The notes: generated from the letters alone by a model not told the origin. Shown: positions 1 to 45,823, counted from the first letter of the stretch. The stretch is 45,823 nucleotides of DNA from Nitrospira japonica (GCA_020725385.1 DYFC01000018.1:1-45823); one strand, 5' to 3'. Made by a program: numbers and translations.

Positions 1-1
1 A

Positions 2-1015
2 AAGGTTGGTTCAATAATGGGCTCTGGCGGAATGGTTGTAATGGATGAAGACAATTGCATGGTTGATGTAGCAAAATTCTTTCTTTCATTCACGCAGGCA
101 GAATCATGCGGAAAATGTCCTCCATGCAGAATAGGAACATACCAGATGCTTCAATTGCTTGAAAAAATTACATCTGGAAAAGGAGAAGCAGGAGATATTG
201 AGAGACTTGAAAAGTTAAGCTGGATGGTGAAAAGAGGTTCATTATGCGGACTCGGACAGAGTGCACCAAATCCTGTTCTAACTACAATTAGATATTTCAG
301 GGAAGAATATGAAGAGCATGTATATGATAAATATTGTCGCGCAAAAGTCTGCAATATAGGACTCTTTTTCATAGATCATAAAGAGTGTATATTGTGCGGT
401 CTTTGTAAACAAGTATGCGCTTTTGACGCTGTTAAAGAGACGAGAAGAAAATTTTTTATAGATCGTGAATATTGCACAAAATGCAAAGCATGTTATTCGG
501 TTTGCCCTGTAAATGCTGTAAAAATTACAAAAGCTGGATATGCAAGGCTCGAAGAAGAATTTAGAATACCAATTGAAGAAATAGATAATATAGAAAGGAG
601 GCGCAAGATGACCCTTAAAGATATTCTGGATTCAAGACCATATGAAATTATTAAAATTAATCGTTATTGCAGCATTGCTGATGCTATTAATCTAATGAGC
701 GAAAAAAATGTAAGCGGTATTTTTGTAGTTGATGAGAATGATAAACTCGTTAGTATTTTCACAGAAAGAGATATTGTAAGATGTGTTTATAATGGAACTC
801 CAACTGATGAATTGCTTGAAAATCTAATAATGAGAGATATTACCACATTTGACCCGACAACCAAAGTAAGTTCAGCTATTGCTGTTGCTACAAGAAAGAA
901 AATAAGGCATCTGCCTGTTGTAGAAGGTGATAAGATTATAGGAATGATTACTTACAGAGACTTGGTTTCTTATCTTTTGCCAGAGGTCTGTTATATGGCA
1001 GAAACTATGTACTAA
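2..1015 (+). CDS. NuoF/HydB-like flavoprotein subunit (5' end missing) fused to 2[4Fe-4S] ferredoxin and tandem CBS domains
   Basis: The reading frame is open to the window's left edge, so the thioredoxin-like and FMN/NADH-binding parts are outside. Counting from the ATG at 17, the NuoF cluster N3 motif has Cys31, Cys34, Cys37 and Cys77 ([12 protein letters not shown], then GSLCGLGQ). A two-cluster ferredoxin follows (Cys124/127/130/134 and Cys153/156/159/163), as in the HydB/HndC branch of NuoF proteins. Residues about 205-323 are two CBS modules, which commonly bind adenine nucleotides. NuoF-type subunits oxidise or reduce NAD(P)H and pass electrons along FeS clusters; here the likely acceptor is the NuoG-like protein two genes on. 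A strong Shine-Dalgarno (AAAGGAGG) lies just before an in-frame ATG at 608, so the CBS part may also be made alone. The family is clear; the physiological partner is inferred. Confidence 0.85.
608..1015 (+). other. Possible internal translation start producing a free CBS-pair protein
   Basis: The bases AGAAAGGAGGCGCAAG at 592-607 put a near-perfect Shine-Dalgarno about 7 nt before an in-frame ATG at 608. Initiation there would give a protein of about 135 residues that starts MTLKDIL and contains only the two CBS modules. The domain boundary falls exactly here, which supports a functional internal start or a recent fusion of two genes. The alternative is that the run simply encodes Glu-Arg-Arg-Arg in the linker. 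Confidence 0.4.
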
Positions 1016-1053
1016 GAAAGTAATGAGCAAAACAAATAATCTGGAGATAATTT

Positions 1054-1662
1054 ATGGATGAAGTTAAACGAATAGATGATAAAGAGAAGAAACTCGAGGA
1101 TATAAAAAAAGAATCAGAGAATAAAAAATGCCCTGTTCAGAGAATGCTTTACTATATGGAACAGTTTATTTCAGGTCCCATGTGTAGCAGATGTTTTCCA
1201 TGCAGTCTTGGTACCGCTGAAGCAAGAATTAGATTACAGAAGATTTCTGAACATGCAGAAACTGATTTAAAGGATATTGAGGTCTTAAAAAGAATTGGGT
1301 ATATGATGATAGAAGGCTCTTTTTGTAAGAAAGGAAAAGATACAGGGAAATTTATTATAGATTTGATTAATTCAACAGAAGAAGAATTTAAAAACCATAT
1401 CACCGGAATTTGTTCTTCAACTGAATGTACAGCACTTGTTGAATATGTAATTGACCCTGAATTATGCACAATGTGCGGTGAGTGCCTTAATGTTTGTAAG
1501 GAAAACGCTATCTTGGGTGAGAAGAAAAAACCTTTTCATACTGGTTATCTCCCTTTTGAAATAAGAAAAAAGAGATGTACCAGGTGCGGTGAATGTATAA
1601 AAATATGCCCGACAGGCGCTATTAAGATAAATATTTTACAGCATGAATTTGTGGAAAAGTAA
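1054..1662 (+). CDS. Stand-alone NuoF cluster-N3-like domain plus two-cluster ferredoxin
   Basis: This 202-residue protein repeats the C-terminal half of the preceding gene without its FMN/NADH-binding part or CBS tail. After a charged N-terminus, Cys44, Cys47, Cys50 and Cys91 match the N3 ligand pattern (MCSRCFPCSLG and GSFCKKG). A ferredoxin section follows with Cys138/141/144/148 and Cys175/178/181/185, with an unusually long spacer between the clusters. With no nucleotide-binding domain it should only relay electrons, probably in the same complex as its neighbours, 38 nt after the NuoF-like gene and 32 nt before the NuoG-like gene. It probably arose by partial duplication. The electron-transfer role is well supported by the cysteines; the partner is inferred from position. 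Confidence 0.75.
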   Translation: MDEVKRIDDKEKKLEDIKKESENKKCPVQRMLYYMEQFISGPMCSRCFPCSLGTAEARIRLQKISEHAETDLKDIEVLKRIGYMMIEGSFCKKGKDTGKFIIDLINSTEEEFKNHITGICSSTECTALVEYVIDPELCTMCGECLNVCKENAILGEKKKPFHTGYLPFEIRKKRCTRCGECIKICPTGAIKINILQHEFVEK

Positions 1663-1694
1663 AAATATCTATTTAAAAATACAGGAGGTTTTAA

Positions 1695-3722
1695 ATGGAA
1701 GAAGTCGTAAAAATTAATATAGATGGCAAGGAAGTTGAGGTTCCGGCCGGGATTAATCTTATAGATGCTGCTGAGAGTGCTGGAATTCATATTCCAAATC
1801 TTTGTTATATGAAAGGCATGAAAGGTGTCGGAGCTTGTAGATTGTGTCTTGTTGAAGTAGAAGGATTAAAGGCTCCTGTTATTGCCTGTAACACAAAAGT
1901 AAGGGATAATATGGTTGTCAAAACAAAGACCGAAAGAGTTCAGGAAGTCAGAAAATTTGTTGTTGATTTACTTCTTTCAATGCATCCGCTTGACTGTATG
2001 ACCTGTACAAAATCTGGTATTTGCAATCTTCAAAAATATGCTTATGAATTCGAATTGAAAGAGTCCTCTTTTACACGTAAAAAATTTGGTTATCCTGTTG
2101 ATGCAGCAAATCCATTTATAAAGCGTGACCCGGATTACTGCATTCTTTGTGGTAGATGCGTAAGAGTATGCAAAGAACAGGGAACAAGTGTGCTGGATTT
2201 CATGGGAAGGGGAATTGAATCAAAAGTTGTGACAGCGAATGATAAGCCTTTGCAGGAATCCGAATGTACTTTTTGCGGAAGTTGTGTTGATGCATGTCCT
2301 GTGAATGCTCTGCTTGAGGCGGACAGATGGAGAAAAGGAAGAGAATGGGAATATGAAAAATATGACTCTGTTTGTATGCTATGTGGCTGTGCATGTGATA
2401 CAAAAGTTAGCGTAAGACAGGGAGAGATACAAAAAATAAACTCAGGAGTAGAAGATGGTTCTGTGGAAAAATATCTCTGTGCATATGGGAGATTCGGTTT
2501 TGACAGTCTTAGATCAGAATCAAGATTGCCGGTTCCATTAAAAAGAGTTAATGGCGAACTAAAAGAAACAACATGGGAAGATGTGCTGAAAATAGTTTCA
2601 AGAAAGCTGAAAGAAGCAGGAAAAAATACCTGTATTATTAGTTCGGCATCAATTATGAATGAAGATGCTATTACTCTTAAAGGATTTGCAAAAGAAGTAG
2701 TAAAAACTAAAAATATTGATACAACAATAAGTTTATATGCAACTACAGATGTTTTAAAGAATTCGAGCAAAGCAAGTATTAATAACTCTGATTTGATTAT
2801 CATGATAGGTCTTAATCTATCACAATGGGACAGGGTTCTCCCTGCTATCGATGCAGGAGTAAGAAAAAGGGTAAATAGAGGAGCAAAACTCATTGTCATA
2901 AACGAGGCAGAGACAAGATTAAGTTCTGTGGCATCAATTAACCTTAAAGGAAATGAGATTGAGATTATTAAGGCTATAATTTTTGCCCTTAAACAAAAAG
3001 GAGCAAAAATCAATAAACAAACAGAAGAATATCTTTCAAACGTTCAAGGAATTACAGAGGAAATTACAAAATCTGCTGAAATGATTTTAAACGCCAAATC
3101 TTCTTTAATACTTGTGTCTCCTGTACTTTTCAATGCTGCATCAAATATTGCCTTAATTAAAGGAAATATAGTTGCAGCTCACCCAGAATCTAATGCTCGT
3201 GGAATAGCATTAGTAGGAATTGAAACAGAAGGTAAAACATATGCAGATATGACAAAAGGCGCTACTGAATTGCTTTATATAGTAGGAAATGTACCTTTAC
3301 AAAATAGACCGGATACAGATTTTCTTATAGTTCAAAGTTCATATATGACCGATCTTGTGAAAAATGCAGATATAGTTCTTCCAGCCGCAGAATATCTTGA
3401 GACTTCAGGCACAATGATTGACTATACAGGAAGAATCAAACATTTAAACAAGGCAATCGATTCTTACGGAGAATCAAAGAGCCATAGGGAAATATTCAGA
3501 GAAATCTCAAAGAGTATGGGTACTATATTAAAGATGCCTGTTGAATCAGAGATTAAAAAAGCAGCTAATATAAAAACTAAAATTTCTGTTATGCCTTTTG
3601 AAAAAACACAAAATGTATATTTTGAACCAGAAAAATTTATTGAAATTATAAATCTCACTGTTATAAATAACTCAAGACTTTTATGGCTTGAAGAAGCTTT
3701 TGAAGTTGGAGCTGAGAAATAG
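1695..3722 (+). CDS. NuoG-like iron-sulfur / molybdopterin-oxidoreductase-fold subunit
   Basis: The start has a strong Shine-Dalgarno (AGGAGG at 1683). The 675 residues begin with a plant-type [2Fe-2S] domain (Cys37, 48, 51, 65), then the NuoG His-Cys motif (His97, Cys101, 104, 110), two [4Fe-4S] motifs (Cys149/152/155/159 and Cys191/194/197/201), and the N-terminal [4Fe-4S] box of the molybdopterin oxidoreductase fold (Cys227, 230, 234, 262). The remaining 400 residues resemble the central part of that fold, but I see no catalytic Cys or selenocysteine motif and no dinucleotide-binding C-terminal domain. That fits a NuoG-type electron conduit better than a formate dehydrogenase. It is probably in one operon with the two genes before it. 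Alternative: the electron-input subunit of a soluble NAD-linked or bifurcating enzyme. Confidence 0.8.
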   Translation: MEEVVKINIDGKEVEVPAGINLIDAAESAGIHIPNLCYMKGMKGVGACRLCLVEVEGLKAPVIACNTKVRDNMVVKTKTERVQEVRKFVVDLLLSMHPLDCMTCTKSGICNLQKYAYEFELKESSFTRKKFGYPVDAANPFIKRDPDYCILCGRCVRVCKEQGTSVLDFMGRGIESKVVTANDKPLQESECTFCGSCVDACPVNALLEADRWRKGREWEYEKYDSVCMLCGCACDTKVSVRQGEIQKINSGVEDGSVEKYLCAYGRFGFDSLRSESRLPVPLKRVNGELKETTWEDVLKIVSRKLKEAGKNTCIISSASIMNEDAITLKGFAKEVVKTKNIDTTISLYATTDVLKNSSKASINNSDLIIMIGLNLSQWDRVLPAIDAGVRKRVNRGAKLIVINEAETRLSSVASINLKGNEIEIIKAIIFALKQKGAKINKQTEEYLSNVQGITEEITKSAEMILNAKSSLILVSPVLFNAASNIALIKGNIVAAHPESNARGIALVGIETEGKTYADMTKGATELLYIVGNVPLQNRPDTDFLIVQSSYMTDLVKNADIVLPAAEYLETSGTMIDYTGRIKHLNKAIDSYGESKSHREIFREISKSMGTILKMPVESEIKKAANIKTKISVMPFEKTQNVYFEPEKFIEIINLTVINNSRLLWLEEAFEVGAEK

Positions 3723-3763
3723 GAGTCAGCAAGATTTAGCTTCGATATCTTAAAATATATTTT

Positions 3764-4516
3764 ATGGAAGATATAATTAATATTAAGATACCTGTTTTTG
3801 AAGGTCCTTTTGATCTGCTTTTACATTTAATAAAAGAAGATAAGATAGATATTTATGATATACCTATTTCCCAGATAACAAGCCGTTATCTGGAATATAT
3901 AGAATTAATGAAAGAACTTAATCTTGAGATTGCTGGCGAGTTTCTTGTAATGGCAGCTACTTTAATTCATATAAAATCAAGGATGCTTCTTCCCCCTGAT
4001 GAAGAAATCCCTCAGGAAGAGAAAGAAGACCCGCGCACAGAACTTGTTCAAAAACTTATTGAATACCAGAAATATAAAGAAGCTGCAATTGAATTGAAGA
4101 CAAGAGAAGAAGAATGGAACAGGGTATTTAGAAAAGAACCCTTAACAGATGATGAACAGGAAAATGGCGAGTTATATCTGTTTGATGTTGGCCTATTTGA
4201 TTTGATTGATGCATTTAAAAAAATACTTGAAAAAGCACCTCCTGAAACTATTACCATAACAAAAGAGACATTAACTGTTAAAGACAGGATGTCTTATATT
4301 ATGGAAATAATGGAAGGAAAAGAAACAGTAAGATTTGAAGAATTATTCGAGAAGGTTTTTACAAAAATTCAGCTTGTTATAACTTTTGTTGCTATTCTTG
4401 AACTTATAAGACTTGGACTGCTGAGAGCCTATCAGGAAAGACAATTCAGCACTATATGGGTTATTAATCCTTCCCGACAAAATGCATCTTTAGAAATATC
4501 TACAACAAATGTATAA
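3764..4516 (+). CDS. scpA: Segregation and condensation protein A (kleisin)
   Basis: The N-terminus has the ScpA signature FEGPFDLLLHLIKEDKIDIY followed by a helical region containing EFLVMAATLIHIKSRMLLP, and the C-terminus has the winged-helix section that binds the SMC head. At 250 residues the length is normal. ScpA is the kleisin that bridges SMC dimers together with ScpB in chromosome compaction. There is no clear Shine-Dalgarno before the ATG, only AT-rich sequence. Its usual partner scpB is not adjacent; it lies about 11 kb away on the other strand. The gene follows the NuoG-like gene after 41 nt, so it may be transcribed with it. Confidence 0.92.
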   Translation: MEDIINIKIPVFEGPFDLLLHLIKEDKIDIYDIPISQITSRYLEYIELMKELNLEIAGEFLVMAATLIHIKSRMLLPPDEEIPQEEKEDPRTELVQKLIEYQKYKEAAIELKTREEEWNRVFRKEPLTDDEQENGELYLFDVGLFDLIDAFKKILEKAPPETITITKETLTVKDRMSYIMEIMEGKETVRFEELFEKVFTKIQLVITFVAILELIRLGLLRAYQERQFSTIWVINPSRQNASLEISTTNV

Positions 4517-4563
4517 CTTTAAAAATGCATTATTCAGGTTAATACTCTATGATATTATAAATT

Positions 4564-5826
4564 ATGAGAAGAGTTGTTGTAACAGGAATTGGAGCGGTTT
4601 CTCCTTTAGGAAACACTTTTATTGATACATGGGAATCAGCATTAAAAGGTATCTCAGGAATTGGAGAAATATCAAAATTTGACTCAATAGGTCTAAAGTG
4701 GAAGGCTGCTGGAGAGCTTAAGGATTTCAATCCAAATAAATATCTATCACTCAAAGAAATAAACCGTCTTGACCCTTTTATTCATTATGCAATTGCTTCT
4801 TCTTACATGGCTGCTGAAGATGCTGGCTTATTAAAATTCTTTAAAAAAAATGATGAAGCACTTATAGAATATTTATATCCTGAGATAATAAAAAATGGAG
4901 CAGTCGTTATAGGTTCAAGCCGTGGTGGTATAACGTATATTGAAAGGGAAATCAGGAAATTATGTCGAAATAAAAAATATTCTGTTTCACCATATGTTAT
5001 GCCTTCTACAACTATCAGTATGGCTTCTTCATACGTTTCACAAAAACTCGGAATAAAAGGTTATTGTATTGGAATATCCAATGCCTGTGCTTCAGGCACA
5101 AATGCTATTGGCGAAGCTTATAGATTAATCAAAGCAGGGTATGAATATCCTGTTATCTGTGGCGGAGCAGAAGCGCCTCTATGCAGAATTTGTTATGAAG
5201 GTTATGGCAATGCCGGTGCTTTATCAAAATCAGAATACAATGAAGCAAGCAGACCTTTTGACAAAAAAAGGGATGGTTTTGTTCTATCAGAAGGTGCATG
5301 TATTCTTGTACTTGAAGAGTATAAAGATGCGATAAAAAGAGGTTGTAAAATCTATGGAGAGATCGCTGGATATGGAAATAGATCGGATGCATATCATCAG
5401 ACCAAGCCTCTATTTACAGGCGAAGCAGAGACAATAAGATCAGCATTGAATGATGCAAATATTCGACCTAATGAAATAGATTTTATAAATACACATGGCA
5501 CTTCTACACCTTTGGGAGATTTATCTGAAACAAAAGCTATAAGGTTAGTATTCGGAGATATTGCATCAATTATACCTGCCACTTCTTTAAAGTCAATGAC
5601 CGGACATATGCTTGCTGCTTCAGGTGCTTTGGAGATAGCAATGACTTTAATGAGCATAAAACATAGTATTGTTACTCCAACAATAAATTTAAAAGAAAAA
5701 GATCCTGAGTGTGATTTGAATATTGTTACAGAAACAAAAAAAATTAACATTAAAAATGCCATATCAAATTCTTTTGGTTTTGGTGGAGTAAATGCAGTTC
5801 TTGTGATTAGAAAGATCGATTTTTGA
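4564..5826 (+). CDS. Beta-ketoacyl-ACP synthase, FabF/KAS II type
   Basis: This 420-residue thiolase-fold condensing enzyme has the KAS II Cys-His-His triad: Cys175 in SNACASGTN, His311 in NTHGTSTPLGD and His348 in SLKSMTGHMLAASG. It should catalyse decarboxylating condensation of malonyl-ACP with acyl-ACP in fatty acid elongation. It is slightly longer than typical FabF, with an extra stretch around residues 88-112. No acyl carrier protein, fabG or fabD lies nearby, so it could be the main FabF or a paralogue for a specialised chain. The ATG has no evident Shine-Dalgarno and sits 2 nt after TATAAA. The 3' end overlaps the convergent RNase Z-like gene by 20 nt. Confidence 0.85.
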   Translation: MRRVVVTGIGAVSPLGNTFIDTWESALKGISGIGEISKFDSIGLKWKAAGELKDFNPNKYLSLKEINRLDPFIHYAIASSYMAAEDAGLLKFFKKNDEALIEYLYPEIIKNGAVVIGSSRGGITYIEREIRKLCRNKKYSVSPYVMPSTTISMASSYVSQKLGIKGYCIGISNACASGTNAIGEAYRLIKAGYEYPVICGGAEAPLCRICYEGYGNAGALSKSEYNEASRPFDKKRDGFVLSEGACILVLEEYKDAIKRGCKIYGEIAGYGNRSDAYHQTKPLFTGEAETIRSALNDANIRPNEIDFINTHGTSTPLGDLSETKAIRLVFGDIASIIPATSLKSMTGHMLAASGALEIAMTLMSIKHSIVTPTINLKEKDPECDLNIVTETKKINIKNAISNSFGFGGVNAVLVIRKIDF

Positions 5827-6784
5827 AATACAAGATTGCTTCATCATAAGGGGTTTCTTTTAGTTTCATATATCGAGGTGAAAAATGAATTGGAATAAGT
5901 TCTTTGATGCATGCATCACGGGCTATCCTGCCTGTTATATCGGATGTTAAATGAAAACGCTCTATAGCCTGTTCTTTGTCTTTTTTCATAAAATAAGCTT
6001 CACAGTAAAGAACATCTGACTCACGGACAAAATCAATTATTTTTAATATATTTTCTTCTTCAGGTGCAACATCAGTTATATAAGATATTTTTTGGCCTCT
6101 GGTAATTGAAGCAATATCAATTAAGTCTTCAAGTTTGTATTTATTACCATTTATATTAAATTCTGTATTCAAACCTTTATTTAATCTGATCGCTTCCTTA
6201 AGCTCAGAAAGCCATGGACCAACTGGAAGTCCCCGTTCAGTTAAAAGAGCTTTATTAATATTTATATGAAAATTTTCTTCAAGTATAAAACCCAAACAAG
6301 GAATTTGATGATTTAACTGAATGGCTTTTACTTTAAATAAAGGTTCATCGATCAATAAACCATTGAATTTTGAAATCCCGATTTGTTTTTTCTGAAAAGT
6401 GTTCTCAGCATCAAAAAGATAACTGTAAATAACATTATCTTTAACTTCATGAACATATATTTTTATCGGGTATTCTTTAATATGATTCCATGTATAACCT
6501 TTCAGTTTTCCTTCAATACAATCTATAATGTTTGAAGGTCCATAAATTTTTAAAGGTGTATTTCGTTTTAATATTGCTCTTAATAGATAGTCAAAGCCTA
6601 TAAAATGGTCAATATGTGTGTGGGTAACAAAAACATCTGTTATTTTCAATAGTTCTCCTTGCGACAAATTAGATATATCACCTATATCAAATAATAATGC
6701 TCTTTTTTCACGCATTATTCTTATATAAACACAAGGGTCATCAAAAGGATCATTTACTGGTTTGTGAATAAAAGAAGGTTTCAT
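5807..6784 (-). CDS. Metallo-beta-lactamase-fold hydrolase, RNase Z-like
   Basis: The 325-residue protein has the metal-binding motif THTHIDH (His55, His57, Asp59, His60), a later NHQIPCLGF segment, FHLTSDITGRIA, and a C-terminal IHFSPRY. The order and the late His motifs match the RNase Z/ElaC branch, which cleaves tRNA precursors 3' of the discriminator base. The N-terminal GxxxxxxD pattern is less canonical, so a related phosphodiesterase is possible. The one tRNA gene in this window already encodes CCA, which would limit the need for RNase Z there. The gene is divergent from galT and overlaps the end of the FabF-like gene by 20 nt. TATAAT lies 5 nt before the ATG, suggesting a leaderless message. 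Confidence 0.75.
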   Translation of the reverse strand: MKPSFIHKPVNDPFDDPCVYIRIMREKRALLFDIGDISNLSQGELLKITDVFVTHTHIDHFIGFDYLLRAILKRNTPLKIYGPSNIIDCIEGKLKGYTWNHIKEYPIKIYVHEVKDNVIYSYLFDAENTFQKKQIGISKFNGLLIDEPLFKVKAIQLNHQIPCLGFILEENFHININKALLTERGLPVGPWLSELKEAIRLNKGLNTEFNINGNKYKLEDLIDIASITRGQKISYITDVAPEEENILKIIDFVRESDVLYCEAYFMKKDKEQAIERFHLTSDITGRIARDACIKELIPIHFSPRYMKLKETPYDEAILYFKNRSF

Positions 6785-6789
6785 GAGTG

Positions 6790-6820
6790 ATTATATACTA
6801 TTATGATATAATATTAGCAA
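6790..6820 (-). promoter_or_regulatory. Predicted promoter of the RNase Z-like gene
   Basis: On the minus strand TTGCTA (6820-6815) and TATAAT (6795-6790) are separated by 19 bp. Transcription would start at or next to the ATG at 6784, giving a leaderless or nearly leaderless message. The spacing is longer than ideal. The -35 element overlaps that of the divergent galT promoter. Confidence 0.35.
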
Positions 6821-6842
6821 CCTTAACGTATATTATTATAAA
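6814..6842 (+). promoter_or_regulatory. Predicted promoter of the galT-glgA operon
   Basis: TTAGCA (6814-6819) and TATAAA (6837-6842) are spaced by 17 bp, giving a leader of about 37 nt before the ATG at 6886. The leader carries a strong Shine-Dalgarno. The -35 hexamer shares its bases with the divergent promoter on the other strand, so the two should compete. Confidence 0.4.
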
Positions 6843-6885
6843 ATTTATATGATTGTTTTATTTCTCTAATAAAATTGGAGGTGAC

Positions 6886-7881
6886 ATGTCTGAACTCAGA
6901 AAAGACCCTATCTCTGGTCGTTGGGTTATAATCTCAGTTGAACGCGGTAAAAGACCAACAGATTTTGTTTCTCCTTCTCAGAAAAAGAGAGGGGGGTTCT
7001 GTCCTTTTTGTCCAGGAAATGAATATACAACACCATCTGAAATAATAGCATTCAGACCGACAGGAACAGCACCAAATACCCAGGGCTGGACATTAAGGGT
7101 AATGCCAAATAAATTCCCTGCTTTGCAAATTTATGGTGATTTATTGAAAACAGGCGAAGGAATTTTTGATAAAATGAGCGGAATCGGTGCACATGAGGTA
7201 ATTGTTGAAACTCCCGAACATATGCAATCAATGGCAACAATGCCTCTTAAAAATGTTGAAGATGCATTATGGGCATATTATATGAGGCTTACGGATTTGA
7301 AAAAGGATAGAAGATTTAAGTATGTTATGATTTTCAAGAATGAAGGAGATGCTGCTGGCGCATCTCTCGAACATTCACACACCCAGCTTATTGCTCTACC
7401 AATTATTCCAAAACTTGTTCAGGAAGAAACAGATTCAGCAAAAAGATATTATGAACTTAAAGAGAGATGTATTTTCTGTGATATTATAAGTCAGGAACTT
7501 GATGCAAAAAAAAGGATTGTATATGAAAATTCACGCTATGTTGCTATAGCTCCATTTGCACCAAGATCACCTTTTGAAACATGGATACTTCCTAAAAGCC
7601 ATGAATCTAATTTTTATCCCCCTGACAAAAACTTCGGACAACTTGCTGAAATACTACAGACAGTTCTCAAACAAATGGATAAAATACTTGATATACCTCC
7701 GTATAATTTTGTATTACATACTTCTTCTTTTGTAGATGAAGTAAATGATTATTATCACTGGCATATTGAGATTGTCCCAAAACTAACTAAGATAGCAGGA
7801 TTTGAATGGGGTTCAGGATTTTATATTAATCCTACGCCACCTGAAGAATCAGCAAAATTTATGCGAGAGGCAAAAATATGA
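6886..7881 (+). CDS. galT: Galactose-1-phosphate uridylyltransferase family (HIT superfamily) nucleotidyltransferase
   Basis: I start the gene at the ATG at 6886 because TTGGAGGTGAC precedes it; the upstream TTG at 6853 has no such site. The 331 residues contain the N-terminal Cys39-x2-Cys42 zinc pair, the active-site motif HSHTQ (His163, His165, Gln167) and the C-terminal YYHWHIEIVPK. GalT enzymes move UMP between UDP-glucose and hexose-1-phosphate through a nucleotidyl-histidine. Classical GalT has HPHxQ, whereas this one has Ser in place of Pro, as I recall for ADP-glucose phosphorylase-type relatives. Its stop overlaps the glgA start by 4 nt, which favours a role in glucan or nucleotide-sugar metabolism rather than galactose use. 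The family is certain; the substrate is not. Confidence 0.85.
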   Translation: MSELRKDPISGRWVIISVERGKRPTDFVSPSQKKRGGFCPFCPGNEYTTPSEIIAFRPTGTAPNTQGWTLRVMPNKFPALQIYGDLLKTGEGIFDKMSGIGAHEVIVETPEHMQSMATMPLKNVEDALWAYYMRLTDLKKDRRFKYVMIFKNEGDAAGASLEHSHTQLIALPIIPKLVQEETDSAKRYYELKERCIFCDIISQELDAKKRIVYENSRYVAIAPFAPRSPFETWILPKSHESNFYPPDKNFGQLAEILQTVLKQMDKILDIPPYNFVLHTSSFVDEVNDYYHWHIEIVPKLTKIAGFEWGSGFYINPTPPEESAKFMREAKI

Positions 7882-9329
7882 ATATTCTTATAGCATCATC
7901 TGAAGCAGTTCCTTTTGCTAAAACAGGAGGACTTGCTGATGTGGCTGGTTCTCTTTATAAAGAATTTCGTTATATGGGACATAATGTATATCTTGTTCTT
8001 CCTCTCTATAGAAGAATAAAGGAGAATTTTAGCCTTAAGGAATCTGAAATAGAAATAAGTATACCGGTAGGGGAAAAAGATTTTAATGGGAGATTATTCA
8101 GTTATAATGATAATTATTTATTTATAGAATGTGATGAGCTCTTCGATAGAGATGAACTTTATGGTACCCCACAGGGAGATTATGAGGATAATTCTGTACG
8201 ATTTATTTTCTTTTCAAGGTGTATTCTTGAGATATGTAAAAAATTAAACTTCAAACCTGATATTATACATTGTAATGATTGGCAGACAGGGCTTGTGCCT
8301 CTATATTTGACGATATTATATAAGAATGACTATTTTTTTAAGGATACTGCAACTATTTTTACAATTCATAATATAGGTTATCAGGGTTTGTTTCCTGCAT
8401 CTGATATTTCAAGAATAGGCATTGGTTGGGAGTATTTCAATCCTGAAGGTATAGAGTTTTATGGTAAGATTAATTTTTTAAAAGCAGGTATTATTTCTGC
8501 TGACATAATTAATACTGTAAGTAAAACTTACGCTGAAGAAATTTTAAATGAAGAATCAGGGTTCGGTCTCGACGGAATCTTACGTAAAAGGAAAGAAAGA
8601 ATCTTTGGTATTATAAATGGAATTGATTACAATGAGTGGAATCCGGCAAAGGATAATTTCTTGCCAGCGAAATATAGTTACAAAGATATACGGGGGAAAT
8701 CAGTTTGTAAAAAAGAATTAATTAAAAAAGTTTTTAGTAGCAATGTTCAAGATTCAGAGAAAAAGCCCTTACTTGGTATAGTTGGCAGACTATCCGCACA
8801 AAAGGGAATAGATCTGGTTATCAAAGCTGCTCCCAAAATGCTTTCTTCTGGAGCAAGATTGGTTATTCTTGGTAAAGGGGATGAGTATATACATCGCGAA
8901 CTTGAGGAAATGCAAAAAAAGTTTTCTGAAAAGGTTTCTCTCATACTCGGATTTGATGACCAGCTCGCACACAATATATATGCCGGAGTTGATTTTTTCC
9001 TTATGCCTTCTAAATATGAACCATGCGGGTTAGGACAGATGATAGCTATGCGTTATGGAACTGTTCCAATTGCAAGAGCAACAGGAGGTCTTATTGATAC
9101 AATAGATGACTATGAGCCTCTAATTTGTTCCGGAACAGGATTTCTTTTTAATGACTATTCGCATTATGCTTTTTTGAATGCAATTAAGACTGCCTTCTGT
9201 ATCTATGAAGACTCAAGGAAAATGAAAAATCTAATATCAAATGTAATGAAAATGGATTTTTCATGGAAAAATTCAGCGGAAAAATATATAGATATGTATA
9301 AATATGCACTAAAAATTAAGAAAAATTAG
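7878..9329 (+). CDS. glgA: Glycogen synthase (GT5, ADP-glucose type)
   Basis: The N-terminus carries the GT5 signature KTGGLADVAG (residues 15-24), which binds the ADP-glucose phosphates. Further motifs are HCNDWQTGLVPLY, TIHNIGYQGLFP, NGIDYNEWNPA and the C-terminal KYEPCGLGQMIAMRYGTVPI with the conserved Glu. The length of 483 residues is normal. The enzyme adds glucose from ADP-glucose to the non-reducing end of a growing alpha-1,4 glucan in the cytoplasm. Its ATG overlaps the galT stop (ATGA), implying translational coupling. A GH57 branching-type enzyme at 39865-41463 could complete glycogen synthesis; no glgC or glgP lies within the window. Confidence 0.95.
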   Translation: MNILIASSEAVPFAKTGGLADVAGSLYKEFRYMGHNVYLVLPLYRRIKENFSLKESEIEISIPVGEKDFNGRLFSYNDNYLFIECDELFDRDELYGTPQGDYEDNSVRFIFFSRCILEICKKLNFKPDIIHCNDWQTGLVPLYLTILYKNDYFFKDTATIFTIHNIGYQGLFPASDISRIGIGWEYFNPEGIEFYGKINFLKAGIISADIINTVSKTYAEEILNEESGFGLDGILRKRKERIFGIINGIDYNEWNPAKDNFLPAKYSYKDIRGKSVCKKELIKKVFSSNVQDSEKKPLLGIVGRLSAQKGIDLVIKAAPKMLSSGARLVILGKGDEYIHRELEEMQKKFSEKVSLILGFDDQLAHNIYAGVDFFLMPSKYEPCGLGQMIAMRYGTVPIARATGGLIDTIDDYEPLICSGTGFLFNDYSHYAFLNAIKTAFCIYEDSRKMKNLISNVMKMDFSWKNSAEKYIDMYKYALKIKKN

Positions 9330-9345
9330 AGTAAAACGATAATAA

Positions 9346-11784
9346 ATGAACGAAAACGTAAGACAGAAATTTACAGACATAATATTTAATAATATCCGTG
9401 ATGGTGTAATAATGCTTGATAAAGAGTACAGGATAATTACTGCTAATAAGTCAGTAGAAAAATGGCTTGATTCGGGCACGGATAATATTTCTGGAATGGA
9501 TAGCAGAGAATTATTTCACAATCATAGCTGGGTATGCCCTCATTGTGCTGCTGAGATTACTTTTACAACAAAGGAAATAAATGTTGTTACTCAAAAAGTC
9601 AATATCAATGACACAACATATTATGCAGAACTCTCCTCATATCCTGTATTAGATGAATCAGGTGAAGTTACAGAGTGTGTTGTTTTTATACATGATACAA
9701 CTGATAGAATGGTTTGTCATGACGAGATGTTAAGACTCTATAATGAAGTAACTCAGACAAAAGAATATCTTGAAGGAATTATAGAAAATTCTGCTGATGC
9801 TATTGTTACCTCGGATATGAATGGTATTATCACTTCCTGGAATAAAGGTGCCGAGAAAATTTATGGTTTTACAAAAGAAGAAGCGATTGGAAAATTCCTT
9901 CCCTTTGTGCCCGATTCTTTGATAGACCCTGAATGGGAAAATAACAGAAGAATTAGAAACGGTGAGATATTAAAAAGGATTGAAACCCTCAGAAAAAAGA
10001 AAGATGGTTCTCTGATTACCGTGACACTGACCTTGTCTCCTATAAAGAATTCAACAGGACAGGTTATTGGCATTAGTGGAATATCAAGAGATATATCCGA
10101 ACTCAAAGAAGTAGAAAAAGAACTTGTAAGAAGAAATCAGGAACTTTCAAGATTATTCTTTATAAGTTCTGCTATGCGGGGAACACTTGATCTTGACAGG
10201 CTTCTCAGGATGGTTTTAACAGCTGTTACTATGGGAGATGGGCTTGGTTTTAACCGTGCAATGCTTTTTCTTGTAGATGAAAATAAAAATGTTCTCAAAG
10301 GTGCAATGGGAGTTGGTCCTGCAAGTTATGATGAGGCATTTCAAATTTGGGATCGTCTCTCAATTGAAAGAAAAACTTTGCCTGATATAATGAAAGATAT
10401 CGAAGAGGGACCTCTTAGAAAAGACTCTTTCTTTGACAAACTAAGCATGAATATAGAAATCCCCCTTGAACAGGACACAATACTCACTAAAGCTATTAAG
10501 GAGAAAAAACTATTTAATATAACCGATGTAAATAACGAACCTTTATCTGATTCTGTTCTTGTCAACCAACTTGGTACACAGGCGTATGCTGTGGTACCTT
10601 TAATTTCCAGGGATAAAGTAATAGGAGTTTTATGGGTTGATAATTATTTCAATAAAAAGCCTATAACCGAGGAAGACATTCGTTTTTTGACAGCTTTCTC
10701 AAATCATATTGCATCGGCTATAGAAAATGCAAAGCTCTTTGAATGGGTTAAACTTACCGAACAGGAACTCGAAAATATTTTTGAGTCTATTTCGGATATG
10801 GTTTATTTTGTCACAGAGGATTATGTAATAAAAAATATCAATAAGGCTGTATGTAAAAGGCTTGGTAAAATTCCAGAGGAAATTATAGGTAAAAAATGCT
10901 ATGAAGTATTTCATGGAACATCTTCACCATGGGATAAATGTCCTCATCAGAAGGCTATAAAATTTAGAAAATCATTTGTCGAAGAAGTAGAAGACTCCCA
11001 CCTTGGCGGTACTTTTGTAACTTCAAGCTCTCCAATTTTTAATACTTCAGGAGAATTTATAGGGACAGTAAATGTATTAAGTGATATAACTGAATTGAAG
11101 AATCTACGCGAGCGTGTAGTGAAGACAGAAAGAATGGCTGCTCTTGGAGAGGTTGCAGCAAGAGTTGCTCATGAAATTAGAAATCCTCTTGTTTCTCTTG
11201 GAGGTTTTGCAAGAAGACTTGAAAGAAAGCTTGACGGGAATCTTAAGGAATATGCGGATATCATAGCAAAGGAAGTTACAAGGCTCGAAGGTATATTAAA
11301 TGAAATTTTAAGTTTTGTCAAAGAAACAAGATTAAATAAAGAAATAATTAATTCTTCAAAATTAATGGAAGACGTTTTGTCACTCGTTAAGTCAGAGAGT
11401 GATGAAAAGAACATAAATATAACAAAAGAATATATAGAAACACCGGATCTTTTCGTTGATCCTACAAGAATTCGTGAAGCATTGTTGAATATTTTGAAAA
11501 ATTCCATTCAGGCAGTTCAACCTGAAGGCAATATTAAAGTTAAAATTTATAGAAAAGAAAATAATTGTATCTTTCAGATAACTGATGATGGTCCCGGTAT
11601 TCCTGATGCCGATAAACCTTTTATATTTGACCCTTTCTTTACTACAAAGAAATCCGGAACAGGTCTCGGGTTAACCATAACACATAGGATTATTGAGGAA
11701 CACGAAGGAACAATCGAGGTTGATAGTAAACAGGGAGAAGGCACTACTTTTAGTGTTATACTTCCAGCTATTGAGAACAAATAA
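9346..11784 (+). CDS. Cytoplasmic PAS-PAS-GAF-PAS sensor histidine kinase
   Basis: The 812 residues have no signal peptide or membrane segment. Domains in order are PAS at about 8-120, PAS at 138-255, GAF at 275-465, PAS at 472-585, the HisKA dimerisation helix with phospho-acceptor His609 (VAHEIRNPLVSLGG), and the HATPase domain at about 700-807 (DDGPGIPD, TKKSGTGLGL). The first PAS contains WVCPHC and the third SPWDKCPH, so Cys/His sites may bind a metal or respond to redox. It sits 16 nt after glgA and 20 nt before a single-domain response regulator, its likely partner. A cytosolic signal is implied, but its identity cannot be read from the sequence. Confidence 0.88.
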   Translation: MNENVRQKFTDIIFNNIRDGVIMLDKEYRIITANKSVEKWLDSGTDNISGMDSRELFHNHSWVCPHCAAEITFTTKEINVVTQKVNINDTTYYAELSSYPVLDESGEVTECVVFIHDTTDRMVCHDEMLRLYNEVTQTKEYLEGIIENSADAIVTSDMNGIITSWNKGAEKIYGFTKEEAIGKFLPFVPDSLIDPEWENNRRIRNGEILKRIETLRKKKDGSLITVTLTLSPIKNSTGQVIGISGISRDISELKEVEKELVRRNQELSRLFFISSAMRGTLDLDRLLRMVLTAVTMGDGLGFNRAMLFLVDENKNVLKGAMGVGPASYDEAFQIWDRLSIERKTLPDIMKDIEEGPLRKDSFFDKLSMNIEIPLEQDTILTKAIKEKKLFNITDVNNEPLSDSVLVNQLGTQAYAVVPLISRDKVIGVLWVDNYFNKKPITEEDIRFLTAFSNHIASAIENAKLFEWVKLTEQELENIFESISDMVYFVTEDYVIKNINKAVCKRLGKIPEEIIGKKCYEVFHGTSSPWDKCPHQKAIKFRKSFVEEVEDSHLGGTFVTSSSPIFNTSGEFIGTVNVLSDITELKNLRERVVKTERMAALGEVAARVAHEIRNPLVSLGGFARRLERKLDGNLKEYADIIAKEVTRLEGILNEILSFVKETRLNKEIINSSKLMEDVLSLVKSESDEKNINITKEYIETPDLFVDPTRIREALLNILKNSIQAVQPEGNIKVKIYRKENNCIFQITDDGPGIPDADKPFIFDPFFTTKKSGTGLGLTITHRIIEEHEGTIEVDSKQGEGTTFSVILPAIENK

Positions 11785-11804
11785 TCTTTTAAGGAGGATA
11801 AAAT

Positions 11805-12155
11805 ATGAAAATACTTGTAGTCGATGATGATTTACATATTCAAAGGCTTTATAAAGAAGAGTTCGAGGATGAAGGATATGAAGTTGTGGTGGCTTCAAAT
11901 GGTAAAGAAGCTATAGAAATGTTCGAAAAAGAAAATCCGGATATTGTTACGCTTGATATTCTACTACCTGATATAGATGGTATAAGAATACTTAGGCAAA
12001 TGAAAGAAAAGAACCCGAAAATACCTGTTATAATGTCAACAGCATATGACTACAGGGATGACTTTGCAGTATGGGCTTCCGAAGCTTATATAGTAAAATC
12101 TTCTGACCTTGAAGAACTGAAATCCATGATTAAAAAACTTTTAAGCAAACAATAA
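11805..12155 (+). CDS. Single-domain response regulator (CheY-like receiver)
   Basis: A strong Shine-Dalgarno (AAGGAGG) precedes this 116-residue protein. It is only a receiver domain: an acidic pocket in VVDDD (residues 6-9), phospho-acceptor Asp51 in TLDILLPDIDG, the Thr/Ser position in MSTAY, and Lys98 in YIVKSS. No DNA-binding or enzymatic output domain is present, so it must act by protein contact or as a phosphorelay intermediate. The kinase gene directly upstream is the obvious phosphodonor. Its stop and the next gene's start share bases (TAATG), so the MoeA fusion is probably translated by the same ribosomes. Confidence 0.9.
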   Translation: MKILVVDDDLHIQRLYKEEFEDEGYEVVVASNGKEAIEMFEKENPDIVTLDILLPDIDGIRILRQMKEKNPKIPVIMSTAYDYRDDFAVWASEAYIVKSSDLEELKSMIKKLLSKQ

Positions 12156-14077
12156 TGCGCAACATATATCTTGAAAGTACACCTCTTAATGAAGCTCTAA
12201 ATAGATGGATAGAAAAACTTGAACATGAAAAATTATTATCACCTTTTAAAGGTGAAACAGTCAAAGTTATTGATTCATTCGGTAGAGTAACAGCAGAACC
12301 AATCTCGGCAAAAATCTCTTCTCCTTTTTATCACTCCTCGGCTATGGACGGATATGCAGTAAAATTCACAGAAACTTTTGGAGCTTCTGAAAGAACCCCT
12401 AAAAGATTATTAATAGGCAAACAAGCAATTTACGTTGATACAGGAGACCCTTTGCCTCAAGGGTTTAATGCTGTAATAATGATAGAAGATGTAAACCATA
12501 TTTCAGATAGAGAAATTGAGATTATATCTCCAGCAACACCTTGGCAGCATGTCAGAGTAATAGGTGAAGATATTGTAGCAACTGAATTGATTCTTCCTGA
12601 AAATCAGAAAATAAGAGCATTTGATATAGGAGCGATGCTTGCAGGTGGTTATACTGAAATTAATGTAAGAAGAAAACCTGAAATAGTAATTATCCCGACA
12701 GGTGATGAAATTGTTGAACCCGGGTGCCAACTTAAAATAGGAAATATTATTGAATTTAATTCAAGAATTCTTGGTTCACTCGTTCAAGAATGGGGAGGTA
12801 AATATCACAGATATAATATTGTGCCTGATAAACTTGAAAAAATTAAGGAAGCTATTTTAGATGCAGTATCAAAAAGCGATATGGTAATTGTTAATGCTGG
12901 TTCTTCAGCAGGTTCAGAAGATTTTACAGCAGAGGCGATAAGAAAATTAGGTGAAGTAATTCTTCACGGTGTAAATATAAAACCTGGGAAACCTGTTATT
13001 CTTGGAATAGTAAAAGGCAAACCTGTTCTCGGAATACCAGGTTATCCAGTTTCAGCATATCTTACATTTAAACTTTTTGCAAAACCGGTTATATTGAAAT
13101 GGCTTGGTATAGGAGAAGAAAAATATGAGACTATTAAAACAAGAATTTCAAGACAGATTGCGTCCCAGCCAGGACAGGAAGAATTTGTAAGAGTTAAAAT
13201 TGGTAAAGTCGGAGATAACTTTATTTCAACTCCAATAAGTAGAGGTGCAGGTGTCTTAATGTCATTGGTAAGGGCTGATGGAATATTGCGTATTCCTTCA
13301 ATGTCTGAAGGCATTGGTGCTGGCTCTGAAGTAGATATAGAATTAATGAGACCCTTAAGTGATATTGAAAATACTATTGTTTGTATAGGGAGCCATGATA
13401 ATGCACTTGATTTACTTTCAAACATACTTAAGAAAAGGTATCCAAAATATTCGTTATCTTCAGCGCATGTAGGTTCAATGGGGGGTTTAATAGCTATTAA
13501 AAAAGGCGAGGCACATTTAGCAGGTACCCATCTCCTTGATGAAGAAACAGGTCAATATAATATAACTTTTATAAAAAAGATTCTTGGCTCTGAAAAGGTC
13601 GTATTAATAAATCTTGTATATAGGGAACAGGGACTTCTTGTTTTAAAGGGAAATCCGAAAAATATTAAAGACTTTAAAGATTTAATTCGTGATGACGTTG
13701 TTTTTGTTAACAGACAATCAGGTGCAGGCACAAGACTTTTAGCCGATAAATGCCTTAAAGAGCTTGGAATAGACCCAGGTAATATAAAAGGTTATGAACG
13801 TGAAGAATATACACATATGGGAGTTGCTTCTGCAGTATTGACAGGAGTAGCTGACACAGGTCTTGCTATCCTTGCATCTGCAAGAGCTTTAAATCTTGAT
13901 TTTATTCCAGTTGCAAAGGAAAGATATGATCTCCTCATGACACGTAAAGTATTTGAATCAAAAATGATGCAGTGCTTGATAGAGATAATAATAAAAGACA
14001 ATGAATTCAAAGAAGCTGTTAAAAATCTTGGCGGTTACGATATATCGGATATGGGTAAAATAGTTTTCGAGAATTAA
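12155..14077 (+). CDS. MoeA-type molybdopterin molybdotransferase fused to a periplasmic-binding-protein-like domain
   Basis: Residues 1-405 are a full MoeA: SSPFYHSSAMDGYAV, VDTGDPLPQGFNAVIMIEDV, PTGDEIV, NAGSSAGSEDF and GIPGYPVSAY. MoeA inserts molybdate (or tungstate) into adenylylated molybdopterin. Residues 408-640 are a substrate-binding-protein-like fold (GSHDNALDLL, GTHLLDEETG, NRQSGAGTRLL, GVADTGLAI), the kind of C-terminal domain known from some MoeA and ModE-like proteins. It has no signal peptide, so it acts in the cytoplasm, perhaps binding an oxyanion or cofactor. It overlaps the response-regulator stop by 1 nt and ends 7 bp before a convergent gene. The kinase-regulator-MoeA link is unusual and its meaning is open. 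Confidence 0.88.
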   Translation: MRNIYLESTPLNEALNRWIEKLEHEKLLSPFKGETVKVIDSFGRVTAEPISAKISSPFYHSSAMDGYAVKFTETFGASERTPKRLLIGKQAIYVDTGDPLPQGFNAVIMIEDVNHISDREIEIISPATPWQHVRVIGEDIVATELILPENQKIRAFDIGAMLAGGYTEINVRRKPEIVIIPTGDEIVEPGCQLKIGNIIEFNSRILGSLVQEWGGKYHRYNIVPDKLEKIKEAILDAVSKSDMVIVNAGSSAGSEDFTAEAIRKLGEVILHGVNIKPGKPVILGIVKGKPVLGIPGYPVSAYLTFKLFAKPVILKWLGIGEEKYETIKTRISRQIASQPGQEEFVRVKIGKVGDNFISTPISRGAGVLMSLVRADGILRIPSMSEGIGAGSEVDIELMRPLSDIENTIVCIGSHDNALDLLSNILKKRYPKYSLSSAHVGSMGGLIAIKKGEAHLAGTHLLDEETGQYNITFIKKILGSEKVVLINLVYREQGLLVLKGNPKNIKDFKDLIRDDVVFVNRQSGAGTRLLADKCLKELGIDPGNIKGYEREEYTHMGVASAVLTGVADTGLAILASARALNLDFIPVAKERYDLLMTRKVFESKMMQCLIEIIIKDNEFKEAVKNLGGYDISDMGKIVFEN

Positions 14078-14084
14078 TCAGGGG

Positions 14085-15182
14085 TTAACTTTTCTTTTCA
14101 GGCTCCTCGTTGTTATTTTCAAGTACCCTTTTTGCACCAATAAATCTCTTAAAATAATATGGTGTTTCAAGGCTATCTATAGTTACCTTTTTGCTTTTAG
14201 AAGATGCGTGAATAAATAGATTATTCCCCAGGTAAATACCGACATGAGATGGAAATGAAGCATATGTTCTAAAAAAAACAAGGTCGCCCATTGTTAGTTC
14301 TTCATTTTCTACAGGCTTTCCTTCAGTAAACTGTTCTCTTGCAGAACGGGGAAGGTTTATTCCAATGAGACTGTAAACTTTTTTAACATAGCCGGAACAG
14401 TCTATCCCGAGAAGACTGTTACCTCCAAATCTATAAGGAATATTCAACATTTTTTTAGCAAAAAGAACAAGTCTGTCATGAATACTTAAATCCTGTAATG
14501 TAGGCGAATCCTTTAAGGTTTCAATCTCTTTTTCAAGAGGAGCCTGTGAAATAAATGTGTCATAAGTTTTATACTCATCAAAAGGTTTTGGAGATTTAAG
14601 AATAAGCTTATACCCTTGTGGTAAAGCGTCATCTTCAAGATCATTAATTTCCATTAATTCATCAGGATCGAGATTATATTTTTTTGCAATTTTCCATAAG
14701 GTATCACCTTTTTCCACAATATATTCATCCGGAATATGTCTTTTGATTAGTAGTTTTTGTCCTATTTTCAATTTTGTTGAATTAAGATTATTTATATCCT
14801 TAAGTTCATTTACTGAAATAGAGTATTTTCTGCTGATTGATTTTAAAGTATCACCTTTTTTTACAACATGGATTGATGAATCATTAAAAACAACAGATTT
14901 AATTTCTTCAGAAGCTCTTTTCTTTGAAGTTGCTACGTTGGATTGATTTTTTTCTTTCTTAGCTTTTGAGGTTGAAGGAATTTTTATTTTTTGTCCGGGT
15001 TTAAGGTTTGTTGAATTTATTTTATTAAATTCGAGAATTTCTTTAACATTAATTTTGAATTCTTTTGCTATTTTTATTGGTGTATCTCCTTTTTTTACCA
15101 CATATATTTTGTCAGCAAATGAATTCCCGGAAAATAATAACAAGCATATAAAGCTTACAAGAAATATTGCTAATTTTTTCAT
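14085..15182 (-). CDS. Exported LysM x3 - NlpC/P60 peptidoglycan endopeptidase
   Basis: I choose the ATG at 15182, which follows AGGAG by 7 nt and begins a clean signal peptide (MKKLAIFLVSFICLLLFSG, cleavage near SFA-DK); the ATG at 15215 would overlap scpB and precede the signal. Three LysM modules lie at about 27-69, 105-147 and 154-197, each starting with VxKGDT. The NlpC/P60 domain spans 240-355 with Cys262 (IDCSGYV), His313 (SHVGIYLG) and His325 (FIHAS). LysM modules anchor it to peptidoglycan and the Cys-His peptidase cuts stem peptides, typically the gamma-D-Glu to diamino acid bond. It lies 16 nt after scpB and is probably co-transcribed with it. Confidence 0.92.
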   Translation of the reverse strand: MKKLAIFLVSFICLLLFSGNSFADKIYVVKKGDTPIKIAKEFKINVKEILEFNKINSTNLKPGQKIKIPSTSKAKKEKNQSNVATSKKRASEEIKSVVFNDSSIHVVKKGDTLKSISRKYSISVNELKDINNLNSTKLKIGQKLLIKRHIPDEYIVEKGDTLWKIAKKYNLDPDELMEINDLEDDALPQGYKLILKSPKPFDEYKTYDTFISQAPLEKEIETLKDSPTLQDLSIHDRLVLFAKKMLNIPYRFGGNSLLGIDCSGYVKKVYSLIGINLPRSAREQFTEGKPVENEELTMGDLVFFRTYASFPSHVGIYLGNNLFIHASSKSKKVTIDSLETPYYFKRFIGAKRVLENNNEEPEKKS

Positions 15183-15198
15183 GGCAATTCTCCTGTCT

Positions 15199-15729
15199 TT
15201 ACATGGTTTCTTCACGATTTAAATCCTTAAGAGTCGGTAAATCTGTTAAATCTTTAAGTCCAAAATATTGTAAGAATTCTCTTGTTGTGCCGTAAAGAAA
15301 AGGTCTTCCCGGACCTTCTTTACGGCCCATTATTTTGATAAGTCTTTTTTCGTAAAGAGTTCTTATAGCACTATCTGAATTAACACCTCTAATCTGTTCT
15401 ATCTCAGCTCTGATAATTGGCTGTTTATAAGCAATAATGGCCAAAGTTTCAAGAGCAGGCATTGATAGTCTATTTGAAAAATGCATAGTTTTAAATTTCT
15501 TTATCCATTCAGCATACCATGGATTGGTTACCATTTGGTAACCACCTGCAATTTCTACTATGAGAATGCCGGAGTTCCTTTGCTTATATTCATCAATGAG
15601 TTCAGAAAATAAATTCTTTATATTTTCTTCGGGAAGATTGACAATATCTTTAATAGATGAAGTTGTCAAAACTTCTCCGGAAAGAAAAAGCAAAGCCTCG
15701 AGTATTGATTTATAATCCTTATTTTCCAT
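15199..15729 (-). CDS. scpB: Segregation and condensation protein B
   Basis: The 176 residues start with LEALLFLSGEVLTT and include AGGYQMVTNPWYAEWI, LETLAIIAYKQPIIRAEIE, IRGVNSD and GRKEGPGRPFLYGTT, which are ScpB signatures spread over two winged-helix domains. ScpB dimerises on the ScpA kleisin and regulates the SMC ATPase during chromosome organisation. It is the first gene of a two-gene minus-strand unit with the LysM-P60 hydrolase. scpA is far away on the opposite strand, so the usual scpAB pair is split. Confidence 0.93.
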   Translation of the reverse strand: MENKDYKSILEALLFLSGEVLTTSSIKDIVNLPEENIKNLFSELIDEYKQRNSGILIVEIAGGYQMVTNPWYAEWIKKFKTMHFSNRLSMPALETLAIIAYKQPIIRAEIEQIRGVNSDSAIRTLYEKRLIKIMGRKEGPGRPFLYGTTREFLQYFGLKDLTDLPTLKDLNREETM

Positions 15730-15875
15730 AATAAACCAATCTCAATAATATCAAAAATTTGAAATAATATCAAATATTTTATCGATTAAGGGTTTTAAAA
15801 AATATTATTTTGGCGTTAAACATTTAGCATTTTAAGACTTTAACCAGAACTAAATCTTAAAACTTTTTAATGTAA

Positions 15876-15905
15876 TTGACAAAAAATTATAATATAAGGT
15901 ATTGT
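15876..15905 (+). promoter_or_regulatory. Predicted promoter of the initiator tRNA gene
   Basis: A perfect TTGACA at 15876-15881 is followed after 18 bp by TATTGT at 15900-15905. Transcription would start about 7 nt before the tRNA at 15919. Other TATAAT-like strings nearer the -35 are too close to it. The remaining 150 bp back to scpB are AT-rich with nothing else I recognise. Confidence 0.4.
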
Positions 15906-15918
15906 TAATATTATCTAA

Positions 15919-15995
<77 letters not shown>

Positions 15996-16026
15996 AGTAT
16001 AAATAATTGATTTTAAACAAATTATA

Positions 16027-16061
16027 GGCTGTCAGAACATTAAATGCTGGCAGCCTTTTTT
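16027..16061 (+). terminator. Rho-independent terminator after tRNA-fMet
   Basis: GGCTGTCAG (16027-16035) pairs with CTGGCAGCC (16047-16055) in a 9-bp stem with one G-T pair and an 11-nt loop, followed by six T (16056-16061). It ends the tRNA transcript before the PBP1A gene. Confidence 0.85.
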
Positions 16062-16160
16062 ATTTCAATAGGACTTTTTTCGGGTTAACTACTAATTAAA
16101 TAACGGACACATTTAACGGATACAATAAACGATGTATATTCTATTTGGTTATAATAATAT

Positions 16161-17987
16161 ATGCCAAAAAAATTGTTAACTTTTCTTTTATTGTTTTCAA
16201 TAATTACTGGTTTTCTAGGTGGTTTTCTTTACTGGACATTGTCCGACCTGCCCAATATAAAGCTTCTTGAAGAATATACGCCCTTTGAATCTTCGAAAGT
16301 TTACTCAAGTGATGGCAAACTTCTGGCTGAGTTTTATCTTGAAAGAAGGACCTTCATCCCGCATTATCAAATTCCCGATATTCTGAAAAAAGCTTTTATT
16401 TCAGTCGAGGATGTACGTTTTTATAATCACCCCGGGGTTGATTTAATTGGAGTACTGCGTGCTCTCTGGCATGATATAAAAGCCGGGGGTGTTGTCGAAG
16501 GAGGCAGTACTATTACACAGCAGCTTGCCCGCATGTTGTTCCTTACACCGGATAAAAGTATCAAAAGAAAAATAAAGGAAGTTGCTATTTCTATAAAAAT
16601 TGAAAAGAAATATACAAAAGAAGAAATAATAGGCATGTATTTAAACCAGGCTTATTTTGGTACAAGAGCATATGGAATAGAAGCTGCTGCACAAACATAT
16701 TTTGGAAAATCAGTACATGAACTTAATCTTGCGGAAGCAGCTTTACTTGCTTCGTTACCAAAAGCTCCTTCTTCTTATTCCCCTTTTAAAAATAAGGAAA
16801 AAGCACTTGAAAGAAGGGCGTTTGTACTAAAACAGATGCTTGAAAATAAGTTTATTACAGAGAAAGAATATAACGAAGCCCTTAGGGTGCCTCTGCCCGA
16901 AATTCCTCATTACAGGAAATATGAAGCCCCTTATTTTATTGAAATGTTAAGACAAAATCTCGAAGCAAAATATGGAAATGAACTTTATACAGGTGGCTTA
17001 AAAATTATATCAACGCTTGACTCAAGAATGCAGAACATTGCTGAGAATGCAGTTAAGAATGGAGTCGAACAACTTACCAGGAGAATTCAGCCTCCTGTGG
17101 AGAGCGCCTTAATTGCTATGGATATTCGAACAGGTTTTGTAAGAGCTATGGTAGGAGGTACTGATTTTTGGAAAAATCAATATAATAGAGCTACACAGGC
17201 ACTAAGACAGCCAGGGTCTGCTTTTAAACCTTTTGTTTACATGGCAGCAATTGAGAATGGTATGACAGCAGATTCTGTAATTAACGACTCTCCTGTATCA
17301 TTTGCAGGAGCAAGAGCAGGGCAACGCTGGATTCCAGCCAACTATGATGGAAAATATTATGGAACTGTTACACTTAGAACAGCTCTCGCAAAATCACTTA
17401 ATTGTGCAACAATAAGGCTTGCATCAAATCTGGGAGTAGAAAATATAATTGAAATTGCCCAGAGGCTTGGTATTAAAAGTAAACTCCAACCATATCTTCC
17501 CATTGCAATTGGAGCATCAGATGTAACTTTATTAGAAATGGTAAAAGCTTACTCAACTTTTTTAAACGGTTCTCAACCAGCGCCTATTTTTTATGAGAGA
17601 ATATTAAACAGAGATGGAATTGTAATTGAAGAAGTCAAACCTTCTTTTGAAGAATTGCTTGCAGAAGAAGACGTTGAACAGATAAAAGAATTACTAAAAG
17701 CAGTTGTTAATGAAGGAACTGCAACAAGAGCAAAAGAGATAAAAAGAACAATTTATGGTAAGACAGGCACAACAAATAATTATACAGATGCCTGGTTTAT
17801 AGGTTTTGACGATACTTTAGTTGCAGGAGTATGGGTAGGAAGAGATAATCATAAACCTCTTGGTCCGGGTATGACCGGATCTCAAGCTGCTCTGCCAATA
17901 TGGATTGAATTTATGAAAAAAGCGCCTCTACAAATTCTTCAGGAACAAAATCTCTTAGATCCTCAATCCCCTCTCCAACACCAATGA
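16161..17987 (+). CDS. Class A penicillin-binding protein (PBP1A type)
   Basis: An N-terminal membrane anchor (residues 5-26) is followed by a GT51 glycosyltransferase: SVEDVRFYNHPGVD with catalytic Glu83, GGSTITQQLAR at 114-124, and the long KKYTKEEIIGMYLNQAYFG helix region. The transpeptidase domain has Ser353-x2-Lys356 (PGSAFKP), Ser412-Leu-Asn414 and Lys534-Thr-Gly. The protein polymerises lipid II and crosslinks peptidoglycan in the periplasm. At 608 residues it is shorter than enterobacterial PBP1A and lacks the inserted OB-like domain. No Shine-Dalgarno is visible; TATAAT ends 5 nt before the ATG, suggesting a leaderless message. Its last 77 nt overlap ftsY in antisense. Confidence 0.93.
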   Translation: MPKKLLTFLLLFSIITGFLGGFLYWTLSDLPNIKLLEEYTPFESSKVYSSDGKLLAEFYLERRTFIPHYQIPDILKKAFISVEDVRFYNHPGVDLIGVLRALWHDIKAGGVVEGGSTITQQLARMLFLTPDKSIKRKIKEVAISIKIEKKYTKEEIIGMYLNQAYFGTRAYGIEAAAQTYFGKSVHELNLAEAALLASLPKAPSSYSPFKNKEKALERRAFVLKQMLENKFITEKEYNEALRVPLPEIPHYRKYEAPYFIEMLRQNLEAKYGNELYTGGLKIISTLDSRMQNIAENAVKNGVEQLTRRIQPPVESALIAMDIRTGFVRAMVGGTDFWKNQYNRATQALRQPGSAFKPFVYMAAIENGMTADSVINDSPVSFAGARAGQRWIPANYDGKYYGTVTLRTALAKSLNCATIRLASNLGVENIIEIAQRLGIKSKLQPYLPIAIGASDVTLLEMVKAYSTFLNGSQPAPIFYERILNRDGIVIEEVKPSFEELLAEEDVEQIKELLKAVVNEGTATRAKEIKRTIYGKTGTTNNYTDAWFIGFDDTLVAGVWVGRDNHKPLGPGMTGSQAALPIWIEFMKKAPLQILQEQNLLDPQSPLQHQ

Positions 17988-18816
17988 GTTTTACCGGGAT
18001 TCCAAGATTCCTATTTATTGCAAAGATAATTCCTCCTTTTGCGGTACCATCAAGTTTTGTAAGAGCAATACCTGTAACATCAACAGCTTCTTTAAAATAT
18101 TCAGCCTGACGCAAAGCATTTTGTCCGGTTGTTGCATCTACAACAAGCAATGTTTCCTGTGGAGCCTCAGGCATTGCTTTTTGTATTGATCTTTTAACTT
18201 TTTTAAGTTCTTCCATTAGATTACTTTTTGTATGAAGTCTTCCTGCTGTATCAATAATAACTACATCTATATTTCTGCTTTTTGCAGCTATAATTGCATC
18301 AAAAGCTACTGCGGCAGGATCAGAACCTTGTTGATGTTTTACAAACTGTGTATCTGCTCTTTTTGCCCATATTTCAAGTTGTTCTATTGCTGCTGCTCTA
18401 AAGGTATCTCCAGCAGCAAGAAGAACTGAAAGACCCTGCGAACGAAATCTGCTTGCAAGTTTTCCTATAGTTGTAGTTTTACCAACTCCATTAACTCCTA
18501 TAGCCAATATTACGAAAGGTTTTGAGTTACTTATTACTAAAGGAACAGGTGACCCGAGTAAATTAATCATTTCTTTCTTTAGCAGTTCTTTGACATTTTC
18601 AACATCTGTTGCCTCACCTTTTTTTATTTTTTCCCTTAACCCTGACATTATTTCAGAAGCTGCTTTTGTGCCAACATCAGACATAATTAACGTTTCTTCT
18701 AAATCCTCGAGTGCAGCTTCGTCTATTTTTCTGCCAGTAAATATTTGTTCTACTTTTTCAACAAATGCCTGTCTTGTTTTTGTAAGCTTTTCTTTTAGTT
18801 TGTCAAAAAAACCCAT
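17911..18816 (-). CDS. ftsY: Signal recognition particle receptor FtsY
   Basis: A strong AGGAGG precedes the ATG. The 301 residues comprise a short N domain and the SRP GTPase G domain: G1 GVNGVGKTTTIGKLA, the LLAAGDTFRAAAIEQL insertion-box region, G3 DTAGRLHTKSN, G4 TKLDGTAKGG, and the closing GVGEGIEDLRDF. FtsY docks SRP-ribosome complexes at the membrane for co-translational insertion. It lacks the long acidic A domain of E. coli FtsY, as is common outside gammaproteobacteria. Its 3' end overlaps the PBP1A gene by 77 nt in convergent orientation, so the conserved C-terminus of FtsY constrains the tail of the PBP. Confidence 0.96.
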   Translation of the reverse strand: MGFFDKLKEKLTKTRQAFVEKVEQIFTGRKIDEAALEDLEETLIMSDVGTKAASEIMSGLREKIKKGEATDVENVKELLKKEMINLLGSPVPLVISNSKPFVILAIGVNGVGKTTTIGKLASRFRSQGLSVLLAAGDTFRAAAIEQLEIWAKRADTQFVKHQQGSDPAAVAFDAIIAAKSRNIDVVIIDTAGRLHTKSNLMEELKKVKRSIQKAMPEAPQETLLVVDATTGQNALRQAEYFKEAVDVTGIALTKLDGTAKGGIIFAINRNLGIPVKLIGVGEGIEDLRDFVPEEFVEALFS

Positions 18817-18844
18817 TTATCCTCCTGTTTCTTTCTTGCTCATG

Positions 18845-18854
18845 TAATCGATTA
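18845..18854. repeat. 10-bp perfect palindrome upstream of ftsY
   Basis: TAATCGATTA lies in the 270-bp divergent region between ftsY and asd, 29 bp before the ftsY ATG, and is embedded in a wider imperfect dyad (TGTA and TACA flanks). It could be an operator. Short AT-rich palindromes also occur by chance. The rest of this intergenic stretch is AT-rich without other recognised features. Confidence 0.25.
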
Positions 18855-19086
18855 GATACAATGACTGATGATAAATTCCGGTATCCAAATTAAAACAAAA
18901 ATTATTTGAAACAATACAATTATTACGAGAAAATTTGTTTTTCAAACTTAATAAAGTATTACAAGATAGTAAAGACAGTCTTTATTTTAATTTTTTATTT
19001 AATATTTTATCAATCAATTAATAGCTTTTTTTAGGGTAATTATGATAAATTTAAATTTTAAATGATCCAAATGGAGGTGTTTTTTA

Positions 19087-20109
19087 ATGTTAAAGAAAAA
19101 AGAAAAGTATGTCGTTGCTGTGGTAGGAGCTACAGGAGCTGTTGGCAATGAAATGATTAAAACACTCGAGCAGAGAAAATTCCCGGTAGAAACTCTGAGG
19201 CTTTTTGCATCTGAAAGATCTGAAGGCAAAAAGCTTGAGTATAAAGATACAGAAATTACAGTTGAAAAATTAAATGAAAAGTCATTTGAAGGGATTGATA
19301 TAGCTTTGTTTTCAGCAGGAGCTGAAAGATCTAAAATATGGGCTCCTGTAGCTGCAAAATCAGGCTGTGTTGTTGTTGATAATTCAAGCCAGTGGAGAAT
19401 GGATCCTGAAATTCCTCTGGTTGTGCCTGAAGTAAATCCTCATGACTTAAAATGGCATAAAGGAATTATAGCAAATCCAAATTGTTCCACTATTCAGATG
19501 GTTGTAGTACTTAAACCTATACATGATGCTGTAAAGATAAAAAGAGTTGTTGTGACAACATTTCAGGCAGTTTCAGGAACAGGGCAAAAAGCTATTGATG
19601 AACTTTTGCAGCAAACTACTGATTTGCTAAATTTCAGGGATGTAAAATGTAATGTTTATCCCCATCAAATTGCTTTTAATGTTTTACCACATATAGATAA
19701 ATTTCTTGAAAATGGTTATACAAAAGAAGAGATGAAAATGGTTAACGAGACTAAGAAAATTATGGGAGATGATTCAATAAAAGTTACAGCTACAACCGTA
19801 CGTGTGCCTGTTTTTAGAGGACATTCTGAGAGTCTTAACATTGAAACAGAAAAGAAAATATCCCCGAATGAAGTGAGGGCATTACTTTCAACTGCTCCGG
19901 GTATTATTGTTTATGATGCTCCGGAAAAGAATATTTATCCTTTGCCTCTTTATGCTGCTGGTAAGGATGAGACTTATGTTGGAAGAATCAGAGAAGACAA
20001 TACAATAGAAAATGGAATTAATATGTGGATTGTATCTGATAATCTAAGAAAAGGTGCTGCATTGAATGCTGTTCAGATCGCTGAAAAATTAATTGAAATG
20101 GCTGAATAA
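19087..20109 (+). CDS. asd: Aspartate-semialdehyde dehydrogenase
   Basis: TGGAGGTG precedes the ATG by 8 nt. The 340 residues start with the Rossmann motif VVGATGAVGNEM, carry catalytic Cys133 in ANPNCSTIQ, the VSGTGQKAIDEL substrate segment and His246 in RGHSESLNIE. The enzyme reduces aspartyl phosphate with NADPH to aspartate semialdehyde, the branch point to lysine/diaminopimelate, threonine and methionine. The length is typical of the bacterial ASADH branch. The amidohydrolase gene follows after 26 nt and is probably co-transcribed. Confidence 0.96.
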   Translation: MLKKKEKYVVAVVGATGAVGNEMIKTLEQRKFPVETLRLFASERSEGKKLEYKDTEITVEKLNEKSFEGIDIALFSAGAERSKIWAPVAAKSGCVVVDNSSQWRMDPEIPLVVPEVNPHDLKWHKGIIANPNCSTIQMVVVLKPIHDAVKIKRVVVTTFQAVSGTGQKAIDELLQQTTDLLNFRDVKCNVYPHQIAFNVLPHIDKFLENGYTKEEMKMVNETKKIMGDDSIKVTATTVRVPVFRGHSESLNIETEKKISPNEVRALLSTAPGIIVYDAPEKNIYPLPLYAAGKDETYVGRIREDNTIENGINMWIVSDNLRKGAALNAVQIAEKLIEMAE

Positions 20110-20135
20110 ATCAGAAAGGAACTTAAGATATAGCT

Positions 20136-21452
20136 TTGCAAAAGGTTGATTATATTGTATGCGGAGATTATATCCTTCCAATGGATGAATCTCTGAGGGT
20201 TATTGAAAAAGGCGCGATTTCTATTGATAAAGGTAATATTTTTAAGATAGGGAATGAAGATGAGATATTAAAAATATATACCTCTGATAAAATTATAAAA
20301 ATCAATGATAGTATTATCATGCCGGGTCTTATTAATACACATACTCATGCTGCAATGGTTTACTTCAGGGGTATTGCTGATGACCTACCGCTTAATGAAT
20401 GGCTTAATAATCATATCTGGCCTGCTGAAAACAAATGGCTTAGCAAGGAATTTATCAAAGATGCTATAGAACTTGCGTGTCTTGAGATGCTTAAAGGTGG
20501 AATTACAACATTTAATGACATGTATTTTTTTAATGATTCTGCTGCTGAGTCCTGTAAACGTCTTGGGATGAGAGCTGTTCTCGGGTCAGGAATACTTGAT
20601 TTTCCGAGTGTATCTGCAAAGACAACAGATGAATACCTTGAAAATGCTGTACAATTCATTGATAGGTGGAAAGGGGATGAATTAATAACACCATGTATTG
20701 CACCGCATGCAGTATATACCTGTGGTCCTGAAACTTTAAAAAAGTCGATGGAAATTGCTGAAAAATTTGATGTCCCTGTCCATATCCACCTTTCTGAAAC
20801 AGAATGGGAAGTTGGAGAGATTCTGTTAAGATACAGGAAAAGGCCTGTTGAGCATCTTGCTGGACTTGGTATTTTAAATGAAAGGGTTCTGGCTGCTCAT
20901 TGTATATGGTTACATGATAATGAAATTGAACTTCTTGCAAAGAATAAAGTAGGAGTAGCCCATTGTATGGAAAGTAACCTCAAACTTGCCTCTGGTTTTG
21001 CACCTGTTGCTACGATGCTTTCTTCTGGGATTAAGGTTACTTTTGGAACAGATGGAGCAGCAAGTAATAATGACTTAAATATCTTTAGTGAGATGTCAAC
21101 AACTGCCAAAGTTCATAAAGCACTATCTAACAATCCTACTGTTCTGGATGCAAAAACAGTCGTTTTAATGGCAACAAAATGGGGAGCAGATGTTTTGGGT
21201 CTTGGAAACAAAATAGGCACTCTTGAGTCAGGAAAATCTGCTGATTTAATTGTTTTGAATATCAAGAAACCACATTTAATGCCAATTTATAATATTTACT
21301 CCCATATTGTATATGCTGCTCTTGCATCTGATGTTGAATTTGTTATGGTTAATGGTAAAATTGTAATCGATAACAGAAAACCTGTTAATGCTGATGAAGA
21401 TGAAATTTTATTTAAAGCAAAAAAATGGGAAGAAAGAATAAAATCTGCATAG
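20136..21452 (+). CDS. Amidohydrolase, 5-methylthioadenosine/S-adenosylhomocysteine deaminase type
   Basis: The 438-residue metal-dependent deaminase has the motifs MPGLINTHTHAAMVYFRGIA, LNEWLNNHIWPAE, HIHLSETEWEV, AAHCIWL and FGTDGAASNNDLNIF. These are the zinc ligands and catalytic residues of the MtaD-like branch (ATZ/TRZ group), which deaminates methylthioadenosine, SAH or related purine nucleosides in the cytoplasm. No ATG stands near the conserved N-terminus. The first usable codon is TTG at 20136, about 14 nt after AAGGAA; an ATA at 20130 sits at better spacing but is a rare start. Placement after asd suits a link to methionine metabolism. The stop is 3 bp from the convergent recR. Confidence 0.85.
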   Translation: MQKVDYIVCGDYILPMDESLRVIEKGAISIDKGNIFKIGNEDEILKIYTSDKIIKINDSIIMPGLINTHTHAAMVYFRGIADDLPLNEWLNNHIWPAENKWLSKEFIKDAIELACLEMLKGGITTFNDMYFFNDSAAESCKRLGMRAVLGSGILDFPSVSAKTTDEYLENAVQFIDRWKGDELITPCIAPHAVYTCGPETLKKSMEIAEKFDVPVHIHLSETEWEVGEILLRYRKRPVEHLAGLGILNERVLAAHCIWLHDNEIELLAKNKVGVAHCMESNLKLASGFAPVATMLSSGIKVTFGTDGAASNNDLNIFSEMSTTAKVHKALSNNPTVLDAKTVVLMATKWGADVLGLGNKIGTLESGKSADLIVLNIKKPHLMPIYNIYSHIVYAALASDVEFVMVNGKIVIDNRKPVNADEDEILFKAKKWEERIKSA

Positions 21453-21455
21453 GGT

Positions 21456-22049
21456 TTAGATTTCTCTTCTTCCTTCAAGAGCTTTTCCGAGAGTTACTTC
21501 ATCGGCGAATTCAATATCACCGCCAATAGGTAAACCATAAGCAATCCTTGTAACCTTTATGTTATAAGGTTTTAGAATTTCTCTGATATACTGGGCAGTC
21601 ATTTCACCTTTGGTATTTGGATTTGTGGCAATAATTATTTCCTGTACCGAATCACTGCGGACTCTTTCGATAAGTTCATTTATCTTTAATCTATCGGGTG
21701 TAATACCGTCAATAGGTGAAAGAGCGCCAAGCAATACATGGTATAAACCATTAAATACGCCCGAACGCTCTATGACTATGATATTGCTTGGTTCTTCAAC
21801 AACACATACTTTGCTTGAGTCTCTTAAACTGTTTCTGCATATGTTGCATATTTCTTCATCAGTAATATTAAAGCAGTTCTTGCAGAACCTTGCTTTTTCC
21901 TTAACTTCAATAATTGCATTTGCAATGTTTTTTGCTTCTTCAGAAGACATTGAAAGGATAAAAAAGGCAAGCCTTTGAGCTGTCTTTCTCCCTATACCGG
22001 GAAGTTTTGTAAGTTCTTTAATAAGATTTTCGATAATTCCATGTTCCAT
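21456..22049 (-). CDS. recR: Recombination mediator protein RecR
   Basis: The 197 residues contain the helix-hairpin-helix LIKELTKLPGIGRKTAQRLA, a four-Cys zinc finger (CKNC and CNIC), and a Toprim domain starting VCVVEEPSNIIVIE and including the GALSPIDGITPD loop. RecR works with RecO (and RecF) to load RecA on SSB-coated single-stranded DNA. Length and order are canonical. It follows the DUF4136 lipoprotein gene by 2 nt and is probably its co-transcribed partner, with no strong Shine-Dalgarno. The common dnaX or ybaB neighbour is absent. Confidence 0.96.
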   Translation of the reverse strand: MEHGIIENLIKELTKLPGIGRKTAQRLAFFILSMSSEEAKNIANAIIEVKEKARFCKNCFNITDEEICNICRNSLRDSSKVCVVEEPSNIIVIERSGVFNGLYHVLLGALSPIDGITPDRLKINELIERVRSDSVQEIIIATNPNTKGEMTAQYIREILKPYNIKVTRIAYGLPIGGDIEFADEVTLGKALEGRREI

Positions 22050-22051
22050 AT

Positions 22052-22618
22052 TTATTTTTTTTCTTTTGGTGGATATTGTTCGAGAATTCTAATAATAATT
22101 TTATTAATGTCTTCATAACTCATTCCAGGGTTCATAACACCAGAGGCAACACCCCGCCAGATTAATTCTTTCTTTCTTGCATCAACAAAATCAATGATTA
22201 TAGTGCCAACTTCATATTCATATGTATCAGTTCCGCGTCTATAATCAACTGTATCTTTCCCATAAGGGTAAGGAACATGACCAAAAGGATGTGGTCCAAT
22301 ATGGTAATAATCTCTGTCCCTGTAAGCATATCCCCATTCCTGAACATCAACCTTTTTTTCCTTGCCACCATGTAATGCAATAAGCATATCAGGATTTTTA
22401 TCAGTTTGAATAAGTCCTTTTGCTTCAAGCTGTCTGTTTACAGCAAGCTTTATATGTTTTAATGTAAGCTCGTTTTCAGATGTTTTCTCAGGCATTGACA
22501 TCCAATCGTATTTTTTAATAAGTGAAAAATTAACTTCCTGATCATAATCGTAATATACATCTAATGTGGCGCAACCGATAAAGAAAATTACGAAGAAAAA
22601 TAATAACGAATATTTCAT
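22052..22618 (-). CDS. DUF4136-type outer lipoprotein
   Basis: I start at the ATG at 22618, where GGAGG lies 11 nt upstream; the longer frame to 22645 would swallow that site. A lipoprotein signal peptide MKYSLLFFFVIFFIGC ends in a lipobox Cys at residue 16. The mature part begins LDVYYDYDQEVNF and continues KKYDWMSMPE, which is the pattern of the DUF4136 family. A Tyr/His/Pro-rich stretch (about residues 90-125) precedes GTIIIDFVDARKKELIWRGVA. The protein should be anchored in the envelope; its function is unknown. The same Phe/Tyr-rich beta pattern occurs in many anaerobe and Bacteroidetes lipoproteins. Confidence 0.8.
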   Translation of the reverse strand: MKYSLLFFFVIFFIGCATLDVYYDYDQEVNFSLIKKYDWMSMPEKTSENELTLKHIKLAVNRQLEAKGLIQTDKNPDMLIALHGGKEKKVDVQEWGYAYRDRDYYHIGPHPFGHVPYPYGKDTVDYRRGTDTYEYEVGTIIIDFVDARKKELIWRGVASGVMNPGMSYEDINKIIIRILEQYPPKEKK

Positions 22619-22666
22619 GATAATATATCCTCCTTTCTTAAACAATAAACGATGAAATGAGTTTTT

Positions 22667-25216
22667 TCAAGAAGATAGTTTAATATTTGAATCAAGAATT
22701 TCTTTGATTTTTGTGATAAGTTCATCCGGTTTTATCGGTTTATTCATAAATGTTAAATTGTCATTTAAAGACAATCTGTTCTTTATATGTTCCTCAGCAT
22801 AACCACTTATAAAAATAAATTTCGCATCAGGATTCAATTGTTTGATTTCCCCATAGACTAAATCTCCTGTTTTCTGCGGCATAATCAGATCAGATATAAT
22901 CAATGATATTTCATCTTTATATTTATTATATTTGTCAATAATATCCTGTCCATCAGTTGCTTCTATAATATGATACCCTGATTCTTCAAGTATTGTCTTT
23001 AATCCTTCTCTTACTTCAGAATCATCCTCGCCAAGTAATAATTTTTCACCTGTGCCGTAATTAATATTTAAAAATTGTTTTTGCTCAGGTACAGCTTCTT
23101 TATCAATTAAAGGCAAATGAATATTAAAAGTGGTTCCTTTTCCTTCAGTGCTTGATACATCAATAAAACCTTTATGTTCTTTTATAATTCCATATACTAT
23201 TGCGAGTCCAAGTCCGGTACCTTTCCCAACCTCTTTTGTTGTATAGAAAGGTTCGAAAATCCTGTCTTTGGTAATTTCACTCATGCCTATACCTGTGTCA
23301 GAGAAAGATATTTTTACATATTTTGACGAAGTGATTACACCGCAAGACTGGAAAATATTATTTATTTCTATAGGTTCTGTTTTTATTAGGATTTCTCCAC
23401 CTTTTGGCATGGCATCTCTTGCATTTGTAGCAAGGTTCATAAGAACCTGTTCAATCTGGCTTTTGTCAGCCATGACAATTAAAGGTTCTTGATATGTTAT
23501 AACTTTTAATTTTATATCTTCTCCGATAATCCTTAAGAGCAATTTACCAAAGGCTTCAATTATTATATTTATATCAACAGGAGCTAACTTTGTGACCTGC
23601 TTTCTGCTAAACGTTAACAAACTCTTAGTAAGGTTTGAAGCATTCTCTGAAAGAGACAATATTTTCTCAAGATATTTATTCAATGGATCGTCATTTCTTA
23701 ATTTCATTTGTGTGAGTGTGGTATAGCTTACAATCGCACTTAATATATTATTAAAATCATGGGCTACGCCTCCAGCAAGAAGGCCAATTGCCTCCATTTT
23801 TTGTGATTGAAGCAATTGTGACTCGAGTTTCTTTCTTTCCTCTTCATTCTTCTTTCTTTCAGTAATATTTCTGAAAATACATTGGCTTGCAATAATCTTA
23901 TCTCCTGAGTATCTTAAACTTACAGTTCCTTCTACAAAAATTTTTTCTCCATTTTTGGTTAATAAACATGTTTCAAATTCTTTCAACTGTTTTCCTGCAA
24001 GAATTTGCTCAAACATATTTTTACAGTGTGTTTTAAAATCAGGGCATATCACATCCATAATATTCATTTTTTGTAATTCTTCCCATGTATATCCCATTGT
24101 TTTAAGCCATGAAGGATTTACAAAAATAAACTTACCATCAGGAGATAAACTTTGAATCATATCATATGCGTTATCTACTAATGAATGATATTTTTCCTCG
24201 CTTTCACGTAAAGCGATTGCAGTATTTTTATGCTCAATAATTTCATTTAAAAGGTTTTGTTTTTGCTCAAAAAATTTTAGTATAAGCCTTGCGATATGCC
24301 CGAACTCGCTTTTTTCTTTGGATAACTCCCTGACATATTCTGGTGAGTTTTCAGTTAAAGATTTAGAAATAACTTTTAAAGGTTTATTAACCCATTTTAT
24401 TAAAAAGAAACCAAGGATTAGAAGTATTGAAATAGAAAATATTATAAAAAGTGCGTATTGAGAAAATGAAAGACGCTGAAATTCAGAGAATATTGGAAAG
24501 TTTTGAGATACTTTTATATATTTTAAAGGAGTATTATCCCACTTATTTAAAGTTTTATAAAAAACTATCTGTGAATAGTTATTGCTTTCCTGTTTATTGT
24601 TTAAATCTTTCTGAGACATTATTTCCAAAGAACTATTTGTAATTGTTGAAATTTCGGAAATATACTCTTTTGTCCATAGACGTCCTACAAAAAAATAACC
24701 TTTAGCTTTAGACTTTCTCTCAATATCAGTAGTCGAGTGTATCGTTGCTCCACGTATTTCTATAATACCCTCTGGTATCTCCTCAAAAAAATGAGGGAAT
24801 TTATTATTTTCAAAAAGCGTTTTAAATTTATCAGATGGCAATACAGGAATACTTTTTAGATTTTCTGTCTTGGCTGAATATATGAGGGAAAGATCTGGAT
24901 TGTAAACCAAAAGCACATCAGCACGAAAAGTATTAAGTGATGTATCAAGATTGAGTTCCGCCCATCTCTTATCTTTTGTTCGAACAAAATTGACCATATC
25001 ATCCCATATGGTATAGTCATATGCAAAAAACTTGAGCGGTTCTCCTTTGAAATTAATTGTTTTATCAAAATCTGACTGTTGATCATATGTTATGTTTTCA
25101 TGGATAAGACCTAATCTTTTGTTTTCAAAGGATTTCATAGCAATAAATATTGCCATGAAAATAAGGATAGTTAAAATAATTAAAAAAACTAATTTGGTTT
25201 GAATATATTTAAACAT
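22667..25216 (-). CDS. Membrane hybrid histidine kinase: CHASE4-PAS-HisKA-HATPase-receiver
   Basis: I use the ATG at 25216; the TTG one codon earlier is less likely. Two membrane segments (residues 8-27 and 253-274) enclose a CHASE4 sensor (FFAYDYTIWDDMVNFV). A linker and a PAS domain at about 340-455 lead to HisKA with His486 (GGVAHDFNNILSA), HATPase (SDTGIGMS, GKGTGLGLAIVYGI) and a C-terminal receiver with acceptor Asp in LIISDLIMPQKTG. It senses an external signal and phosphorylates its own receiver; output would need a downstream phosphotransfer protein not found here. No Shine-Dalgarno is visible. It sits 70 nt after the thiol-redox genes and 48 nt before the lipoprotein gene. Confidence 0.9.
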   Translation of the reverse strand: MFKYIQTKLVFLIILTILIFMAIFIAMKSFENKRLGLIHENITYDQQSDFDKTINFKGEPLKFFAYDYTIWDDMVNFVRTKDKRWAELNLDTSLNTFRADVLLVYNPDLSLIYSAKTENLKSIPVLPSDKFKTLFENNKFPHFFEEIPEGIIEIRGATIHSTTDIERKSKAKGYFFVGRLWTKEYISEISTITNSSLEIMSQKDLNNKQESNNYSQIVFYKTLNKWDNTPLKYIKVSQNFPIFSEFQRLSFSQYALFIIFSISILLILGFFLIKWVNKPLKVISKSLTENSPEYVRELSKEKSEFGHIARLILKFFEQKQNLLNEIIEHKNTAIALRESEEKYHSLVDNAYDMIQSLSPDGKFIFVNPSWLKTMGYTWEELQKMNIMDVICPDFKTHCKNMFEQILAGKQLKEFETCLLTKNGEKIFVEGTVSLRYSGDKIIASQCIFRNITERKKNEEERKKLESQLLQSQKMEAIGLLAGGVAHDFNNILSAIVSYTTLTQMKLRNDDPLNKYLEKILSLSENASNLTKSLLTFSRKQVTKLAPVDINIIIEAFGKLLLRIIGEDIKLKVITYQEPLIVMADKSQIEQVLMNLATNARDAMPKGGEILIKTEPIEINNIFQSCGVITSSKYVKISFSDTGIGMSEITKDRIFEPFYTTKEVGKGTGLGLAIVYGIIKEHKGFIDVSSTEGKGTTFNIHLPLIDKEAVPEQKQFLNINYGTGEKLLLGEDDSEVREGLKTILEESGYHIIEATDGQDIIDKYNKYKDEISLIISDLIMPQKTGDLVYGEIKQLNPDAKFIFISGYAEEHIKNRLSLNDNLTFMNKPIKPDELITKIKEILDSNIKLSS

Positions 25217-25286
25217 CAAAAATTACTTAACTTTATTTTATTTTATTTATTTTAACAGATAATTAAAAGGAATTTTCAATTGTTTT

Positions 25287-25937
25287 TTATAGGCTCTTTG
25301 GAATATTTTCTAAAATAATATCTTCATTTTCTATAATTCCCTGATGGACAAATAAAACTTTAATTTTATTTTTTGCTATTTTTTTTGCGATTATAGTAAA
25401 AGGTACACGAGGACTCCCTATTGCTTTATGAAATGTAAACCAATAATCAGTTAATACAGGAAACTCGAGACTGTATTTTTTAATATGTTCATTTATCTCA
25501 TCCTGTGTATTTCCAACAGCTATGCCAATTATCTTGACTTTATCTTTAAGGTTTTTATCACTTTCAACATTATTAAATAAAGAATTCAAAACAGGGTAAT
25601 TTCTTGGACAACTCATGCAATATGTACTAAAGAATTCGATTATGAAAATACTGCCTTGAATATCTTTGAACGAGAATTTATTTTTGCCTATTAAACCGAG
25701 ATAAGTTGTATGGTTTTGGTTAAGAGTATCAGTAAAAGAAGATTGTGGTAATAGTTGATTCTTTTTAATAGGGATTGTTCCAGCATCAGCTTCTATATGA
25801 ACAGGTGAAAATAATAATAAAACAATTAAAAAAGAGAATGATAAAAATAAAGGTTTTAACAACTGCCTTTTATTCCATTTTTCAAAGGTGAAATCTTTAT
25901 CTGTAGTCTTTTGTCTATCGTTTTTTATCTGTTTCAA
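25287..25937 (-). CDS. Exported TlpA-like thiol-disulfide protein (second copy)
   Basis: The thioredoxin-like fold has active-site Cys107-Met-Ser-Cys110 (FFSTYCMSCPRN) and a cis-Pro region (SPRVPFTII). A hydrophobic signal or anchor (residues 29-46) follows a charged N-terminal stretch. The frame has no ATG near its start: I mark TTG at 25937, and an internal TTG just before LKPLFL is another candidate, so the N-terminus is uncertain. Most of the mature protein is clearly paralogous to the gene at 26576-27142 (shared GNTQ, HKAIG and CxxC surroundings). It probably reduces or isomerises periplasmic thiols and is the third gene of a redox operon. Confidence 0.8.
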   Translation of the reverse strand: MKQIKNDRQKTTDKDFTFEKWNKRQLLKPLFLSFSFLIVLLLFSPVHIEADAGTIPIKKNQLLPQSSFTDTLNQNHTTYLGLIGKNKFSFKDIQGSIFIIEFFSTYCMSCPRNYPVLNSLFNNVESDKNLKDKVKIIGIAVGNTQDEINEHIKKYSLEFPVLTDYWFTFHKAIGSPRVPFTIIAKKIAKNKIKVLFVHQGIIENEDIILENIPKSL

Positions 25938-25958
25938 AAGTAATATATGGATTAATTT

Positions 25959-26561
25959 TTAAAGTTTTTCAAGTTCTTTTATAAGCATTTCAAGATTTGG
26001 TCTTGAATTAATGTCATGAACATCTATATAGCGAATAATTCCTTTTTTGTCTATGACGAATAATGCTCTTTCTGAGACACCATCAGGACGCAATATCCCG
26101 TATTTTTTAGAAACAGCACCGTGGGGATAAAAGTCAGAAAGCACAGGGAACCAGAGTTCACCCATTTCTTTTGTCCATGCATAAAGAGTAGGAATATTAT
26201 CAACCGTAATACCAAGCAGTATTGCATTATTCTTCTCGAATAAACTCTTTGCAATATTGTATCCAGGCCATTGGTCAGAACAGACAGGAGTCCATGCTGC
26301 TGGAACAAAAGAGATAACAACATTCTTTTTCCCGCGAAATTGTTTTAAAGAAATTTTTTCTCCTGATAGAGATGGAAGGGTAAAATCAGGAGCTTTCATA
26401 CCTTTTTTTAGATGTGTTTTCGTTGCAATAGGCTTTAAGTTACCAGGATTAAATATTTTCCCTTTAAATTGTTCTGATGCACCAAAGGAGCCTGAAACAG
26501 TGGATGAAAGAAATAATAATATGAAAAGAAAATAAATAATAAAAGTTGAACTTTTTTTCAT
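25959..26561 (-). CDS. Exported 1-Cys peroxiredoxin (AhpC/TSA family)
   Basis: CGGAGGTG precedes the ATG. A signal peptide (MKKSSTFIIYFLFILLFLSS) is followed by the peroxiredoxin fold: GMKAPDFTLPSLSG, VPAAWTPVCSDQ with peroxidatic Cys94 and Thr91, and SDFYPHGAVSKKYG. Cys94 is the only cysteine in the whole protein, so it is a 1-Cys enzyme that needs an outside thiol donor. It should reduce hydroperoxides in the periplasm. The genes on both sides (14 nt and 21 nt away) encode exported CxxC thioredoxin-fold proteins, the natural candidates for that donor. Confidence 0.9.
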   Translation of the reverse strand: MKKSSTFIIYFLFILLFLSSTVSGSFGASEQFKGKIFNPGNLKPIATKTHLKKGMKAPDFTLPSLSGEKISLKQFRGKKNVVISFVPAAWTPVCSDQWPGYNIAKSLFEKNNAILLGITVDNIPTLYAWTKEMGELWFPVLSDFYPHGAVSKKYGILRPDGVSERALFVIDKKGIIRYIDVHDINSRPNLEMLIKELEKL

Positions 26562-26575
26562 AAATTCACCTCCGA

Positions 26576-27142
26576 TTAAAGTCCGGCTTTATTTATAATC
26601 ATATTCAGAAAATCTGATGGTTCTTGAATGCTGCCAACTTTTGAATAAAGTATTTTTGTGGAACCGTCAGAATTTATTTTTACTACGAAAAAATAAGGAG
26701 TTCTAACTTCGCCAATTGCCTTATGTATTTTAAAGTTTTCATCTATAACAAGAGGAAACTTTATATCATATTGGCTCTTAAATAGATTCACTTCAAATTG
26801 TGTATTTCCTGCACCAATTCCTAAAATTTTAATGCGATTTCTTAAATTATTATTTTCCTGTATTTTATTAAATAATTCATTTACTACTGGAGCTTCTTTC
26901 TGACAATATGGACAATACATACTGAAGATTTCTACAATCACAATATCAGCTTTTATCTGCGCTAACTTGAAAGACTTCTTTTCTTTTAATCCGAGATAGT
27001 CTATATCATTTTGATTTTCAGGTGGTGTGATTGAAATATCAGGAAATGCCTCTCCCTCTAGAGGAGACTTTTCTATAGCAAAAGAATATGAAACAAAAAT
27101 TAAAACAAATACGGATATTAAAATAAATCTGGTTTTGTCCAT
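26576..27142 (-). CDS. Exported TlpA-like thiol-disulfide protein (first copy)
   Basis: AAAGGAGG lies 9 nt before the ATG. A signal peptide (MDKTRFILISVFVLIFVSYS, cleavage near SFA) precedes a 166-residue thioredoxin-like domain with Cys77-Pro-Tyr-Cys80 (FSMYCPYCQKEAP) and cis-Pro in VRTPYFFV. CPYC is the type of motif found in reducing or oxidising periplasmic thioredoxin-fold proteins. It is the first gene of the redox operon and paralogous to the third. I infer a role in keeping the peroxiredoxin or other exported thiol proteins active. No transmembrane DsbD/CcdA electron donor is seen in the window. Confidence 0.85.
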   Translation of the reverse strand: MDKTRFILISVFVLIFVSYSFAIEKSPLEGEAFPDISITPPENQNDIDYLGLKEKKSFKLAQIKADIVIVEIFSMYCPYCQKEAPVVNELFNKIQENNNLRNRIKILGIGAGNTQFEVNLFKSQYDIKFPLVIDENFKIHKAIGEVRTPYFFVVKINSDGSTKILYSKVGSIQEPSDFLNMIINKAGL

Positions 27143-27183
27143 GCTTTATGCCTCCTTTGGGAATAATTATATTTTTTTCTATA

Positions 27184-27211
27184 ATTATATTGTCTTTCAA
27201 TACAATTACAA
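27184..27211 (-). promoter_or_regulatory. Predicted promoter of the thiol-redox operon
   Basis: On the minus strand TTGTAA (27211-27206) and TATAAT (27189-27184) are spaced by 16 bp, about 42 nt before the first ATG. The surroundings hold repeated ATAATTATA strings, so other -10 boxes are possible. Confidence 0.35.
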
Positions 27212-27302
27212 AGTCAAGAATTATTATTTGTTAAGCAAGCTATTAAGAGAATAAGCCTTCAAGCTGGCAGGCCAAACTATTGTTCTAAGTTTTAACAATG
27301 AA

Positions 27303-27331
27303 TTGAAATTCTTTTTATTGTGGTGTATTCT
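27303..27331 (+). promoter_or_regulatory. Predicted promoter of ppdK
   Basis: TTGAAA (27303-27308) and TATTCT (27326-27331) are separated by 17 bp. The message would have a leader of about 24 nt with Shine-Dalgarno GGGAGG at 27350-27355. Confidence 0.4.
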
Positions 27332-27361
27332 ATTATCATTCAAATATTGGGAGGTTATTTT

Positions 27362-30031
27362 ATGGCAAAAAAGGTAAACAAAAAATATGTTTATTTTTTT
27401 GGTGCTGGAAAAGCTGATGGCAATGGCAAGATGAAGGATTTACTGGGTGGCAAAGGCGCGGGTCTTGCTGAAATGACAAACTTAAAAATACCTGTGCCGG
27501 CAGGCTTTACAATAACAACCGAAGCATGTAATGAATACTTTAAAGCTGGTAAAAAATATCCTCCCGGGATGTGGGAACAGGTTCTTGAAAATCTGAAAAA
27601 AGTTGAAAAAGCAATGGGAATGAAACTTGGTGACCCTGTTAATCCTTTATTAGTTTCGGTACGTTCAGGAGCAAAATTTTCTATGCCTGGAATGATGGAT
27701 ACGGTCCTGAATCTTGGTCTGAATGAAACAACAATAAATGCTCTTATAAAAAAGACAGGGAATGAAAGATTTGTATATGATGCTTATAGAAGATTGATAA
27801 CAATGTTTGGAAGTATTGTGATGGGAATTGACAGACAAAAATTTGAGAGTGCTCTCGAAATGATGAAAGAGAAAAAGGGTGTAAAGTTGGATACCGAACT
27901 TGATGCAGAAGATTTAAAACAACTTGCAGAAGAGTTCAAGATCATATATAAGAGAGCAACAGGCGAAGACTTTCCAACAGATCCTCTCGAACAGTTAAAA
28001 AAGGCTATAAATGCTGTTTTTGGTTCATGGTTTGGTGAAAGAGCAATTAAATATAGAAAGCTAAATGATATACCGGATGACCTTGGAACTGCTTGTAATA
28101 TTCAATCAATGGTTTTTGGAAATCTTGGTGAAAACTCTGGAACAGGAGTTGGATTTACAAGAGATCCGTCCACAGGTAAAAATCAATTCTTTGCTGAATG
28201 TCTTATAAATGCCCAGGGTGAAGATGTTGTTGCTGGTATAAGAACACCACTTAAGATTGATGAATTAAAGAAAAGGCTTCCTAAAGCATATAAAGAACTA
28301 AATGCTATCTATAAAAAACTTGAAAAACATTACCGTGATATGCTTGATATAGAGTTTACAGTTCAGGAAGGCAAGCTTTATATGCTACAGACAAGAGTTG
28401 GAAAAAGAACCGCTGCTGCTGCACTGAAAATAGCCATTGATATGGTTAAAGAAAAATTGATTGACAAAAAGACAGCGGTTTTAAGGATAGATCCAGAACA
28501 GCTTGACCAATTGCTACATCCAATGATAGACCCAAAGGCAGAAGTAAAAATATTAGCTAAGGGGCTTCCGGCATCTCCTGGCGCTGCTGTTGGAAAGGTT
28601 GTATTCACTGCTGAAGATGCAGAAAGGGCTGCTGAAAGGGGAGAAAAAGTTATTCTTGTAAGAGCAGAAACATCTCCTGAAGACATTGGAGGTATGAACG
28701 CTGCACAGGGAATACTTACAGCAAGAGGTGGTATGACATCCCATGCAGCGGTTGTTGCAAGAGGAATGGGTAAGTGTTGTGTTGCAGGATGCGGCGCAAT
28801 TAATATTAACGAGGTACAAAAATACTTCACAGTAAATGAAACTGTTATTAGGGAAGGTGACTATATTACCCTAAATGGTACTACCGGAGAAGTAATACTT
28901 GGTGAAGCTCCATTGGTTACACCCGAGCTTACCGGTGATTTTGGCACATTTATGAAATGGGTGGATGAATTTAGAAAACTCGGGGTCAGAACAAATGCTG
29001 ATACACCGCATGATTCAGAAGTTGCAAGGAAATTTGGTGCTGAAGGCATTGGTTTATGCAGGACCGAACATATGTTCTTTGCACCTGAAAGAATAAGCGC
29101 TGTTAGGGAAATGATTCTTGCCGATGATACCGAGGGACGGAAGAAAGCCCTTGCAAAGATACTTCCGTTCCAGAAGAGTGATTTTATTGAAATATTCAAA
29201 GTTATGAAAGGACTGCCTGTAACAATAAGACTTCTTGACCCGCCTTTACACGAATTTCTTCCTCACACAGACGAAGAATTAAAATTACTCGCTTCTTCTA
29301 TGGAAGTTCCTTTCGAGAAATTAAGAACGAGAAACAAAGCCTTACAGGAATTTAATCCCATGTTGGGACATAGGGGCTGCAGGCTTGGTATAACATATCC
29401 TGAAATATATGAAATGCAAGTAAGAGCAATAATGGAAGCAGCTTGTGAACTCGCTAAGAATAAAATTAAAGTAATACCTGAAATAATGATTCCTTTGGTA
29501 GCACATGTTAAAGAATTGAAAATGATGCGGGAACTTACGGTCAGAGTCGCTGAAGAAGTCCAAAAAGAATATGGTACAAAAGTAAATTACACTGTAGGAA
29601 CAATGATTGAACTGCCAAGAGCAGCGATAACTGCTGATGAGATTGCTCAAGAAGCTGATTTCTTCTCATTTGGCACCAATGATCTTACTCAAACAACTTT
29701 TGGTCTCTCAAGGGATGATGCCGGAAGATTTTTACCATATTATGTTGAAAAAGGAATACTTGAAAATGATCCATTCATAAGCCTTGATCAATCCGGGACA
29801 GGTGTTTTAATGAAGATTGGGATTGATAAAGGAAGAAGTGTTAAGAAAAAACTTAAATTAGGAATTTGCGGAGAGCATGGCGGGGACCCAAAATCTGTTG
29901 AGTTCTGTCATAAAGTTGGTCTTGACTATGTTAGCTGCTCTCCTTACAGGGTGCCTATAGCCCGTCTTGCAGCAGCACAGGCTGCCTTGAAAGAGAAAAT
30001 AAAGAAAGATTTAAGCAAGTCAACTGTTTAA
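27362..30031 (+). CDS. ppdK: Pyruvate, phosphate dikinase
   Basis: I use the ATG at 27362 after GGGAGG; the frame's earlier GTG/TTG codons would put that site inside the gene. The 889 residues are the standard PPDK order: ATP-grasp domain (KGAGLAEM, SVRSGAKFSMPGMMDTVLNLGL), phosphohistidine domain with His461 in GGMTSHAAVVARGMGKCC, and the PEP/pyruvate TIM barrel (GLCRTEHMFF, GTNDLTQTTFG, GICGEHGGDP). It converts pyruvate, ATP and phosphate to PEP, AMP and pyrophosphate, reversibly, which suits gluconeogenesis or pyrophosphate-based glycolysis in anaerobes. It has its own promoter candidate and a strong terminator, so it is probably monocistronic. Confidence 0.97.
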   Translation: MAKKVNKKYVYFFGAGKADGNGKMKDLLGGKGAGLAEMTNLKIPVPAGFTITTEACNEYFKAGKKYPPGMWEQVLENLKKVEKAMGMKLGDPVNPLLVSVRSGAKFSMPGMMDTVLNLGLNETTINALIKKTGNERFVYDAYRRLITMFGSIVMGIDRQKFESALEMMKEKKGVKLDTELDAEDLKQLAEEFKIIYKRATGEDFPTDPLEQLKKAINAVFGSWFGERAIKYRKLNDIPDDLGTACNIQSMVFGNLGENSGTGVGFTRDPSTGKNQFFAECLINAQGEDVVAGIRTPLKIDELKKRLPKAYKELNAIYKKLEKHYRDMLDIEFTVQEGKLYMLQTRVGKRTAAAALKIAIDMVKEKLIDKKTAVLRIDPEQLDQLLHPMIDPKAEVKILAKGLPASPGAAVGKVVFTAEDAERAAERGEKVILVRAETSPEDIGGMNAAQGILTARGGMTSHAAVVARGMGKCCVAGCGAININEVQKYFTVNETVIREGDYITLNGTTGEVILGEAPLVTPELTGDFGTFMKWVDEFRKLGVRTNADTPHDSEVARKFGAEGIGLCRTEHMFFAPERISAVREMILADDTEGRKKALAKILPFQKSDFIEIFKVMKGLPVTIRLLDPPLHEFLPHTDEELKLLASSMEVPFEKLRTRNKALQEFNPMLGHRGCRLGITYPEIYEMQVRAIMEAACELAKNKIKVIPEIMIPLVAHVKELKMMRELTVRVAEEVQKEYGTKVNYTVGTMIELPRAAITADEIAQEADFFSFGTNDLTQTTFGLSRDDAGRFLPYYVEKGILENDPFISLDQSGTGVLMKIGIDKGRSVKKKLKLGICGEHGGDPKSVEFCHKVGLDYVSCSPYRVPIARLAAAQAALKEKIKKDLSKSTV

Positions 30032-30042
30032 TTATTTATTAA

Positions 30043-30078
30043 AAAAGAGGGACAGGCATTTAGTCTGTCCCTCTTTTT
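30043..30078 (+). terminator. Rho-independent terminator of ppdK
   Basis: A perfect 13-bp stem (30043-30055 with 30065-30077, core AGAGGGACAG/CTGTCCCTCT) closes a 9-nt loop and runs into a T tract. The A-rich left flank makes it potentially bidirectional. Confidence 0.9.
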
Positions 30079-30100
30079 ATTTATAGAAATACTGCTAACC

Positions 30101-30130
30101 TTTACAGATATAGCGATTGTATGGTATTTT
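30101..30130 (+). promoter_or_regulatory. Predicted promoter of rpsO-pnp
   Basis: TTTACA (30101-30106) and TATTTT (30125-30130) are spaced by 18 bp, about 35 nt before the rpsO ATG. The short leader carries AAAGGTGGTG as ribosome-binding site. Confidence 0.35.
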
Positions 30131-30164
30131 AAATATTACAAAATTATCGAAAGGTGGTGAATAG

Positions 30165-30434
30165 ATGGCTATTGATAAAACACAGAAGCAGTCTATCATA
30201 AACGAATACAAGATTCATGAACATGATACTGGTTCACCTGAAGTTCAGATAGCGCTGCTAAGCTCAAGGATAAATTATCTTACAGAGCATTTTAAAACAC
30301 ACAAAAAAGACCATCACTCCAGAAGAGGACTTCTTAAGCTTGTCAGCCAGCGGAGGAAATTGCTTGATTACCTTAAACAATCTGATAAACAAAGATATGA
30401 AAAGGTAATTGAACGCCTTGAAATCAGGAAATAA
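30165..30434 (+). CDS. rpsO: Ribosomal protein S15
   Basis: The 89 residues match S15 throughout: the [19 protein letters not shown] helix, [19 protein letters not shown] and [13 protein letters not shown]15 binds 16S rRNA at the three-way junction early in 30S assembly. AAAGGTGG precedes the ATG. Its TAA shares bases with the pnp start (TAATG), so both proteins are made from one message by coupled translation. Confidence 0.98.
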
Positions 30435-32518
30435 TGAAGAGAGTTGAAATTGAAGTTCGTGGAAAGAAGCTAATCTTAGAAACAGGCAAAATTGCTAAAC
30501 AGGCTGACGGAGCAGTTGTTGCACAATATGGAGACACAGTGGTTCTTGCCACTGCTGTTGCTGATAAAAATCCAAAAGAAGGTTTAGATTTTTTCCCCCT
30601 TACTGTAGATTATCAGGAAAAAGCATATTCTGCAGGTAAAATACCCGGAGGATTTTTTAAGCGTGAAGGAAGACCTTCGGAAAAAGAAATCCTTACTTCG
30701 AGATTAATTGATAGGCCAATAAGACCCCTATTCCCCAAGGGTTTTTATTTTGAAACACAGGGAATAGTGAACGTGCTTTCTTATGGTGATGAAAACATTG
30801 CGGATATACTCGGGATTATAAGTATGTCAGCGGCTCTTGTTATTTCTGATATTCCTTTTAATGGTCCTGTAGCTGCAGTGAGAATCGCAAGAATAGCCGG
30901 GTCTTTTGTAATAAATCCTGATGCGAGGGAAATAGAAGAATGCGACCTTAACCTTGTTGTTGCAGGAACAGAAGAAGCTGTTGTTATGGTTGAAGGAGAA
31001 GCTCAGGAAATACTTGAGGACGATCTACTCGAGGCCCTTGATATTGCTCATCAGAAAATAAAACTATTATGTTCTGTCCAAAATGAATTACGTTCTATTT
31101 CAGGAAAAGAAAAAAGAACTTTTGAACCTCCAGTTGTGGATGAAAAACTTAAACAATCTGTGACAGGACTCGCTCTTGATAGAATAAAAAATGCAATTAT
31201 TATCCCTGACAAACTTAGAAGACAGGCTGCCTTAGACCAAATATTAAAGGAAATTATCGAGAATCTTAATACAGATGAAGAAGATAGAACCCTTGATATT
31301 GCATCGATATTTAATGATCTTGAGAAAAATATTGTCAGAGGTATGATTCTCAATGAAAACATAAGGGCTGATGGAAGAAAAACTGATGAGATAAGGAATA
31401 TAAGCTCAGAAGTAGGTATATTGCCAAGAACACACGGCTCAGCTCTTTTTATAAGAGGTGAAACTCAGTGTCTTGCGGTTGTAACACTTGGAACTTCTGA
31501 GGATGAACAGAAAGTAGATTCGCTTGATGGTGAAACATATAAGACTTTTATGCTTCACTATAATTTTCCTCCTTTTAGTGTAGGTGAAGTTAAACCTTTG
31601 AAATCACCGGGAAGAAGGGAAATAGGCCACGGATATCTTGCAGAAAGAGCAATTAAAGCTGTAATCCCTCCAAAGTCCCGATTCCCGTATACTATAAGAG
31701 TTGTATCGGATATACTCGAATCAAATGGTTCATCTTCTATGGCCACTGTTTGTGGAGGTTCACTTGCATTAATGGATGCAGGTGTGCCTATAAAATCGCA
31801 TGTTGCTGGAATAGCGATGGGACTTATCAAAGAACAGGATAGGGTAGTTATACTTACTGATATTCTCGGTCTCGAAGATCATCTTGGTGACATGGACTTT
31901 AAAGTCACCGGCACTGATAAAGGTATAACAGCATTCCAGCTTGATACAAAAATAAGCGGCATATCACGCGAGATAATGAAAGAAGCTCTTGAGCAGGCCC
32001 GGAAAGGAAGGATTTTTATTCTTTCCAAGATGAATGAAACTATAAGTAAGCCCAGAGAGACCCTTGCTCCATATGCCCCACGTATTTATACAATGCAAAT
32101 AAAGCAAGATAAAATTAGGGATGTAATAGGTTCGGGTGGAAAAGTAATTCGTGGAATAGTTGAGCAGACAGGGGTTAAAATAGATATAGAAGATAGTGGT
32201 CTTATAAATATAGCCTCACCCGATGGAGAATCTGCCCAAAAAGCAATTGAAATGATTAATAGTATAACTGCTGAAGCCGAACTCGGTAAATTATATATGG
32301 GTAAAGTAAAAAGGATAGTTGATTTCGGTGCTTTTGTTGAAATATTACCCGGAACAGAGGGGCTGCTTCATATCTCGCAAATATCTGATAGAAGAGTCGG
32401 AAAAGTCACTGATGAGATACATGAAGGAGATGAAATACTTGTTAAAGTTATTGAGATAGATAAAATGGGTAGAATACGTCTTTCAAGAAAAGATGCTATG
32501 CGTGAGCAGAAAAGATAG
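30434..32518 (+). CDS. pnp: Polyribonucleotide nucleotidyltransferase (PNPase)
   Basis: The 694 residues have two RNase PH domains ([20 protein letters not shown] and [14 protein letters not shown] with [14 protein letters not shown]), a helical linker between them, a KH domain ([15 protein letters not shown]) and a C-terminal S1 domain ([21 protein letters not shown]). PNPase degrades RNA 3' to 5' by phosphorolysis and can add tails. It starts one base inside the rpsO stop and has no Shine-Dalgarno of its own beyond the end of rpsO. A terminator follows 22 nt after the stop. Confidence 0.98.
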
Positions 32519-32539
32519 ATTTTTCAAGACAAAAAAGTG

Positions 32540-32571
32540 AAGGGGATATAATTAATTTTATCCCCTTTTTT
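32540..32571 (+). terminator. Rho-independent terminator of rpsO-pnp
   Basis: AAGGGGATA (32540-32548) pairs with TATCCCCTT (32559-32567) over a 10-nt AT-rich loop, and the stem runs into a T tract. It is the end of the rpsO-pnp unit. Confidence 0.85.
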
Positions 32572-32635
32572 ATTTTCTATATATTTCGACCGGAAAAATA
32601 AACTTAAAAAATCCAGTAATTTGGCTGGCTCTCAA

Positions 32636-32860
32636 GTTATTAAAACTTTTTGTCATTTCTTGATTTAATTCGGGAATCCAGTTCTAATGCTTCCTCTGGA
32701 TACCGTACTCTGACTTTTTAAAGTTTCAAGCATGCCCTCTGGCTTGCTTGTCCGCCATTTGTTTGGTGGAACTGGAGGGCCATAGATGACAGAAATGTAG
32801 TATGTCATTTCGAGGAGTGAAATGACGTGAAATCTGATTGCTTTACGTATGATAATAGAT
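32636..32860. repeat. Decayed intergenic repeat cluster with several hairpins
   Basis: The 329-bp gap between pnp and the M16 protease gene has a composition unlike its neighbours. GTCATTTC (32804-32811) and GAAATGAC (32819-32826) form a perfect 8-bp stem of the GTCATTxCGAGGAG type seen as dispersed intergenic repeats in many bacteria. Earlier, TTCGGGAATCCAG and TCTGGATACCG are imperfectly inverted, AAGCATGCC/GGCTTGCTT is an 8-of-9 hairpin, and CCGCCA/TGGTGG is another. I read this as remnants of non-coding dispersed elements. A short open frame here (32665-32868, minus) looks accidental. Confidence 0.5.
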
Positions 32861-32900
32861 TTGTTCATGATAAAATAAATATGGAGTGTTAAAATAATAA

Positions 32901-34148
32901 ATGTTTAAAAAAGAGTTTTTACAAAACGGTGTGCCTGTTGTTATGGAAACGCTTAAAAATATGCGTTCTGTTGTTGTTGGTATCTGGGTTAAGGTTGGGT
33001 CAAGATTTGAGCCTCCAGAAAAAAATGGGATTTCACATTTTCTTGAGCATATGTTTTTTAAAGGCACAAAAAAACGTACTGCCAAGGACATATCTTATGA
33101 AATTGATTCTCTCGGAGGAGAATTAAATGCATTTACGTCAAGGGAAAATACAACTTTTTATGTAAAAGTTCTTGATGAATTTCTTGAGCAAGGTCTTGAT
33201 CTTCTATCAGATATATTTCTCAATTCAACTTTTCCTGAGGATGATATTGAAAAAGAAAAGAAAATCATTAAAGAAGAAATAAAGATGATTGAAGATACAC
33301 CTGATGATTATGTCCATGATCTCTCAAATAGGACAATTTGGGGAGGTACCGGATTAGGTCAATCTGTTCTTGGAAAAAGAGAAACTATAGCTTTATTTAC
33401 TAAAGAAGACCTTTTATCCCATATAAGAAAGTATTACGGGACAAAAGACATTATTATTTCATGTGCTGGAAATTTTGAATATGATCACATGATTTCAGTT
33501 TTAAACAAAGATCTCGGAAACCTTAGAAGAGGTTCTGAACCTGAAAAAGGTGATGTACCTGAATTCAATAGTAAAGTAGAAGTTTTTCAAAAGGACCTAT
33601 CCGAGGCGCATTTATGTCTTAATATAAAAGGATTGAATACTGCCAGTAAAGATAGATATAGCCTGTATATTATAAATACAATATTAGGTGCGGGAGTAAG
33701 TTCACGGCTGTTTCAAGAAATCAGAGAAAAAAGAGGTCTTGCATATTCTATCTATTCTTTTGTAGCATCTTATTTAGATACCGGATTATGGGGTGTATAT
33801 GCCGGTGTAAGCAGAAAAAAAGTAAAAGAGGTAATTGATATTGTAATGAAAGAACTTTTTACTTTAAAGGACACTATTCAAGAGGTAGAACTACAAAGGG
33901 CTAAAAATCAACTTAAAGGCAATATAATACTCGGGCTTGAGTCAACTGGTAGCAGGATGAATAATATAGCAAGACAGGAGATATATTACGGGAGGTATTT
34001 TTCGCCAAAAGAAATAATGAATGAAATAGACTCTGTAAAGATGGAACAGGTTAGGGATTTATGTGAAAGACTTATCAGAAAAGATTGCCTCGCTCTGACA
34101 GTTTACGGACCGGTTCAAGGCCATGAATTGAAAGGAATATTTAATTGA
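32901..34148 (+). CDS. M16-family zinc metallopeptidase (processing-peptidase-like)
   Basis: The 415 residues have the inverted zinc motif His46-Phe-Leu-Glu49-His50 (GISHFLEHMFFKGT), the LGGELNAFTSRENTTFY strand and the downstream glutamate in the IIKEEIKMIED helix (about residue 126). The C-terminal half has GAGVSSRLFQEIREKRGLAYS, the usual second-lobe signature. It is a cytoplasmic peptidase of the mitochondrial processing peptidase beta type; such genes often follow pnp, as here. Substrates are unknown, probably short or misfolded peptides. There is no signal peptide and no good Shine-Dalgarno. Confidence 0.93.
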   Translation: MFKKEFLQNGVPVVMETLKNMRSVVVGIWVKVGSRFEPPEKNGISHFLEHMFFKGTKKRTAKDISYEIDSLGGELNAFTSRENTTFYVKVLDEFLEQGLDLLSDIFLNSTFPEDDIEKEKKIIKEEIKMIEDTPDDYVHDLSNRTIWGGTGLGQSVLGKRETIALFTKEDLLSHIRKYYGTKDIIISCAGNFEYDHMISVLNKDLGNLRRGSEPEKGDVPEFNSKVEVFQKDLSEAHLCLNIKGLNTASKDRYSLYIINTILGAGVSSRLFQEIREKRGLAYSIYSFVASYLDTGLWGVYAGVSRKKVKEVIDIVMKELFTLKDTIQEVELQRAKNQLKGNIILGLESTGSRMNNIARQEIYYGRYFSPKEIMNEIDSVKMEQVRDLCERLIRKDCLALTVYGPVQGHELKGIFN

Positions 34149-34206
34149 AGTTTATATAATATAATTATAATAAATGTTTTAAGCCTTAAATGATAAGGAG
34201 GTCATC

Positions 34207-34374
34207 ATGCCAGCATACGAATTTAATTGTAAGTCATGCGGAAAAGATTTTACGGTATTCCTCTCTATCAAAGAGTTTGAAAAAAATCCAAGTATAATTT
34301 GTGAGCATTGCAAAAGTAACAATGTAACAAGAAAGCTTAGTGGATTTTTTGCTAAAACAAGCAAGAAATCTTAA
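34207..34374 (+). CDS. Small FmdB-type zinc ribbon protein
   Basis: AAGGAGG lies 5-6 nt before this ATG. The 55-residue product starts MPAYEFNCKSCGKDF and has a second pair CEHC about 20 residues later, the CxxC...CxxC zinc ribbon of the FmdB/CxxC_CxxC_SSSS family, followed by a short basic, Ser-containing tail. The family role is unclear; it was first noted near formamidase genes and is common as a small single gene. It lies 58 nt after the M16 protease and ends 16 bp from the convergent response regulator gene. Confidence 0.88.
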   Translation: MPAYEFNCKSCGKDFTVFLSIKEFEKNPSIICEHCKSNNVTRKLSGFFAKTSKKS

Positions 34375-34390
34375 CAAATTTTCAGTCGTA

Positions 34391-34774
34391 TTAATCTAAT
34401 TTTATTTGAAGAATTTCGCTTACTTTATTTAGTAAATCATTTATATTAAAAGGTTTTGTTATATAAAAATCAGCGCCAGAGGCTTTAGCTTTTTCCCTGT
34501 CAGCTTCTTGTCCTTTGGCAGTCAAAATTACAATATAAGGTATTTTTTCCGGAGGCTCGCTCTTGATTTTTTGACAAACTTCAAACCCGTTCATTTTTGG
34601 CATCATGACATCAAGAAAAATTAATTCGGGTTGTTTTTCTCTTATAATATCAAGAGCAACGAGACCGTTCTCGGCAGTGAGAATTTCAACGTTTTTTTCT
34701 TCAAAAGGTTCGAGAATTTGCTCTAAGAGATTTCGAATAATAGGGTCGTCATCTACTATTAATATTCTTTTCAT
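34391..34774 (-). CDS. Single-domain response regulator of the TusA-binding protein-kinase operon
   Basis: I start at the ATG at 34774, 1 nt after the kinase stop, where AAAGGAA precedes it by 5 nt; the longer frame would add 18 non-receiver residues and overlap the kinase. The 127 residues are one receiver domain: LIVDDDP, Asp55 in FLDVMMPKMNG, Thr in ILTAKG and Lys in YITKPF. It has no output domain. The upstream kinase is the expected phosphodonor, and the regulator should act through protein contacts or another regulator not seen here. Confidence 0.9.
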   Translation of the reverse strand: MKRILIVDDDPIIRNLLEQILEPFEEKNVEILTAENGLVALDIIREKQPELIFLDVMMPKMNGFEVCQKIKSEPPEKIPYIVILTAKGQEADREKAKASGADFYITKPFNINDLLNKVSEILQIKLD

Positions 34775-34775
34775 T

Positions 34776-36659
34776 TTATTCCTTTTCTGTATAATTGTAT
34801 TCCATTTTGTTGATATTTGAAACATCATTTATATTTTTCAAAGGAAGTGTAAAATAAAAAGTACTTCCTTTGCCAAGTTCGCTTTCAACCCATATTTTTC
34901 CACCATAGTGTTCAATTATCTGTTTGCATATGGAAAGTCCGAGTCCGGTGCCTGTTGGTTTATCTGTAAGTGTATCACCTGCCTGCCTGAATTTTTCAAA
35001 TACATGATCTTTTTCTGTTTCAGAAATGCCGATTCCGGTATCAGAAACACTTACTAAAATACTATTGTCTAATTTTTTTGCTTTACAAGTTACAGAACCG
35101 GTGTCGGTAAATTTAACTGCATTAGAAAGAAGATTTATAATAACCTGAATTATCCTATCTTTGTCACATATGATTTCGGGTAGATTTTCTTCAATATCTT
35201 TTATTAATAGAAGTTTCTTTTGCTCAAAAAGCGCAGATGTCGCGATAATAGCCTGTTCAATCGCATCAGCAGGACGTACATTTTCAAGTTTCCAATCAAT
35301 TCTTCCAGCCTCAAGTTTGGAGATATCAAGAACATCGTTTATTAGAGCAGTAAGGCGTTCACTCTCTGAAAGTATGATATTTATATTATCCCGAATGCGA
35401 GAAATAGATTTAAGAACCCTTTTGTTATCATTTGTTACATTAGGAAATATATCTTCTTCGAGTCTTTTCTTAATAATTTCTGTAAAACCTCTCACAGAGG
35501 TTAAAGGTGTTCTTAATTCATGCGAAACAGTAGATATGAAGTCAGTTTTCATACGATCAACTTCTTTTTCAGATGTAATATCTCTTATGAGAATTACGGC
35601 TCCAATTCCTTTGTCATCTGATTGTATTGTTTCTTTATGAATCCCTGTAGCAACAGCCTTGCCGATTCTTTTATGAGCAAGTTCTATTTCAGTTGTGAAT
35701 ATCTGATCAGCATTCATCCTGCTTTTTTCGACAACCTCTGCAAAATTATCACCAAAAATACTTCTGCAATTCCTCCCGATAAAATCCGATTCTCTCATAT
35801 TGAACATGTATGACAAAGCAGGGTTAACATGTGTAATCACACCGTCGGTATCTGTAACAAGAAGACCATCTGCCATATTATCTATTACTGCTGTCAGATA
35901 AGCAAGGGTATTTTGAAGTTCCACAATTGCGTCATTTATAGCCTGTTCGTAACGGTCAAAGACCTCGTGAAGATCGGTTGCCATAGATTTCATTGTATTA
36001 GCGAGAAGACCTATTTCATCATCAGATTTTATATCAACCGGAGAAGAAAAATCATGCAAGGTAAGCTTCTTGGCATAATCTGTCAAAGCATTCAATGGTT
36101 GGGAAACTTTATTAACAAGAATATAGGCTATAGTTATACTGAAAATGAATATAAGCGAAATTAATATTAATTGACGAATCATTGCTGATTTCATTTGAGC
36201 CATGATATTGTTTTTGTCCATTCCTACATGAACATAACCTGCAATGCCCTCGAGTATAGGAGATGTAATGTCAATAAAGGTACCCAACCCTTCAAATACT
36301 ATTTCTTTTACATAAGTATCTCTTGGCTTATCATTTTTTATTTTTGAGATTTCATCGGGGATTGTTGGAATAAATGTGTGTGAGATTATATCTCCATTTG
36401 CATCAACAACGAATATATATGATACACCGCTTATTTCAAGGAATCGATCTATCATAGCCTGAATAGTAGAAGCATCTCTATTTAAGAGAGTTTCGATGCT
36501 TGAGCTTGCAACACTTTTTGCGATAGCGGTTCCTTTGCTTTTGTATTCCTGGAGAAGGTCATTATAGAGATTCCAGCCTGTAGAAATTGCAATTGTAAAA
36601 GCTATTATCATGAATAGGATTATAATCAACAACAGGGTTTTCTTGAAAAGTTTTGACAT
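34776..36659 (-). CDS. Membrane sensor histidine kinase: Cache-like sensor, HAMP, PAS, HisKA, HATPase
   Basis: The 627 residues have membrane segments at about 8-27 and 162-182, with an external domain between them that resembles a single Cache fold (YIFVVDANGDIISHTF). HAMP (183-237), a coiled stretch, PAS (about 255-365), HisKA with His380 (STVSHELRTPLTSVRGF) and HATPase (SVSDTGIGIS, GTGLGLSICKQI) follow. It has no receiver domain. Its start shares one base with the stop of the periplasmic binding protein gene, so the two are translationally coupled. The binding protein is therefore a likely ligand-presenting partner for the external domain, with the single-domain regulator just downstream. 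Confidence 0.92.
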   Translation of the reverse strand: MSKLFKKTLLLIIILFMIIAFTIAISTGWNLYNDLLQEYKSKGTAIAKSVASSSIETLLNRDASTIQAMIDRFLEISGVSYIFVVDANGDIISHTFIPTIPDEISKIKNDKPRDTYVKEIVFEGLGTFIDITSPILEGIAGYVHVGMDKNNIMAQMKSAMIRQLILISLIFIFSITIAYILVNKVSQPLNALTDYAKKLTLHDFSSPVDIKSDDEIGLLANTMKSMATDLHEVFDRYEQAINDAIVELQNTLAYLTAVIDNMADGLLVTDTDGVITHVNPALSYMFNMRESDFIGRNCRSIFGDNFAEVVEKSRMNADQIFTTEIELAHKRIGKAVATGIHKETIQSDDKGIGAVILIRDITSEKEVDRMKTDFISTVSHELRTPLTSVRGFTEIIKKRLEEDIFPNVTNDNKRVLKSISRIRDNINIILSESERLTALINDVLDISKLEAGRIDWKLENVRPADAIEQAIIATSALFEQKKLLLIKDIEENLPEIICDKDRIIQVIINLLSNAVKFTDTGSVTCKAKKLDNSILVSVSDTGIGISETEKDHVFEKFRQAGDTLTDKPTGTGLGLSICKQIIEHYGGKIWVESELGKGSTFYFTLPLKNINDVSNINKMEYNYTEKE

Positions 36660-37921
36660 TATTTAATTTTCCACCTATCCCAGTTTTTTAAAGGAACAAA
36701 TCTTCCATCCTGAAAAGTTGTATAATAAACTTTATCAATTCCCTGATGTTTATCCGGAGAAAAACTGACATTGACATCAATTCCTATGTCAAGATTCTTT
36801 ATACCTTCAACTACTTGTTTAATGTTTGATTTCACAATCTGTTTTCCCATTCTTTTTAATATCTCGACCAAAAGCTTGGCATTTAAAAAACCTTCAAAAC
36901 TTACAAAGCTATATCGTAAGGGTTTATAATTCTTATCGATCAAATTATCAGGTGGTATAGGATCATAAGCATCTATCAGGTCTCTATATTGACGAACAGC
37001 GCTAAGAGAGATGTCTTCATAACTCGGTACAACCTGAGAATTTATAAGGTTTTTAGTATAGGTTTTGCCGGTTTCCTGTTCTGCTTTCATGAGTAGATCA
37101 ATTAAAAATTCACTTCCAACAAAAGAAACATTTGCTATCGGCACATTCCAACCCGAGTCACGAGCATCCCTTATAAAAGCTGCACATGCTGCATAGGCAC
37201 CGACTGAGATAATAGCATCCGGATTACTTTTCCTTAGTATATCAACCTGGATTTTCATACTTTCATTGAACTTTGTACCTCTTTTATAAGTTGCTTCTCC
37301 GACTATATCGAGGCCATACTTTGCAAGAGTCAATTTTACACCGTTCCATCCACTTCTTCCATAAGCATCTGCTTGATAGAAAACAGCAATGCGTTTCCTG
37401 CCTATTTTGATAAAATTATTGACAAGTCCTTCGGTCTCCTGAAAATAAGATGCTCTGAAATTGAAGACATATTTATCATATGGTGGTTGTCTATGCGGTT
37501 CAGCGCCTGTAAAAGGAAAAAATAAATATATATTTCTGTTACTATAACTTTTTAGTAAAGGTAAAACCCTTGTTACTGTCGGAGTTCCAAGATAATCAAA
37601 TAAAAGAAAGACATTGTCTTTTTCGATAAGTTTTATCGTATTTTCAATCGCAGGAGTAGGGTTATAACCATCATCATAAGGAATGATGATTATTTTTTTA
37701 CCATTTATTCCTCCATTATCATTTATATAATTTATATATGCCATTGACCCTCGATAGAGTTCACTTCCAAGTCCTCCGGTAGGTCCTTTGAATGCAGCCG
37801 ACATTCCTATAAGGATTTCATTAGAATTTGCTTCTGCACTCGAAAAGATTAAAAAAATCCCGATTAAATGAACTAATAATTTAAAACTGAACCTGACAAC
37901 GTTTAACACCTTCACCTTCAT
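36659..37921 (-). CDS. Periplasmic binding protein, Leu/Ile/Val (type 1) family
   Basis: A signal peptide ends near SSAEA at about residue 32. The mature protein starts NEILIGMSAAFKGPTGGLG, with the two-lobed type 1 fold shown by SELYRGSMAYINYINDNGGINGKKI, KRIAVFYQADAYGRSGWNG and DAIISVGAYAACAAFIRDARDSG. Such proteins bind amino acids, amides or small organic acids; the ligand here is unknown. No permease or ATPase gene is nearby. The gene lies between tusA (41-nt overlap with its end) and the histidine kinase (1-nt overlap), so it most likely delivers a ligand signal to the kinase instead of a transporter. Confidence 0.88.
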   Translation of the reverse strand: MKVKVLNVVRFSFKLLVHLIGIFLIFSSAEANSNEILIGMSAAFKGPTGGLGSELYRGSMAYINYINDNGGINGKKIIIIPYDDGYNPTPAIENTIKLIEKDNVFLLFDYLGTPTVTRVLPLLKSYSNRNIYLFFPFTGAEPHRQPPYDKYVFNFRASYFQETEGLVNNFIKIGRKRIAVFYQADAYGRSGWNGVKLTLAKYGLDIVGEATYKRGTKFNESMKIQVDILRKSNPDAIISVGAYAACAAFIRDARDSGWNVPIANVSFVGSEFLIDLLMKAEQETGKTYTKNLINSQVVPSYEDISLSAVRQYRDLIDAYDPIPPDNLIDKNYKPLRYSFVSFEGFLNAKLLVEILKRMGKQIVKSNIKQVVEGIKNLDIGIDVNVSFSPDKHQGIDKVYYTTFQDGRFVPLKNWDRWKIK

Positions 37922-38105
37922 CTTTTATCCATAATAAAGTTTTATTATTTCGCCTGCACCAGTTTTTGACATCATTTTCAAATGTTGAGCAATCAGCAAT
38001 AACTTCAAGAATGTCATTCTTTTTTAGTTTTAAGGCTTTTATGGTCATCTGAATTGTGGGCTGCGGACACTTTAATCCCCTGGCATCAAGCAAAACAACG
38101 GACAA
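37881..38105 (-). CDS. TusA-family sulfurtransferase
   Basis: The 74 residues contain the TusA motif GLKCPQPT with Cys13, and a two-layer alpha/beta pattern (LEVIADCSTFENDVKNWCRRN). TusA proteins carry a persulfide for tRNA thiolation, molybdopterin and sulfur metabolism. The start is TTG at 38105, placed 7 nt after AGGAGG. The end overlaps the binding-protein gene by 41 nt in another frame, so it is the first gene of the operon. A sulfur carrier next to a binding protein and kinase is unexpected; it may be a regulatory partner or just share the promoter. Confidence 0.88.
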   Translation of the reverse strand: MSVVLLDARGLKCPQPTIQMTIKALKLKKNDILEVIADCSTFENDVKNWCRRNNKTLLWIKDEGEGVKRCQVQF

Positions 38106-38285
38106 TTATTAACCTCCTGTTTTATATAAATGCAATGCCTACTTGCTGAAAAGAAATACTATTGAGTTATTTGGTTATTAAAAATTATAAATTTATATAT
38201 TTTAAAATTAAATCTGGTAATTATTTTAAAAAAAATTAGAGCAAATAATCAAATATTTCTTAAAATGGATGAGCCACAAGACCTG

Positions 38286-38404
38286 TTGCCTCATTTAAAA
38301 ATCTAAATGAAAAACCTTTCGGTTGCCTTAACTAAAATATATCTTTAGTCCTTTTTAATCCTTGTAATGTTTTACTGTTTCATTTAGATTTTTAAATGAG
38401 GCAA
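38286..38404. repeat. Perfect 27-bp inverted repeat with 65-bp spacer
   Basis: The arms 38286-38312 and 38378-38404 are exact reverse complements (TTGCCTCATTTA... and ...TAAATGAGGCAA). The spacer holds smaller stems: AACC/GGTT and ACTAAA/TTTAGT (38331-38336 with 38344-38349). A third, imperfect copy of the right arm begins near 38412 (GTTTCAGTTAGATTTTT). It lies in the 389-bp gap between tusA and rnpB. It may be a small non-autonomous element, a cruciform or a strong bidirectional transcription barrier; no coding frame is visible. Confidence 0.85.
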
Positions 38405-38447
38405 TGAATAAGTTTCAGTTAGATTTTTGATGTGGGGATTCGACTAC

Positions 38448-38476
38448 TTTTCAAATTTTAGATTTTATTATATAAT
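38448..38476 (+). promoter_or_regulatory. Predicted promoter of rnpB
   Basis: TTTTCA (38448-38453) and TATAAT (38471-38476) are separated by 17 bp, placing the start about 12 nt before the P1 stem at 38495. Confidence 0.4.
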
Positions 38477-38494
38477 AATAAAAATCTGTTATAA

Positions 38495-38875
38495 ATCAGA
38501 GCAGGTTGTGTGGCTGCTCCATAGTTTAAGAATACTTATGGAGAGGAAAGTCTGAGCTCTACAGGGCAAGGCGGTCGTTAATAGCGACTGGGGGTAACCC
38601 TAAGGAAAGTGCCACAGAAAGGGAAACCGCTTTGTTATAAACGAAGCAAGGGTGAAAAGGTGAGGTAAGAGCTCACCAGATGAGACGGTAACGACTCATG
38701 CTTGGTAAACCCCGCCTTGAGCAAGGTCAAATAGGTTCTGCTTTGAGAGGTGCCCCCTCGAATCCTGAATTCTACAGGAGGCAGAACGGGTTGTGACCGC
38801 AATAATCCTGCAGTAATGCCGGATATTAGATGAATAGCCACAATAACAGAACTCGGCTTATAAGCCTGCTCTGAT
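38495..38875 (+). ncRNA. rnpB: RNase P RNA (bacterial type A)
   Basis: The ends pair as P1: ATCAGAGCAGG (38495-38505) with CCTGCTCTGAT (38865-38875). The conserved core is plain: GAGAGGAAAGTC near 38540, ACAGAAAGGGAAACCGC in the middle, and the closing AACAGAACTCGGCTTAT segment near 38844-38862 that forms P4 with the 5' core. It is the catalytic RNA that trims tRNA 5' ends. At 381 nt the size is typical. No terminator hairpin follows; the lysR gene starts only 23 nt later. Confidence 0.96.
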
Positions 38876-38898
38876 TATAAATTTAATTGGAGGTTTAG

Positions 38899-39807
38899 AT
38901 GGAAGATCATAAACTGAAAGTTTTCTGCACAGTAGCTGAAACAAAGAGCTTTTCAAAAACCTCGGAAATTATTCATTTAACGCAACCAGCGGTGAGTCTT
39001 CAGATACAAGCCCTTGAAGAAAGATATGAAACTAAATTGTTTGATAGATCTTCAAGTACAGTGACCCTCACACCTGCAGGCGAAGTTCTTTATAAATTTG
39101 CAAAAGAAATTCTTGCACTTTATGCAGCAGCCGAGAAAGCCATTAGTAAACAAATTGGACTTGTAAAAGGCAGTCTTACAATTGGCGCAGGTTCGAATAT
39201 AGGCAACTACATTTTACCCAGTGTTATAACTGATTTCAAGAATACCAATCCTAAAATAAAAATATACCTTTTAGTTGGTAATTCAAAACGTGTTATCGAA
39301 TTACTTAATTCCGGTAATATTGATATTGGTTTAGTTGAAGGTGATATTTCACGACAGAAAATGGTTGTTCGAAAACTTATTTCGGATGAGTTAATACTTA
39401 TAGTGCCTCCATCACATCCATGGGCGAAAAGAAAAGATGTGTCAATCTCAGAAATTGTGAGGGAACCTTTTATATTCAGGGAGGCTGGTTCAGGAACGAG
39501 ACAGATGATTGAGAAATATCTTGCAAGACATGGTATTACCCCGCATGACATGAAAATAAGCACTGTTCTTGGAAGTACTGAGGCTATTAAAGACGCTGTT
39601 GAAAATGGTCTTGGTGTCTCAATAATATCAAGATGGGCTGTGCGGAAAGAAAGTAAATACGGCACATTAAAAGCACTTAATATAAAAGAAGAAAAAATGG
39701 TGAGGGACTTTTCCCTTGTAATCAACAAAAACTCGGTTTCTTCAAATTCACTCGAAGAGTTTCTTGCTTTTCTCAAGGCGTATCCATTCGATAAATTACT
39801 CCAGTAG
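38899..39807 (+). CDS. LysR-type transcriptional regulator
   Basis: TTGGAGG precedes the ATG. The 302 residues have the N-terminal winged helix (LKVFCTVAETKSFSKTSEII, LTQPAVSLQIQALE) and a type 2 binding-protein-like effector domain (GSLTIGAGSNIGNYILPSVI, GLVEGDI, EAGSGTRQMIEKYL, GLGVSIISRWAV). LysR regulators bind a small molecule and switch a usually adjacent operon. The nearest candidates are its own gene with rnpB, or the divergent tusA operon about 790 bp upstream. The effector is unknown; CysB/CysL-like sulfur regulators are one group with similar N-termini. Confidence 0.92.
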   Translation: MEDHKLKVFCTVAETKSFSKTSEIIHLTQPAVSLQIQALEERYETKLFDRSSSTVTLTPAGEVLYKFAKEILALYAAAEKAISKQIGLVKGSLTIGAGSNIGNYILPSVITDFKNTNPKIKIYLLVGNSKRVIELLNSGNIDIGLVEGDISRQKMVVRKLISDELILIVPPSHPWAKRKDVSISEIVREPFIFREAGSGTRQMIEKYLARHGITPHDMKISTVLGSTEAIKDAVENGLGVSIISRWAVRKESKYGTLKALNIKEEKMVRDFSLVINKNSVSSNSLEEFLAFLKAYPFDKLLQ

Positions 39808-39864
39808 AACTGCAAATGTGCTTTCAACTAAACATACCCCAGAGAATTAGATGTTGCGTGTAAT

Positions 39865-41463
39865 TTATTTATCGAAAACCCTATAGTCTATTTCCCCGAA
39901 TATATTGTCTCTATATTCAATATTTTCAAGCCATGAAATATTAATATTGCCTGAGATTAAATCGTTATAAAGTCTGTTGAATCGATAAATATGTTCACGA
40001 AGGCGTTTCTCTGCATATTCTTTAGCGTTACCGGTTTTAATTAGAAATGTCCAGTCACTATGTTGAGATAATAATAGTTCTCTTGCTGCCTGATTTATAA
40101 CTCTTCTTTTGATACCTGTTGCTTTCGGATATTTATTAACAAGATATAGCATTCTCTCTGCAGTTTTTATAAGATGTCTGCAAACATAATCATTAGAATC
40201 ATTTACCCATACATTACTAAAACCTTTTTCACCCCAGCTTGACATTGATGGTTCACATGAAAAATTTATTTTATCGCGATATTCGGAAGAATATTCATAA
40301 GTTGTCATCATTCTGAAACAATAATTCCCTTTATCAATCAATCGTATAACAAATTCGAGCCACATTGGACCTTCAAACCACCAGTGTCCCATAAGTTCAG
40401 CGTCATAAGCAGCAGTAACAACCGGTTTAATTTTAAATTCATTGAAAAGACAATCAATTTGTTTATTTCTTTGTAAAACAAAATGCCTGGCATGTTCGGC
40501 AGCTTTCAATATAGCTTTAGTAATGTTATAAGGTTCTTTTTTTTCCGACCCTGTGACTCTGTAGTATTTTATTCCTGTAAATGTTTTTACTCCGAAAGGT
40601 CTTAAAAATGCTTTGATATAATTATTATCAATGTCATATCCAATATCTCTATAAAAATCTCTGTAATCATGATCTCCGGGATACCCACCAATTGAAGACC
40701 ATACCTGTTTGGAAGTTTCTTCATCACGGCCAAAAGCTATAATTCCTGATGGGCACTTAACAGGAGAATAAACTTTAAAAATAGGAGATGGCTTGGCATT
40801 TAAAATTCCGGATGAATCAAGATAGAAAAATTCTAACCCCTGTTCAGAGATATAATGATCATATCCCGGCATAAAACCACATTCAGGAATCCAGATACCT
40901 TTGGGTCTCTTACCGAATATTTTCGTAAAATGTTTTACACCGATTTCTAACTGTGCCCTAACTATTTGTGGAATACCTGAAAAAATTGGTAAAAAAGCAT
41001 GTGTAGCGGCAGAAGAAATTATATGAACCTTTCCGGTTTCACTAATTCTTTTAAAACAGCCGGTAATGTCTTTTTTAAAAGTATCACAGTATAGGTTATA
41101 AATTCTTTTAAACTTTTTGTGATACATGCGCGATAGAATATTAAAACTTTCATCATTACGTGTACGATAAATTTCCATTTCTGATAGTTCTATAAGTCTT
41201 TCAAGATGTCTGATATACCTTGTTTTAAGTAAAGAATTATTTAGCATTTCTATTAAAGTCGGACTTAGAGACATTGTTATACCAAATTTAATCCCGTCAT
41301 TAAATAGCCTGTAAAACATCTCAAGAAGAGGTATATAAGTTTCTGTAAGAGCTTCATAAAACCAGTTTTCTTCAAGAAAATAATCATATTCAGGGTGAAA
41401 AACATAAGGAAGGTGAGCGTGCAAGACCATACAGAGAAATCCTTTATTTGCACTTGGGGTCAT
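39865..41463 (-). CDS. GH57 family glucan branching-type enzyme
   Basis: I start at the ATG at 41463, 2 nt after the lptG stop; the longer frame reads into lptG. The 532 residues have the GH57 motifs HAHLPYV (residues 15-21), WIPECGF with nucleophile Glu194, and AAYDAELMGHWWFEGP with acid/base Asp354, plus SSWGEKGFSNVWV. Spacing matches 1,4-alpha-glucan branching enzymes of the thermophile type, and the C-terminal helical part is present. It would introduce alpha-1,6 branches in glycogen with GlgA encoded 30 kb away. It is in tight order with lptF and lptG, probably by transcription only. Amylopullulanase-type activity is a less likely alternative. Confidence 0.85.
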   Translation of the reverse strand: MTPSANKGFLCMVLHAHLPYVFHPEYDYFLEENWFYEALTETYIPLLEMFYRLFNDGIKFGITMSLSPTLIEMLNNSLLKTRYIRHLERLIELSEMEIYRTRNDESFNILSRMYHKKFKRIYNLYCDTFKKDITGCFKRISETGKVHIISSAATHAFLPIFSGIPQIVRAQLEIGVKHFTKIFGKRPKGIWIPECGFMPGYDHYISEQGLEFFYLDSSGILNAKPSPIFKVYSPVKCPSGIIAFGRDEETSKQVWSSIGGYPGDHDYRDFYRDIGYDIDNNYIKAFLRPFGVKTFTGIKYYRVTGSEKKEPYNITKAILKAAEHARHFVLQRNKQIDCLFNEFKIKPVVTAAYDAELMGHWWFEGPMWLEFVIRLIDKGNYCFRMMTTYEYSSEYRDKINFSCEPSMSSWGEKGFSNVWVNDSNDYVCRHLIKTAERMLYLVNKYPKATGIKRRVINQAARELLLSQHSDWTFLIKTGNAKEYAEKRLREHIYRFNRLYNDLISGNINISWLENIEYRDNIFGEIDYRVFDK

Positions 41464-41465
41464 TT

Positions 41466-42548
41466 TTACTCTGGAACTTTTAAAAATAAATACGCTGAAA
41501 TAATCCCAAATAAACAGGGCATAATACAAGCTGCAATAACAGGGTTTAAAACCTGAGCATATCCCATTGAAAGCATAAAAGTATGAGAAAGCCAGTAAAT
41601 AAAACTGATAAATATTCCAAGTCCTGTAGCAAAAAGTCCGCCGCCTGTTCTTTTGCCGGATACTGACAGGGAAATGCCTAAAACAATCATAAAAAGATTC
41701 GTCAAAGGATAGGATATTTTTCTATAAAAGTCAACAACAAGCTTTTGATCCCGAAACCCGGCAGAGTTAATTTTTTTTATATATAGTTTAAGATCATAAA
41801 TTCCCATATCTTCAGGATTTTTTATACTTGTTGTAAAAAGGTCGGGTGATTCGATACCGGAATAATATATTTCATCATATTTTTTCACTGAACCGGTCTG
41901 AATATCATATTCAATAGCATTATAAAGTATCCACACACCGCTTTTGTCATTTTTCTTTTCCCAGAATGCTTTATCTGCCTCGATTCTTTTTTTCAACCGG
42001 GTATCTTCAAGGATAAAAATACTCAATCCCTTTACCAGTTTTTGATCTGGAATATATAAATCTATTCTCGATAGTGAGTTTTCGGAAGATTTCATCCATA
42101 TCGCATCTTTTTTTATGGTAACCTTTCCGGATTTCTTCATATAGTTCTTTTTAAAATCCAGTAGATAATCGGAAAACTCCGGCACAACGATTTCTCCAAT
42201 AATAAATCCTGCGATACTGAATAAAATACCACCGGTTATAAATGGATAAAATAGCGTTTTCATTCTACCGCTAACTGCTTTAAAAGCGATAATTTCTTTA
42301 TTGCGCGAAGCCTGACTAAAAATAAAGAGGCTGCATATTAATAGAGACATTGGAAGCAGATAGTACAAAATTCTTGGCAGAATTAATATTGTATATTGAA
42401 AGATACTGAAAATGGTTATTTTCCCGGGCAGAAAATCGTCAACCTTGTCAATAATCTCAAGCAAGCTTATGATGAATGCAAGTCCTGGAGCAATGATAAG
42501 CCATATTTTGATAAATTCATTTATGTAATACCTGTAAATAATTTTCAC
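41466..42548 (-). CDS. lptG: LPS export ABC transporter permease LptG
   Basis: The 360 residues have the YjgP/YjgQ layout: three N-terminal membrane helices (about 13-33, 50-85 with LLPMSLLICSLFIFSQASRNKEIIAFKAVSGR, 95-115), a periplasmic beta-jellyroll domain (about 135-270) and three C-terminal helices. It forms the inner-membrane LptB2FG complex that lifts LPS to the periplasmic bridge. Its ATG overlaps the lptF stop by 4 nt. The assignment of G against F rests on gene order and is less sure than the family. Confidence 0.9.
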   Translation of the reverse strand: MKIIYRYYINEFIKIWLIIAPGLAFIISLLEIIDKVDDFLPGKITIFSIFQYTILILPRILYYLLPMSLLICSLFIFSQASRNKEIIAFKAVSGRMKTLFYPFITGGILFSIAGFIIGEIVVPEFSDYLLDFKKNYMKKSGKVTIKKDAIWMKSSENSLSRIDLYIPDQKLVKGLSIFILEDTRLKKRIEADKAFWEKKNDKSGVWILYNAIEYDIQTGSVKKYDEIYYSGIESPDLFTTSIKNPEDMGIYDLKLYIKKINSAGFRDQKLVVDFYRKISYPLTNLFMIVLGISLSVSGKRTGGGLFATGLGIFISFIYWLSHTFMLSMGYAQVLNPVIAACIMPCLFGIISAYLFLKVPE

Positions 42549-43612
42549 TTTGATGATTCTCTTTTAAATAACAATATGGCAAAAATCCCAATAATTATTG
42601 TTGACGCCCACGCTCCAATATAATGAGGTATTTTGCCTGCCCTTACGAGATTTTCACCATAAACAAGTAAGATATAATAAAATGTAAATGTTGCCAGACC
42701 GACAGTCAACCCACCGAGTCTGCCTGACTTGCCGGATATTAATGATAAAGGAGGAGCAAGAAAGGCAATAACGATACATAATATAGGTAGGGAAAAACGC
42801 CGGTATAGGTCAAGATAAATAAATTTTGCGTTATAAGTATCAGATTGTTTTATTTTATCGATAAATTCCGGGGGTTTCATTTCGGAACTTTTACGTGAAG
42901 GAGCCTCGGCTTCGGGTTCGAGAATCATGTTGTATTTATTAAAATATATTTCGGTTGTTTGTTCTTTTTTCGCAATATGTATATAACCATTGTTTAAATT
43001 CAACATAATAGAAAAACCTTCACCTGCCGAGATAGTTCCCTTCTCGGCAGTTAATACCTTTGGTTCATCTTTCGTTCTGTTATCATAAATGAAAATACCT
43101 TTTATTGTGTTGTTATTTGTTTTTTCTTTAACATAAATAACCATATCTTTAAAGAGATTATTAAAATTACCTTCTTCAATTGCAGAAGGGGTTCTTTCTC
43201 TAACTATTCCTGTAATTTCTTCTCTTAATTTTCTGCTACTTTCCGGTCCGATATAGTATCCTATAGAAAGATTCATTATAAAACAAAAAATGCCTGATAT
43301 AATAACAGGATAAGATATCTGAAAAAATTTTAAACCGCTCATTCTCAAAATGATAAGTTCGTTGTCAAAATTCATCCTGCCATAAACAATTAGCGAAGAA
43401 AGCAATAAGGCCATAGGTATTGTTATAAGAAATAGCTGAGGTTGAAGATAAAGAATAATTTTAATCATATCCAGGATTGAACTTCCGACTCCTGAGAGAA
43501 ATCTGCTTAATTTGAGAAGCTTCTCCATCATTAAAATAAAGTTTAAAGAGGCAAGACATAATAAAAACGTAATAATTAATTCATTGAGTATAGATTTATA
43601 TATTGTATTCAT
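42545..43612 (-). CDS. lptF: LPS export ABC transporter permease LptF
   Basis: The 355 residues show the same six-helix, central jellyroll arrangement as LptG (TIPMALLLSSLIVYGRMNFDNELIILRMSG, LPILCIVIAFLAPPLSLISGKSGR). It is the first gene of a three-gene minus-strand unit with lptG and the GH57 gene. The pair shows the organism has a lipopolysaccharide-bearing outer membrane. lptB is not in the window. The 225-bp gap to corA contains no strong promoter that I can mark with confidence. Confidence 0.9.
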   Translation of the reverse strand: MNTIYKSILNELIITFLLCLASLNFILMMEKLLKLSRFLSGVGSSILDMIKIILYLQPQLFLITIPMALLLSSLIVYGRMNFDNELIILRMSGLKFFQISYPVIISGIFCFIMNLSIGYYIGPESSRKLREEITGIVRERTPSAIEEGNFNNLFKDMVIYVKEKTNNNTIKGIFIYDNRTKDEPKVLTAEKGTISAGEGFSIMLNLNNGYIHIAKKEQTTEIYFNKYNMILEPEAEAPSRKSSEMKPPEFIDKIKQSDTYNAKFIYLDLYRRFSLPILCIVIAFLAPPLSLISGKSGRLGGLTVGLATFTFYYILLVYGENLVRAGKIPHYIGAWASTIIIGIFAILLFKRESSK

Positions 43613-43748
43613 TATATTAAGTCTGTAAAATTCATATTCATTATTATTAAGAGTATTATTTTACCATATTAAAACTCTCGAGGATTTCATTATTCTTATT
43701 TTTGCAATTTAAATACCCCAAGTTCTTATAAGTTCACTATAATGACCA

Positions 43749-43760
43749 CGATTATAATCG
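43749..43760. repeat. 12-bp perfect palindrome between lptF and corA
   Basis: CGATTATAATCG is an exact dyad in the divergent intergenic region, with TATAAT readable on both strands. It may be an operator or chance AT-rich symmetry; TTGACA at 43768 is close by but lacks a good -10 partner. Confidence 0.3.
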
Positions 43761-43837
43761 CGTTTTTTTGACATTAATCATGTATTTTTAAAGAACTTAA
43801 TTTATGGAAATGTATTATTATAATATTGGTTAGATTT

Positions 43838-44905
43838 ATGTCCAGAAATACAAAAAAATATTCAAAGAAAGCAGGACTCCCTCCGGGAACATTGGTTCAT
43901 ATCGGGGAGAAAAAAACAGGGGATATTTGTGTTAACCTTATAGAATATAATGAAGCTTTTTTCAATGAGATTAAAATAGATAATATACAGCAATACATTC
44001 CTTCATCTGATGAATCAATTATTAGCTGGCTTAATATAGATGGTGTGCATAACATAGAAACAATTGAGAAATTAGGTGAATTATTTAATCTTCATCCGCT
44101 TACACTTGAAGATATTGTAAATACAGGTCAAATGCCAAAGATGGAGGAATATGATAATTATACTTTTATTGTTTTGAAAATGCTTTATTACAATGATAGT
44201 AGCAAATCTGTGGAGGTTGAACAGATAAGCATTTGTCTTGGAAATAATTTTGTGCTGACATTTCAGGAAGAAAAAGAAAGAGACGCTTTTAAATATGTTA
44301 AAGAGAGACTCCGTCTATCCAAGGGCAGGCTAAGAAAAATGGGACCGGATTATCTTGTATATTCAATAATAGATTCTGTCGTTGATAGTTACTTTCTTAT
44401 ACTTGAAAAAATTGGAGAGAAGATAGAATTACTTGAAGAACAGGTGCTTGATGAACCTTCTGAACAGGTTCTTCATCAGATACATGTTCTTAAAAGAGAA
44501 ATGATATTTCTTCGTAAGTCAATCTGGCCGTTGAGAGATGTTATAAGCACAATTGAAAAAGGAGGCTCGGATTTTATACATGATTCCATTCATATATATT
44601 TCAGGGATGTTTATGACCATACAATCAGAATAATCGAAACTATTGAGACTTATCGGGACATTCTCTCGGGGATTCTTGATATTTATCTTTCAAGCATTAG
44701 TAATAAAATAAATGCTGTTATGAAAGTATTGACTATAATAGCGACTATTTTTATGCCCCTTACATTTCTTGCAGGAATTTATGGAATGAATTTTGAATAT
44801 ATGCCTGAATTAAAATGGCGATGGGGCTATCCACTAATTCTTGGCATAATGCTTTTCATTGGCATAACAATGGTTATATATTTCAAAAAGAAGGATTGGT
44901 TATAA
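43838..44905 (+). CDS. corA: CorA-type magnesium/cobalt transport protein
   Basis: I start at the ATG at 43838 (MSRNTKKYS); the earlier TTG at 43826 is less likely. The 355 residues have a large cytoplasmic alpha/beta domain, a long helix (KIGEKIELLEEQVLDEPSEQ region), and two C-terminal membrane helices with the selectivity signature YGMN (FLAGIYGMNFEYMPE). The basic KKKDWL tail is typical. It forms a pentameric channel for Mg2+. No Shine-Dalgarno is clear; TATAAT ends 13 nt before the ATG, so the leader would be very short. ftsH follows 98 bp later with its own promoter candidate. Confidence 0.95.
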   Translation: MSRNTKKYSKKAGLPPGTLVHIGEKKTGDICVNLIEYNEAFFNEIKIDNIQQYIPSSDESIISWLNIDGVHNIETIEKLGELFNLHPLTLEDIVNTGQMPKMEEYDNYTFIVLKMLYYNDSSKSVEVEQISICLGNNFVLTFQEEKERDAFKYVKERLRLSKGRLRKMGPDYLVYSIIDSVVDSYFLILEKIGEKIELLEEQVLDEPSEQVLHQIHVLKREMIFLRKSIWPLRDVISTIEKGGSDFIHDSIHIYFRDVYDHTIRIIETIETYRDILSGILDIYLSSISNKINAVMKVLTIIATIFMPLTFLAGIYGMNFEYMPELKWRWGYPLILGIMLFIGITMVIYFKKKDWL

Positions 44906-44959
44906 TTCAATAAAATTTGTTAAAAGACTTTATAAATAGATTCTCTTATAAATAATTCT

Positions 44960-44989
44960 CTGACCATTTTGTCTTTTTTAGGTTATAAT
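44960..44989 (+). promoter_or_regulatory. Predicted promoter of ftsH
   Basis: CTGACC (44960-44965) and a perfect TATAAT (44984-44989) are spaced by 18 bp. The start would fall about 8 nt before the ATG at 45004, giving a very short leader. Confidence 0.4.
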
Positions 44990-45003
44990 TTAAATAAGTC
45001 ATT

Positions 45004-45823
45004 ATGGAAAAGAAAACAAAATTTACTATAATTTATTTCCTTATTGCTCTTACCGCAATCATAATTCTTGAGAATTATCTTCTTAGTAAAGAAATTACAA
45101 CTATTACTTACAGTGAATTTAAGACTCTTGTAAAAGATGGTTTAATTAATGATTTGGTTATAACTCAAACTGCTATCGAGGGTAAATTTGTAAAAGGCGC
45201 TCTTGAAAGACTTGAAACACTTCGTAAAGGAAAAGATCAAACTATACAGTCTTTAAAGGAAACTCAAATCTTCTATGTTGTCAGAATGGATGACCCTGAT
45301 CTTGTTAAAGAACTTACTGAAAAAGGTATAACTTTTACGGCCAAACAGGAAATAACCTGGTTTAAGACTTTGCTTTCATGGATATTACCCATGCTGATAT
45401 TCATAGCAATCTGGGGTTATCTTTTAAAGAAAATAGGCTCACCGGGTGGTGGTGGATTTATGGCTGTAGGGAAAAGCAAAGCCAAAGTATATGTTGAAGG
45501 CGAGACAAAAATTACTTTTGAAGATGTTGCAGGTGTGGAAGAGGCTGAGGAGGAATTAAAAGAAGTTATAGAGTTTTTGAAAAACCCTCAAAAGTTTCAG
45601 AGTCTCGGCGGTAAGATTCCCAAAGGAATTTTGCTTGTTGGCCCTCCAGGTACTGGGAAAACTTTATTAGCAAGGGCAGTTGCAGGAGAGGCAAAGGTTG
45701 CGTTTTTAAGTATCAGTGGCTCTGATTTTGTGGAGATGTTTGTTGGAGTTGGGGCTGCAAGGGTAAGGGATCTTTTTGCACAGGCCGAGAAACTTGCACC
45801 ATGTATAATTTTTATTGATGAAA
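45004..45823 (+). CDS. ftsH: ATP-dependent zinc metalloprotease FtsH (3' end outside the window)
   Basis: The visible 273 residues have a first membrane helix (8-27), a small periplasmic domain ([20 protein letters not shown]), a second helix (122-140), the Gly-rich linker [17 protein letters not shown], and the start of the AAA domain: [17 protein letters not shown], Walker A GPPGTGKT at 213-220, the pore segment [18 protein letters not shown] and Walker B IIFIDE at the window edge. FtsH degrades misfolded membrane and regulatory proteins, including LpxC in LPS-bearing bacteria. The second region of homology and the HEXXH protease site lie beyond 45823. Confidence 0.97.

Follow-up and report, generated by a model that had tools for sequence, protein, structure and literature searches.

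The question raised by a four-gene operon of Nitrospira japonica (GCA_020725385.1 DYFC01000018.1:1-45823; this whole stretch of 45,823 nucleotides is hereafter called the window) is why a gene of the sulfur carrier TusA stands at the head of genes for a periplasmic binding protein (SBP), a sensor histidine kinase (HK), and a stand-alone receiver (RR). According to our analysis, the operon most probably (about 0.7 by our estimate) encodes a periplasmic sensor in which SBP would act on the Cache domain of HK and the latter on the lone RR, with tusA being a carrier gene from a lost Hdr/hydrogenase cassette and not a sensor of the ligand.

Table 1. Location of the operon genes and of the adjacent RNA gene in the window.
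Feature	Coordinates	Strand	Characteristics
tusA	37881..38105	-	74 aa, TTG start behind AGGAGG
SBP, type-I periplasmic binding protein (Peripla_BP_6)	36659..37921	-	420 aa
Sensor histidine kinase	34776..36659	-	627 aa, TM-sCache_3_2-TM-HAMP-PAS-HisKA-HATPase
Periplasmic single Cache domain of the kinase, residues 32-158	36186..36566	-	part conserved with SBP across phyla
Stand-alone receiver, response regulator without output domain	34391..34774	-	127 aa, Asp55
RNase P RNA	38498-38876	+	divergent from tusA

The coordinates and families of the four genes, which an earlier note had described as joined by a 41-nt overlap, a 1-nt overlap, and a 1-nt gap, were verified (Table 1). The 41-nt overlap of tusA and SBP was read from the sequence with the SBP ATG at 37921, and would be 29–35 nt if either of the next two in-frame GTG codons were the start. 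The SBP and HK genes overlapped by 1 nt (TAATG at 36659), and one base lay between the HK stop codon (34776–34778) and the RR ATG (34774). A longer RR open reading frame starting at 34828 was considered unlikely, the orthologues being only 121–130 aa long. Pfam searches identified TusA (E-value = 2.8e-16, above the PF01206 cut-off), Peripla_BP_6 (2.1e-42), and Response_reg (6.2e-31), as well as HAMP, PAS, HisKA, and HATPase_c in HK; the external Cache-like domain previously attributed to the kinase proved to be sCache_3_2 (4.6e-14). The SBP sequence began with a hydrophobic signal sequence without a lipobox, the HK motifs were intact (SHELRTPL with His380, N and G boxes), and RR retained its phospho-acceptor motif at Asp55. 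No ABC or other transporter gene was found adjoining the operon, in agreement with its earlier description as lacking a permease or ATPase nearby. Two other Liv-type permease/ATPase clusters were present elsewhere in the genome (contigs C12 and C62); contig C12 ended before any SBP of its Liv cluster came into view.

The conservation of the operon was evaluated in 176 genomes of Thermodesulfovibrionales, in which membership in the SBP clade was sharply delimited (E-value < 1e-200, the next best being 1e-94). An SBP of this clade was present in 25 of them, and in 23 of these 25, representing eight genera and three families, tusA was located directly upstream of the SBP gene, with a gap of at most about 270 nt and often with a 19-nt overlap. 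The complete order tusA-SBP-HK-RR was seen again in loci L035–L040, and the named relatives carrying the operon included Thermodesulfovibrio and other Nitrospirota. Since the order recurred in other loci and the tusA-SBP adjacency was kept in nearly all SBP-bearing genomes, the four-gene arrangement is not due to chance. It should be noted that the retention of tusA with the other genes, on which the earlier note had made its reading depend, held inside Thermodesulfovibrionales, whereas outside the order TusA was absent from the SBP-receptor pair in all phyla.

When the Cache domain alone was used as a query against the same 176 genomes, strong matches (E-value < 1e-40) were obtained in 25 genomes, which were exactly the 25 genomes with SBP, and the two were always adjacent; a Cache domain without SBP was encountered in genome G100 and a few others, all with weaker matches. 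Relatives of SBP outside the order were sought in 84,980 genomes by a scan that was keyed on two short peptide patterns and is not a census. According to the record titles, they belonged to Planctomycetota (including Scalindua and Gemmata), Chloroflexi, Rokubacteria, Dadabacteria, Cyanobacteria (Symploca, Moorena, Oscillatoria, and Argonema), Deltaproteobacteria (including Desulfomonile), and Acidobacteria/Vicinamibacterales. No relatives were detected in a scan of viral contigs, and plasmids gave no meaningful match. A receptor with a Cache-HAMP half of the window type was encoded directly downstream of SBP in 59 of 62 loci, members of the order included, as counted with a sensor profile built partly from the same loci; the pairwise identities, the Pfam assignments, and the search by order are independent of this profile. 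In L059, SBP was present but the receptor was not, and in L042 and L043 diverged che-type SBPs stood beside chemoreceptors with a different sensor domain. Outside the TusA-linked set, the sensor halves were 34–56% identical to that of the window (except for L075, which was in a wrong reading frame), and the cytoplasmic halves were often unrelated to that of the window kinase. In place of HisKA, Pfam identified a SpoIIE phosphatase (L063, L078, L081, and L095), an MCP signalling domain (L066 and L087), a sigma-54 activator (L072), or a guanylate cyclase (L076). The distances between SBPs correlated with those between the sensors (r = 0.90 overall and r = 0.81 outside the TusA-linked set), both coefficients being inflated by shared species history. 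Thus, the suggestion of the earlier note that SBP presents its ligand to the kinase was reinforced, since the Cache domain was inseparable from SBP in 25 of 25 genomes and the pair was kept while outputs were swapped. Signalling from SBP to Cache, with presumed physical contact, is the best reading of these comparisons and is strongly supported; the pair would act as a portable input module for kinase, phosphatase, chemoreceptor, sigma-54 activator, or cyclase outputs. The set is suited to testing the activation of Cache receptors by binding proteins and to finding a shared ligand.

In the LuxP-LuxQ and TorT-TorS systems, a type-I periplasmic binding protein and a kinase containing a periplasmic domain are encoded next to each other, and the fold of this domain in LuxQ is Cache/PAS-like. 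The window operon resembles them in having an SBP gene beside that of a periplasmic-domain kinase, in lacking a transporter, and in the Cache/PAS-like fold. It differs in that the kinase carries a single sCache_3_2 domain, SBP belongs to Peripla_BP_6 and is no AI-2 or TMAO binder, the operon includes a stand-alone receiver and tusA, and the SBP-Cache pair of this type also occurs in combination with phosphatase, chemoreceptor, sigma-54, and cyclase outputs. The exported SBP was encoded together with the periplasmic-domain kinase and was co-conserved with the sensor domain, as expected of a kinase activated by a binding protein. SBP is therefore read as serving signalling in a LuxPQ-like mode, with no membership in that family being claimed. 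The location of SBP genes beside the kinases that they activate is known, for example, for AgtS/AruS (PMC11113362). Consequently, the earlier statement that no such system has been described stands for the exact gene set, which was absent from the open-licence papers searched, but not for its SBP-kinase part; no description of an output-swapping SBP-Cache pair was found in these papers.

The predicted structures were in line with this assignment. SBP was modelled by AlphaFold as a type-I periplasmic binding protein (pLDDT 93), and its closest PDB match was the Rhodopirellula baltica SBP 4kv7 both by fold (6.7e-31) and by sequence profile (E-value = 2.4e-77); the title of 4kv7 names no function. 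A ligand prediction from near folds was dropped and no ligand is named here, because the close fold matches bind compounds as varied as amino acids, aromatic acids, urea, and amides, and the title of the nearest one names no ligand. The sensor was modelled as a single Cache domain between two long helices (pLDDT 85), with WalK, CitA, and DcuS as fold relatives, from which it differs in being paired with SBP. In a weak profile alignment with CitA (E-value of about 0.01–0.02), the His of the compared Arg/His/Arg/Lys set, which we take to be the citrate-binding residues of CitA, was kept and the Arg and Lys positions were not; such a loss, within the limits of this alignment, would be expected if the Cache domain reads a protein and not a free anion.

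These data also bear on the view that SBP continues to serve an ABC transporter whose genes lie elsewhere, the kinase being merely its operon neighbor. SBP has the fold of ABC binding proteins, and the Liv-type clusters of the genome, one of them cut off by the contig end before its own SBP is visible, could offer a partner. However, Liv/HAAT proteins are ordinarily encoded with LivHMGF, and SBPs of the window type were never so in the examined loci; no ABC ATPase adjoined SBP in the relatives' loci by a motif search that lone permeases would escape. Moreover, a transporter role is hard to square with a Cache receptor directly downstream, whatever the output, in nearly all loci across the phyla, and this view is considered very improbable.

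The remaining part of the question concerns tusA. The window TusA contained the CPxP motif (Cys13, in GLKCPQPT), which was invariant in its clade, as were Cys39, Cys50, and Cys70, and it scored 32.6 bits against the 78-bit cut-off of PRK00299, the E. coli-type equivalog. As judged from these sequence features, it is evidently a member of a subfamily other than the E. coli type, with extra conserved cysteines. The dN/dS of tusA relative to the congener G001 was 0.025, a rough estimate based on one nonsynonymous change in 74 codons, and the values for SBP, HK, RR, and the control M16 gene were 0.062, 0.059, 0.086, and 0.033, respectively; among the operon genes, constraint was thus strongest on tusA. 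Such strong purifying selection indicates that tusA is functional and not leftover debris. Among 396 sampled genomes of the phylum, strong matches to the subfamily were confined to Thermodesulfovibrionales. In the TusA tree, 20 of 21 operon-type TusAs grouped together, the remaining one (L060) being placed among the cassette TusAs; since few branches of this tree, built on 74 columns, were strongly supported, it is taken as merely consistent with the interpretation given below.

In the relatives, the TusA subfamily was the last gene of a cassette composed of VhuA/VhuG-like [NiFe]-hydrogenase, HdrA, MvhD, and TusA genes. In 12 of 12 Thermodesulfovibrio-type loci whose upstream sequence was long enough, tusA was overlapped or abutted by a gene for an HdrA-like protein of about 605 aa with Fer4 and FAD domains, and in L049 and L060 the whole run MvhG-MvhA-HdrA-MvhD-TusA led straight into SBP-HK. 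The cassette proteins were most similar to VhuG, VhuA, and HdrA2, and MvhD to HdrA2/VhuD, all below the NCBIfam cut-offs; the cassette thus resembles the VhuAGD/HdrA modules, and the genome of the window is without it. Cassette genes were located upstream of tusA in all 33 further loci of the TusA subfamily, and in 20 of these 33 the gene was directly followed by signalling genes of at least five kinds, namely, chemosensory clusters (CheW-MCP-CheB-CheR-CheA), CZB-MCP, Cache-MCP, RR-PAS-HK, and HD-GYP/RR/HK. This repeated junction of hydrogenase-Hdr-TusA genes with signalling genes is the most unexpected point of the analysis, and no description of it was found in the open-licence papers. A link of TusA with Hdr-like proteins is known from sHdr-containing organisms (PMC11582611); in the relatives studied here, TusA differs in being the last cassette gene, often followed by signalling genes, and the cassette-operon arrangement was absent from the open-licence literature on TusA with HdrA/MvhD. 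No HdrB/HdrC or LbpA was recognised in the cassette loci on reading of N-termini, and no HdrB/HdrC-like subunits, LbpA, or DsrE were identified by Pfam beside tusA in the window. In the window's genome (96.6% complete), the search for the hydrogenase and the cassette HdrA returned only remote matches; those on contig C54 look QmoA/B-like. Judging from the gene order in the relatives, the TusA at the head of the operon is probably a descendant of an Hdr/[NiFe]-hydrogenase cassette formerly located directly upstream, and we infer a loss of the cassette in the lineage of the window rather than its gain elsewhere. The suggestion of the earlier note that TusA hints at the sensing of a sulfur compound is thereby disfavored, since the SBP-receptor pair occurs without TusA outside one order and TusA goes with HdrA/MvhD and [NiFe]-hydrogenase genes within it. 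Instead of a puzzle, tusA thus presents a specific connection with Hdr/hydrogenase metabolism that can be tested.

Other interpretations of tusA were weighed against this one. It could be a passenger, that is, a general sulfur carrier placed here by historical accident and linked neither to the sensor nor to Hdr. The fact that the SBP-receptor pair lacks tusA outside the order would agree with this, as would the presence in the genome of three further TusA-family genes and dsrA, but the tusA-SBP junction was kept in three families and even where HdrA was absent, and the subfamily repeatedly adjoined other signalling genes, which makes an accidental placement rather unlikely. Alternatively, TusA may take part in the signalling. 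It would then relay a persulfide or the redox state from HdrA/sulfur metabolism, with either the receiver or the cytoplasmic part of the receptor as the acceptor; a periplasmic ligand and the internal sulfur/redox status would thereby be integrated by the operon. The passage from cassette to signalling genes in the further loci, the retention of tusA beside the kinase gene in the absence of the cassette, and the strong constraint on tusA speak for such a role, and in Hyphomicrobium TusA has been proposed to supply a sulfane-sulfur repressor with sulfur (PMC11582611). However, physical involvement is not proven by gene neighborhood alone, TusA does not accompany the SBP-receptor pair in any of the other phyla, and the only kinase cysteine conserved in the TusA-linked set (21 of 22) was Cys525 in the ATPase domain, with none in PAS; participation of TusA in signalling is accordingly deemed improbable. 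A simple persulfide switch from TusA to the kinase is not favored, as the search for an acceptor cysteine in the kinase gave only Cys525. In a bolder and still more doubtful version, the four-cysteine TusA of Thermodesulfovibrionales is a physical link between the hydrogenase-HdrA-MvhD cassette and receptors, namely, chemoreceptors and the SBP-Cache kinase; the cell would then read its hydrogen/sulfur redox state as TusA persulfide in combination with the periplasmic ligand signal, and the window operon would be a form that retained the coupler and shed the hydrogenase.

In the preferred reading, namely, a periplasmic sensor accompanied by a carrier from a lost cassette, soluble SBP would capture a small ligand in the periplasm and, once loaded, would presumably dock on the kinase's single Cache domain. 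The signal would pass through HAMP/PAS to His380, this direction being presumed, and the phosphate would be transferred from His380 to Asp55 of the adjacent lone receiver. Since the receiver has no output domain, its phosphorylated form would probably act through protein contact. TusA would be a cytoplasmic sulfur carrier kept after the loss of the cassette, most likely as a target of, or a putative partner in, the sulfur/redox metabolism that the two-component system would adjust.

At its receiver end, the operon has a convergent neighbor, the M16 peptidase gene, and an M16 peptidase gene was likewise located beside the operon in four other loci (L035, L037, L038, and L040) of the family to which the window belongs.

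In many Thermodesulfovibrionales, the Mvh/Vhu-like [NiFe] hydrogenase–HdrA–MvhD–TusA cassette was followed directly by a chemoreceptor gene or by complete chemosensory gene clusters. Among the TusA loci of the order (L144–L182), signalling genes came next in 20 of the 33 cassette loci, as exemplified by L149, L154, L156, L164, L166 and L170–L175. Another TusA that shares this four-cysteine type (locus L143) had no adjoining Hdr, hydrogenase or signalling genes. Diverged cousins of the SBP (36–41% identity) were located within the CheA/CheW/CheB/CheR clusters of loci L042, L043 and L151, with a chemoreceptor immediately 3′ of the cousin in each, the sensor domain of which was not of the sCache_3_2 type.

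The perfect inverted repeat lying between tusA and the RNase P RNA had 38 matches across the genome, most of them partial and many at contig ends, and is therefore probably a mobile-element or MITE-like end. The LysR regulator was the divergent neighbour of the operon, past RNase P. The FmdB-like frame, which was below the ORF-list length and was read by eye, follows the M16 gene and converges on the gene for the receiver.

Coordinates of the second TusA and of features flanking the operon
Feature	Location	Strand	Description
Second TusA (L143)	G000 C28:25539-25760		Four-cysteine type
Inverted repeat	window 38286-38404		27 nt, 65-nt spacing
LysR regulator	window 38899-39807	+	Selenium-metabolism-associated LysR family, over NCBIfam cut-off
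FmdB-like zinc-ribbon reading frame	window 34207-34374	+	55 aa, CxxC...CxxC
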